From NCBI GenBank assembly GCA_002069765.1, contig MWBZ01000035.1, positions 1 through 34,919 of the forward strand: DNA of 34,919 nucleotides, written 5' to 3'. Source of the DNA: a bacterium ADurb.Bin243. Its GTDB lineage: Bacteria > Muiribacteriota > UBA9980. This document shows positions 1-34,919 of this stretch, piece after piece; within the stretch, counting starts at the first letter, position 1, and each line of letters starts with the position of its first letter. Position numbers and translations under genes: made by a program. The notes under the pieces are model-generated. The model did no database searches. It had not been told where the DNA came from and saw only the letters and a program-made list of their open reading frames with translations.

Positions 1-1
1 G

Positions 2-391
2 CTTCCTGCGATTATATTTTTCGCATCATGCCTTATAACCATCGCCACCGGCTTCAGCTGGAGCTCGATGGCCATAATGATGCCGGTAGCGTATCAGATG
101 GCGGTAACACACGCCGGCGCGTCTTTGATCCCGATTCTCTCCGGCGCGGTAGTTTCCGGCGCCATATCCGGGGCTCACCTGGTGCCTTATTCAGATAAAA
201 GCGTCATGACGGCGGCCGCCTGCAAGATAACGCCGGTTTATCACGTTAAAACGCAGTTTCTTAACGTGGTATGCGCCATAGCGGCAAGCATCGCCGGCTA
301 CCTTCTGGCGGGCGCGACATCTTCTTATCTGCTGGGCTTCCTTGTGGCCGCGGCCTTAATTTCGGCGGCTCATTTCATCTTCGCCAGATGA
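2..391 (+). CDS. NhaC-family Na+/H+ antiporter, C-terminal fragment
   Basis: The reading frame is open from the window edge, so the 5' part of the gene lies outside. The visible 129 residues are highly hydrophobic and give about three to four membrane segments. The stretch ATGFSWSSMAIMMPVA resembles the conserved ATG-S-W-(G/S)-T/S-M----P segment near the C-terminal half of NhaC-type antiporters, followed by a Gly/Ser/Ala-rich helix and a polar SGAHLVPYSD motif typical of the family's transport core. Such proteins exchange Na+ for H+ (some swap malate or lactate) across the inner membrane. An internal ATG at 68 is not the real start, because the coding frame and family similarity continue upstream of it. 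The gene ends 54 bases before a bidirectional terminator. Family call is fairly sure; substrate is not. Confidence 0.72.
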   Translation, partial: LPAIIFFASCLITIATGFSWSSMAIMMPVAYQMAVTHAGASLIPILSGAVVSGAISGAHLVPYSDKSVMTAAACKITPVYHVKTQFLNVVCAIAASIAGYLLAGATSSYLLGFLVAAALISAAHFIFAR

Positions 392-444
392 CCAAATATA
401 TTCAATATTCGTTATAAACATCATCCGCAAAATATTTTAAAAAT

Positions 445-481
445 AAAAAAGGAGAAAAGTTTCGGGCTTTTCTCCTTTTTT
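445..481. terminator. bidirectional intrinsic terminator
   Basis: A perfect 15-bp inverted repeat (445-459 with 467-481) closes a 7-base loop. The GC-containing core GGAGAAAAG/CTTTTCTCC is flanked by an A-tract on the left and a T-tract on the right, so it can stop transcription from both sides. It lies between the convergent antiporter (+) and bacterioferritin (-) genes. Confidence 0.88.
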
Positions 482-510
482 ATTTTTATATATTAAGTTA
501 TTATGATATT

Positions 511-978
511 CTATCCGACCTGAGTGGTAAGGAATATCGGCAGGCTCATCTGTTCGATCTGGCTCTGAAGCGATTCGATATCGTCGATATGGCGGTCTTC
601 GTCGTTCAAAATAGATTCGAGGATTTCGCGGGTGGCGAAATCGCCGACTTCGCCGGCGAGGACGATAGCGTCGTTATAAGCCTTTATGGCGCCTTCTTCG
701 GCCTTATGGTCGTTGGCGAACTGCTTGGTAACGTCGGAGCCGATATATATTTTTTTGAGCTCGCTGACTACGGGCGTTCCTTCGAGAAAGATAATGCGGC
801 CGATAAGTTTTTCGGCATGCTTCATTTCGTCGATAGCGCGTTTTTCGAAATGTTTGTGGAGTTTTTCGTAACCCCAGTCGTCGCACATTTCGGAATGCAC
901 CATATACTGGTTGATAGCGGTCAATTCATCCGCCAGAAGATGATTTAAAGTCTCGAGTAATTTTTTATTGCCTTTCAT
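511..978 (-). CDS. bfr: bacterioferritin
   Basis: A 155-aa protein, the usual length for a bacterioferritin subunit. These assemble into 24-mer shells that oxidise Fe2+ at a di-iron centre and store Fe3+ in the cytoplasm. All ferroxidase ligands are in the expected places: E18, E51, H54, E94, E127 and H130. M52, the usual haem-b ligand at subunit dimer interfaces, is also present, which favours bacterioferritin over non-haem ferritin. A strong GGAGGT ribosome site lies 6 bases before the ATG, and a sigma-70-like promoter lies at 1036-1064. It appears to be a single-gene unit ending at the shared terminator at 445-481. No bacterioferritin-associated ferredoxin is next to it. Likely role: iron storage and oxidative-stress protection. 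Confidence 0.95.
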   Translation of the reverse strand: MKGNKKLLETLNHLLADELTAINQYMVHSEMCDDWGYEKLHKHFEKRAIDEMKHAEKLIGRIIFLEGTPVVSELKKIYIGSDVTKQFANDHKAEEGAIKAYNDAIVLAGEVGDFATREILESILNDEDRHIDDIESLQSQIEQMSLPIFLTTQVG

Positions 979-1035
979 TTAATACCTCCGCATATTTTAT
1001 TTAACTTTTATCGTTGAATTTACTAGCGTAAATTT

Positions 1036-1064
1036 ATGATATCACATTAAGCTTATAAAATCAA
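1036..1064 (-). promoter_or_regulatory. sigma-70-like promoter for bfr
   Basis: Read on the minus strand: -35 TTGATT (1059-1064), a 17-base spacer, and -10 TATCAT (1036-1041). The start codon is about 58 bases downstream of the -10. No clear Fur box was recognised. Confidence 0.6.
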
Positions 1065-1095
1065 ATAATAATTGCGCAGAAAATATTTCATTTAT

Positions 1096-2280
1096 TTACT
1101 TTACCGCTCGGCCCATTATTTCCGCGATCATTTTTTTTACTTTATCCGCGGCAATCGAATTGATATCGAGCTCCGATCCGAAAAGATATTTACGCTCCAA
1201 ATATTCATAATTATTAATATTCTTTTCAAGCTCCTGCGGAAAAACGCAGTGTAAGTTTTTAAAAACTTCTGGCGGATAAGGCACAAACCGGCCGAAATGG
1301 TTCCCTTTGAAAACGCAGACTATTCCAGGCATATCGACTGCCGCGCCTATGTGCACCGCGCACGTGTCGTTCGAAACCAGAACGGAGGCTTTCGCAAGCA
1401 GCGCGGCAAGCTCGAAGAGTTTCGTCTTTCCGGCGATATTAATCGCTTTGCCGCTTTTAGATTTTTCGATTATTTTAGACGCGAATTCTTCGTCCGATTT
1501 GGCTCCAGCTATCAGAACCGTTAAAGAATATTTTTCGGCAAGAAAATCGCAGACTTCCGCGAAATACTCGTGGCTCCATCGCTTATCGCTCAGCATGGCC
1601 CCGGGGAACACGACCGCATAAGGTTTATCCGCGTCCGGCACGAACCGCGAAACGCATCCGTCACCGGCTAAGTTTATAAAAGGTCTGGCGATATCGATTT
1701 TTTTATTTAAAAGCGTTTCAAAAAATATTTTATATCTGTGAAACTCGAATTTCATCACGCGGCCGTCGGATTCGGTATTCACAAGCCCGGTGTAATATCC
1801 GTCGAATTCGGCTTTCAGACCGGCCGCGACATTAACGGAATCACCCGCGTTGCCTATTCTCACAGGCGCCTTGGAGGCCTTTACGATTTTATCGGCGATA
1901 TACTCCCTGGAATATGTCGGATGTATTACAATTTCAAATCCTTTACGAAGTATATCCCTTAAAACCCGGAACCTGTAAAAATAATTCGAATAAAACCTTT
2001 TGTTGTCGACCCATATAAACTCATCGATAGTATCCCTTTCGGTTTCGCAGGCAAGGCTTTTAACCGCAAGCGAAGCGCAGAGCGTAAACTTATAACCTTT
2101 ATAACGCTCATCTTTTCTCAATATTTCGATGAAATTTCTAAAAAGAACATAATCGCCGATTCCGTCGAGCTTTACAATTAAAAGAGTTCCTGGCGCTTTA
2201 GAAGCAACACCCGACATTGCAGCATTTTCGATTAAATTTCTTATTGACTGTGCTATAAAAGACTTTAATAATTTTATCAT
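1096..2280 (-). CDS. glycosyltransferase family 9 (heptosyltransferase-like)
   Basis: A 394-aa GT-B-fold enzyme of the ADP-heptose:LPS heptosyltransferase family. The N-terminal motif LLIVKLDGIGDYVL (about 33-46) is the family's acceptor-side glycine loop (K-D/R-x-GD). The C-terminal half has FPGA-LSDKRWS (about 225-236), which corresponds to the nucleotide-sugar-binding loop with its conserved K-x-W, and VSNDTCAVHIGAA (about 302-314), matching the family's S-(D/N)-(T/S)-x-x-x-H-x-A motif. Family members transfer heptose or related sugars in LPS core or O-chain synthesis on the cytoplasmic side of the inner membrane. It is the last gene of the cluster, 30 bases after the upstream methyltransferase. 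No good ribosome site precedes the ATG at 2280, so the start is uncertain. The donor sugar is not known. Confidence 0.83.
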   Translation of the reverse strand: MIKLLKSFIAQSIRNLIENAAMSGVASKAPGTLLIVKLDGIGDYVLFRNFIEILRKDERYKGYKFTLCASLAVKSLACETERDTIDEFIWVDNKRFYSNYFYRFRVLRDILRKGFEIVIHPTYSREYIADKIVKASKAPVRIGNAGDSVNVAAGLKAEFDGYYTGLVNTESDGRVMKFEFHRYKIFFETLLNKKIDIARPFINLAGDGCVSRFVPDADKPYAVVFPGAMLSDKRWSHEYFAEVCDFLAEKYSLTVLIAGAKSDEEFASKIIEKSKSGKAINIAGKTKLFELAALLAKASVLVSNDTCAVHIGAAVDMPGIVCVFKGNHFGRFVPYPPEVFKNLHCVFPQELEKNINNYEYLERKYLFGSELDINSIAADKVKKMIAEIMGRAVK

Positions 2281-2310
2281 GTATTTTTGTTGAAATTTTT
2301 AAGTTAATTA

Positions 2311-3129
2311 TTATTTCGCCATTTCAAGACACGCAACAGCTCGCGCAGCAGCGGCAAAATCGCCGCTACATTTTTTTTCTTCGTGTATATTAAAGTACTC
2401 ACAATCTTTGGCGACATCCGCGTTTGAATTTATCCATCCTGAAGGCGAATATTGAAAATAAGTCTCGACAAATGACGAAGGCTCAAAAGCTTCTCTGACT
2501 TTTTCTATCATCGTATGAGTAAAAATTTGCTGCCATCCATAATTTTTGTATTTGCCATAAGGAACCGTAATATATATTTTTCCGCCTTTTTTTAGGATCC
2601 TTTTGAATTCTTTGACCGCCTTAAGGTATAGTTCAGGGCTGGATTCTTTATAAACAGCCTCTTTCGCATACAGCATGCTGTTGTCAAGACCGATATGTTC
2701 TATAGTAGAAAGAGACGCAATAAAATCAAAAGATTCATCCTTGAAAAGCGTTTCTCTAAGATCGCCAAAAACATAAGAAACGCCAAGATGATGAAAGCAA
2801 TTCTTCTCGGGAGCCAGCGTCATTATAGTAATTTTTTTGTTTTTAAGCTTTTCATGGGATAGCGCAAAATCGAAATTAAGAACCGATCCGGCGTCCAATA
2901 AATTACCGGCAGTGCTTTCGAGACGTGAAAAAAACCACGGATACTCAATTACGCGTTCATCGATTCTGTATCCGAAGCCTTCCGGCAGTTTCGAAACATC
3001 GAGAGTTTTTGAAGCGGTCACACTAGAAATAATATTGGCTTTATATAAGCAATAACCTGCAGTCCATGGTACTTTACCGCACAAAAAAAATCGCATCAGG
3101 TCAATCTTTTCTTTTAGTTTTGAAATCAT
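2311..3129 (-). CDS. class I SAM-dependent methyltransferase (paralogue of the 18624-19502 gene)
   Basis: A cytoplasmic enzyme of about 272 aa with a Rossmann methyltransferase core. Motif I is LLDAGSVLNFD, then STIEHIGLD as the acidic/post-II region, and FKRILKKGGKIYITVPYGK as motif III. The N-terminal half carries a distinct block, FGYRIDERVIEYPWFFSRL, which recurs in near-identical form in the gene at 18624-19502; the two are clear paralogues. The start at 3129 is chosen because GAGGGAG lies 6 bases before that ATG. The upstream ATG at 3153 overlaps the previous stop but has only an A-rich leader. Its place among glycosyltransferases suggests methylation of a surface sugar, though no substrate can be read from the sequence. 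Confidence 0.8.
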   Translation of the reverse strand: MISKLKEKIDLMRFFLCGKVPWTAGYCLYKANIISSVTASKTLDVSKLPEGFGYRIDERVIEYPWFFSRLESTAGNLLDAGSVLNFDFALSHEKLKNKKITIMTLAPEKNCFHHLGVSYVFGDLRETLFKDESFDFIASLSTIEHIGLDNSMLYAKEAVYKESSPELYLKAVKEFKRILKKGGKIYITVPYGKYKNYGWQQIFTHTMIEKVREAFEPSSFVETYFQYSPSGWINSNADVAKDCEYFNIHEEKKCSGDFAAAARAVACLEMAK

Positions 3130-3149
3130 TTTATACTCCCTCTTATAAT

Positions 3150-4097
3150 TCATCTTTTTTTTATTTTTAGTACCTTTTTAATGGATGTTTTCACGTTGTG
3201 CTTTATCAGTTCAATCAACCCGTGCGATCTGAAAAATACTTTTTCAACCCTCTCATCGGCCGTTTTGTCGCGAATGATAAAATTTGGATGTCGCAACGGG
3301 CACTCAATCGATTCAGTCTTCATTTTAGATACGATGTCTTTTTCGTCAAAAGTATGCGTAGCATCCTTTGAATACCCAATATTTGATATTAAATTCACAT
3401 TAGGTATAATCGATAGGTAATTATTCATAATGAAAGTTAAAAACAATTGATAATCCCAAGTGTTGATCTGATTTTGAGATACGGCATCAAACACTCCAGT
3501 CCAGTATTTAACCTGGGCTACGTTATCCATAAAATCATTCAGCCAGCCGCCCGACTTAATTTCATTCCACATTTTCATATCGACGTCGTAATTTCGCCAT
3601 ACTCTCCGCCATCCAGCCCAGCCCCAAACATGATTGTATCTGGAAAAGTAATAACTGAAATCGGTCCGCGGGCGAGCTCCGAATTGGAGATTCGTGCCAC
3701 ATATCATGCCAATGCGTTCGTCATTTCTGTATCTTTCAAGCAGCTCTCCGGCATATGCAAAAAAAGATATATCAGGCATACAGTCATCTTCAAGGATGAC
3801 ACCTTCTTCGACCTGTTCAAAAAACCAGGTAATTGCAGAGCTAAGCGCTTTCCTGCACCCGAGGTTCTTTTCGCGAAAAAGCGTCGTGACTTCACACGGC
3901 CAATCCACTCCGCCGACGATGCGTTTAACTTCGGCGCATTTCTGCGCATCGTCTTCACGGCCCGCGCGCGGACCGTCCGCGGCAATAAAAAGCCTGGCGG
4001 GTCTAATTTTTCTGATTTTTTCGAAAACCGTTTTAGTAGTGTCGGGCCTGTTGAACACAAGAAAAAGAATAGGAACGCTGAATGCCTTGTTATCCAA
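3150..4097 (-). CDS. GT-A fold glycosyltransferase (HlpA/GNT-I-like)
   Basis: Begins near the N-terminus with VPILFLVFNRPD, the first strand of a GT-A nucleotide-sugar fold. An acidic metal-binding motif, EDDCMPD, follows at about residues 103-109, then HVWGWAGWRRVW and a DATHTF segment. These features match proteins annotated as HlpA-like or GNT-I-like transferases in O-antigen loci. It is a paralogue of the gene at 10519-11463. The longest frame starts at ATG 4127, but a promoter with TTGACA-17-TATATT ends only 1 base before that ATG, so transcripts should begin inside the codons that follow. A GAGGTG site lies 6 bases before TTG 4097, which I take as the start. It is first in a three-gene unit with the methyltransferase and GT9 genes. 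Donor and acceptor are unknown. Confidence 0.78.
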   Translation of the reverse strand: MDNKAFSVPILFLVFNRPDTTKTVFEKIRKIRPARLFIAADGPRAGREDDAQKCAEVKRIVGGVDWPCEVTTLFREKNLGCRKALSSAITWFFEQVEEGVILEDDCMPDISFFAYAGELLERYRNDERIGMICGTNLQFGARPRTDFSYYFSRYNHVWGWAGWRRVWRNYDVDMKMWNEIKSGGWLNDFMDNVAQVKYWTGVFDAVSQNQINTWDYQLFLTFIMNNYLSIIPNVNLISNIGYSKDATHTFDEKDIVSKMKTESIECPLRHPNFIIRDKTADERVEKVFFRSHGLIELIKHNVKTSIKKVLKIKKR

Positions 4098-4128
4098 TCG
4101 CTTCACCTCAATAATATTCCCGGACATT

Positions 4129-4157
4129 AATATACTACTTTAAAAACTTATTGTCAA
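4129..4157 (-). promoter_or_regulatory. sigma-70-like promoter for the 4097-1096 gene set
   Basis: Minus strand: -35 TTGACA (4152-4157, perfect consensus), 17-base spacer, -10 TATATT (4129-4134). The expected transcript start is near 4122, downstream of the ATG at 4127-4125. Confidence 0.72.
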
Positions 4158-4160
4158 GCA

Positions 4161-4190
4161 AAAAGCGCGCTCCAACTTTAAAAAGAGCGG
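4161..4190 (-). terminator. weak possible terminator after UDP-glucuronate decarboxylase gene
   Basis: On the minus strand CGCTC (4189-4185) can pair with GAGCG (4172-4168) across a 12-base loop, followed by a run of T. The stem is short, so this is tentative; it sits just before the internal promoter at 4129-4157. Confidence 0.3.
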
Positions 4191-4209
4191 CGAATCAAGA
4201 GCCTTGACG

Positions 4210-5157
4210 TTATTTTTTTAACTCATTTTCAAAATATTCGATAGTTTTAAGCAGCCCGTCTTTAACGTCTATTTTCGGCGTCCAGCCGCCCAGCTTCTCC
4301 TGCGCCAGAGATATGTCGGGCTTTCTTCTGCACGGATCGTCCTTCGGAAGCGGCTTGAAAGCTATTTTCGAGCTTGAATTCGTGAGCCGGACTATCATTT
4401 CGGCAAGCTGCAATATGGTATATTCCTGAGGATTTCCAAGGTTGACCGGGCCGATAAACCCTTCTTCGTTTTCCATCATCCTCGTCATGCCTTCGAGAAG
4501 GTCGCTTACAAAGCAGAAGCTTCGGGTTTGCTCTCCGCTTCCGTAAATAGTGATTTCTTCGTTTTTGAGCGCCTGAACGATAAAATTAGACACGACCCTA
4601 CCGTCGTTTTCGAGCATGCGCGGGCCGTAAGTGTTAAATATACGCACTATCCTTATCTGGACGCCATTCTGCCTGTAATAATCCATGAATAAGGTTTCGG
4701 CGACGCGTTTGCCTTCGTCATAGCAGCTTCTGATCCCGATAGGATTGACGTTTCCCCAATAACCTTCCACCTGAGGGTGCACGGCCGGATCGCCATAAAC
4801 TTCGCTGGTGGAGGCCTGAAGAATTCTCGCCTTCACTCTTTTGGCTATCCCGAGCGTGATGAGCGCGCCCATGACATTGGTTTTGACCGTTTTAATGGCG
4901 TTGTACTGATAGTGGACGGGCGAAGCCGGGCAGGCCAGATTATAAATCCTGTCGACTTCAAGCCTTATTTCTTCGGTGATGTCGTGCCTTATCAATTCGA
5001 ACTTTTTGTCGTCAAGAAGATGGCTGACATTCTGTTTTCGCCCGGTAAAAAAATTATCCAGGCACACGACTTCGTGTCCTTCTTTTAAAAGCTTTTCGCA
5101 AAGATGGCTTCCGATAAATCCGGCGCCGCCGGTGACAAGGATTCTCAATGACTTCAT
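4210..5157 (-). CDS. uxs: UDP-glucuronate decarboxylase (UDP-xylose synthase), SDR family
   Basis: About 315 aa, typical for bacterial UXS. It is an extended short-chain dehydrogenase that uses bound NAD+ to oxidise and decarboxylate UDP-glucuronate to UDP-xylose in the cytoplasm. The NAD-binding [11 protein letters not shown] motif is at the N-terminus. [10 protein letters not shown] supplies the catalytic Ser/Thr/Glu, and YDEGKR holds the YxxxK pair (about Y146, K150). [23 protein letters not shown] and FNTYGPRM are very characteristic of UXS. The start at 5157 is chosen because AAAGGATGA is about 9 bases upstream; the in-frame ATG at 5166 lies almost on that site. No UDP-glucose dehydrogenase, which makes the substrate, is in the window. 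Xylose or a derivative is a likely component of the glycan. Confidence 0.9.
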
Positions 5158-5180
5158 AAATTTCATCCTTTATTTTTAGT

Positions 5181-6035
5181 TTATTTTAATTTCAATAATT
5201 TCCTCACATGAAAAAATACATGTTTGAACGCGGTCCACGATATTAATAAAGCGTTTTTTAAATTCCACGGAAACGGGCACGTCAGAAAGATAAATATAAT
5301 TTTATAAACCGGGTTGTCCGGATATTTTTTAGAGAAAAATTTCTTCAAAAATTTTACGAACCCGTCGTTATCGATTGAATTATAATAACCCGTCGTCTCG
5401 ATATCGATATGCAGCTTTAATTTTTCATCCGCCAGAATTTTAAAGCCCCGGTTGAAAGCCCTTATGGTAAATTCAAAGTCAGAAAGATAGTGCGGCAAAA
5501 TAGTTGGATAAAAACCTCCGACCTTAAGAAAAGTCCCGACGGTAAAAAAAAGGCCTCGCGTGGTGGCGCAATTGATTTTTTCGCCGACCGCGGCGCTCCG
5601 GAACGAAAAATTCTTCAAATCGGCTATAACTCCGGCTTCGTGAAATTTTCCGTCGAGCTTATAAACGCATGAAAGCAGCATGGCCCCCGGAGTCCGCTCA
5701 AGAAGCGCGAGCCCCGTTTCAAGGTAATCCGGTTCGAAAACGACGTCGTCGTTACACAGAAGAACGGCATCGTCCGCCGCCGCCCCGTTATTTTTAAGCC
5801 ATGAATAGCCCTTGTGAAGACCGCCGGCCCACCACAGATTACCGTCGCCGCGAATTACCGTCAGATTCTTGATTTTCGAAGACACCATTTCGGCCGTGCC
5901 GTCGGTCGAACCGTCATCGACGAGCAACAGGTGATAATTTTCAAAAGTCTGCGCGGCCAGGCAATTTATGAATTTTTCGGTTACGCTCCTGCGGTTATGA
6001 ACAGGAAGGATTATATGTATTTTTTTGTTAATCAT
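5181..6035 (-). CDS. glycosyltransferase family 2
   Basis: A 284-aa GT2 enzyme. The N-terminus (IHIILPVHNRRSVTEKFINC) is the standard GT-A opening, LLVDDGSTDGTAEM binds the nucleotide, and LLCNDDVVFEPDYL contains the DxD-type metal site at about residues 93-97. GNLWWAGGLHKG is typical of the rhamnosyltransferase-like branch. HYLSDFEFTIRAFNRGFKI supplies the catalytic acidic region. A hydrophobic, Trp/Phe-rich C-terminal stretch (about 240-275) may touch the membrane. Its start overlaps the upstream methyltransferase stop as ATGA, implying translational coupling. Sugar specificity cannot be told. Confidence 0.88.
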   Translation of the reverse strand: MINKKIHIILPVHNRRSVTEKFINCLAAQTFENYHLLLVDDGSTDGTAEMVSSKIKNLTVIRGDGNLWWAGGLHKGYSWLKNNGAAADDAVLLCNDDVVFEPDYLETGLALLERTPGAMLLSCVYKLDGKFHEAGVIADLKNFSFRSAAVGEKINCATTRGLFFTVGTFLKVGGFYPTILPHYLSDFEFTIRAFNRGFKILADEKLKLHIDIETTGYYNSIDNDGFVKFLKKFFSKKYPDNPVYKIIFIFLTCPFPWNLKNALLISWTAFKHVFFHVRKLLKLK

Positions 6036-6985
6036 AGTTTTCTTAAAATAAATAAATAACTATCACCGTATCCCAAAAAATCAAGCAGGCGGGTAATTAT
6101 ATGATTTATTCGCGTCTTGTGAAAATACGGAAGTAATTTTAAGGCGACTTTAGCGATGAATCCGCATTTGCCTTGTTCACTCCAGAAAGCCGCCGGAACG
6201 CCTTCGACCGGTCTCACAAAAAAATGTATTTGCTGATAATAAAGCCAGTCCGAATGAGTCAAAGTTAAAAACCTTTCCATTTCCAATCCGCATTTCGATG
6301 CGGCAATCGACATTGACTTATCCGAAAATTGCTGCAGGTGGTAAGGCGCATGCCAGTGAAGCCAGAAACGCCCAAGTATCCTTGCGAAAAAACTATTAGA
6401 ATTAGTCGTTCCTATAACGACAGAGCCGCCTTTTTTTAATATACGAGAAATCCCCTCGAGCATTTGAAGCGGTTCCTGTGCGTGTTCTATAACCTGATTG
6501 AGCGTTATAAAATCAAAAAAATTATGCTGATATACTTCCGGGTCAAAAAGCCCGTTATGAACTTTAAAGCCTTTTTTTTCAGCAATATTAAGTACGTTTG
6601 CATCCGCCTCCACGCCATAAACATCGCAACCGCGGGCGGAATGATATCCGAGCGTTTCGCAAAACCCGCAGCCTATATCCAGCACCCGCACATTCGGCGG
6701 AACATAACAATGCGTCGAGCTTGCCTTGCCGTCCAGCCAGGCCAGAAACCCATCGGCATTAGAAGAAGGCTTGTAAGAATCGAGTTTCAGAGTCGAACGC
6801 GGATAAAAATTAGTATATAAAGCTTCAATTTCTTCCGGCTTGAATTTAGCGTCAAGCCAACCGTGACCGCATTGCCCGCATTTTACCAATGAATAATAGC
6901 CCTTATAACCATATCTATCATCGTAAAGACAATTTTTATATTTAACCGCAGACTGATTATCGCCGCAAATCGGGCATATTCTCAT
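6032..6985 (-). CDS. zinc-ribbon class I SAM methyltransferase
   Basis: About 317 aa. The N-terminus carries two CxxC pairs (about C4/C7 and C36/C39 from the chosen start), forming a small zinc ribbon (RICPICG...VKCGQCG). A Rossmann methyltransferase follows, with VLDIGCGFCETLG as motif I, FDFITLNQVIEH as motif II, and LKKGGSVVIGTTNSNSF. This layout is common in methyltransferases of polysaccharide and nucleotide-sugar loci, where C- or O-methylation of sugars occurs. GGAG lies 6 bases before ATG 6985. The upstream ATG 6997 overlaps the aminotransferase stop as TAATG and would put the ribosome site inside the gene, so 6985 is preferred. Given the neighbouring aminotransferase, an amino-sugar substrate is possible but unproven. 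Confidence 0.83.
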   Translation of the reverse strand: MRICPICGDNQSAVKYKNCLYDDRYGYKGYYSLVKCGQCGHGWLDAKFKPEEIEALYTNFYPRSTLKLDSYKPSSNADGFLAWLDGKASSTHCYVPPNVRVLDIGCGFCETLGYHSARGCDVYGVEADANVLNIAEKKGFKVHNGLFDPEVYQHNFFDFITLNQVIEHAQEPLQMLEGISRILKKGGSVVIGTTNSNSFFARILGRFWLHWHAPYHLQQFSDKSMSIAASKCGLEMERFLTLTHSDWLYYQQIHFFVRPVEGVPAAFWSEQGKCGFIAKVALKLLPYFHKTRINHIITRLLDFLGYGDSYLFILRKL

Positions 6986-6996
6986 TATTTTCTCCA

Positions 6997-8085
6997 TTAA
7001 AATTTATTCATTATTTCAATGACTCTATAAACCTCTTCATCGGTATGGCAAAAAGATATAGGCAGGCTTAAAGTCGTCGAATGTATGAGCTCCGAAATTT
7101 CAAAACCAAGTTTTTCATCGATAAAATCTTTCATGGCTTTCTGCCGGTGAGGCGCCACTGGATAATGTATTTCGGTTTTAACCCCGTTTTTTAACAAATA
7201 TTCGCGCAGCGCGTCTCGTTTTTCATGGCGTATATTAAAAATATGATATACGTCATAATAATCCTGATGGACCTGCGGTTTAATAAAATCAGACTTCAGG
7301 CCTTTCATATAAATAGAGGCAAGCCGGCGCTTGTGTTCATTTATTTCATCGAGTTTTTTTAATTTTATTGAAAGAAAACCCGCCAGCATTTCACCGAGCC
7401 TTGAATTAAAACCTACCGTTTCGTTATAGTATTTGACATCCGACCCGTAATTTCTAAGGCGCTTTATAGCGGTATCATATTTTAGTTGATTCATCGTAAC
7501 CGCCCCGGCATCGCCGAGAGCGCCAAGATTTTTAGTGGGATAAAAACTGAACGCCCCAAAATCGCCGAAACTTCCGGTAACCTTCCCTCGAAATTTAGCG
7601 CCGTGAGACTGCGCGCAGTCTTCAATGACATAAAGCCCGAGCTTTTGGGCAATATCCATAATCGAGGCCATATCGCAAGGCTTTCCATAGAGATGAACAA
7701 TCATTATTGCGCGGGTTTTCGCGGTAATATTTTCCTCGATTTTAGAAGGGTCTATATTATACGTAGCGATATCAGGCTCTACCAGAACCGGTTTCAAGCC
7801 GTTTTGAATAATAGATATAATAGTGGCGATATAAGTATTTGAAGGCACTATAACTTCGCATCCGGGCTCGATCTCGAGCGCCCTGAGGGATAAAATAAGC
7901 GCATCGAGTCCCGAAGCCAATCCGCGGCAATGCTTTACGCCGCAATAATCGGCGAATTCCCGTTCAAAATTATCCACATTATTCCCAAGTATATACCATC
8001 CGCTTTGAAGCGTTCTTGCAAAGGATTCCTCGTATTCTTTGAAGAATACGGCATTAGATTTGCCTAAATTCTCGTATTCGATCAC
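6997..8085 (-). CDS. DegT/DnrJ/EryC1/StrS-family sugar aminotransferase (FdtB/QdtB-like)
   Basis: A 362-aa PLP-dependent enzyme. The catalytic lysine is in [18 protein letters not shown] (about K185), the PLP-ring Asp in [12 protein letters not shown] (about D156), and [16 protein letters not shown] holds the phosphate-binding loop. The start is GTG, with GGAGG 7 bases upstream, overlapping the ketoisomerase stop as GTGA. Pairing with the cupin ketoisomerase at 8082-8453 points to a transaminase that puts an amino group at C3 of dTDP-3-keto-6-deoxyhexose, giving dTDP-Fuc3N or dTDP-Qui3N. Which epimer forms depends on the ketoisomerase and cannot be read directly. dTDP-glucose synthesis genes (rmlA, rmlB) are absent here and must be elsewhere. 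Confidence 0.88.
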
Positions 8086-8453
8086 TTATATTCCTCCCTC
8101 ACGTAATCTTCGGGATTGTAATACTCTGAAGCCAGAACCAAAAGGACGCAATCTTTAGTAAAAGCTTTCATAATATGCCAATCTTCAGGTTCCAATATCA
8201 GACACTGCTCAGGAGAATCGAGCAAGTAAGTTTTTTTTTCACGCCCGTCGTCCGTATCGACCACGCAGCTTCCGGCAACCGAAATCAGGGCCTGTATGGT
8301 ATTTTTATGACGATGCCCGCCGCGTTTTATCGAAGGATTTTCAACGCCGTATATATAAAAAATTCGTTTTATATCGAATGGCAGAATTTTTTCTATAACC
8401 GTCAGATTGCCGCGAACATCAGAATTACTTTTAAGCTTTATCAAACGTGCCAT
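8082..8453 (-). CDS. dTDP-keto-hexose 3,4-ketoisomerase (FdtA/QdtA, WxcM-like cupin)
   Basis: About 123 aa, a single-domain cupin of the size of FdtA/QdtA. Family marks are [11 protein letters not shown] near the N-terminus, the metal-free active-site motif RGGHRHK, a mid-domain [11 protein letters not shown] turn, LEPEDWHIM, and the C-terminal [14 protein letters not shown]. These enzymes move the keto group of dTDP-4-keto-6-deoxyglucose from C4 to C3, supplying the substrate for the adjacent aminotransferase. The start at 8453 has GGAGGT 7 bases upstream; the longer frame from 8468 would place this site inside the gene. It overlaps the end of the upstream glycosyltransferase gene by 13 bases. 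The 3,4-ketoisomerase call is strong; galacto versus gluco product is open. Confidence 0.88.
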
Positions 8454-9472
8454 GACATGTACCTCCACAATCCTTCAAATTCGACAATATTATAGACGCT
8501 GTACGCCTCGTATCTCTTACGCCTTATGATGTTTTTAATTCTTTCAAAAATCGAGGCGGAATCGCCGCCGCCGCCCTTTATAGTGGCGTTTACGTCGACG
8601 CCGGGCCATTTTTCGCCTATCCTTCGGCATATTTCAATAATATGCGTTATATAAGGCTTATAAATTAATTTTCTCACGCTGAAAGAAGTGTCGTGATCAT
8701 TATTCAGTTTAACCGTTCCGTTATCGTAAAATTTCAAAGCGTGGAAATGGAAAAAAACGGCTTTGAATTCCAGACCGGAAGTTTTCTCGATACCGGCCAC
8801 CACGGCGCCTTTTTGAAATATATCATACTGCTGTACATTCCAGGGCGCAAGGCCGCCGCCGAGATGGGCCAGTTCATGAACTCCATTAAACCGGGTAAGC
8901 CAGTCGTCTAGATATTTCTGATCGCCCAGCCGCCCTTCCTCGTATCGAAAATAACACCACTCATTACATTGCTGCCGCCACCATTTAAGAGCCTTCAGAC
9001 CGTCGCCGTCGTTTCTTATCGTCACAAACTGCACGCAATATTTTCCGGACTCTTTAGTGGCGTCATATTTCGGAGTATATCTATGCTGCGTGATAATAAT
9101 CGATATATCGCTTTTAAACTCGTCGAACAAAGCCAGAGGATCTGAGAAAAAATAAGTATCGGCGTCCAGATATGTACAAAAATCGAGATTAAATTTTTCC
9201 AGAGAATAAAGAATGATCGAAGGAGTGCAGGTCCAGCAATATTCTACCGGCGTACGCCCCGATTTTAATTTTAATAGTTCTTCATCTTCAAATTCTTTTA
9301 AAGATACTATAGTAGCATGTTTCAAATTCAAACTCAAAAGAATTTCCAGCGCCTTATCGTCGAAAGGAAAAATATACAAATGAAAACTTGCGCAGTTTCG
9401 CTCCAGAGATTCATATAAAGCAAGACCGCGGGACAAATAATTAATATCAAAAAGGGTACAAAAATTTAACAC
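8441..9472 (-). CDS. GT-A glycosyltransferase (GT8-like, DxD motif)
   Basis: A 343-aa protein opening with NFCTLFDINYLSRGLALYES, the pattern of transferases that act like glycogenin/GT8 enzymes. The metal-binding DxD site is clear in TYLDADTYFFSDP (about residues 101-113), and LGDQKYLDDW gives the downstream conserved Asp. LAHLGGGLAPWN follows. Start codon is GTG with AGGTG about 8 bases upstream. A 73-base AT-rich gap precedes it, the largest within this stretch of the cluster; I could not define a convincing promoter there. Expected role: transfer of a sugar from a nucleotide donor to the growing lipid-linked glycan. Donor unknown. Confidence 0.8.
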   Translation of the reverse strand: MLNFCTLFDINYLSRGLALYESLERNCASFHLYIFPFDDKALEILLSLNLKHATIVSLKEFEDEELLKLKSGRTPVEYCWTCTPSIILYSLEKFNLDFCTYLDADTYFFSDPLALFDEFKSDISIIITQHRYTPKYDATKESGKYCVQFVTIRNDGDGLKALKWWRQQCNEWCYFRYEEGRLGDQKYLDDWLTRFNGVHELAHLGGGLAPWNVQQYDIFQKGAVVAGIEKTSGLEFKAVFFHFHALKFYDNGTVKLNNDHDTSFSVRKLIYKPYITHIIEICRRIGEKWPGVDVNATIKGGGGDSASIFERIKNIIRRKRYEAYSVYNIVEFEGLWRYMSWHV

Positions 9473-9545
9473 TTATTTTCACCTGACGCATGGATAAAAT
9501 TTTAGTTTATAATCAAAAAAATTTAACTTAAACATGAATAAATTT

Positions 9546-10385
9546 TCAATTATTTTGCCGGACTTTTTTTTGAAATAGATAACCTTCATAACGCGCGGCG
9601 GTGCTTTCTACGAAAACATTTCCGCCTAAAGCCTCAAAATCATAGATTAAATCGTAACCTTCCGAAAAATATCTAAGAAATTTTTGCCTGTTGAATACAC
9701 GGCAGGGATAACTCGCATCATATATAGAGGGCGGAACCCGCTGAACGGTTATCCTGTCTTCGTCATCAAAAAATATCGTCCTGTCTATAATTATAAACTC
9801 GAAATCCCTTTTTACAATATCATCGAGCAAGGCGTATGAATCCTCGAGATATTGTATCACCGAAGAAAGCAATATTACTTCGGATTTTTCGGATTTCATG
9901 CAAGAATTCAAATCGTAATAAAATTTCAACTGGCCGTTCTCGAAATGTTTTTTACCGCATTCGACAAATTTCGGCTGTTCAATAATATTCCACTTTACTT
10001 CTTTAAGGACGCCCAACATACCTATATTTTGATAGTAAGAGCTGCCGAGTGAACCGCCAAAATCGATAATATTCAACTTCAAATCTTTTAGGGCCGCTAT
10101 CCATAAAAGCGCAGAAAGCAAAGGCCAGGAATATTGAATTTTATCGAACAAAACCGAATCTCGTTCATAAACGGCTTTTTTATCTCTGACAAGAATTAAA
10201 GCCTCGAAAACTTTTTCAAAAATAGCTTCGCCGTCATATCCCGCAGAATCGGCGAGAGCGGCCTGCCAGGAACTGTAATCGCCAAAATGACCATACATCG
10301 CCTCAGGCGGGCCGTATCTAAAATGCCTGTAAGCGGAAGTCAGGAAAGGCGGCGTCAATTGTCTGATAATTCCTTTTAAATTCAT
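9546..10385 (-). CDS. putative methyltransferase, TIGR04325-like
   Basis: A 279-aa protein matching from memory the TIGR04325 'putative methyltransferase' family found in surface polysaccharide loci. The N-terminal part has the family's YGHFGDYSSWQAAL and AGYDGEAIFEKV segments, and a Rossmann motif I follows as NIIDFGGSLGSSYYQ (about 105-119). Then comes WNIIEQPKFVECGKKHF and a motif II/III region with VILLSSVIQYLED. The ATG overlaps the stop of the small ORF at 10382-10552 as ATGA, so the two are probably translated together. Substrate unknown; the context suggests a glycan-modifying methyltransferase. Confidence 0.78.
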   Translation of the reverse strand: MNLKGIIRQLTPPFLTSAYRHFRYGPPEAMYGHFGDYSSWQAALADSAGYDGEAIFEKVFEALILVRDKKAVYERDSVLFDKIQYSWPLLSALLWIAALKDLKLNIIDFGGSLGSSYYQNIGMLGVLKEVKWNIIEQPKFVECGKKHFENGQLKFYYDLNSCMKSEKSEVILLSSVIQYLEDSYALLDDIVKRDFEFIIIDRTIFFDDEDRITVQRVPPSIYDASYPCRVFNRQKFLRYFSEGYDLIYDFEALGGNVFVESTAARYEGYLFQKKVRQNN

Positions 10386-10552
10386 ACTTCTTTAATTAAA
10401 CCCTTGTTTTTATTTACCCCTGATATTTTAAGTATCGTTATATCAAGAGGCTGGTTAATCCCGCCGTGCATCAGTTCAACGGCTTTATCGGCAAATTTAG
10501 AATTATGGCAGTGCTTTTTTAACGTAAAAACACCTTCCTGATCAAAGCGCAT
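10382..10552 (-). CDS. small ORF, 56 aa, unknown; possible remnant or overlooked gene
   Basis: An open frame of 57 codons starting at ATG 10552 and ending with a TGA that overlaps the ATG of the downstream TIGR04325 gene (ATGA). Codon choice resembles its neighbours, and the product is a plausible soluble peptide rich in Lys, Asn and His (HCHNSKFADKAVELMHGGI, then PLDITILKISGVNKNKG). An in-frame TGA stands six codons before the ATG. The frame overlaps the end of the upstream glycosyltransferase gene by 34 bases, and the ribosome site is weak (AAAGAAAAT). It might be a real small protein, or the C-terminal remains of a larger gene whose front was replaced when the glycosyltransferase gene moved in. 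No family recognised. Without it there would be a 133-base gap in an otherwise tightly packed operon. Confidence 0.5.
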   Translation of the reverse strand: MRFDQEGVFTLKKHCHNSKFADKAVELMHGGINQPLDITILKISGVNKNKGLIKEV

Positions 10553-11463
10553 ATTTTCTTTGCGATAGCTTCAATTTTTTTATAAATTCCGGCGGGCGGG
10601 GGTGACGGACGGCTGTGTTTTGAAAGATAATAGTTTTTAATGGCTTCAAACGCCTTCGCATCGGGTTTCATTTCAATTTTTTCAATCTTAACGGGATTTT
10701 GAGATACTTTAGTGATATTATATGCCCCGGTTACCTGGCAATGCGTCCCGCTCGCATCGTTGCCGATATTATCGATCAGAGACCGTCCGGGATAAAGCGT
10801 CAGCTTATCTTTTAAAAACGCCGACGCATGCCACCTTATAGCCCATGAATCATTAACGCCCTCGATCTGATGCTCGAGCATCTGAGTGAAACCGTATGAA
10901 CCGTCAAAATCAAATTCAGCGGTAAGATTTCGCTCGCGCAGTTCTTTTAAAAGTTTTTTTCCGTCCGATTCAAAAACGCTCCAGCCCCTTTTCCAGGTGG
11001 CCCAGCCCCAGCAGTCGGCGCCCTTTAAAAAAAACGTCTCGTCGAGTTTTCCTTCCACTGGATAAATATAACCGTGTATACTGACCACGCGGTCGCAGTT
11101 TTCGTAAAATTCAAGTCCTTCGTTCATATAACGCAGAAAATAAGGCGAGCTTACCATATCGTCTTCCATTACAATAACGCGCCCGTATTTTTCGACGACA
11201 TCGGTAACCCCGGCAATTATAGATTTTGCAAGGCCAAAATTTTCAGCCCGCTCGGCTATTGTTATTTTCTTAAAACCTTTAACGCTTTTTATATATTCTC
11301 TTACAACGCCAACAGAATCTTTCGCTTTGTCGTTTTTAGGGCCGTCGGAAAAAACTATCAATTCGCTTTCGCCGGCAAACTCGTTTTTTAAAAGCGCTTC
11401 CACCGTTCTTCGGGTATGATCGGGCCTGTTATATACAAAAAGCACTATAGGGGCTAATTTCAT
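10519..11463 (-). CDS. GT-A fold glycosyltransferase (paralogue of the 3150-4097 gene)
   Basis: About 314 aa from ATG 11463. The opening APIVLFVYNRPDHTRRTVEA matches the 3150-4097 protein, as do the metal-binding VMEDDMVSS (about residues 99-107), DCWGWATWKRGW and the late DASGTH segment. These are features of HlpA/GNT-I-like transferases. The ATG shares a base with the CapA stop (TAATG), and GGAGGT lies 11 bases upstream inside the end of capA; the longer frame from 11511 would overlap capA by 49 bases without need. It transfers a sugar in the cytoplasm, presumably to the lipid-linked glycan. Two divergent copies in one locus imply two linkages of a similar kind. Specificity unknown. Confidence 0.78.
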   Translation of the reverse strand: MKLAPIVLFVYNRPDHTRRTVEALLKNEFAGESELIVFSDGPKNDKAKDSVGVVREYIKSVKGFKKITIAERAENFGLAKSIIAGVTDVVEKYGRVIVMEDDMVSSPYFLRYMNEGLEFYENCDRVVSIHGYIYPVEGKLDETFFLKGADCWGWATWKRGWSVFESDGKKLLKELRERNLTAEFDFDGSYGFTQMLEHQIEGVNDSWAIRWHASAFLKDKLTLYPGRSLIDNIGNDASGTHCQVTGAYNITKVSQNPVKIEKIEMKPDAKAFEAIKNYYLSKHSRPSPPPAGIYKKIEAIAKKICALIRKVFLR

Positions 11464-12611
11464 TAGTATAAAAAACCTCCTTTGAGCGCGCAATACCTTT
11501 GAACCGCCCATCTATGAGACTCGATAGCCAAATTATGGCACAGCAAAGGCCCTTGAATTTCTTGTTTGTAAGCCGGGATACCCATAAATTTTTTTATCAT
11601 TAACTTAACGGTTTCGAAAAAAGTAAAATCGGTTTTCACTCCAAGAGAATCATTATAAAATTTTAAATACCTGTTTTGCCAAAGCCATTCAACAATTTCA
11701 TCCATCTTTTGCTCATAAACGCTTTCCGACAACATTTCGTTTAATTTTAACAGTCGAATTAAAAATTTTTCGTCAGCGCATACTTCTACAACACCGTCTT
11801 TTTTTCTGTGCGCTATAATTTCAAATCCTTTATAACGTGCATTTTCAAATTTAAGGCTCACGCAGTAGCCATAATCCCAGAACTCCGCCTTATCCGCACC
11901 GTTATAATCAAAATAAAAATTGCCCAGACTATAAAAAATCGGTTTCCCGCGATAAATTTCTACCCCCTGCGGCACGTGAGGATGATGGCATATAACCGCA
12001 TCGGCGCCGAGTTCGATCAATTTCTTAAAACGCCGGCGCCATTCGGGAAGCGGAAGATCAATTTCTTCTACGCCGGCATGCGCCTGGACTATTAAAAAGT
12101 CACAGTTTCGTTTTGCGTCAACGATTATTTGGTCGGCGCACGGGCTGTTAATCCATGCAAAACCGGGCATCTCGGGACCGGTTGAAGCGCCGAAACCCCA
12201 TTCGGCGAAAGCCAGAAACGAAAATTTAACGCCTTTAATTTCTTTGACGACATTTTTATTGGCTTCGGTAAAATTCAACCCGGCACCTATAACATGAACA
12301 TTTTTAAACATCGAAATCGTATTTTCCAGAGACTTTACGCCAAAATCCATTATATGGTTATTAGCGATATTAAATAAGTCAAACCCCGCATCCACAAGGA
12401 CTTTTGCGACAGATTCGCGCTGGAAAATCGCCGGTCCCGCCTTTAATACGGGCTCCGATCCAGCCGCTTTGACGGGCGCTTCAAAATTACACGACCTGAA
12501 ATCGTGGCTATTCATTTTTTTCAAAAGCTCTTCGCCTATAATACCTTTTTCATGAGGCTCGCCAGCCGCAAAAACATCGCCGGCAAAAAAAAGAGCTATA
12601 CAGTTATCCAT
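11463..12611 (-). CDS. CapA-family metallophosphatase-like protein
   Basis: About 382 aa with the full calcineurin-like pattern of the CapA (poly-gamma-glutamate synthesis protein) family: FFAGDVF near the N-terminus (about 9-15), CNFEAPV (about 41-47), IANNHIMDFG (about 82-91), VQAHAGVEE (about 175-183) and CHHPHVPQGVE (about 208-218), with YSLGNFYFD after it. These supply metal-binding Asp, Glu, Asn and His residues. No signal peptide is visible, so it is probably cytoplasmic. The start overlaps the upstream stop as TGATG (ATG 12611) or GTGA (GTG 12614). CapA proteins are known from polyglutamate capsules, but no CapB/CapC ligase is present, so a role in polysaccharide synthesis or phosphate-group removal is more likely here. 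Confidence 0.85.
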   Translation of the reverse strand: MDNCIALFFAGDVFAAGEPHEKGIIGEELLKKMNSHDFRSCNFEAPVKAAGSEPVLKAGPAIFQRESVAKVLVDAGFDLFNIANNHIMDFGVKSLENTISMFKNVHVIGAGLNFTEANKNVVKEIKGVKFSFLAFAEWGFGASTGPEMPGFAWINSPCADQIIVDAKRNCDFLIVQAHAGVEEIDLPLPEWRRRFKKLIELGADAVICHHPHVPQGVEIYRGKPIFYSLGNFYFDYNGADKAEFWDYGYCVSLKFENARYKGFEIIAHRKKDGVVEVCADEKFLIRLLKLNEMLSESVYEQKMDEIVEWLWQNRYLKFYNDSLGVKTDFTFFETVKLMIKKFMGIPAYKQEIQGPLLCHNLAIESHRWAVQRYCALKGGFLY

Positions 12612-14089
12612 CACTTATCACTCGCCGCTTCAGATCTCTTTTTGATTATCCAGCAAATATTTCTAATATCATCGGCCTCGCCGTATTTGTTGGCGGCGCC
12701 GTATTTTTTCCATCCGTCCGATAACTCAAGCAAAAATCTGTCAATTTCTATCTCGGGCATTATCCAATCCGCTTCTACATCCCATTCCGGCCAATCTGTA
12801 CAATTTCTTCTGTGCTCAAAAATAAAAATTTTTTCTCCAAACTCAAACGCCTTTAAAACGGCCTTTTTCCAGATGGCGGTATCGCAATGGTTTCCCATAA
12901 GCATATGAATTCCAATAATTTTTGGCATTTTCCCGCCCGGCGTTTTCAGATTAACAAATTCTTCGACATTTATCGGCGTATAACCCTTATAGAAGCGAAA
13001 ACCAAATACCATGCCTTCTGACACATGAGGATATATGACTTCTAAAAAACGCTCATTTTCCAAATCGAAGTGGTCGTTCAAGAGTTCACAACAAGATTTG
13101 TGGGTGTCGCTTTCGCCTTCGCCGTACACCTTGCTTATCTTAATAAGCCGTGAACCGGGTAATTTATATTCAAGCTCCAAATAATTGGATTTCTTACCGT
13201 ACATTAACATCCATTCAAATTTATAAACAGTTTCCGGATATCCTTTTTCATCTCCGTTAAAAACGTTAGATGCATAAAGTCCTGAAAAGGGCTTGAATTC
13301 GAGTTCATAAATAGAACGCGTAATTATCGACAGGTTCTTATTTTTAAGATGATTTTTAACTTTAATAAATCTTTCTTCATTTTTAAGCCAACCCTTGCCG
13401 AAGAAAAAAGAATTCACGCTAACCATTTTATTTGCAGCCATTTCTTCCCTGGTTAAAAATGGATACGTCATAACTCCGTTACGCGGCGCTTCATGAAAAA
13501 CCCTTAAAGTAGTGCAATGCAGGCTGATTCCGTCATATTTTTGAACCATGGGGTCAAGAATATAAGGATAATAAGCCTTCATGTAAAGGTCAAAAAGGTC
13601 CTTTTTTATTTTGCTTTTTAATTTATTCAATAAAGCTTGATCGACGGGTTTAGAATAATATTCATGCTGATTGGTTACGAAATATTTTTTTGAAGAAAAG
13701 TCACGCAAATATATCAGAGAAATAAATTCATCGCGGGTTTCACAATTTTTAATTACTTCAAATATTAACTCACAAATTTTAGCCATATATGGGTTTAAAT
13801 CAAAAAAAACAATAGATTCCAGCTGCTCGAGCCTTGCTAAAATATTTAGCCCGCCAAGCCCGCCGATAACCGAATAAAAATTTTTACACTGCATTACGTT
13901 CGGGCCTTCAACGATGCCTTTGAGCCCTTCGAACTGATCGGCTGACGCAAGATAAATTTTATCTTCTAATAAAAAATATTCATCGTTTAATATTTTAACG
14001 CCAACCGGCTTTTTAAAATTATTCGTTGTAAATTTATTATAAACCTTAACCGGTAGTTTAGTTATTTTTTTAAAAATTTTTTTTATCAT
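12611..14089 (-). CDS. unrecognised 492-aa protein with a Rossmann-like N-terminal segment
   Basis: I do not recognise a family. The first 30 residues are basic and amphipathic. A glycine-rich segment, FYSVIGGLGGLNILARLEQL, followed by VFFDLNPYMAKI (about residues 72-104), looks like the nucleotide or SAM-binding start of a Rossmann fold, where the Asp after the second strand would hold the ribose. The middle holds many charged and aromatic residues (YDGISLHCTTLRVFHEAP). The C-terminal third has KIIGIHMLMGNHCDTAIWKK and IFIFEHRRNCTDWPEWD, which could be a second alpha/beta domain. No signal peptide or membrane segment. The gene is AT-rich compared with the operon at 25.9-33.4 kb, as are its neighbours. 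It is flanked by CapA and a methyltransferase, so a glycan-modifying role is possible but unsupported. Confidence 0.8.
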   Translation of the reverse strand: MIKKIFKKITKLPVKVYNKFTTNNFKKPVGVKILNDEYFLLEDKIYLASADQFEGLKGIVEGPNVMQCKNFYSVIGGLGGLNILARLEQLESIVFFDLNPYMAKICELIFEVIKNCETRDEFISLIYLRDFSSKKYFVTNQHEYYSKPVDQALLNKLKSKIKKDLFDLYMKAYYPYILDPMVQKYDGISLHCTTLRVFHEAPRNGVMTYPFLTREEMAANKMVSVNSFFFGKGWLKNEERFIKVKNHLKNKNLSIITRSIYELEFKPFSGLYASNVFNGDEKGYPETVYKFEWMLMYGKKSNYLELEYKLPGSRLIKISKVYGEGESDTHKSCCELLNDHFDLENERFLEVIYPHVSEGMVFGFRFYKGYTPINVEEFVNLKTPGGKMPKIIGIHMLMGNHCDTAIWKKAVLKAFEFGEKIFIFEHRRNCTDWPEWDVEADWIMPEIEIDRFLLELSDGWKKYGAANKYGEADDIRNICWIIKKRSEAASDK

Positions 14090-14110
14090 ATTATTAAACC
14101 TGCATAAAAA

Positions 14111-14806
14111 TTAGATTTTTTTTAAAATTAAGCCGTAATTATTCGGCGCTGCATAAGGAAAACCAATAACCATCCATAAAATTTTAAACAATTTATTCAA
14201 TTTTCTAGTTAAAAAATTATCGTATTTGTAGTAGTTGATTTCAAAAGCTATTCGAGTATACCAGCGTTCCAGCTCGCATGCCTTTATCTGCCCGACTTTT
14301 TGCTGCTGGGGATTGGTTATATAATTTAATATAGCCGCCGGAGGATAAACCCGCACATGGTCTATATCGTCGTAGAAGCGATGATTCGCCACAAGAGGAG
14401 ATCTTAATATAATAACCGCTTCTTTTTTCGCCACGCGGAATAATTCTTCAATGACTTTAATGACGCCCGGATAGCCGAAATGTTCAATAACATGAGAACA
14501 GTGGACTATATCAAATTCGCCGTCTTTATAAGGAAGTTCAAGCGCGTCGGCTGAACGGGCGTTATAGCCTTTTTTTAAAGCCGCTTCGACCAATTCAGAA
14601 TTAATATCCGCGCAGTTGATCTCGATATTCTTAAAATGCGATTTTATATGGTCGGCGAATAAACACATTCCACAACCAATATCCGCTAACTTTATTTCTT
14701 TTTCGGCGCCAAAATATTTAAGTATAAAGTTGTCGATTTTTTTAAACTCGATAAGATCGGTTTCAAACGGATATTTATTGACCATCTCGTTAAAATAATT
14801 AAACAC
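14111..14806 (-). CDS. class I SAM-dependent methyltransferase
   Basis: A 231-aa single-domain enzyme. Motif I is IKLADIGCGMCLFADHI (about 38-54), the acidic post-I residue is in INCADINSELVEA, DIVHCSHVIEHF is motif II, and a motif III strand follows as AVIILRSPLVANH. The UbiE/Methyltransf_11 type fits best. The start is GTG 14806, overlapping the wzt stop by 8 bases; ATG 14785 is another choice with no better ribosome site. Tight coupling to wzt is notable, because in ABC-type O-antigen systems a methyltransferase often caps the chain end that Wzt recognises. Whether this enzyme caps or modifies internal sugars cannot be told. Confidence 0.85.
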   Translation of the reverse strand: MFNYFNEMVNKYPFETDLIEFKKIDNFILKYFGAEKEIKLADIGCGMCLFADHIKSHFKNIEINCADINSELVEAALKKGYNARSADALELPYKDGEFDIVHCSHVIEHFGYPGVIKVIEELFRVAKKEAVIILRSPLVANHRFYDDIDHVRVYPPAAILNYITNPQQQKVGQIKACELERWYTRIAFEINYYKYDNFLTRKLNKLFKILWMVIGFPYAAPNNYGLILKKI

Positions 14807-16103
14807 TCAACCCACCGCCATTCCCCAAAGTCCAATCGGCATCGACATATATCATTCCGGAACTCGAATTCCATTTGCAGGAGTTGTCATTTTTATCAGC
14901 CGCAAATTCGACATCGAATGAAAAAACGTTTTCAACGTCATCGAGTTTCTGGCCCTGAATCCATAGTTTGAGACTGATATAATAATTTCCCGGAAGAAGA
15001 GGCATAGACTCGACATTGCATATAATTTCACCGCGCCCCTCAAGTACTTGAGGTATATTATTATTTTGATTAACACTGTCGAGTGTAAAAGCCCTCGTTC
15101 CAAGCGTATTGGTAAATATAATATAAAAATAAGGCGAAACGATTTTAGTATCGAAGTTATAGTAAATTTTCATGCTAAACGGTTTGCCGTTTTCAAGACT
15201 TCTGGCATTTCCAACCATTTCAAAACCGCTTAAATAAGGCTTTAATCCCTTTTCGCGGTTGGGATGCCCGATAAGCGAATTCATGCCCGGCTGATCGTTC
15301 GGTTTCTGGCTTAAATAACAAGAAATAGCCTTTTCTATATTATCGTAACAGCTGATTTCGCCGTTTTTTAAATAAACGCCCCGTTCGCAAAGCATGCTTA
15401 TCGCCGCCATATTATGGCTCACAAAAAGAATGGTCCGCCCTTCTTTTCCGACTTCTTCCATCTTGCCGAGGCATTTTTTTTGAAACGCGGCGTCGCCGAC
15501 GGCAAGGACTTCATCGACGACGAGTATTTCGGGCTCGAGATGGGCCGCCACCGAAAACGCCAGACGGACATACATTCCCGAAGAATAACGCTTCACCGGC
15601 GTATCGAGAAATTTCTCCACTTCCGAAAATGCGACAATTTCATCGAATTTTCGCTTTATCTCTTCACGTCCCATACCGAGAATGGCGCCGTTCAAATAAA
15701 TATTTTCACGGCCCGTCAGCTCCGGATGAAAACCGGTGCCGACTTCGAGAAGGCTTGCCACGCGGCCGTTTATCCAGATATCGCCGGCGGAAGGATCGGT
15801 TATGCGGCTCAAAATTTTAAGAAGCGTCGATTTGCCTGCGCCGTTACGGCCAATGATGCCGATACGCTCGCCCGCTTTTATTTCTAAATTAACGCCGTTA
15901 AGCGCCCAGAATTCTTCGCTCTCGTCCGCCCCGGGCGCGCCGGGCGCGCCGGCGCCGCCCGAAAAAGGATGCAGCAACAAATCGACCGCGCCTTTTGCTT
16001 TTTCGACCAGAACGTCGCGGAAGGTTTTATAACCGTTCTGGCGCTGGTGGCCTATTATATATTTTTTGCCGAGATTTTCTATTTTAATGGCATAATCTGA
16101 CAT
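14799..16103 (-). CDS. wzt: O-antigen ABC exporter ATP-binding protein with C-terminal carbohydrate-binding domain
   Basis: 434 aa. The nucleotide-binding domain (about 1-265) has Walker A GRNGAGKST (85-93), signature YSSGMYVRLAFS (173-184), Walker B ILVVDEVLAVGD (193-204) and the H-loop SHN (229-231). The extra C-terminal 165 or so residues (about 270-434) are beta-rich with FSFDVEF near the end, as in the Wzt C-terminal domain that binds the modified chain end of the O-polysaccharide. With Wzm it powers export of undecaprenyl-linked polysaccharide across the inner membrane. An unusual Gly-Ala-Pro run (GGAGAPGAPGAD, about 49-60) lies between the first beta strands; it is encoded by a 9-base tandem repeat (15933-15959). 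Wzm lies 20 bases upstream and a methyltransferase overlaps its stop. Confidence 0.95.
   Translation of the reverse strand: MSDYAIKIENLGKKYIIGHQRQNGYKTFRDVLVEKAKGAVDLLLHPFSGGAGAPGAPGADESEEFWALNGVNLEIKAGERIGIIGRNGAGKSTLLKILSRITDPSAGDIWINGRVASLLEVGTGFHPELTGRENIYLNGAILGMGREEIKRKFDEIVAFSEVEKFLDTPVKRYSSGMYVRLAFSVAAHLEPEILVVDEVLAVGDAAFQKKCLGKMEEVGKEGRTILFVSHNMAAISMLCERGVYLKNGEISCYDNIEKAISCYLSQKPNDQPGMNSLIGHPNREKGLKPYLSGFEMVGNARSLENGKPFSMKIYYNFDTKIVSPYFYIIFTNTLGTRAFTLDSVNQNNNIPQVLEGRGEIICNVESMPLLPGNYYISLKLWIQGQKLDDVENVFSFDVEFAADKNDNSCKWNSSSGMIYVDADWTLGNGGGLSV
15933..15959. repeat. short 9-base tandem repeat inside wzt
   Basis: Two exact copies of GGGCGCGCC (15933-15941, 15942-15950) followed by a degenerate copy (15951-15959). 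It encodes the Gly-Ala-Pro run of Wzt and stands out as very GC-rich in AT-leaning surroundings. Copy changes would keep frame. Confidence 0.75.
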
Positions 16104-16123
16104 AAATCACTTCTAACTAAAAA

Positions 16124-16987
16124 TTATATAACATCGGCGAAAGCCTTTTCGGTGTTGCGGAAATAACCGAAGCCTATAACGAATAACAGAGCTGAAACAA
16201 CGGCCGAAACAGCGACGCCCGGCCACCATAACGGCTGGGAAACATCCCCGAGTATCGCCCAGCGAAAGCCGTCTATCACGCCCACTATCGGATTAAGCGA
16301 ATAAAGCAGGCGCCATTTTTCCGGCACTATCGAGCTCATAAAACCTACGGGAGAAATATAAAGCCCGAATTGAACTATGAACGGAACAATATAACGAAAA
16401 TCACGATATTTAACGGTAAGCGCGGACAATAAAAAACCGAGGCCGAGCGACGAAAAAAAAGCCAGGGCCAGAAAAGGAATTATTAGTACAATGCTCGCAG
16501 GCGGTATGAACGAATACCATAAAACCATTATGGCGAGCATAATTAAAAACGCTATTAAAAAATCGATAAAGCTGACTATAACCGACGATGCCGGAATAAT
16601 AACCCTGGGAAAATAAACTTTAGATATTAAATGCGAATTAGCGATAAGGCTGTTTCCGCTATCGGAAAGCGAGTTGGAAAAAAACTGCCATGGCAGGGTG
16701 CCGGCAAAAACCATAATTCCATAAGGCGCGCCGTTTGAATTTAAATTCGCGAGTTTACTAAAAACTATCGTAAAAACAATCATAGTGATAAGCGGGCGCA
16801 ATACGCTCCACAAAACGCCGATAACGGTCTGCTTGTAACGCACTAAAACATCCCGCCAGGCTAAAAATAAAAACAATTCACGATAGCGCCACAAGTCTTT
16901 GAAATAATTAATTTCAACTTTGCCAGGGCTAATATGAAGGGTATATTTTATATTTTTAATTTCGCCGTTTCCCATATCGCCTTTCAT
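16124..16987 (-). CDS. wzm: O-antigen ABC exporter permease
   Basis: A 287-aa ABC-2 type integral membrane protein. About six membrane segments are visible after a cytoplasmic N-terminus: near 60-80, 87-107, 135-160, 165-190, 195-215 and 255-275. WRYRELFLFLAWRDVLVRYKQTVIGVLW (given here by its start, about residues 29 on) is the family's N-terminal amphipathic helix and first membrane entry, and FIVQFGLYISPVGF and YSLNPIVGVIDGFRW are standard late motifs of Wzm/TagG-type permeases. It pairs with Wzt to form the exporter. The start could be ATG 16987 or ATG 16975; the second has AAAGG 4 bases upstream, the first has none. Promoter at 17041-17069 heads this unit. Confidence 0.94.
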   Translation of the reverse strand: MKGDMGNGEIKNIKYTLHISPGKVEINYFKDLWRYRELFLFLAWRDVLVRYKQTVIGVLWSVLRPLITMIVFTIVFSKLANLNSNGAPYGIMVFAGTLPWQFFSNSLSDSGNSLIANSHLISKVYFPRVIIPASSVIVSFIDFLIAFLIMLAIMVLWYSFIPPASIVLIIPFLALAFFSSLGLGFLLSALTVKYRDFRYIVPFIVQFGLYISPVGFMSSIVPEKWRLLYSLNPIVGVIDGFRWAILGDVSQPLWWPGVAVSAVVSALLFVIGFGYFRNTEKAFADVI

Positions 16988-17040
16988 TCAACAACCGCCG
17001 GCCGATTGCGCTGCAAAATGGTTTATTATATTTCGAAAAT

Positions 17041-17069
17041 ATTATACTTTAAACAACCCTTCAAGTCAA
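17041..17069 (-). promoter_or_regulatory. sigma-70-like promoter for the wzm-wzt unit
   Basis: Minus strand: -35 TTGACT (17064-17069), 17-base spacer, -10 TATAAT (17041-17046). Shares TTGACTTG and AAAGTATAATAT with the promoter at 19580-19609. The rest of the 202-base gap (16988-17189) shows no gene. Confidence 0.78.
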
Positions 17070-17189
17070 GATAAATAATAACCAACGCGTGTGTTTTTAA
17101 GGCTGTTTTAAGCTTTCTTTTTCCGCTCTGATCATGCTTGCCGGCTTGTTCTCATCTTAAAATTGCCGCACAAAGCATCCTTGAACCCG

Positions 17190-18023
17190 TTATTTCTTTA
17201 AAATAAACGTATAAAGCCTTCCCGGCCTTTTGTCGATCCTGCCCATCGTATACAGGGCGAAATTGACTAAAAAATCCGGCGGGCTTATTTTAACCGCATT
17301 TTTTATGATAGTTTTGATTTTATTTTTCAAATTTTTAATTTCAACCGGAAATAAATTAATATCCGACTCATAGGCGTTTAAAATTTTTTTTACTTTAAGC
17401 CCGCTTTTAGAAAAAGCGGACTTATATTCGCCGAGCGTGTAAGCGTTTTCGCCGCCGTAATATTTATGCAGCGGATGGCCTTCAAGAAAGGCCTTTAAAT
17501 CTTTCTTACAGCTTATTACATGCTCGCGGGTCGCGATGAAAATTCCGTCGTTTTTAAGGATTCTGAAGACTTCGCGGCAGAATTTTTCAAGATCGGCCGC
17601 ATGATGCAAGGCCTGCCTGACATAAACCAGATCGAAAGCGCAGTCGGCGAAAGGCAGTTTTTCGGCAAAAGCCTCTACTATTTCAATTTTTAAACCGGCC
17701 TGCGCGCAAAGCGCTCTTATGGCGCCGGTGCCGACAATTTCACTGGTATCCGGTTCCAGAGCGGTAACCTTCCATCCGTCCCTGGCCAGCGCGTATGAAG
17801 AAATGCCGCGGCCGGCGCCCAGGTCCAGCGCCGTTCCCTTGGGCTTGAAGGAGAGCTCTTCTCTTACGGCGCTCCATTCCGTAGAATTATAAAAGCGGCT
17901 GGCCGATTCGCTTAGCGGATCGTCATAATAGCACGATCTCACCAGTTCGAGGCATTCCGGCTGTTCTTTGAGCCATAGCACGGCTTTTTCCCATGTGGTG
18001 AATCCGTTATTTTCTTTCTTCAC
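17190..18023 (-). CDS. class I SAM-dependent methyltransferase
   Basis: 277 aa. After a 60-residue N-terminal helical region comes motif I, TALDLGAGRGISSYALA (about 64-80), the ribose-binding acid in WKVTALEPDTS, motif II as FDLVYVRQALHHA, and motif III as FRILKNDGIFIATREH. The C-terminal part (about 205-277) is basic and contains no membrane segment. The start is GTG 18023 with AGGGAAC about 8 bases upstream; it overlaps the acyltransferase gene by 17 bases. Methyltransf_11/25-like. It ends 121 bases before the wzm promoter and is the last gene of the three-gene unit that starts at 19502. Substrate unknown, probably a sugar in this glycan. Confidence 0.85.
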   Translation of the reverse strand: MKKENNGFTTWEKAVLWLKEQPECLELVRSCYYDDPLSESASRFYNSTEWSAVREELSFKPKGTALDLGAGRGISSYALARDGWKVTALEPDTSEIVGTGAIRALCAQAGLKIEIVEAFAEKLPFADCAFDLVYVRQALHHAADLEKFCREVFRILKNDGIFIATREHVISCKKDLKAFLEGHPLHKYYGGENAYTLGEYKSAFSKSGLKVKKILNAYESDINLFPVEIKNLKNKIKTIIKNAVKISPPDFLVNFALYTMGRIDKRPGRLYTFILKK

Positions 18024-18627
18024 TGGTTAGTTCCCTGATAACTTTCGCCGGATTGCCCGCCACGATAGTATATGGCGATACGTTTTTAGTCACTACGCTT
18101 CCGGCGCCGATTATAGCGCCGCGGCCGATTTTAATGCCCTTCAAAATTATGCTTCCGGCGCCGATCAGAACATCGTCTTCAATAGTCACGGGGCTATCGA
18201 GTAAATCGATATCGGCCGGATGCCCTGAAGATATAATCTTTTTAAATTGGTCATGCCGGCCCTGCGGGCTGTAAGGATGGGTTATATTATCGAAAATATT
18301 GCAGTTATGCGAAATTAAAACCCTGTCGCCTATAGTTATAAGCTTTCCGGACCATATTCTGGTTCCCTCGCCTACGTAACAGTAATCGCCGAGCCTTATA
18401 GCGCCCCCGTGCGCGAACGTCAGCAGCTCGCCGCGGACATGAGTATATTCGCCAATCCGAATATTTTCGGCTATGCGCATATTGTTCGAAATTTTTGCGG
18501 TTTCGTAAAGCGCCGAGCCGCGGCCTTTAACGCAACATAAAGCGGCCGGCGCAAAATATAATTTGAGCTCGGCGATAAAATTCCTGACGGCCTTTTTTAG
18601 TATTTTAAGAAACTTCATTTCGATCAC
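18007..18627 (-). CDS. hexapeptide-repeat acyltransferase (left-handed beta helix)
   Basis: 206 aa of the LbH/WbbJ-Maa type O- or N-acetyltransferase family. Repeating [LIV]-G-x4 turns are seen throughout, for example IRIGEYTHVRG, IRLGDYCYVGEGTRIWSG, ITIGDRVLISHNCNIF, VTIEDDVLIGAGSIILKG and IKIGRGAIIGAGSVVTKN, and the C-terminus has the family signature VAGNPAKVIRE. Such enzymes form trimers and move acetyl groups from acetyl-CoA to sugars in the cytoplasm. The catalytic His is likely in LISHNCNIFDNITHP. The start is GTG 18627, overlapping the upstream TGA as GTGA; ATG 18618 is a close alternative. Likely adds acetyl to a glycan residue, possibly to the amino sugar made by the FdtA/B-like pair, which would be an FdtC/QdtC role. 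Confidence 0.88.
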   Translation of the reverse strand: MIEMKFLKILKKAVRNFIAELKLYFAPAALCCVKGRGSALYETAKISNNMRIAENIRIGEYTHVRGELLTFAHGGAIRLGDYCYVGEGTRIWSGKLITIGDRVLISHNCNIFDNITHPYSPQGRHDQFKKIISSGHPADIDLLDSPVTIEDDVLIGAGSIILKGIKIGRGAIIGAGSVVTKNVSPYTIVAGNPAKVIRELTSEERK

Positions 18628-19502
18628 TTTTTTAATTCAACGCAGGCTATGGCTCTTGAAAAAGCCAGATAATCCGGATAATATTTTGATGAAGTATGAA
18701 TATCGAAGAAATCTTCGTTGCCGTCGGCGGCCGTCTTTTCGCACATTGACCATCCGTCGTTTTTATAAATAAAATATGAAATGCTCGCCGAACTGCCGTC
18801 AAAAGTTTTAACGGCATCGTCTATCATCGCGCCGTCGAAAACCTGAAACCATTTAAAATTTAAATTTTTCCCGTAAGGAACGGTAATGAAAACTCTTCCG
18901 CCCGGTTTCAAGATCCTTTTGAATTCGGAAATCACATTCAGATAAGTTCGGGTTTTGTTTTCATTTTTTTCGGTATCTCCGGTATAAAGCATGGTATTAT
19001 CAAGCCCTACATGTTCCAGAGTCGAACAGCACACTATGGTGTCAAACAAAGCGTCTCTGTAGCAGGTGCGGCGAAGGTCTTCATAAATATATGAAATGCC
19101 TTTATTCCAGAAGCTCGAGCTTTCAGGAGCGAGAGTGGATATAAAAATTTTTTTGTTTTTCATTTTCGAATTCGATAAAATATAATCAAAATTCAAAAAA
19201 GACCCGGCGTCCAGCAAATATTCAAAACCGTCGTTTAATCTTGAAAACAACCAGGGATATTCGACCGCCCTTTCATCGATGCGATAGCCGTATCCCTGAG
19301 GAAGCCGGTCGAAGTTTAAATCCGATTCGATAGCCTTAAGTATAAAACGTTTTTTATAAACGTTATATCCTTCGCTCCAGGGAATTTTGCCGTTCAAGTT
19401 AAAAAAGCAAAGGCTGAAACTTTCGTTCGAAAACAACAGCCTATAAACCGTTTTTTTTATAACTCCTGCTATATTTTTTATTTTAGCGTCTTCGGTGCTC
19501 AT
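18624..19502 (-). CDS. class I SAM-dependent methyltransferase (paralogue of the 2311-3129 gene)
   Basis: About 292 aa from ATG 19502, which has GGAG 9 bases upstream. The longer frame from ATG 19562 has no ribosome site, and its extra residues (AAARKPPRSAPEKDD) look like chance translation. Shared blocks with the 2311-3129 protein include YGYRIDERAVEYPWLFSRL, LLDAGSFLNFDYILS (motif I), CSTLEHVGLDNTMLY and FKRILKPGGRVFITVPYGK, and both have a GKIPW-type N-terminal segment. The two keep the same length and order but differ in many positions, so they likely act on different acceptors. It heads the unit controlled by the promoter at 19580-19609 and overlaps the acyltransferase start. Confidence 0.82.
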   Translation of the reverse strand: MSTEDAKIKNIAGVIKKTVYRLLFSNESFSLCFFNLNGKIPWSEGYNVYKKRFILKAIESDLNFDRLPQGYGYRIDERAVEYPWLFSRLNDGFEYLLDAGSFLNFDYILSNSKMKNKKIFISTLAPESSSFWNKGISYIYEDLRRTCYRDALFDTIVCCSTLEHVGLDNTMLYTGDTEKNENKTRTYLNVISEFKRILKPGGRVFITVPYGKNLNFKWFQVFDGAMIDDAVKTFDGSSASISYFIYKNDGWSMCEKTAADGNEDFFDIHTSSKYYPDYLAFSRAIACVELKK

Positions 19503-19579
19503 GTCGTCTTTCTCCGGCGCGCTACGCGGCGGTTTGCGCGCGGCGGCGCCCCTGTAAAGCATTATAAATATTGAGTTAT

Positions 19580-19609
19580 ATTATACTTTGAACGGGCCGC
19601 GCAAGTCAA
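19580..19609 (-). promoter_or_regulatory. sigma-70-like promoter for the 19502-17190 unit
   Basis: Minus strand: -35 TTGACT (19604-19609), 18-base spacer, -10 TATAAT (19580-19585). The leader to ATG 19502 is about 70 bases, which again favours 19502 over 19562. Confidence 0.75.
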
Positions 19610-19622
19610 GATAATTAAATGA

Positions 19623-21551
19623 TCAAAGCATATATTTTTCATACCACAATTCAAAAACGAATAAAAACCACAGCTTATAAGCGTTCACGCCGCGATCGTT
19701 CATATAATCGTCTAAAAGACGCGAAACTTCGTGCGCATCAAAAACGCCTTCACGCTTGATTTTATCGAAAGCCAGATGCTCGCCGTAGCAGCCCTTCAAT
19801 TCGTCTTTAAACCATTCGTAAACCGGAACGCCGAATCCCTGCTTCGGCCTGTCCACGAGCTCGCGCGGAATATGCCTGTAAAGTATCTTTTTAAGGATAT
19901 ATTTCGATACGCCGTTTTTGTATTTTAAGTCCGTCGGAAGCCCCGCGGCGAATTCGGTTATTTTATGGTCCAGAAAAGGGTCGCGCCCTTCGAGGGCCAC
20001 GCTCATGGCGGCCCTGTCCACTTTGACAAGGATATCGTCCGGCAGATAGGTTTTGATGTCGAAATACATCATCTGATCGAGCAGGCTCATTTTTTCGAGC
20101 CCGCGGTCGAATTTAAACAGCTGGCTTTCGACTTTAGAAAGCCCGAGCCGTGCCAGATCTTCTTCCAGAAAATATTTATTGGCCAGATCGTACTGCGCTA
20201 TTTTATTTTTAGTTTTAAGCACTTTTTTCAATTTGGTGAATTTGTCGTAAAAATTATTCCAGCGCTGGAGCGGCCGCGGCAGCTTTTCGTAAACGGAATA
20301 AGCGGTTTCCGCGCTCACATATTCCAGCGCGCCGGAAACAAGCCCCAGAAAGGGATTGGAGGCAAATTTAGCAACGCGCTCGTTGATCATTGAATAACGG
20401 CTGTATCCGCAGAACTGTTCGTCGCCTCCGTCGGCGGAAAGCGAAACTTTGACTCTTGTGCGGGCGAGTTTCGATACGAGGTAAGTCGGCACCGCTGACG
20501 CGTCGCCGAGCGGCTCGTCGTAAATCTGAGGAAGCTTCGATATTATATCGAACGCGTCGGAGGGGCCGCAGTAAAGCTCCGTATGCTCCGTCCCGAGATG
20601 CGCGGCCACTTTGCCCGCCCACCCGGCCTCGTCGTACTCTTTTTCCTTAAAGCCGATAGTAAAGGTTTTAAGCTGCGAGCCGCCCATATCTTTAGCCAGA
20701 AGAGCGGTCAGAAGAGACGAATCCACTCCGCCGCTCAAAAACATGCCCACTGGAACATCGGAGACCATTCTTAATTTGAAGCTTTCGAGCAAAAGCGCCT
20801 CGAGCTCTTCAGCCGCCGCTTCTTCTCCGGCGCGCCGCCGCCGGGCCGCAATGCCTTCCGCAAAAACTTTTTCGGCGCTCCAATATTCAGTTTTTTTAAT
20901 ATTCCCGCGCGCGTCTATCTTTAAAAAATGCCCCGGCTCGAGTTTATGAGTATTTTCGAATATGCTCAGCGGCGAAGCTATGTAGCCGTGCTGAAGATAA
21001 AGCGAAAGAGCGTTATAATCGAGCTTTTTATCGAAAGCCGGATGCGCGTGAAACGCCTTCAGCTCCGACGAAAACATGAACAGGCCGTCTTTATGGTACC
21101 AGTAAAGCGGCTTGACGCCGAGCCTGTCGCGCGAAAGCGTGAGCGTTTTTTGGGTTTCGTCCCACAGCGCGAAGGCCCACATACCGCGGAACCTGTCCAC
21201 CGCGGCCATTCCCCATTCGCGCCAGGCTTTGAGCGCGACTTCCGTATCGCTGGAAGAAGCGAATTTATGGCCTTTTTTTACGAGTTCGTCCTTTATTTCG
21301 GCGTAATTGTAAATCTCGCCGTTAAAAACTATGGAATAATTTCCGTCGGTCATCGGCTGATGGCCCAGGGGCGATAAATCTATTATAGAAAGCCTTCGGT
21401 GGCCGAGCGCGACGCCCGCGGCGGCGCAATAATACGCGCCGGCGTCGTCTGGGCCGCCGTGAGTCATCGTATCGCGCATTTTTTCTGAAACGGCCTTAAG
21501 ATCGTAGCTTATATTTTCGTGAAAATCCCGGAACCCGCATATTCTGCACAT
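19623..21551 (-). CDS. asnB: asparagine synthase-like glutamine amidotransferase
   Basis: About 642 aa. The glutaminase domain starts MCRICGF, so Cys2 would be the N-terminal nucleophile after Met removal; this fixes the start at 21551 rather than GTG 21566. LGHRRLSIIDLSPLGHQPM and FNGEIYNYAE belong to the same domain. The synthetase domain has the ATP pyrophosphatase loop FLSGGVDSSLLTALLA (about 270-285) and later EGRDPFLDHKITEFA and PKQGFGVPVYEWF. Position 3 is Arg where AsnB nearly always has Gly (MCGI). A charged insertion with four arginines in a row (about 245-255) joins the two domains. AsnB makes asparagine from aspartate, glutamine and ATP, but copies in O-antigen loci often amidate sugar acids; this one may act on a uronic acid. 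Confidence 0.88.
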   Translation of the reverse strand: MCRICGFRDFHENISYDLKAVSEKMRDTMTHGGPDDAGAYYCAAAGVALGHRRLSIIDLSPLGHQPMTDGNYSIVFNGEIYNYAEIKDELVKKGHKFASSSDTEVALKAWREWGMAAVDRFRGMWAFALWDETQKTLTLSRDRLGVKPLYWYHKDGLFMFSSELKAFHAHPAFDKKLDYNALSLYLQHGYIASPLSIFENTHKLEPGHFLKIDARGNIKKTEYWSAEKVFAEGIAARRRRAGEEAAAEELEALLLESFKLRMVSDVPVGMFLSGGVDSSLLTALLAKDMGGSQLKTFTIGFKEKEYDEAGWAGKVAAHLGTEHTELYCGPSDAFDIISKLPQIYDEPLGDASAVPTYLVSKLARTRVKVSLSADGGDEQFCGYSRYSMINERVAKFASNPFLGLVSGALEYVSAETAYSVYEKLPRPLQRWNNFYDKFTKLKKVLKTKNKIAQYDLANKYFLEEDLARLGLSKVESQLFKFDRGLEKMSLLDQMMYFDIKTYLPDDILVKVDRAAMSVALEGRDPFLDHKITEFAAGLPTDLKYKNGVSKYILKKILYRHIPRELVDRPKQGFGVPVYEWFKDELKGCYGEHLAFDKIKREGVFDAHEVSRLLDDYMNDRGVNAYKLWFLFVFELWYEKYML

Positions 21552-21585
21552 AAAAATCACCCGCACCCGATTATCGGTAAAAATG

Positions 21586-22422
21586 TTAATTGTCTAAAAA
21601 GCCTTTATCGCCGCTGTTTCTAATTTTTCTTAAATATTCGGGAAGAAAGCCCAATCCCGATTTTACGAGTATTTTTTTTACCAGCTGCAGCCCGTGGCAT
21701 AACGCCAATTTCCTGGCCAGCCCCGCCGCGGCGGATATCTTTGAAACGCCGCACCTGACGCGTATTTCGTATTCTTCCATAAGGCCGGTATATCTGTTGG
21801 TTTCCGACATTCCGCCCCGGCTCATATTGGCTATCACGCGGCCCCTCAGATTTATAAACGCGCAGCCTTTTTTTATGAAGCGCATTAAAAGATCGTAATC
21901 CATAGCGGATCTGTATTTAAGATCGAAAACGCCCTCGGTTTTATACATCTCGTTTTTGACGAAAACCGTCGGATGCCATATCGACATGCCGTAGCGCATG
22001 CCCGCGACGTCCGACTCGCCGAGATAATAGGGCCTATCGCCGTTCCACAGACGCAACGCGCCGCATACCGCGCCCGGCGAATATTTTAAGAAAGCCCCCA
22101 CCACCGCTTTTATCGCGCCGTCTTCATACCAGTCGTCCGCGTGTATCATGCCGACGATATCGCCCGTAGCCAGCGCGATGCCCTTGTTCATGGCGTCGCT
22201 TATGCCGCGGTCTTTTTCGCTAACCCAGCGAGCTATTTTATCTTCGTATTTTTTTACGATATCGATAGTGCCGTCGGTCGAGCCGCCGTCCACGATTATA
22301 TACTCGAGGTTTTTGTAGCCCTGTCCCAGAACGCTTTTAATGGTTCGCTCGATGCCGGCGGCGCCGTTATAAACTATCGTTATGACGCTCACTTTTGGAA
22401 GGGCGGTATTAATTTCATTCAT
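21586..22422 (-). CDS. glycosyltransferase family 2
   Basis: 278 aa. VSVITIVYNGAAGIERTIKS is the GT2 opening, IIVDGGSTDGTIDIVKKY the nucleotide site, WVSEKDRGISDAMNKGIALA the donor loop, and MIHADDWYEDGAI contains the DxD-type metal motif at about residues 94-98. GMSIWHPTVFVKNEMY and FDLKYRSAMDYDLLMRF hold the expected catalytic acid region. This is the WfgS/WcaA-like branch often found in O-antigen clusters. No membrane segment, so cytoplasmic or peripheral. Its start overlaps the stop of the GT4 gene by 8 bases, and asnB follows 34 bases later. Donor and linkage are unknown. Confidence 0.9.
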   Translation of the reverse strand: MNEINTALPKVSVITIVYNGAAGIERTIKSVLGQGYKNLEYIIVDGGSTDGTIDIVKKYEDKIARWVSEKDRGISDAMNKGIALATGDIVGMIHADDWYEDGAIKAVVGAFLKYSPGAVCGALRLWNGDRPYYLGESDVAGMRYGMSIWHPTVFVKNEMYKTEGVFDLKYRSAMDYDLLMRFIKKGCAFINLRGRVIANMSRGGMSETNRYTGLMEEYEIRVRCGVSKISAAAGLARKLALCHGLQLVKKILVKSGLGFLPEYLRKIRNSGDKGFLDN

Positions 22423-23530
22423 CGCGCGAGCCCTCCTTTGCGCTTATGCCGCATGCATCAAGATATTCGGCCGCGATTTTTTCTTTTGAAAGCTCGGACA
22501 ACTTTTTTCCATAGAATGAAATCATATCTTCGTTGTCCCTTTTGTAAAAAGTTATCATGCGCGAAGCCATCGCCGCGCAGTCGCCCGGTTCGAAAAGATT
22601 ATCGAACTTTGCGCCGTCGAATATTTCGGCGGGCCCCGACGGGCATCGCGACGAAATAAGCGGCGTTTTGCAAATCATGGCTTCTATAAGCGTATTCGGG
22701 AATCCTTCGTAAAGGCTCGAAAGCACAAAAAGCCGGCTTCTGGCTATAAATTTATAAGGATTTTTCTGGAATCCCGGAAAATATACCCTGTCTGATATGT
22801 TTAAATCCGCGGTCAGTTTTTTTAAATCCCGTTCCAGCTCGCCGCGGCCGAGAACAACCAGTTTTGCGCCCTCTATATGCGGCAGGGCCATGTGGAACGC
22901 GCGGATCAGAGACGCGTGGTTTTTCTGTTCATTCATGCGGCCGGCGGTTATTATCACGCCGCCATCGGAAAAAATCTTTTCATCTTCGGGCGCGAGAGGA
23001 ACCGCGGCCATTTTCTCCACTTCGACGGTATCGGCAGGATTGTAAATGACTTTTATTTTCTCCCTGCCTATGCCGAAATTATCGACCAAGTCTTCACGTA
23101 TCTCTGAAGAAACCGAAATAATTTTCTTTGCAAATTTATAAGACCTGACAATAAGCCGGTTGAAAAAATCGTTTTTATAATTGACCGAAGGATGAGCTCT
23201 TACGCTGACGATCGCGCCTCCGGGGTTGCAAAGGACGTTTAAAAAGTTGGAGCTTTCCATAAAACTTATCACGGCATCAGGCTTTTCATCTTTAATAATT
23301 TTTTTCAACTTCAAATAACGTTTAAAAATATTAACGATTTTTTTTATTATCCCCTCTTCGGATTTTAGATTTAATAAAATAACCCGGCCCCTGTAATCGT
23401 ATTCGATTTTATCTTCGAAAAGCGTGAATACGGTTTCTACGGTTTCGGGAAAATACCTGGAAAGAGTCGCGGCGACATGCTCCGCTCCGCCGCCCGCCAG
23501 ATGAGGAATAATAAAAACTATTTTTTTCAT
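22415..23530 (-). CDS. glycosyltransferase family 4
   Basis: 371 aa, GT-B fold. The N-terminal IPHLAGGGAEHVAATLSRYF is the acceptor-side glycine loop of GT4 enzymes such as PimA- and WbpH-like transferases. The C-terminal half has IITAGRMNEQKNHASLIRAF (about 190-209), VYFPGFQKNPYKFIARSRLF, and the EX7E pair in LYEGFPNTLIEAMICKTPLI (about 271-290), which binds the nucleotide-sugar. A retaining transferase using a nucleotide-sugar donor at the inner face of the membrane. It sits second in the unit from the 24466 promoter, 9 bases after the methyltransferase gene. Donor not known. Confidence 0.92.
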   Translation of the reverse strand: MKKIVFIIPHLAGGGAEHVAATLSRYFPETVETVFTLFEDKIEYDYRGRVILLNLKSEEGIIKKIVNIFKRYLKLKKIIKDEKPDAVISFMESSNFLNVLCNPGGAIVSVRAHPSVNYKNDFFNRLIVRSYKFAKKIISVSSEIREDLVDNFGIGREKIKVIYNPADTVEVEKMAAVPLAPEDEKIFSDGGVIITAGRMNEQKNHASLIRAFHMALPHIEGAKLVVLGRGELERDLKKLTADLNISDRVYFPGFQKNPYKFIARSRLFVLSSLYEGFPNTLIEAMICKTPLISSRCPSGPAEIFDGAKFDNLFEPGDCAAMASRMITFYKRDNEDMISFYGKKLSELSKEKIAAEYLDACGISAKEGSRDE

Positions 23531-23539
23531 GCAGTTTAT

Positions 23540-24418
23540 TTAACCGCCGTTCTTTTTGAATACGAATTCGTTGCAGCCGTGAGCGCCGGCGCAGGTTTTA
23601 ATCATGCAGAGCGTAAAGCCTGATTTTTTGTAGTAATCGAATATTTCTTCAGGTTTTGCCACTTCGAAGGGATATCCGCCGACCCAGTCTATAAGGTCGC
23701 GCCAGATGGACATGCCGCGGGCATTTTTCATCTTGGCTTTTTCGAGCTTTTCTATGGAAGGCGGCAGCTCTCCCTGCAAAAGCTTCATAAAAACTCCGCG
23801 GCAGTATAAGATGCCGGCCACGCCAACGGCTATCATAAGCTGAACAGGCGAAGGGACTTTATTATATATTTTTTTAACGGTTCTCCAGACTTTGCTGATA
23901 GGCCCCTGATCGTTGTAAATAGCTATGTAAAGCTTTCCGCCGGGCTTGACCAGCGGGGCCATATTAGCGAGCGCCGACCACATATCGCCGGTATGATGCA
24001 AAACTCCCCATGAATATACTATATTGAAGGCGCCGAGGCCGCCTAAATAATCGCGGTCTAAAACGCTTCCCTGCTCGATTTTCCAGTCGCCGTCGCCGTC
24101 GAAGTAAAGCCTTTTCAGCTCGCGGGTGCATTCGACCGACTGCGGGTCGTAATCGAAAGACGTAACCGAAGCGCCCTGTTTTCTGGCGGCAAGAGAAAAA
24201 AGGCCGCTGCCCGAACCCGCGTCCAGAAATGAAAGGCCTTTTAAGCTGGAAATTTCAAGCATACTTAACAACGAATTTTCGGCGCTTTTAATTCTTTCAT
24301 CGTTAAGCGATTTTAAAAAAAAGCTCCAGTTTTTCCCGAATTTAAAACGATTTCCCGAACTTAGTTCTTTTTCGATTTCGGCGCCGTTTAATGCGCTATT
24401 ATTGAAATTGCCGCTCAT
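23540..24418 (-). CDS. class I SAM-dependent methyltransferase (UbiG-like)
   Basis: About 292 aa from ATG 24418, which has AGGAAG 5-6 bases upstream; the in-frame ATG 24433 is just before this site. Motif I is LSFLDAGSGSGLFSLAARK (about 62-80), the ribose acid is in VTSFDYDPQSVEC, motif II is FNIVYSWGVLHHTGDMW, and motif III is VKPGGKLYIAIYND. A hydrophobic patch (VQLMIAVGVAGILYC, about residues 190-204) may contact membrane or lipid-linked substrate. The family resembles UbiG/UbiE-type methyltransferases, but an O-antigen sugar is more likely the target here. It is the first gene downstream of the strong promoter at 24466-24494. Confidence 0.85.
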   Translation of the reverse strand: MSGNFNNSALNGAEIEKELSSGNRFKFGKNWSFFLKSLNDERIKSAENSLLSMLEISSLKGLSFLDAGSGSGLFSLAARKQGASVTSFDYDPQSVECTRELKRLYFDGDGDWKIEQGSVLDRDYLGGLGAFNIVYSWGVLHHTGDMWSALANMAPLVKPGGKLYIAIYNDQGPISKVWRTVKKIYNKVPSPVQLMIAVGVAGILYCRGVFMKLLQGELPPSIEKLEKAKMKNARGMSIWRDLIDWVGGYPFEVAKPEEIFDYYKKSGFTLCMIKTCAGAHGCNEFVFKKNGG

Positions 24419-24465
24419 ATTTACTTCCTGCATAGTATTTCTTGAAATATCATATATTAAAATTT

Positions 24466-24494
24466 ATTATACAACATTCAAGTTATAAATTCAA
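24466..24494 (-). promoter_or_regulatory. sigma-70-like promoter at the head of the polysaccharide cluster
   Basis: Minus strand: -35 TTGAAT (24489-24494), 17-base spacer, perfect -10 TATAAT (24466-24471). The -10 is 47 bases before ATG 24418. Confidence 0.78.
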
Positions 24495-24545
24495 GTATAA
24501 ATAAGCGATCAAACGCAAAACTTTAATCGCGCTCAATATTTTATC

Positions 24546-24574
24546 TTGATAAAAGCCGTATTATGTGCTATATT
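24546..24574 (+). promoter_or_regulatory. sigma-70-like promoter for the pilin genes
   Basis: Plus strand: -35 TTGATA (24546-24551), 17-base spacer, -10 TATATT (24569-24574). GAGGTG at 24582-24587 is 7 bases before ATG 24595, so the leader is very short. It is back to back with the minus-strand promoter at 24466-24494. Confidence 0.78.
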
Positions 24575-24594
24575 ATTAATAGAGGTGCAAAGAA

Positions 24595-25224
24595 ATGATA
24601 ATAAATCAAAAGGGATTCACTCTTATAGAGCTGATGGTCGCCCTTGTCATACTAACAATATTAATGGGGTTCGCCATTCCCGAAGTTCTTAACCAGATCA
24701 ATCTTTCAAAATTCGAAACCCAGAAAGCCAACATAAAAGAAATTCAAAGAGCTATCAACCAGCATTATGCCGATAGAGGAATTTATCCCGCTCAGTTAGA
24801 AGATCTTATCAAGACTGAAGGGGTAATAAAAGTCAATGTCGATGAAAATCGTACTGATTTACAAGATTACATCGATAAAAACAAACTTGTAAAATCCGGC
24901 GGCAATTACTATAAAAAAAAGGATTATGCGCCTTATTTCACTATAATTCCGGCAGACCCGGTCGCCGGCAATTCTTACTGGGAAATCGGAGTTAAATGGG
25001 TTGAAAAATCTCCTCCGCCCGGTCAGGACAAGCCTAAAGAAATTATTAAATGGTATAGAACTTCTTTAATGAACTACCCAGGCGCACCTCCCGAAGTTAG
25101 TTACTCAAAAACCGCCGTTACCATAGGCACAACGACATACAGCCATGTAGCCGTTTCAAATCAGGTCATCGATGGAATAGAATGTGAGTTTAAAGGCATA
25201 GTCAAAGTCAGGCCAAAGCAATAA
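24595..25224 (+). CDS. type IV pilin/pseudopilin-like protein (PilA/GspG type)
   Basis: 209 aa. The leader MIINQKG ends in Gly and is followed by FTLIELMVALVILTILMG, the class III prepilin signal; prepilin peptidase should cut after G7, leaving Phe1 and the conserved Glu5. The alpha-1 helix continues into KFETQKANIKEIQRAINQHY and a DRGIYPAQLEDL segment typical of GspG-like major pseudopilins. The C-terminal half has a lysine-rich insertion (about 80-105) that the next gene lacks, then WYRTSLMNYPGAP, which recurs in the next gene. No assembly ATPase, platform or secretin gene is in the window, so it must use machinery encoded elsewhere. Confidence 0.9.
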   Translation: MIINQKGFTLIELMVALVILTILMGFAIPEVLNQINLSKFETQKANIKEIQRAINQHYADRGIYPAQLEDLIKTEGVIKVNVDENRTDLQDYIDKNKLVKSGGNYYKKKDYAPYFTIIPADPVAGNSYWEIGVKWVEKSPPPGQDKPKEIIKWYRTSLMNYPGAPPEVSYSKTAVTIGTTTYSHVAVSNQVIDGIECEFKGIVKVRPKQ

Positions 25225-25252
25225 TCAAATTAATACTTTACAGGAGTTTTAT

Positions 25253-25675
25253 ATGAAAAAAAAATCAGCGATGACAAAAGGCTTTACTTTAATAGAGCTA
25301 ATGGTCGCTCTCGTCATATTAACCATACTGATGGGTTTCGCCATTCCGGAAGTCGTTAATCAAATTAATCTCGCCAAGTTTGAAACGCAAAAATCAAATG
25401 TTAAAGAAATCAAAAAAGCTATCGACGATTATTTTAAAGATAGAGGCCGTTATCCAAAAAGGTTAAAAGACCTTACTGATACCACTCATCCGTACTTCTC
25501 AGAAATACCCGTCGATCCCGTATCGGGAGCGGCGGACTGGGAAGTCGCCGAAAAACACAATAAAAACCTCTGGTATAGAACTTCCACTACAAATTATCCG
25601 GGCGCGCCGGCGCTGTGGAATCCCGAACCGGAAAGCAGCGTTTATTACGTAAGGCCGAGGCCGGTAAGCAATTAA
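25253..25675 (+). CDS. type IV pilin/pseudopilin-like protein, tandem copy
   Basis: 140 aa. Leader MKKKSAMTKG, then FTLIELMVALVILTILMG, identical over the first 18 mature residues to the upstream pilin, with VVNQINLAKFETQKSNVKEIK after it. DYFKDRGRYPKRLKDL and FSEIPVDPVSGAADWEV follow the GspG-type pattern (Tyr-Pro, Asp-Pro). The C-terminus keeps LWYRTSTTNYPGAP. It seems a shorter duplicate of the first gene. CAGGAG lies about 6 bases before the ATG, 28 bases after the first gene ends; both share the 24546 promoter and the terminator at 25749-25777. Confidence 0.9.
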   Translation: MKKKSAMTKGFTLIELMVALVILTILMGFAIPEVVNQINLAKFETQKSNVKEIKKAIDDYFKDRGRYPKRLKDLTDTTHPYFSEIPVDPVSGAADWEVAEKHNKNLWYRTSTTNYPGAPALWNPEPESSVYYVRPRPVSN

Positions 25676-25748
25676 AACCATGCCTCAGCTTAGAGTCATG
25701 AGCTAACAGCATAATTTTCCGCCTTAAAACTTTTAAATTAAATTCAGT

Positions 25749-25777
25749 AAAAAAGCCGCGTTATGCGCGGCTTTTTA
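25749..25777 (+). terminator. intrinsic terminator after the pilin genes
   Basis: GCCGCG (25755-25760) pairs with CGCGGC (25766-25771) around loop TTATG; flanking A and T tracts extend the stem, and T's follow on the plus strand. The rest of the 214-base gap (25676-25889) holds the next promoter and no gene. Confidence 0.85.
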
Positions 25778-25801
25778 TATTGGATTTAATTGCCGCAAAT
25801 T

Positions 25802-25830
25802 TTGTTTGACTTATAATATATTTTTATGAT
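25802..25830 (+). promoter_or_regulatory. sigma-70-like promoter for the 25.9-33.4 kb operon
   Basis: -35 TTGTTT (25802-25807), 17-base spacer, -10 TATGAT (25825-25830). An alternative TTGACT -35 lies at 25804-25809 region within the same site. The leader is about 55 bases and contains GGGGGTGGG 11 bases before ATG 25890. Confidence 0.58.
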
Positions 25831-25889
25831 ACCATTTCAACAAAAAATTAAAATTTTAATGTCATATATGGGGGTGGGATACTTAACTA

Positions 25890-27116
25890 ATGAGTAGCTT
25901 AAAGTTTAATCACAAAAAAACCAATTATTTATTAATGTCAGTGTTGCTAGGGTTTTCGCTGATGTTCACGGCGGGCCAGGCCCGCGCGACAGGCGAGATA
26001 ACCGCGCAATCTTCTCAAACGGCCGAAGTCACGGCCGCATCCGCCGAAGCCACGCAGGCCGTATCCGTTACAGCGGAGGCGGCGGCTGCAGCCGAAACCC
26101 TTCAGGTCCCCGACGTTCCGGCCGAATTAAATACCGGATACACCGGCAGCGAAAAGCATATAAAAACCCTCTGCGCCCATATAATTAAATCCAGAACGCT
26201 CGCTTCTAAAGATCTCGAAGAAAGCGAAGCCCGCGTGCTCGTTATGGACAGCCTCGCGCAGCTTCCGATAGAAAAACTCACGCTGGCTCAAATATATGTT
26301 CACGCGGTGGAGCTGGGCGAAAAACGTTATGACATGTCGCACAGCTATTTTAACCCAAAGCGTTCCAACGTTTTAATCGCGGGAATTCTGCTGCTCAGCT
26401 TTATAGGCTACTTCACCTACCACGCCCGTCAGGGAAAAGATATGTTCATCAGAAAAATAGCCGGCCTTTCCGCCATAGACGAAGCGGTCGGACGCGCCAC
26501 CGAAATGGGCAAACCCGTTCTTTTCGTTCCCGGAATATACGACATGGACGACATCCAGACGATCGCCGGCGTTTCAATTCTCGGACACGTAGCAAAAAAG
26601 ACGGCCGAATACGAAACCAACCTTCTCGTGCCCTGCACGCGCTCGCTGGTTATGTCCACATCGCAGGAAGTCGTTCGCGAAGCTTATTTAAAAGCCGGAC
26701 GCGTAGATTCTTTCAAACCTGAAAACATCCGTTACCTCACCGACGATCAGTTCGGCTATGTAGCCGGCGTCGACGGCATAATGATGCGCGAAAAACCGGC
26801 CGCGAACTTTTATCTCGGCGTTTTCTTCGCGGAATCGCTCATATTGGCCGAAACCGGCCACCACGTAGGCGCTATACAGATAGCGGGAACCGCCATGGTC
26901 CACCAGATTCCGTTCTTTGTAGCGGCGTGCGACTACACGCTTATAGGCGAAGAGCTCTTCGCGGCGTCGGCTTATCTTACCCGCGAACCGATGCAGCTCG
27001 GAACGCTCAAAGGCCAGGACGTCGGAAAATTCCTTATAATAATAGTCATAGTTCTGGGAATCGTGCTCGAAACATGCGGAATAACCTTTTTCAGCGACTG
27101 GTTCATCACGCATTAA
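25890..27116 (+). CDS. membrane protein with DUF6754-like domain
   Basis: 408 aa. Residues 1-34 look like a signal peptide or signal anchor (LLMSVLLGFSLMFTAGQA then RATG). An Ala/Thr/Glu-rich linker covers about 36-75. A short helical domain follows (about 85-155), then a membrane helix at about 160-177 (VLIAGILLLSFIGYFTYHA). Residues 184-373 form a conserved alpha/beta domain with GKPVLFVPGIYDMDDIQTIA, VPCTRSLVMSTSQEVVREAY, YVAGVDGIMMREKPAANFYLG and HVGAIQIAGTAMVHQIPFF. A last membrane helix spans about 380-397 after LKGQDVGK. From memory this matches the uncharacterised family Pfam calls DUF6754. First gene of an eight-gene unit; function unknown. Confidence 0.78.
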   Translation: MSSLKFNHKKTNYLLMSVLLGFSLMFTAGQARATGEITAQSSQTAEVTAASAEATQAVSVTAEAAAAAETLQVPDVPAELNTGYTGSEKHIKTLCAHIIKSRTLASKDLEESEARVLVMDSLAQLPIEKLTLAQIYVHAVELGEKRYDMSHSYFNPKRSNVLIAGILLLSFIGYFTYHARQGKDMFIRKIAGLSAIDEAVGRATEMGKPVLFVPGIYDMDDIQTIAGVSILGHVAKKTAEYETNLLVPCTRSLVMSTSQEVVREAYLKAGRVDSFKPENIRYLTDDQFGYVAGVDGIMMREKPAANFYLGVFFAESLILAETGHHVGAIQIAGTAMVHQIPFFVAACDYTLIGEELFAASAYLTREPMQLGTLKGQDVGKFLIIIVIVLGIVLETCGITFFSDWFITH

Positions 27117-27151
27117 TCCATTAAAGCTTTATTTGAAAGGAATGATTTCGG

Positions 27152-27907
27152 TTGGATAAAATGGCTTTGTTTAACGGTTTTCTAATAATCTTTTTCATAG
27201 TGCTGTTCGTGCTGCTCATAGTAATGGGCCAGACGCTTCGCACTTCGCTTTTTTTAAGGCGTAAACTTCCCCTCGCATTTTGCTTCATTATGGGCGTAAC
27301 CATGATATTCCAGTTTTTCATACCGCCCGAAAACTCACTTTATAAAGAAATCGAAGACCTGTCCACAAAGTGGATACAGATTATTTCTTCGTTCGCTCTC
27401 GTTATAGGCTTGATAAGCCTTGTCACGATGAACTTCAACAAGATATCCAGAAAGTACGAAGACTGGCAATACTCCATCGTACTGCTTCTCGGCTTTTTCA
27501 TAACGATATTTTACGGCCTTCGCGACGGGTTCGAGGGCAAAGAGTTCGATTTTATATTCAACTACATGTACGTTCCAATGCAGTCGACGATGTTTTCGAT
27601 ACTCGCTTTCTTCGTCGCCTCCGCCGCGTTCCGCGCATTCCGCGCCCGTTCGCGCGAAGCCACGCTGCTTCTCACCGCCGCCGTTATAGTTATGCTGGGC
27701 CGCGTGGAGCTCGGATCGGTAATATGGAGCTATATCCCTGTAGTCAGCCGTTATTTCGACGTATCCGAACTCGCGCAGTGGATCAACACGGTTTTTACCA
27801 CGGCGGGGCAGCGCGCGATACTTCTTGGCGCATCGCTGGGTTATATCGCCGCATCTTTTAAAATATTGCTCGGAATCGAAAGATCATACTTTGGAAGCGA
27901 GGAGTAA
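27152..27907 (+). CDS. polytopic membrane protein, unknown function
   Basis: 251 aa with about seven membrane helices, near residues 5-25, 38-56, 75-95, 105-123, 143-162, 168-185 and 220-240. Polar loops are short. No transporter signature recognised; conserved-looking points include YGLRDGFEGKEFDF, FRAFRARSREATLLL and TAGQRAILLGASLGYIAASF. The frame starts at TTG 27152 with AAAGGA about 10 bases upstream; ATG 27161 is the alternative. It lies 35 bases after the DUF6754-like gene and 3 bases before the next, so co-expression is likely. Probably an inner-membrane subunit of the complex encoded by this operon. Confidence 0.72.
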   Translation: MDKMALFNGFLIIFFIVLFVLLIVMGQTLRTSLFLRRKLPLAFCFIMGVTMIFQFFIPPENSLYKEIEDLSTKWIQIISSFALVIGLISLVTMNFNKISRKYEDWQYSIVLLLGFFITIFYGLRDGFEGKEFDFIFNYMYVPMQSTMFSILAFFVASAAFRAFRARSREATLLLTAAVIVMLGRVELGSVIWSYIPVVSRYFDVSELAQWINTVFTTAGQRAILLGASLGYIAASFKILLGIERSYFGSEE

Positions 27908-27910
27908 TCG

Positions 27911-28744
27911 ATGAAAGCCTTATTTACTATAATAAACAACATGGATAGAAGATACATATTCCTGGCTATGGTAATAGCCGTTATTCTCCCTCTCATAAAA
28001 CCGCTTGCGCTCCCGGTCAAAATTACGCCGAACACGCAAAGCTCGTTCGACGTCATAGACAGCCTTGCGCCCGGTTCAAAAATACTTCTCTCTTTCGATT
28101 ACGATCCGGCTTCTTCGCCGGAGCTTCAGCCTATGGCAAAAGCCGTAATGACGCACTGCTTCAGAAAAGACGTAAAAATGATAGCCGTCGCTTTATGGCC
28201 GCAGGGGCCCATGATGGCGAAAAAAGCCTTCGAGAGCCTTTCGAGCGATCCTGAATTCAGCGGCAAGAAATACGGCGTGGATTTCGTAAATCTCGGCGTA
28301 CAGCCGTCTTACGTGGCCGTGGTAAAAGGCATGGGCGACTCTATCGCCGGCGTTTTCCCCACGGATTTTTTCGGAAACAAAACCACCGACTTCGAAATAA
28401 TGAAAGGCGTTAAAAACTACCGCGACCTCGCGGCAATATTCAGCCTTACCACGGGTTCGGCCGGCATAGGCACTTACGTAACCATAGCCAACGCCCAGTA
28501 CAAAACCATCGTAACCGGCGGCTGCACTGCCATTTCATCTCTCGAATATTATCCGTACCTGCAGTCCAAGCAGCTTATCGGCCTGGTGGAAGGCCTCAAG
28601 GGCGCATCCGAATACGAGCGCCTGGTAAAAAAACCGGCTCTCGCCACCGCCGGCATGGACGTTCAGGCAGTGGTTCACATGATGCTGATTTTCTTCATAC
28701 TGCTGGCTAACGTATCGCAAATGATAGTGGGCAAACAGAAATAA
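27911..28744 (+). CDS. membrane-anchored protein with one soluble domain, unknown
   Basis: 277 aa. One membrane helix at about residues 16-35 (FLAMVIAVILPLIKPLALPV) and another at about 250-270 (VVHMMLIFFILLANVSQMIVG) enclose a soluble domain of some 210 residues. That domain has alternating strands and helices (SKILLSFDYDPASSPELQPM, VKMIAVALWPQGPMMAKKAF, YGVDFVNLGVQPSYVAVVKG) and a Gly-rich stretch near IVTGGCTAISSLEYYPYL. Alpha/beta fold likely, no enzyme motif recognised. GAGGAG lies 6 bases before the ATG. Both the DUF6754-like protein and this one pair a soluble domain with terminal helices, so they may face the same side of the membrane. Confidence 0.75.
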   Translation: MKALFTIINNMDRRYIFLAMVIAVILPLIKPLALPVKITPNTQSSFDVIDSLAPGSKILLSFDYDPASSPELQPMAKAVMTHCFRKDVKMIAVALWPQGPMMAKKAFESLSSDPEFSGKKYGVDFVNLGVQPSYVAVVKGMGDSIAGVFPTDFFGNKTTDFEIMKGVKNYRDLAAIFSLTTGSAGIGTYVTIANAQYKTIVTGGCTAISSLEYYPYLQSKQLIGLVEGLKGASEYERLVKKPALATAGMDVQAVVHMMLIFFILLANVSQMIVGKQK

Positions 28745-28775
28745 TTCGTAATCAAGAAATGGAGAGTGAATATAG

Positions 28776-29621
28776 ATGCCACTTTTTATGTTAGGATTAA
28801 ATTTCAAGCCGGTATTCGAAACCGGCGGAGCTGTATCCGTCGAAGGAATCGGCATTTGGATAGCCGCGCTTCTTACCCTCGGAATTTACAGTTTCTTATA
28901 TAAAGACAACTTCGTTTACAAGTTCAGCGAATACCTGTTCGTCGGAATTTCGGCCGGCTACACACTGGTTCTGACGTTCCACAAATACCTGAAGCCTTCG
29001 CTGATCGAACCGCTCCAGGAATACAGCCGCGATTTCTATCATATAATAACCAGTTCGTCCTTCCCCGTCGTTAACCCCTGGATGCTCGACTGGCAGACAC
29101 AGCTTATCGCCAATAAATTCGGAACGCAGTTCCAGTTCATATTCTGGTTCACGTTCAAGATATTTATTTTTTATTTATTCCCCGCGATACTCGGGCTCAT
29201 GATGATATCCCGCGTAATTCCCAGCGCGGCATGGCTTTCTCGTTTCCCGCTCGCCACGATCGTGGGCTACGGCTCCGGTATAGTAATCGTAACGACGCTC
29301 CACGCATCGGTTCTCGAACAGGTTAAAGCCAGCTTCGTTTCGTTCGCCCCGCTTTTGCACATGAAGGGAATAGACTGGGGCATAATAGCTCAATCCGCCA
29401 ATGACTTTATACTTGTTTTCGGCCTTTGCTGCGCGATAATTTATTTTTATTTCTCCGCCGAACACAAGGGTGTCATCCTCGGGCCCGCTTCTAATTTTGG
29501 AATATGGGTGCTTATGATCACCTTCGGCGCTTCTTTCGGATACACGGTAATGGCCCGTATAAGCCTTTTGATAGGAAGGTTTCAGTTCCTGCTGGGCGAC
29601 TGGATGCAGCTGGTTAAATAA
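28776..29621 (+). CDS. polytopic membrane protein, unknown function
   Basis: 281 aa with about seven membrane helices, near residues 25-42, 48-66, 115-140, 160-178, 205-225, 232-250 and 252-270. FSEYLFVGISAGYTLVLTFHKYLKP follows the second helix entry (start near residue 49), and a long polar loop around 68-110 contains DWQTQLIANKFGTQF. No known transporter signature. GGAGAG lies 9 bases before the ATG. The stop overlaps the next ATG as TAATG. Together with the 251-aa protein it would form the membrane core of the operon's complex. Function unknown. Confidence 0.73.
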   Translation: MPLFMLGLNFKPVFETGGAVSVEGIGIWIAALLTLGIYSFLYKDNFVYKFSEYLFVGISAGYTLVLTFHKYLKPSLIEPLQEYSRDFYHIITSSSFPVVNPWMLDWQTQLIANKFGTQFQFIFWFTFKIFIFYLFPAILGLMMISRVIPSAAWLSRFPLATIVGYGSGIVIVTTLHASVLEQVKASFVSFAPLLHMKGIDWGIIAQSANDFILVFGLCCAIIYFYFSAEHKGVILGPASNFGIWVLMITFGASFGYTVMARISLLIGRFQFLLGDWMQLVK

Positions 29622-30037
29622 TGGCCGAAGACGGAAATTTTTATTGCTGGAAAGTCCATCCCATGGCCGCCAGCCCATATAAAACCGGCCTGGTATTCTT
29701 AGTGCTGGCGTCCTGTGGAATTTTAGCGTATGATTTCACGTCGAGCTATTTCATGAGTTTCATAGCGGTTTCGCTTCTCACAGGTTCTTTGATACAGTTT
29801 TTCGCGCCCACTTATTACCGCATAGACCGTGAAAAAGTAGAAATAAAAATTTTATTCAAAACAAGGACCGAACCTTTATCCAAGTATAAAAAATTCTTCG
29901 CGGATAATAACGGCGTATTTCTGTCTTCCGAGCCGGACTCGAAAGTGCTCGACCAGTTCAGAGGCCTGTTTTTACTGGCCGGCCCCGGCGACCGCGATAA
30001 AATATCAGCGTTATTGAAAGGCGTATTTGAAAAATGA
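29621..30037 (+). CDS. small membrane protein with a soluble C-terminal domain
   Basis: 138 aa. Two membrane helices (about 21-38 and 42-60) with a short turn, then a soluble domain of some 75 residues that starts YRIDREKVEIKILFKTRTEP. The pattern of a helical hairpin followed by a strand-rich domain resembles bacterial PH-like (bPH) proteins, but similarity is loose. It overlaps the upstream stop by one base (TAATG) and the next gene by ATGA, so translation is coupled on both sides. Likely a small subunit of the complex; function unknown. Confidence 0.7.
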   Translation: MAEDGNFYCWKVHPMAASPYKTGLVFLVLASCGILAYDFTSSYFMSFIAVSLLTGSLIQFFAPTYYRIDREKVEIKILFKTRTEPLSKYKKFFADNNGVFLSSEPDSKVLDQFRGLFLLAGPGDRDKISALLKGVFEK

Positions 30038-30303
30038 ACGAAGAATTTAACGAAAAGGACGAAGCTCTTTTTAACAGGCTCGCCGAATTCGTGGTAAAAC
30101 GCAAAATGGCTGCGCCAGCCATTTTATTCCTTGAATCTACGAAGCCGCTCAACTTTATAGGCTCGCAGTTTTTAGTAGTGTTAGGGCCTTTAATAAAAGT
30201 TTTTTTTAACGTCACCGAGTTTGACAGAATAGTGGAATTAATGGAAAAACGCGACAACGTAGAGCGCCTGATATGCGCCATAGAAAAATGCGCGCAAAAA
30301 TAA
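30034..30303 (+). CDS. small protein, 89 aa, unknown
   Basis: Charged N-terminus (NEEFNEKDEALFNRLAEFVV), then a hydrophobic middle, MAAPAILFLESTKPLNFIGS followed by QFLVVLGPLIKVFF (about residues 25-58), and a charged helix at the end (FDRIVELMEKRDNVERLICA). The middle could be a membrane-associated or re-entrant hairpin. It overlaps the upstream gene as ATGA. A 116-base AT-rich gap follows before the GlmL-like gene; no gene or clear promoter seen there. Not recognised; its place suggests an adaptor between membrane proteins and the ATPase. Confidence 0.68.
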   Translation: MNEEFNEKDEALFNRLAEFVVKRKMAAPAILFLESTKPLNFIGSQFLVVLGPLIKVFFNVTEFDRIVELMEKRDNVERLICAIEKCAQK

Positions 30304-30419
30304 GCGAAACGCGTTTAAATTAATTAACCAAACAATTTATTTCACAAGCAAGAACAGTCAATAATTTTAAAGTTAGTATAAGTTTATTAATAAAATCAAA
30401 AAAGAAGGGGTAGATAAGA

Positions 30420-32243
30420 ATGCATATTCCAAAAGAAAAAATCACCAGCATTCTCGCCACGGATTGCGGTTCGACTACGACGAAAGCCATCTTAATCGAA
30501 AAAGTTGACGGCGTGTTTCGTCTTGTAAAGCGCGGCGAGGCTCCGACCACCGTCGAAGCTCCAATCGAAGACGTCACGCAGGGCGTTTTAAACGCCATCA
30601 CGGAGCTCGAAGAGCTCTGCCATCGCAAATTTTTAGATAGCGGAGCCATTGTCAAACCTAAAAAAAATGAAAAGCAGGGCGTAGATATTTACATCTCCAC
30701 GTCATCCGCCGGCGGCGGCCTTCAGATGATGGTCGCGGGCGTCGTAAAATCCATGACGGGCGAATCGGCCCAGCGCGCGGCTCTCGGAGCGGGCGCTATA
30801 GTTATGGACGTTATCGCCACCAACGACGGACGCCTGCCGCACGAAGAAATCGAAAGAATCAGGCACCTGCGCCCCGATATGATCCTTCTCGCCGGCGGCA
30901 TCGACGGCGGAACGACCGAACACGTCGCAAAGCTCGCCGAACTTATAGCGGCCGCCGATCCCAAGCCGCGCCTCGGCATATCTTACCAGCTGCCTATCGT
31001 TTACGCGGGCAATAACAAAGCCGCCGGCCTCGTAGAAGAGCGCCTCGGCAAGAAAACCGCTCTCGACATAACCGACAATTTAAGGCCCACGCTCGAAACC
31101 GAAAACCTGATGCCGGCGCGCCATAAGATTCAGGCGCTCTTCCTGCATCACGTTATGCAGCAGGCTCCGGGATATAACAAGCTCATGAAAATGACCGACG
31201 TAGATATCATGCCCACTCCCGGCGCGGTCGGCGATATCATGCAGCTTATAGCCAAACAGAAAGGCATACAGGTCGTCGGAGCCGATATCGGCGGAGCGAC
31301 CACCGACGTTTTTTCAGTGTTCCAGGGCATATACAATAAAACGGTTTCCGCAAATTACGGAATGAGCTACAGCATATCCAACGTATTCGTGGACGCAGGC
31401 CTCGATAACATTATGCGCTGGGTTCCCTTCACCATGGACGAGCGCGACCTGCGCAACCGCATCAAAAACAAAATGATAAGACCGACCACCATACCATATT
31501 TATTAAAAGAACTCATAGTCGAGCAGGCCGTTGCGCGCGAAGCTCTGCGCCTTTCGTTCGACCAGCATAAGGCGCTCGCCGTCGGCTTGAAAGGCGTTCA
31601 AAAAGAGCGCACCATCGGCGACGCCCTCACGCAGGAAGATTCCGGCGAATCGCTTGTAAACCTTATGAGGCTTAACATGCTGATCGGCTCCGGCGGCGTT
31701 CTTTCGCACGCGCCGCGCCGCCAGCAGACCGCTATGATGCTTATGGATTCCTTCCTGCCCGAAGGCATAACCCAGCTCACGGTCGATTCCATATTTATGA
31801 TGCCGCAGCTCGGCGTTCTTGCAAAAGTTCATCCGGAAGCGGCTTTACAGGTTTTCGAAAAAGACTGCCTCATCTATCTTGGCACCTGTATAGCGCCCGT
31901 CGGCGCCGGCAAAGAAGGCAAACCCTGCGTCAACGTCAAAATGAAAAAGCAAAACGGCCACGAAGTAGATATCGACGTGCCGTTCGGCCAGCTTCATATT
32001 ATAGGCCTTCCGGTAGGCGAAACCGCTGAAGTTACGGTAACTCCCGTACGCGGATTCGACATGGGCGAAGGCTCGGGCGCGGCGGTGCGCGGCACCGTTC
32101 ACGGCGGGACCACCGGCGTAATTATCGACACGCGCGGCAGAAGGCCGTTCGAACTTCCCAAAGACAACACAAAACGCGTTGAAAAATTGCTCGAATGGAT
32201 AAAAGCTATGGACCTTTATCCTAAATACCCGAAGTTCGAATAG
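30420..32243 (+). CDS. GlmL/MutL-like ASKHA-fold ATPase
   Basis: 607 aa. The N-terminal phosphate-1 loop is ATDCGSTTTKAILIE (13-27). The second phosphate loop is GADIGGATTDVFS (287-299), an adenosine-type GSGGVLSHAP lies at 423-432, and LLAGGIDGGTTEH is at 156-168. This is the actin/Hsp70/sugar-kinase superfamily, closest to the GlmL/MutL family named after proteins next to B12-dependent glutamate mutase. Those run about 460 residues; here a C-terminal extension (about 480-607) adds a Gly/Val-rich beta domain. No mutase subunit (GlmS/GlmE) is in the window. AAGGGG lies 10 bases before the ATG. Likely an ATP-driven activator or chaperone for the membrane proteins of this operon; that role is inference. 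Confidence 0.82.
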   Translation: MHIPKEKITSILATDCGSTTTKAILIEKVDGVFRLVKRGEAPTTVEAPIEDVTQGVLNAITELEELCHRKFLDSGAIVKPKKNEKQGVDIYISTSSAGGGLQMMVAGVVKSMTGESAQRAALGAGAIVMDVIATNDGRLPHEEIERIRHLRPDMILLAGGIDGGTTEHVAKLAELIAAADPKPRLGISYQLPIVYAGNNKAAGLVEERLGKKTALDITDNLRPTLETENLMPARHKIQALFLHHVMQQAPGYNKLMKMTDVDIMPTPGAVGDIMQLIAKQKGIQVVGADIGGATTDVFSVFQGIYNKTVSANYGMSYSISNVFVDAGLDNIMRWVPFTMDERDLRNRIKNKMIRPTTIPYLLKELIVEQAVAREALRLSFDQHKALAVGLKGVQKERTIGDALTQEDSGESLVNLMRLNMLIGSGGVLSHAPRRQQTAMMLMDSFLPEGITQLTVDSIFMMPQLGVLAKVHPEAALQVFEKDCLIYLGTCIAPVGAGKEGKPCVNVKMKKQNGHEVDIDVPFGQLHIIGLPVGETAEVTVTPVRGFDMGEGSGAAVRGTVHGGTTGVIIDTRGRRPFELPKDNTKRVEKLLEWIKAMDLYPKYPKFE

Positions 32244-32259
32244 TAAAGGAGAGATAAAT

Positions 32260-33390
32260 ATGGCAAACGCATATACCCCGGGACTTAAAGTATCCGAAAA
32301 CACTATCATAACAAAAGAAAGAAGACTGCCCCTTATGGGCGACGTGCTCGTAAAAAAAGGCAGCCGCGTAAAGCACAGCGATATAGTCGCTAAAACCGAA
32401 CTGCCGGGCAACGTAGAGCTCGTAAACGTCGTCAACAAATTAAGCATTGACCCTAAAGAAATAAAAGATTTTATGCTTTTAAAAGAAGGCGACAGAGTTA
32501 AAAAAGGCGAATCTATAGCTCAAAGCAGCAGTTTTTTCGGGATATTCACCACGCCGTGCCCGTCGCCGTGCGACGGCACCATAGAAAGCATATCCAGCGC
32601 CACCGGCCAGGTGGTTTTAAGGCAGAACCCCACGCCGGTTGAAGTTTTGTCCTTCATAGACGGCATCGTGGACGAAATAATCCCTAAAGAAGGCGTCGTC
32701 GTTAAAAGCACGGGCGCTTACATACAGGGCATTTTCGGCGTCGGCGGCGAAACGGTCGGCGAACTTCAAATAGTCGCGACTTCTCCTTCGACAGTTTTAG
32801 ACGAAAACATGATAAACGATTCCCACGCCGGAAAAATAATCGTAGGCGGATCTCTTATCACGGCGTCGGCCATAAAAAAAGCCCAGAGCTGCAAAGTAAA
32901 AGGCATAATAGCCGGCGGCATCGACGACGAAACTCTCAAAAATTTCCTGGGCTACGACCTCGGCGTAGCGATTACCGGAAATGAAAATAAAGGGATAACG
33001 CTGGTCGTCACCGAAGGGTTCGGCAATATCAATATGGCCGGAAAGACCTTCGAACTGCTCAAGCAGAACAACGGAAAAAGAACTTCCATAAACGGCGCCA
33101 CTCAAATACGCGCAGGCGTTATAAGGCCGGAAATTATCATCCCCAAAGATAACCTGACCGAAACCGATATCGCCACCCCGCCGGAAGCCAATCTCATGAT
33201 GGACGTCGGATGCACCGTCCGAATCATACGCGTTCCTCATTTTGGCGCGATTGCCACGGTCACGGCGCTTCCGCCGGAGCCGTTCGAAATCGAAACCGGA
33301 GCTAAAGTGAGGGTCGTAGAGGTAAAAATAGACCAGACCGGCGAAAAGTTCACATTACCGAGAGCTAACGTCGAGTTAATAGAAAAATAA
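32260..33390 (+). CDS. barrel-sandwich (HlyD/RnfC-like) protein with KOW-like C-terminus, unknown
   Basis: 376 aa, no signal peptide. Two hairpin repeats of the biotinyl/lipoyl type are visible at about 24-60 (GDVLVKKGSRVKHSDIVAKT) and 72-125 (LLKEGDRVKKGESIAQSS, then CPSPCDGTIESISSATGQVV). The usual biotin/lipoyl lysine motif is absent, so it is a structural rather than carrier domain. A middle Gly-rich domain (about 150-260) has GKIIVGGSLITASAIKKA and VKGIIAGGIDDETL. A short SH3/KOW-like end (about 315-376) has VPHFGAIATVTALPPEP. AAAGGAGA is 7 bases before the ATG, 16 bases after the ATPase gene. Likely partner of the ATPase; function unknown. Confidence 0.75.
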   Translation: MANAYTPGLKVSENTIITKERRLPLMGDVLVKKGSRVKHSDIVAKTELPGNVELVNVVNKLSIDPKEIKDFMLLKEGDRVKKGESIAQSSSFFGIFTTPCPSPCDGTIESISSATGQVVLRQNPTPVEVLSFIDGIVDEIIPKEGVVVKSTGAYIQGIFGVGGETVGELQIVATSPSTVLDENMINDSHAGKIIVGGSLITASAIKKAQSCKVKGIIAGGIDDETLKNFLGYDLGVAITGNENKGITLVVTEGFGNINMAGKTFELLKQNNGKRTSINGATQIRAGVIRPEIIIPKDNLTETDIATPPEANLMMDVGCTVRIIRVPHFGAIATVTALPPEPFEIETGAKVRVVEVKIDQTGEKFTLPRANVELIEK

Positions 33391-33410
33391 AAATTTAAAA
33401 TAAGCGGCGA

Positions 33411-33445
33411 ACCTTAAAAAGAGCGTTATACGCTCTTTTTAAGGT
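33411..33445 (+). terminator. strong intrinsic terminator at the operon end
   Basis: A perfect 15-bp inverted repeat (33411-33425 with 33431-33445) around loop TTATA, with CGCTC plus a T-run on the plus strand. It lies 20 bases after the stop of the barrel-sandwich gene. Confidence 0.9.
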
Positions 33446-33497
33446 ATAAAGGGCCGTTTAAATCTTAACGAAAAATCTAAACCGTATTTTTTAAGTT

Positions 33498-34919
33498 ATG
33501 ACCGACTTCGATATAAACATCAAAAATATGCCATCCGCCAAGCCCAGGTTCGAACCCGGCCCGCAAAGCAGGTTCGGAGAGCTTGCGACTCTGCTCGCTT
33601 TTTTATTGGCCTGCCTTTTCATCAGCCAGAAGAATTTTCTCGTCTTTCATCTGAGCATAGAAGTAACGGTAATAACTCTCGCGGCCTGCACCGCCGTCTT
33701 CACCTTCATGACTTCGGCCATAGCGCCCGATCATTTTTTATCCATAATCGGAACATCGTCGATTTTTATCTCCATAATTAACGTTGCGCACACATTCGCA
33801 TACAAAGGAATGAATATCTTCGGAAACACCGGCGCGAATCTGCCTACCCAGCTCTGGATAGCCCTTAAAATAGTCGATACGGCGAGCTTTTTTATAGCCG
33901 CTTATTATCTAAAAAAAAACATTAACGTAAAAATAGCTTTAACTTTTTTAGGAATTCTCACACTGGCGCTTCTGGTTTCAATTTTCGGTTTCGATATATT
34001 TCCGGCATGTTACGACGACGCAAAAGGCTTAACTTTTTTTAAGATAGCTGCCGAATACTGTTTTATTTTTATTCTTTCCACATGCATTTTTTTAATTCAC
34101 AAACAAAAACAAGCGATTTACGACATAGTTTTCAGTTTGATTATTTTCTCGCTGGCGTTAAAAATTTTATCCAGTTTATTTTTTACTTTATACAGGGATG
34201 TTTACGGCATAATGAACGCATTAGGCCACTATTTTCATCTGCTGTCCTATTATTTTACCTTTAAGGCCATCGTTGAAACAAATCTAAAATTTCCTTTCAA
34301 CGCCATGTTTTACGAGCTTTCTAAAACGAACGAAATATTGATCAAAGAAGCCAGGGAAAAAAAGGCGGCCGAAGAAAAACTCTTCGACAGCGAAACCAAG
34401 CTGAGATCTCTTTTCGATAACATGACCAACCCCATGCTGTTTCATAAAGCGATTTTAGATGAAAACAACAAAGTGACCGATTCTTATATCATCGACCTTA
34501 ACCCCGCGTTTGAAAAAACTTTCGGCGTAAAAAAAAGCGAAGTCGCAAATAAGACCCTCAAGCAATCCATTCCGGCGCTTTTCAACGAAGAACTCGACCT
34601 CATAAGCATTCTCGGCATCGTAATAACCAGCGGCGAAGACACTCAATTCGAATACTACTCGTCCGATATGGGAAAATGGTTTTTTATTTCGGTTTTCCGC
34701 ACCACGGCCAATTACGCCGCAACCATTTTCAACGATATTACTCACCAGAAAAAGATAGAAGACATGCTTTCTGAGTCGCAGCGCTTCTTTAAATCGACAT
34801 TCAATTCGCTTGGAAGCGCAGTATCTATAATAGACGAAAAAGGTATGCTTATTTCCGCCAATAATTCCTGGCGTCAACTATCCAGACAGGAAGCTTTCTT
34901 TAAAAATCCCTGCAACGTG
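33498..34919 (+). CDS. MASE3-PAS sensor protein, N-terminal part (cut by window end)
   Basis: An open frame of 474 codons from ATG 33498 to the last base. Residues about 30-265 form a membrane sensor of the MASE3 type: VFHLSIEVTVITLAAC, then DHFLSIIGTSSIFISIINV, HTFAYKGMNIF, LPTQLWIALKIVDT, FPACYDDAKGLTFFKIAAEY and further helices, with about seven to eight membrane segments. A coiled-coil-like linker (about 275-300, KEAREKKAAEEKLFDSETK) leads to a PAS domain (about 300-420, SLFDNMTNPMLFHKAI, NPAFEKTFGVKKSEV, FNDITHQKKIEDM) and the start of a second (SESQRFFKSTFNSL). The output domain (kinase, GGDEF or other) is beyond the window. No good ribosome site is seen, so the start is tentative. Confidence 0.82.
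   Translation, partial: MTDFDINIKNMPSAKPRFEPGPQSRFGELATLLAFLLACLFISQKNFLVFHLSIEVTVITLAACTAVFTFMTSAIAPDHFLSIIGTSSIFISIINVAHTFAYKGMNIFGNTGANLPTQLWIALKIVDTASFFIAAYYLKKNINVKIALTFLGILTLALLVSIFGFDIFPACYDDAKGLTFFKIAAEYCFIFILSTCIFLIHKQKQAIYDIVFSLIIFSLALKILSSLFFTLYRDVYGIMNALGHYFHLLSYYFTFKAIVETNLKFPFNAMFYELSKTNEILIKEAREKKAAEEKLFDSETKLRSLFDNMTNPMLFHKAILDENNKVTDSYIIDLNPAFEKTFGVKKSEVANKTLKQSIPALFNEELDLISILGIVITSGEDTQFEYYSSDMGKWFFISVFRTTANYAATIFNDITHQKKIEDMLSESQRFFKSTFNSLGSAVSIIDEKGMLISANNSWRQLSRQEAFFKNPCNV

Follow-up and report, generated by a model that had tools for sequence, protein, structure and literature searches.

In the ABC-transporter O-antigen systems of Klebsiella and E. coli, as described in PMC11231755, a terminator modifies the end of the polysaccharide chain, export is restricted to terminated chains, and the terminus is recognized through a carbohydrate-binding module that the transporter ATPase carries; the characterized terminators have a coiled-coil ruler. 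In betaine-lipid chemistry, BtaA, the SAM:diacylglycerol 3-amino-3-carboxypropyl transferase of the DUF3419 family (PF11899), attaches the homoserine moiety of SAM to diacylglycerol, after which BtaB adds three methyl groups to the nitrogen (PMC10685587). A review (PMC10491745) covers aminocarboxypropyl transfer by enzymes with the methyltransferase fold. Among the titles and abstract openings retrieved from the literature, none dealt with a polysaccharide decorated with 3-amino-3-carboxypropyl, and nothing relevant concerned a homoserine ether in an O-polysaccharide.

The window, that is, the whole stretch of 34,919 nucleotides that was analyzed, contains an O-antigen-like cluster of the ABC-transporter type, with 23 genes between positions 1096 and 24433, all on the minus strand. 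Along with the export proteins Wzm and Wzt, the latter with a C-terminal Wzt_C domain, the cluster encodes glycosyltransferases, an asparagine synthetase-like protein, the products of sugar genes, among them FdtA and DegT, a hexapeptide-repeat protein and CapA, and holds seven recognized SAM methyltransferase genes besides the gene of the orphan protein analyzed here, P0001 (12611..14089, minus strand; 492 aa, ATG start). The initial annotation placed this gene between CapA and a methyltransferase in an export-coupled unit, and the profile matches bear this arrangement out. Upstream, separated by 21 nt, lies the gene for a class I SAM methyltransferase of the Methyltransf_11 type (14111..14806, minus strand; G+C 0.36), preceded by wzt (14799..16103, minus strand; PF00005 and PF14524), whose C-terminal domain matches PF14524 with 43.9 bits against a cut-off of 30.4, and by wzm, the ABC-2 permease gene (16124..16987, minus strand), which is conserved in a genome of the same genus. 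Downstream, the stop codon of P0001 overlaps by 4 nt the start of the CapA/PGA_cap-type gene (11463..12614, minus strand; PF09587, 169 bits). In its own genome, P0001 shares one operon with a Wzt that carries the Wzt_C domain.

Several other features of the window came to light. The methyltransferase genes at 2311-3153 and 18624-19562 are paralogues (47.6% identity over 267 residues). The ORF at 3150-4127, which has no Pfam match, probably encodes a glycosyltransferase, judging from the relationship of its sequence to the GT2-type protein encoded at 10519-11511 (24.9% over 245 residues, E=6e-22). Two tandem pilin-like genes, at 24595-25224 and 25253-25675, encode nearly identical N-terminal methylation segments, with 46.9% identity over 160 aligned positions.

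The P0001 reading frame was confirmed as a real gene. None of 50 mononucleotide-shuffled versions of the window contains a stop-to-stop frame longer than 237 codons, against 492 codons for P0001, and the plus strand at 12611-14089 is crowded with stops. Measured against the codon usage of the 22 other cluster genes, the frame scores +0.23 bit per codon, and the five remaining frames at the locus are all negative on the same measure. P0001 and the adjoining methyltransferase gene have the lowest G+C (0.36) among the 32 genes tabulated. No membrane segment is apparent in the protein, the highest 19-residue Kyte-Doolittle mean being 1.15, in keeping with the description in the initial annotation.

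Searches for relatives of P0001 were negative throughout. Nothing exceeded the threshold in Pfam, NCBIfam, PHROGs, PDB, or the plasmid and phage entries, so that the protein remains outside any recognized family, as originally noted, and the profile searches likewise linked it clearly to neither a methyltransferase nor a glycosyltransferase family. Specifically, no methyltransferase family of Pfam or NCBIfam was reported at E<=1 for the whole protein or at E<=10 for its fragments, and no glycosyltransferase model of either collection matched the whole protein or the fragments. At E<=10, plasmids and phages yielded 5 and 1 chance-like pieces, respectively. A tblastn search of approximately 1,570 whole genomes (189 relatives, 12 mixed genomes, and five other groups of 395, 247, 345, 184 and 201, summed with small overlaps left in) retrieved only P0001 itself and one chance-like piece, the empty answers being limited by the initial filter of the tool; in its own genome, P0001 was retrieved alone. 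The single piece, with E=0.004 over 72 residues in a frame that contains three stops, was dismissed as chance. In the 39 genomes of the phylum, a set largely included in the 189 relatives, the search at E<=0.1 gave P0001 itself and a chance-like 61-residue match in one genome (G009, E=0.07), and none of the 593 ORFs in 15 regions around same-phylum Wzt genes was a relative (best E 0.28).

Scans for short motifs gave the same outcome: an exact 8-mer scan returned 25 stretches from GTDB contigs and 5 from viral contigs, and a degenerate query 44 stretches from viral contigs, none of them a P0001 relative. The DNA pattern for GGxGGxN...DxNP and the pattern for the C-terminal motif had no viral matches. 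Relaxed versions of the former had 17 viral and 51 GTDB matches, and tblastn of P0001 (E<=1) detected no relative among the 17 viral or all 68 pattern matches, the translations of which do not resemble relatives either, in a search run without a positive control. Given that such scans require exact motif matches, distant relatives of P0001 may well exist.

The initial annotation described a glycine-rich, Rossmann-like start. The glycine-rich motif, GGLGGLN, is indeed present but is located 75 residues into the protein rather than at the N-terminus; the Rossmann-like character stands as far as the sequence alone can indicate. Residues 72-100 look like the strand-loop-helix-strand unit of a SAM-type Rossmann fold (YSVIGGLGGLNILARLEQLESIVFFDLNP), with a putative SAM-binding loop (13790..13864, minus strand) that extends from GGLGGLN (residues 76-82) to DLNP (residues 97-100) and is part of the best hhalign match to DUF3419 (residues 79-130). 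Single-sequence AlphaFold models were unusable (pLDDT 33.9 and 35.4), with values too low for fold-search matches to carry any meaning.

The comparison with DUF3419 employed a profile built from proteins found in genomes of the phylum after the likeness had been noticed by eye, so that the P-values are optimistic. With hhalign, P0001 scored 35.3 against the profile of 24 sequences (P=0.00063) and 35.8 against the profile of 30 sequences; the best scores of shuffled sequences were 27.3 and 27.7 in two sets of 200 global shuffles and 25.1 in 250 shuffles that preserved local composition. P0001 ranked 2nd of 168 proteins (P0001 itself, E. coli SpeE, the 22 further proteins of the window and neighbour ORFs that do not overlap). 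The first-ranked protein matches only the C-terminal part of DUF3419: it is a 510-aa ORF that directly follows a wzt gene in a different genome from this phylum (L105:8958-10487, G019), and its match to the C-terminal part of the profile, with a score of 49.1, is the strongest among the 168. The signature GGxNxL...DxNP is present in P0001 as G79, G80, N82, L84, D97, N99 and P100, the commonest DUF3419 residues at these positions; among the 30 rows of the family alignment, G80 and D97 are shared by 30, L84 and N99 by 29, P100 by 27 and N82 by 26. DUF3419 proteins have a second conserved stretch that ends in SN or SD before IF; in P0001, a second stretch (residues 238-277, ending ASNVF; 13259..13378, minus strand) aligns in collinear order with profile positions 275-316, including S274-N275-V-F277. 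Against the C-terminal profile, this region scored 24.4, compared with at most 19.9 in 120 shuffles, yet P0001 ranked only 6th of the 168 proteins on that profile alone, with some methyltransferases above it.

The same comparison indicates how far P0001 is from the family. Each of two DUF3419 proteins that had been kept out of the profile scored 323, against 35 for P0001, so that the link is at best very remote. The Pfam model of DUF3419 (cut-off 28.2 bits), which gives 223-411 bits for three true members of full length, reported P0001 neither as a whole at E<=1 nor as fragments at E<=10. In a plain hmmsearch, P0001 obtained 7.3 bits and the methyltransferase encoded at 14111-14806 obtained 7.4, the best of 300 shuffles reaching 5.4. 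The Q/H two positions after NP and the K/R seven positions further, each present in 30 of 30 rows, are replaced by M102 and I109; a near-invariant A corresponds to V112, and a G found in 27 of 30 rows to Y127. In the unbiased Pfam scan, moreover, the top family was not DUF3419 but DUF7790 (PF25046; E=0.098, 12.5 bits), with the best fragment reaching E=0.02 and 14.7 bits. Considering the weak score, the missing residues, the first place of DUF7790, the tie in hmmsearch and the 6th rank on the C-terminal profile, we conclude with moderate confidence that P0001 possesses a predicted DUF3419-like SAM pocket and is not a member of DUF3419. The similarity to DUF7790 consists in a nearly ungapped alignment of residues about 61-144, but the 12.5-14.7 bits fall short of the cut-off of 23 bits, and DUF7790 itself is a family without an assigned function, on which no literature was found. 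A DUF7790 scan gave no match in any of 142 genomes or of 14 controls, and the family is not reported for true DUF3419 proteins. Spermidine synthase (SpeE), which has a loop of the GGxGG type similar to P0001 by eye, was set aside in favour of DUF3419 on motif comparison by eye; on the DUF3419 profile, E. coli SpeE reaches 18.9, well short of P0001.

These results also bear on the rather improbable reading under which P0001 belongs to another enzyme class, for instance a glycosyltransferase or an acyltransferase of unknown fold, and its likeness to DUF3419 is due to chance. Orphan glycosyltransferases are common in polysaccharide clusters, and a weak likeness selected by eye, with DUF7790 ranked first by the unbiased scan, is compatible with such an origin; against it, two separate stretches of P0001 match DUF3419 in the correct order, and no acyltransferase model, just as no glycosyltransferase model, matches the protein. 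An ordinary, if very divergent, sugar O- or N-methyltransferase in a methyltransferase-rich cluster similarly appears to be an unlikely identity for P0001. The seven further methyltransferase genes speak for it, a generic methyltransferase profile, when forced, sets motif I on residues 75-100, and residues 61-145 give a phmmer match to the solved 'methyltransferase' 3dli at chance level (E=9). By contrast, no methyltransferase family is reported for the protein or its fragments, its score of 12.0 against a profile of 13 local methyltransferases does not reach the 21.7 of the best among 150 shuffles, and its GGxGGxN pattern differs from the usual GxGxG of methyltransferases.

True DUF3419 proteins occur in the same lineage. 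The genome that encodes P0001 carries a BtaA-like DUF3419 gene (L120; G000:C116:4011-5111) beside a transporter-like ORF, and 24 of the 39 phylum genomes searched have a DUF3419 match, which in one case scores under the cut-off; this suggests betaine-lipid-type chemistry in this phylum.

The genomic context was compared with locus L099 of one same-genus genome, G002; a third member of the genus yields no Wzt match at E<=1e-30, so that the comparison consists of this one pair. The related locus preserves the order of the genes for GT4, GT2, AsnB, Wzm and the Wzt ATPase, but the three genes that separate AsnB from Wzm here are missing from it. Identity between the two Wzt proteins drops from 26/30 in residues 211-240 to 4/30 in residues 241-270, and the G+C content of wzt is 0.51 over residues 1-250 but 0.395 over residues 251-434, which delimits a probably exchanged part of the gene from about residue 240/241 onwards (14799..15383, minus strand). 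This boundary is sharp and recombination-like, and the downstream genes all differ as far as they have been sequenced: in the related genome, wzt is followed by genes of the nucleotidyl transferase, epimerase/dehydratase and methyltransferase types, and P0001 is absent from the sequenced region. The recognition domain of Wzt and the genes behind it, including P0001, differ as a block between the two genomes, and this difference probably arose by exchange. As the ATPase part is kept but Wzt_C and the downstream genes are changed, P0001 appears to reside in a block that can be exchanged together with a Wzt recognition domain of its own.

Such an arrangement bears on the idea that P0001 is a chain terminator or capping enzyme, a counterpart of WbdD, the product of which is read by the C-terminal domain of Wzt. 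This idea is compatible with the explanation that we prefer and, taken by itself, is improbable. Residence in the same cassette as the exchanged Wzt_C and the export of terminated chains alone in the Klebsiella and E. coli systems of PMC11231755 speak for it. However, inspection reveals no evident long coiled coil in P0001, no kinase or glycosyltransferase domain was found by Pfam, NCBIfam and fragment searches, and the methyltransferase whose gene (14111-14806) directly follows wzt could be the terminator just as well.

The explanation that we prefer, and put forward tentatively, as it falls somewhat short of an even chance, is that P0001, a cytoplasmic enzyme with a divergent DUF3419/BtaA-like pocket, carries out SAM-dependent group transfer and so modifies the glycan of the cluster before export. 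The enzyme would bind SAM in a very divergent Rossmann-type pocket, to which that of DUF3419/BtaA is the closest likeness, and would act on the cluster polysaccharide or its precursor, after which Wzm/Wzt would export the modified polysaccharide. Because the cassette begins inside wzt, the product of P0001 is plausibly part of what the C-terminal domain of Wzt recognizes, whether as a cap or as a decoration. For the transferred group, methyl would be the conservative choice and aminocarboxypropyl the bold one. The assignment to SAM-dependent transferases acting on this glycan draws on analogy with the BtaA/BtaB, aminocarboxypropyl and terminator literature, and a SAM-dependent glycan-modifying enzyme is, in our assessment, likely but unproven. 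The initial annotation had suggested a new kind of sugar-modifying enzyme; the putative SAM-type pocket and the operon context favour a transferase acting on a glycan, and that it is of a new kind is something that we still only infer. If the preferred explanation holds, the SAM-dependent enzyme of an exchangeable polysaccharide cassette lies outside all family models searched and is accompanied by a Wzt recognition domain of the cassette's own, which would provide a target for new glycan chemistry and a route to pairing a modifying enzyme with the Wzt domain that travels with it. The aminocarboxypropyl version would extend betaine-lipid chemistry to polysaccharides; if P0001 is only a divergent methyltransferase, there is little import beyond annotation.

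Compared with the known systems, P0001 resembles DUF3419/BtaA in the GGxNxL...DxNP loop with the helix after it and, less clearly, in the collinear second stretch ending in SN[IV]F, and differs in its location within a glycan cluster, in a shorter middle insert and in about 120 extra C-terminal residues. This C-terminal extension (about residues 373-492, with the boundary estimated by eye; 12614..12973, minus strand) had no match in any family or database search. P0001 adjoins a SAM methyltransferase gene, an arrangement also seen in Rhizobium leguminosarum, where DUF3419 is paired with a methyltransferase; the identity of the neighbour of P0001 as BtaB is not supported, since the R. leguminosarum methyltransferase gives E=0.15 against it, no better than with the other window methyltransferases. 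In contrast to the WbdD-type terminators, P0001 has no kinase domain, no recognized methyltransferase or other transferase domain and, by eye, no evident coiled-coil ruler; like them, it belongs to a cluster that has an ABC transporter with a C-terminal recognition domain and SAM-dependent genes beside it.
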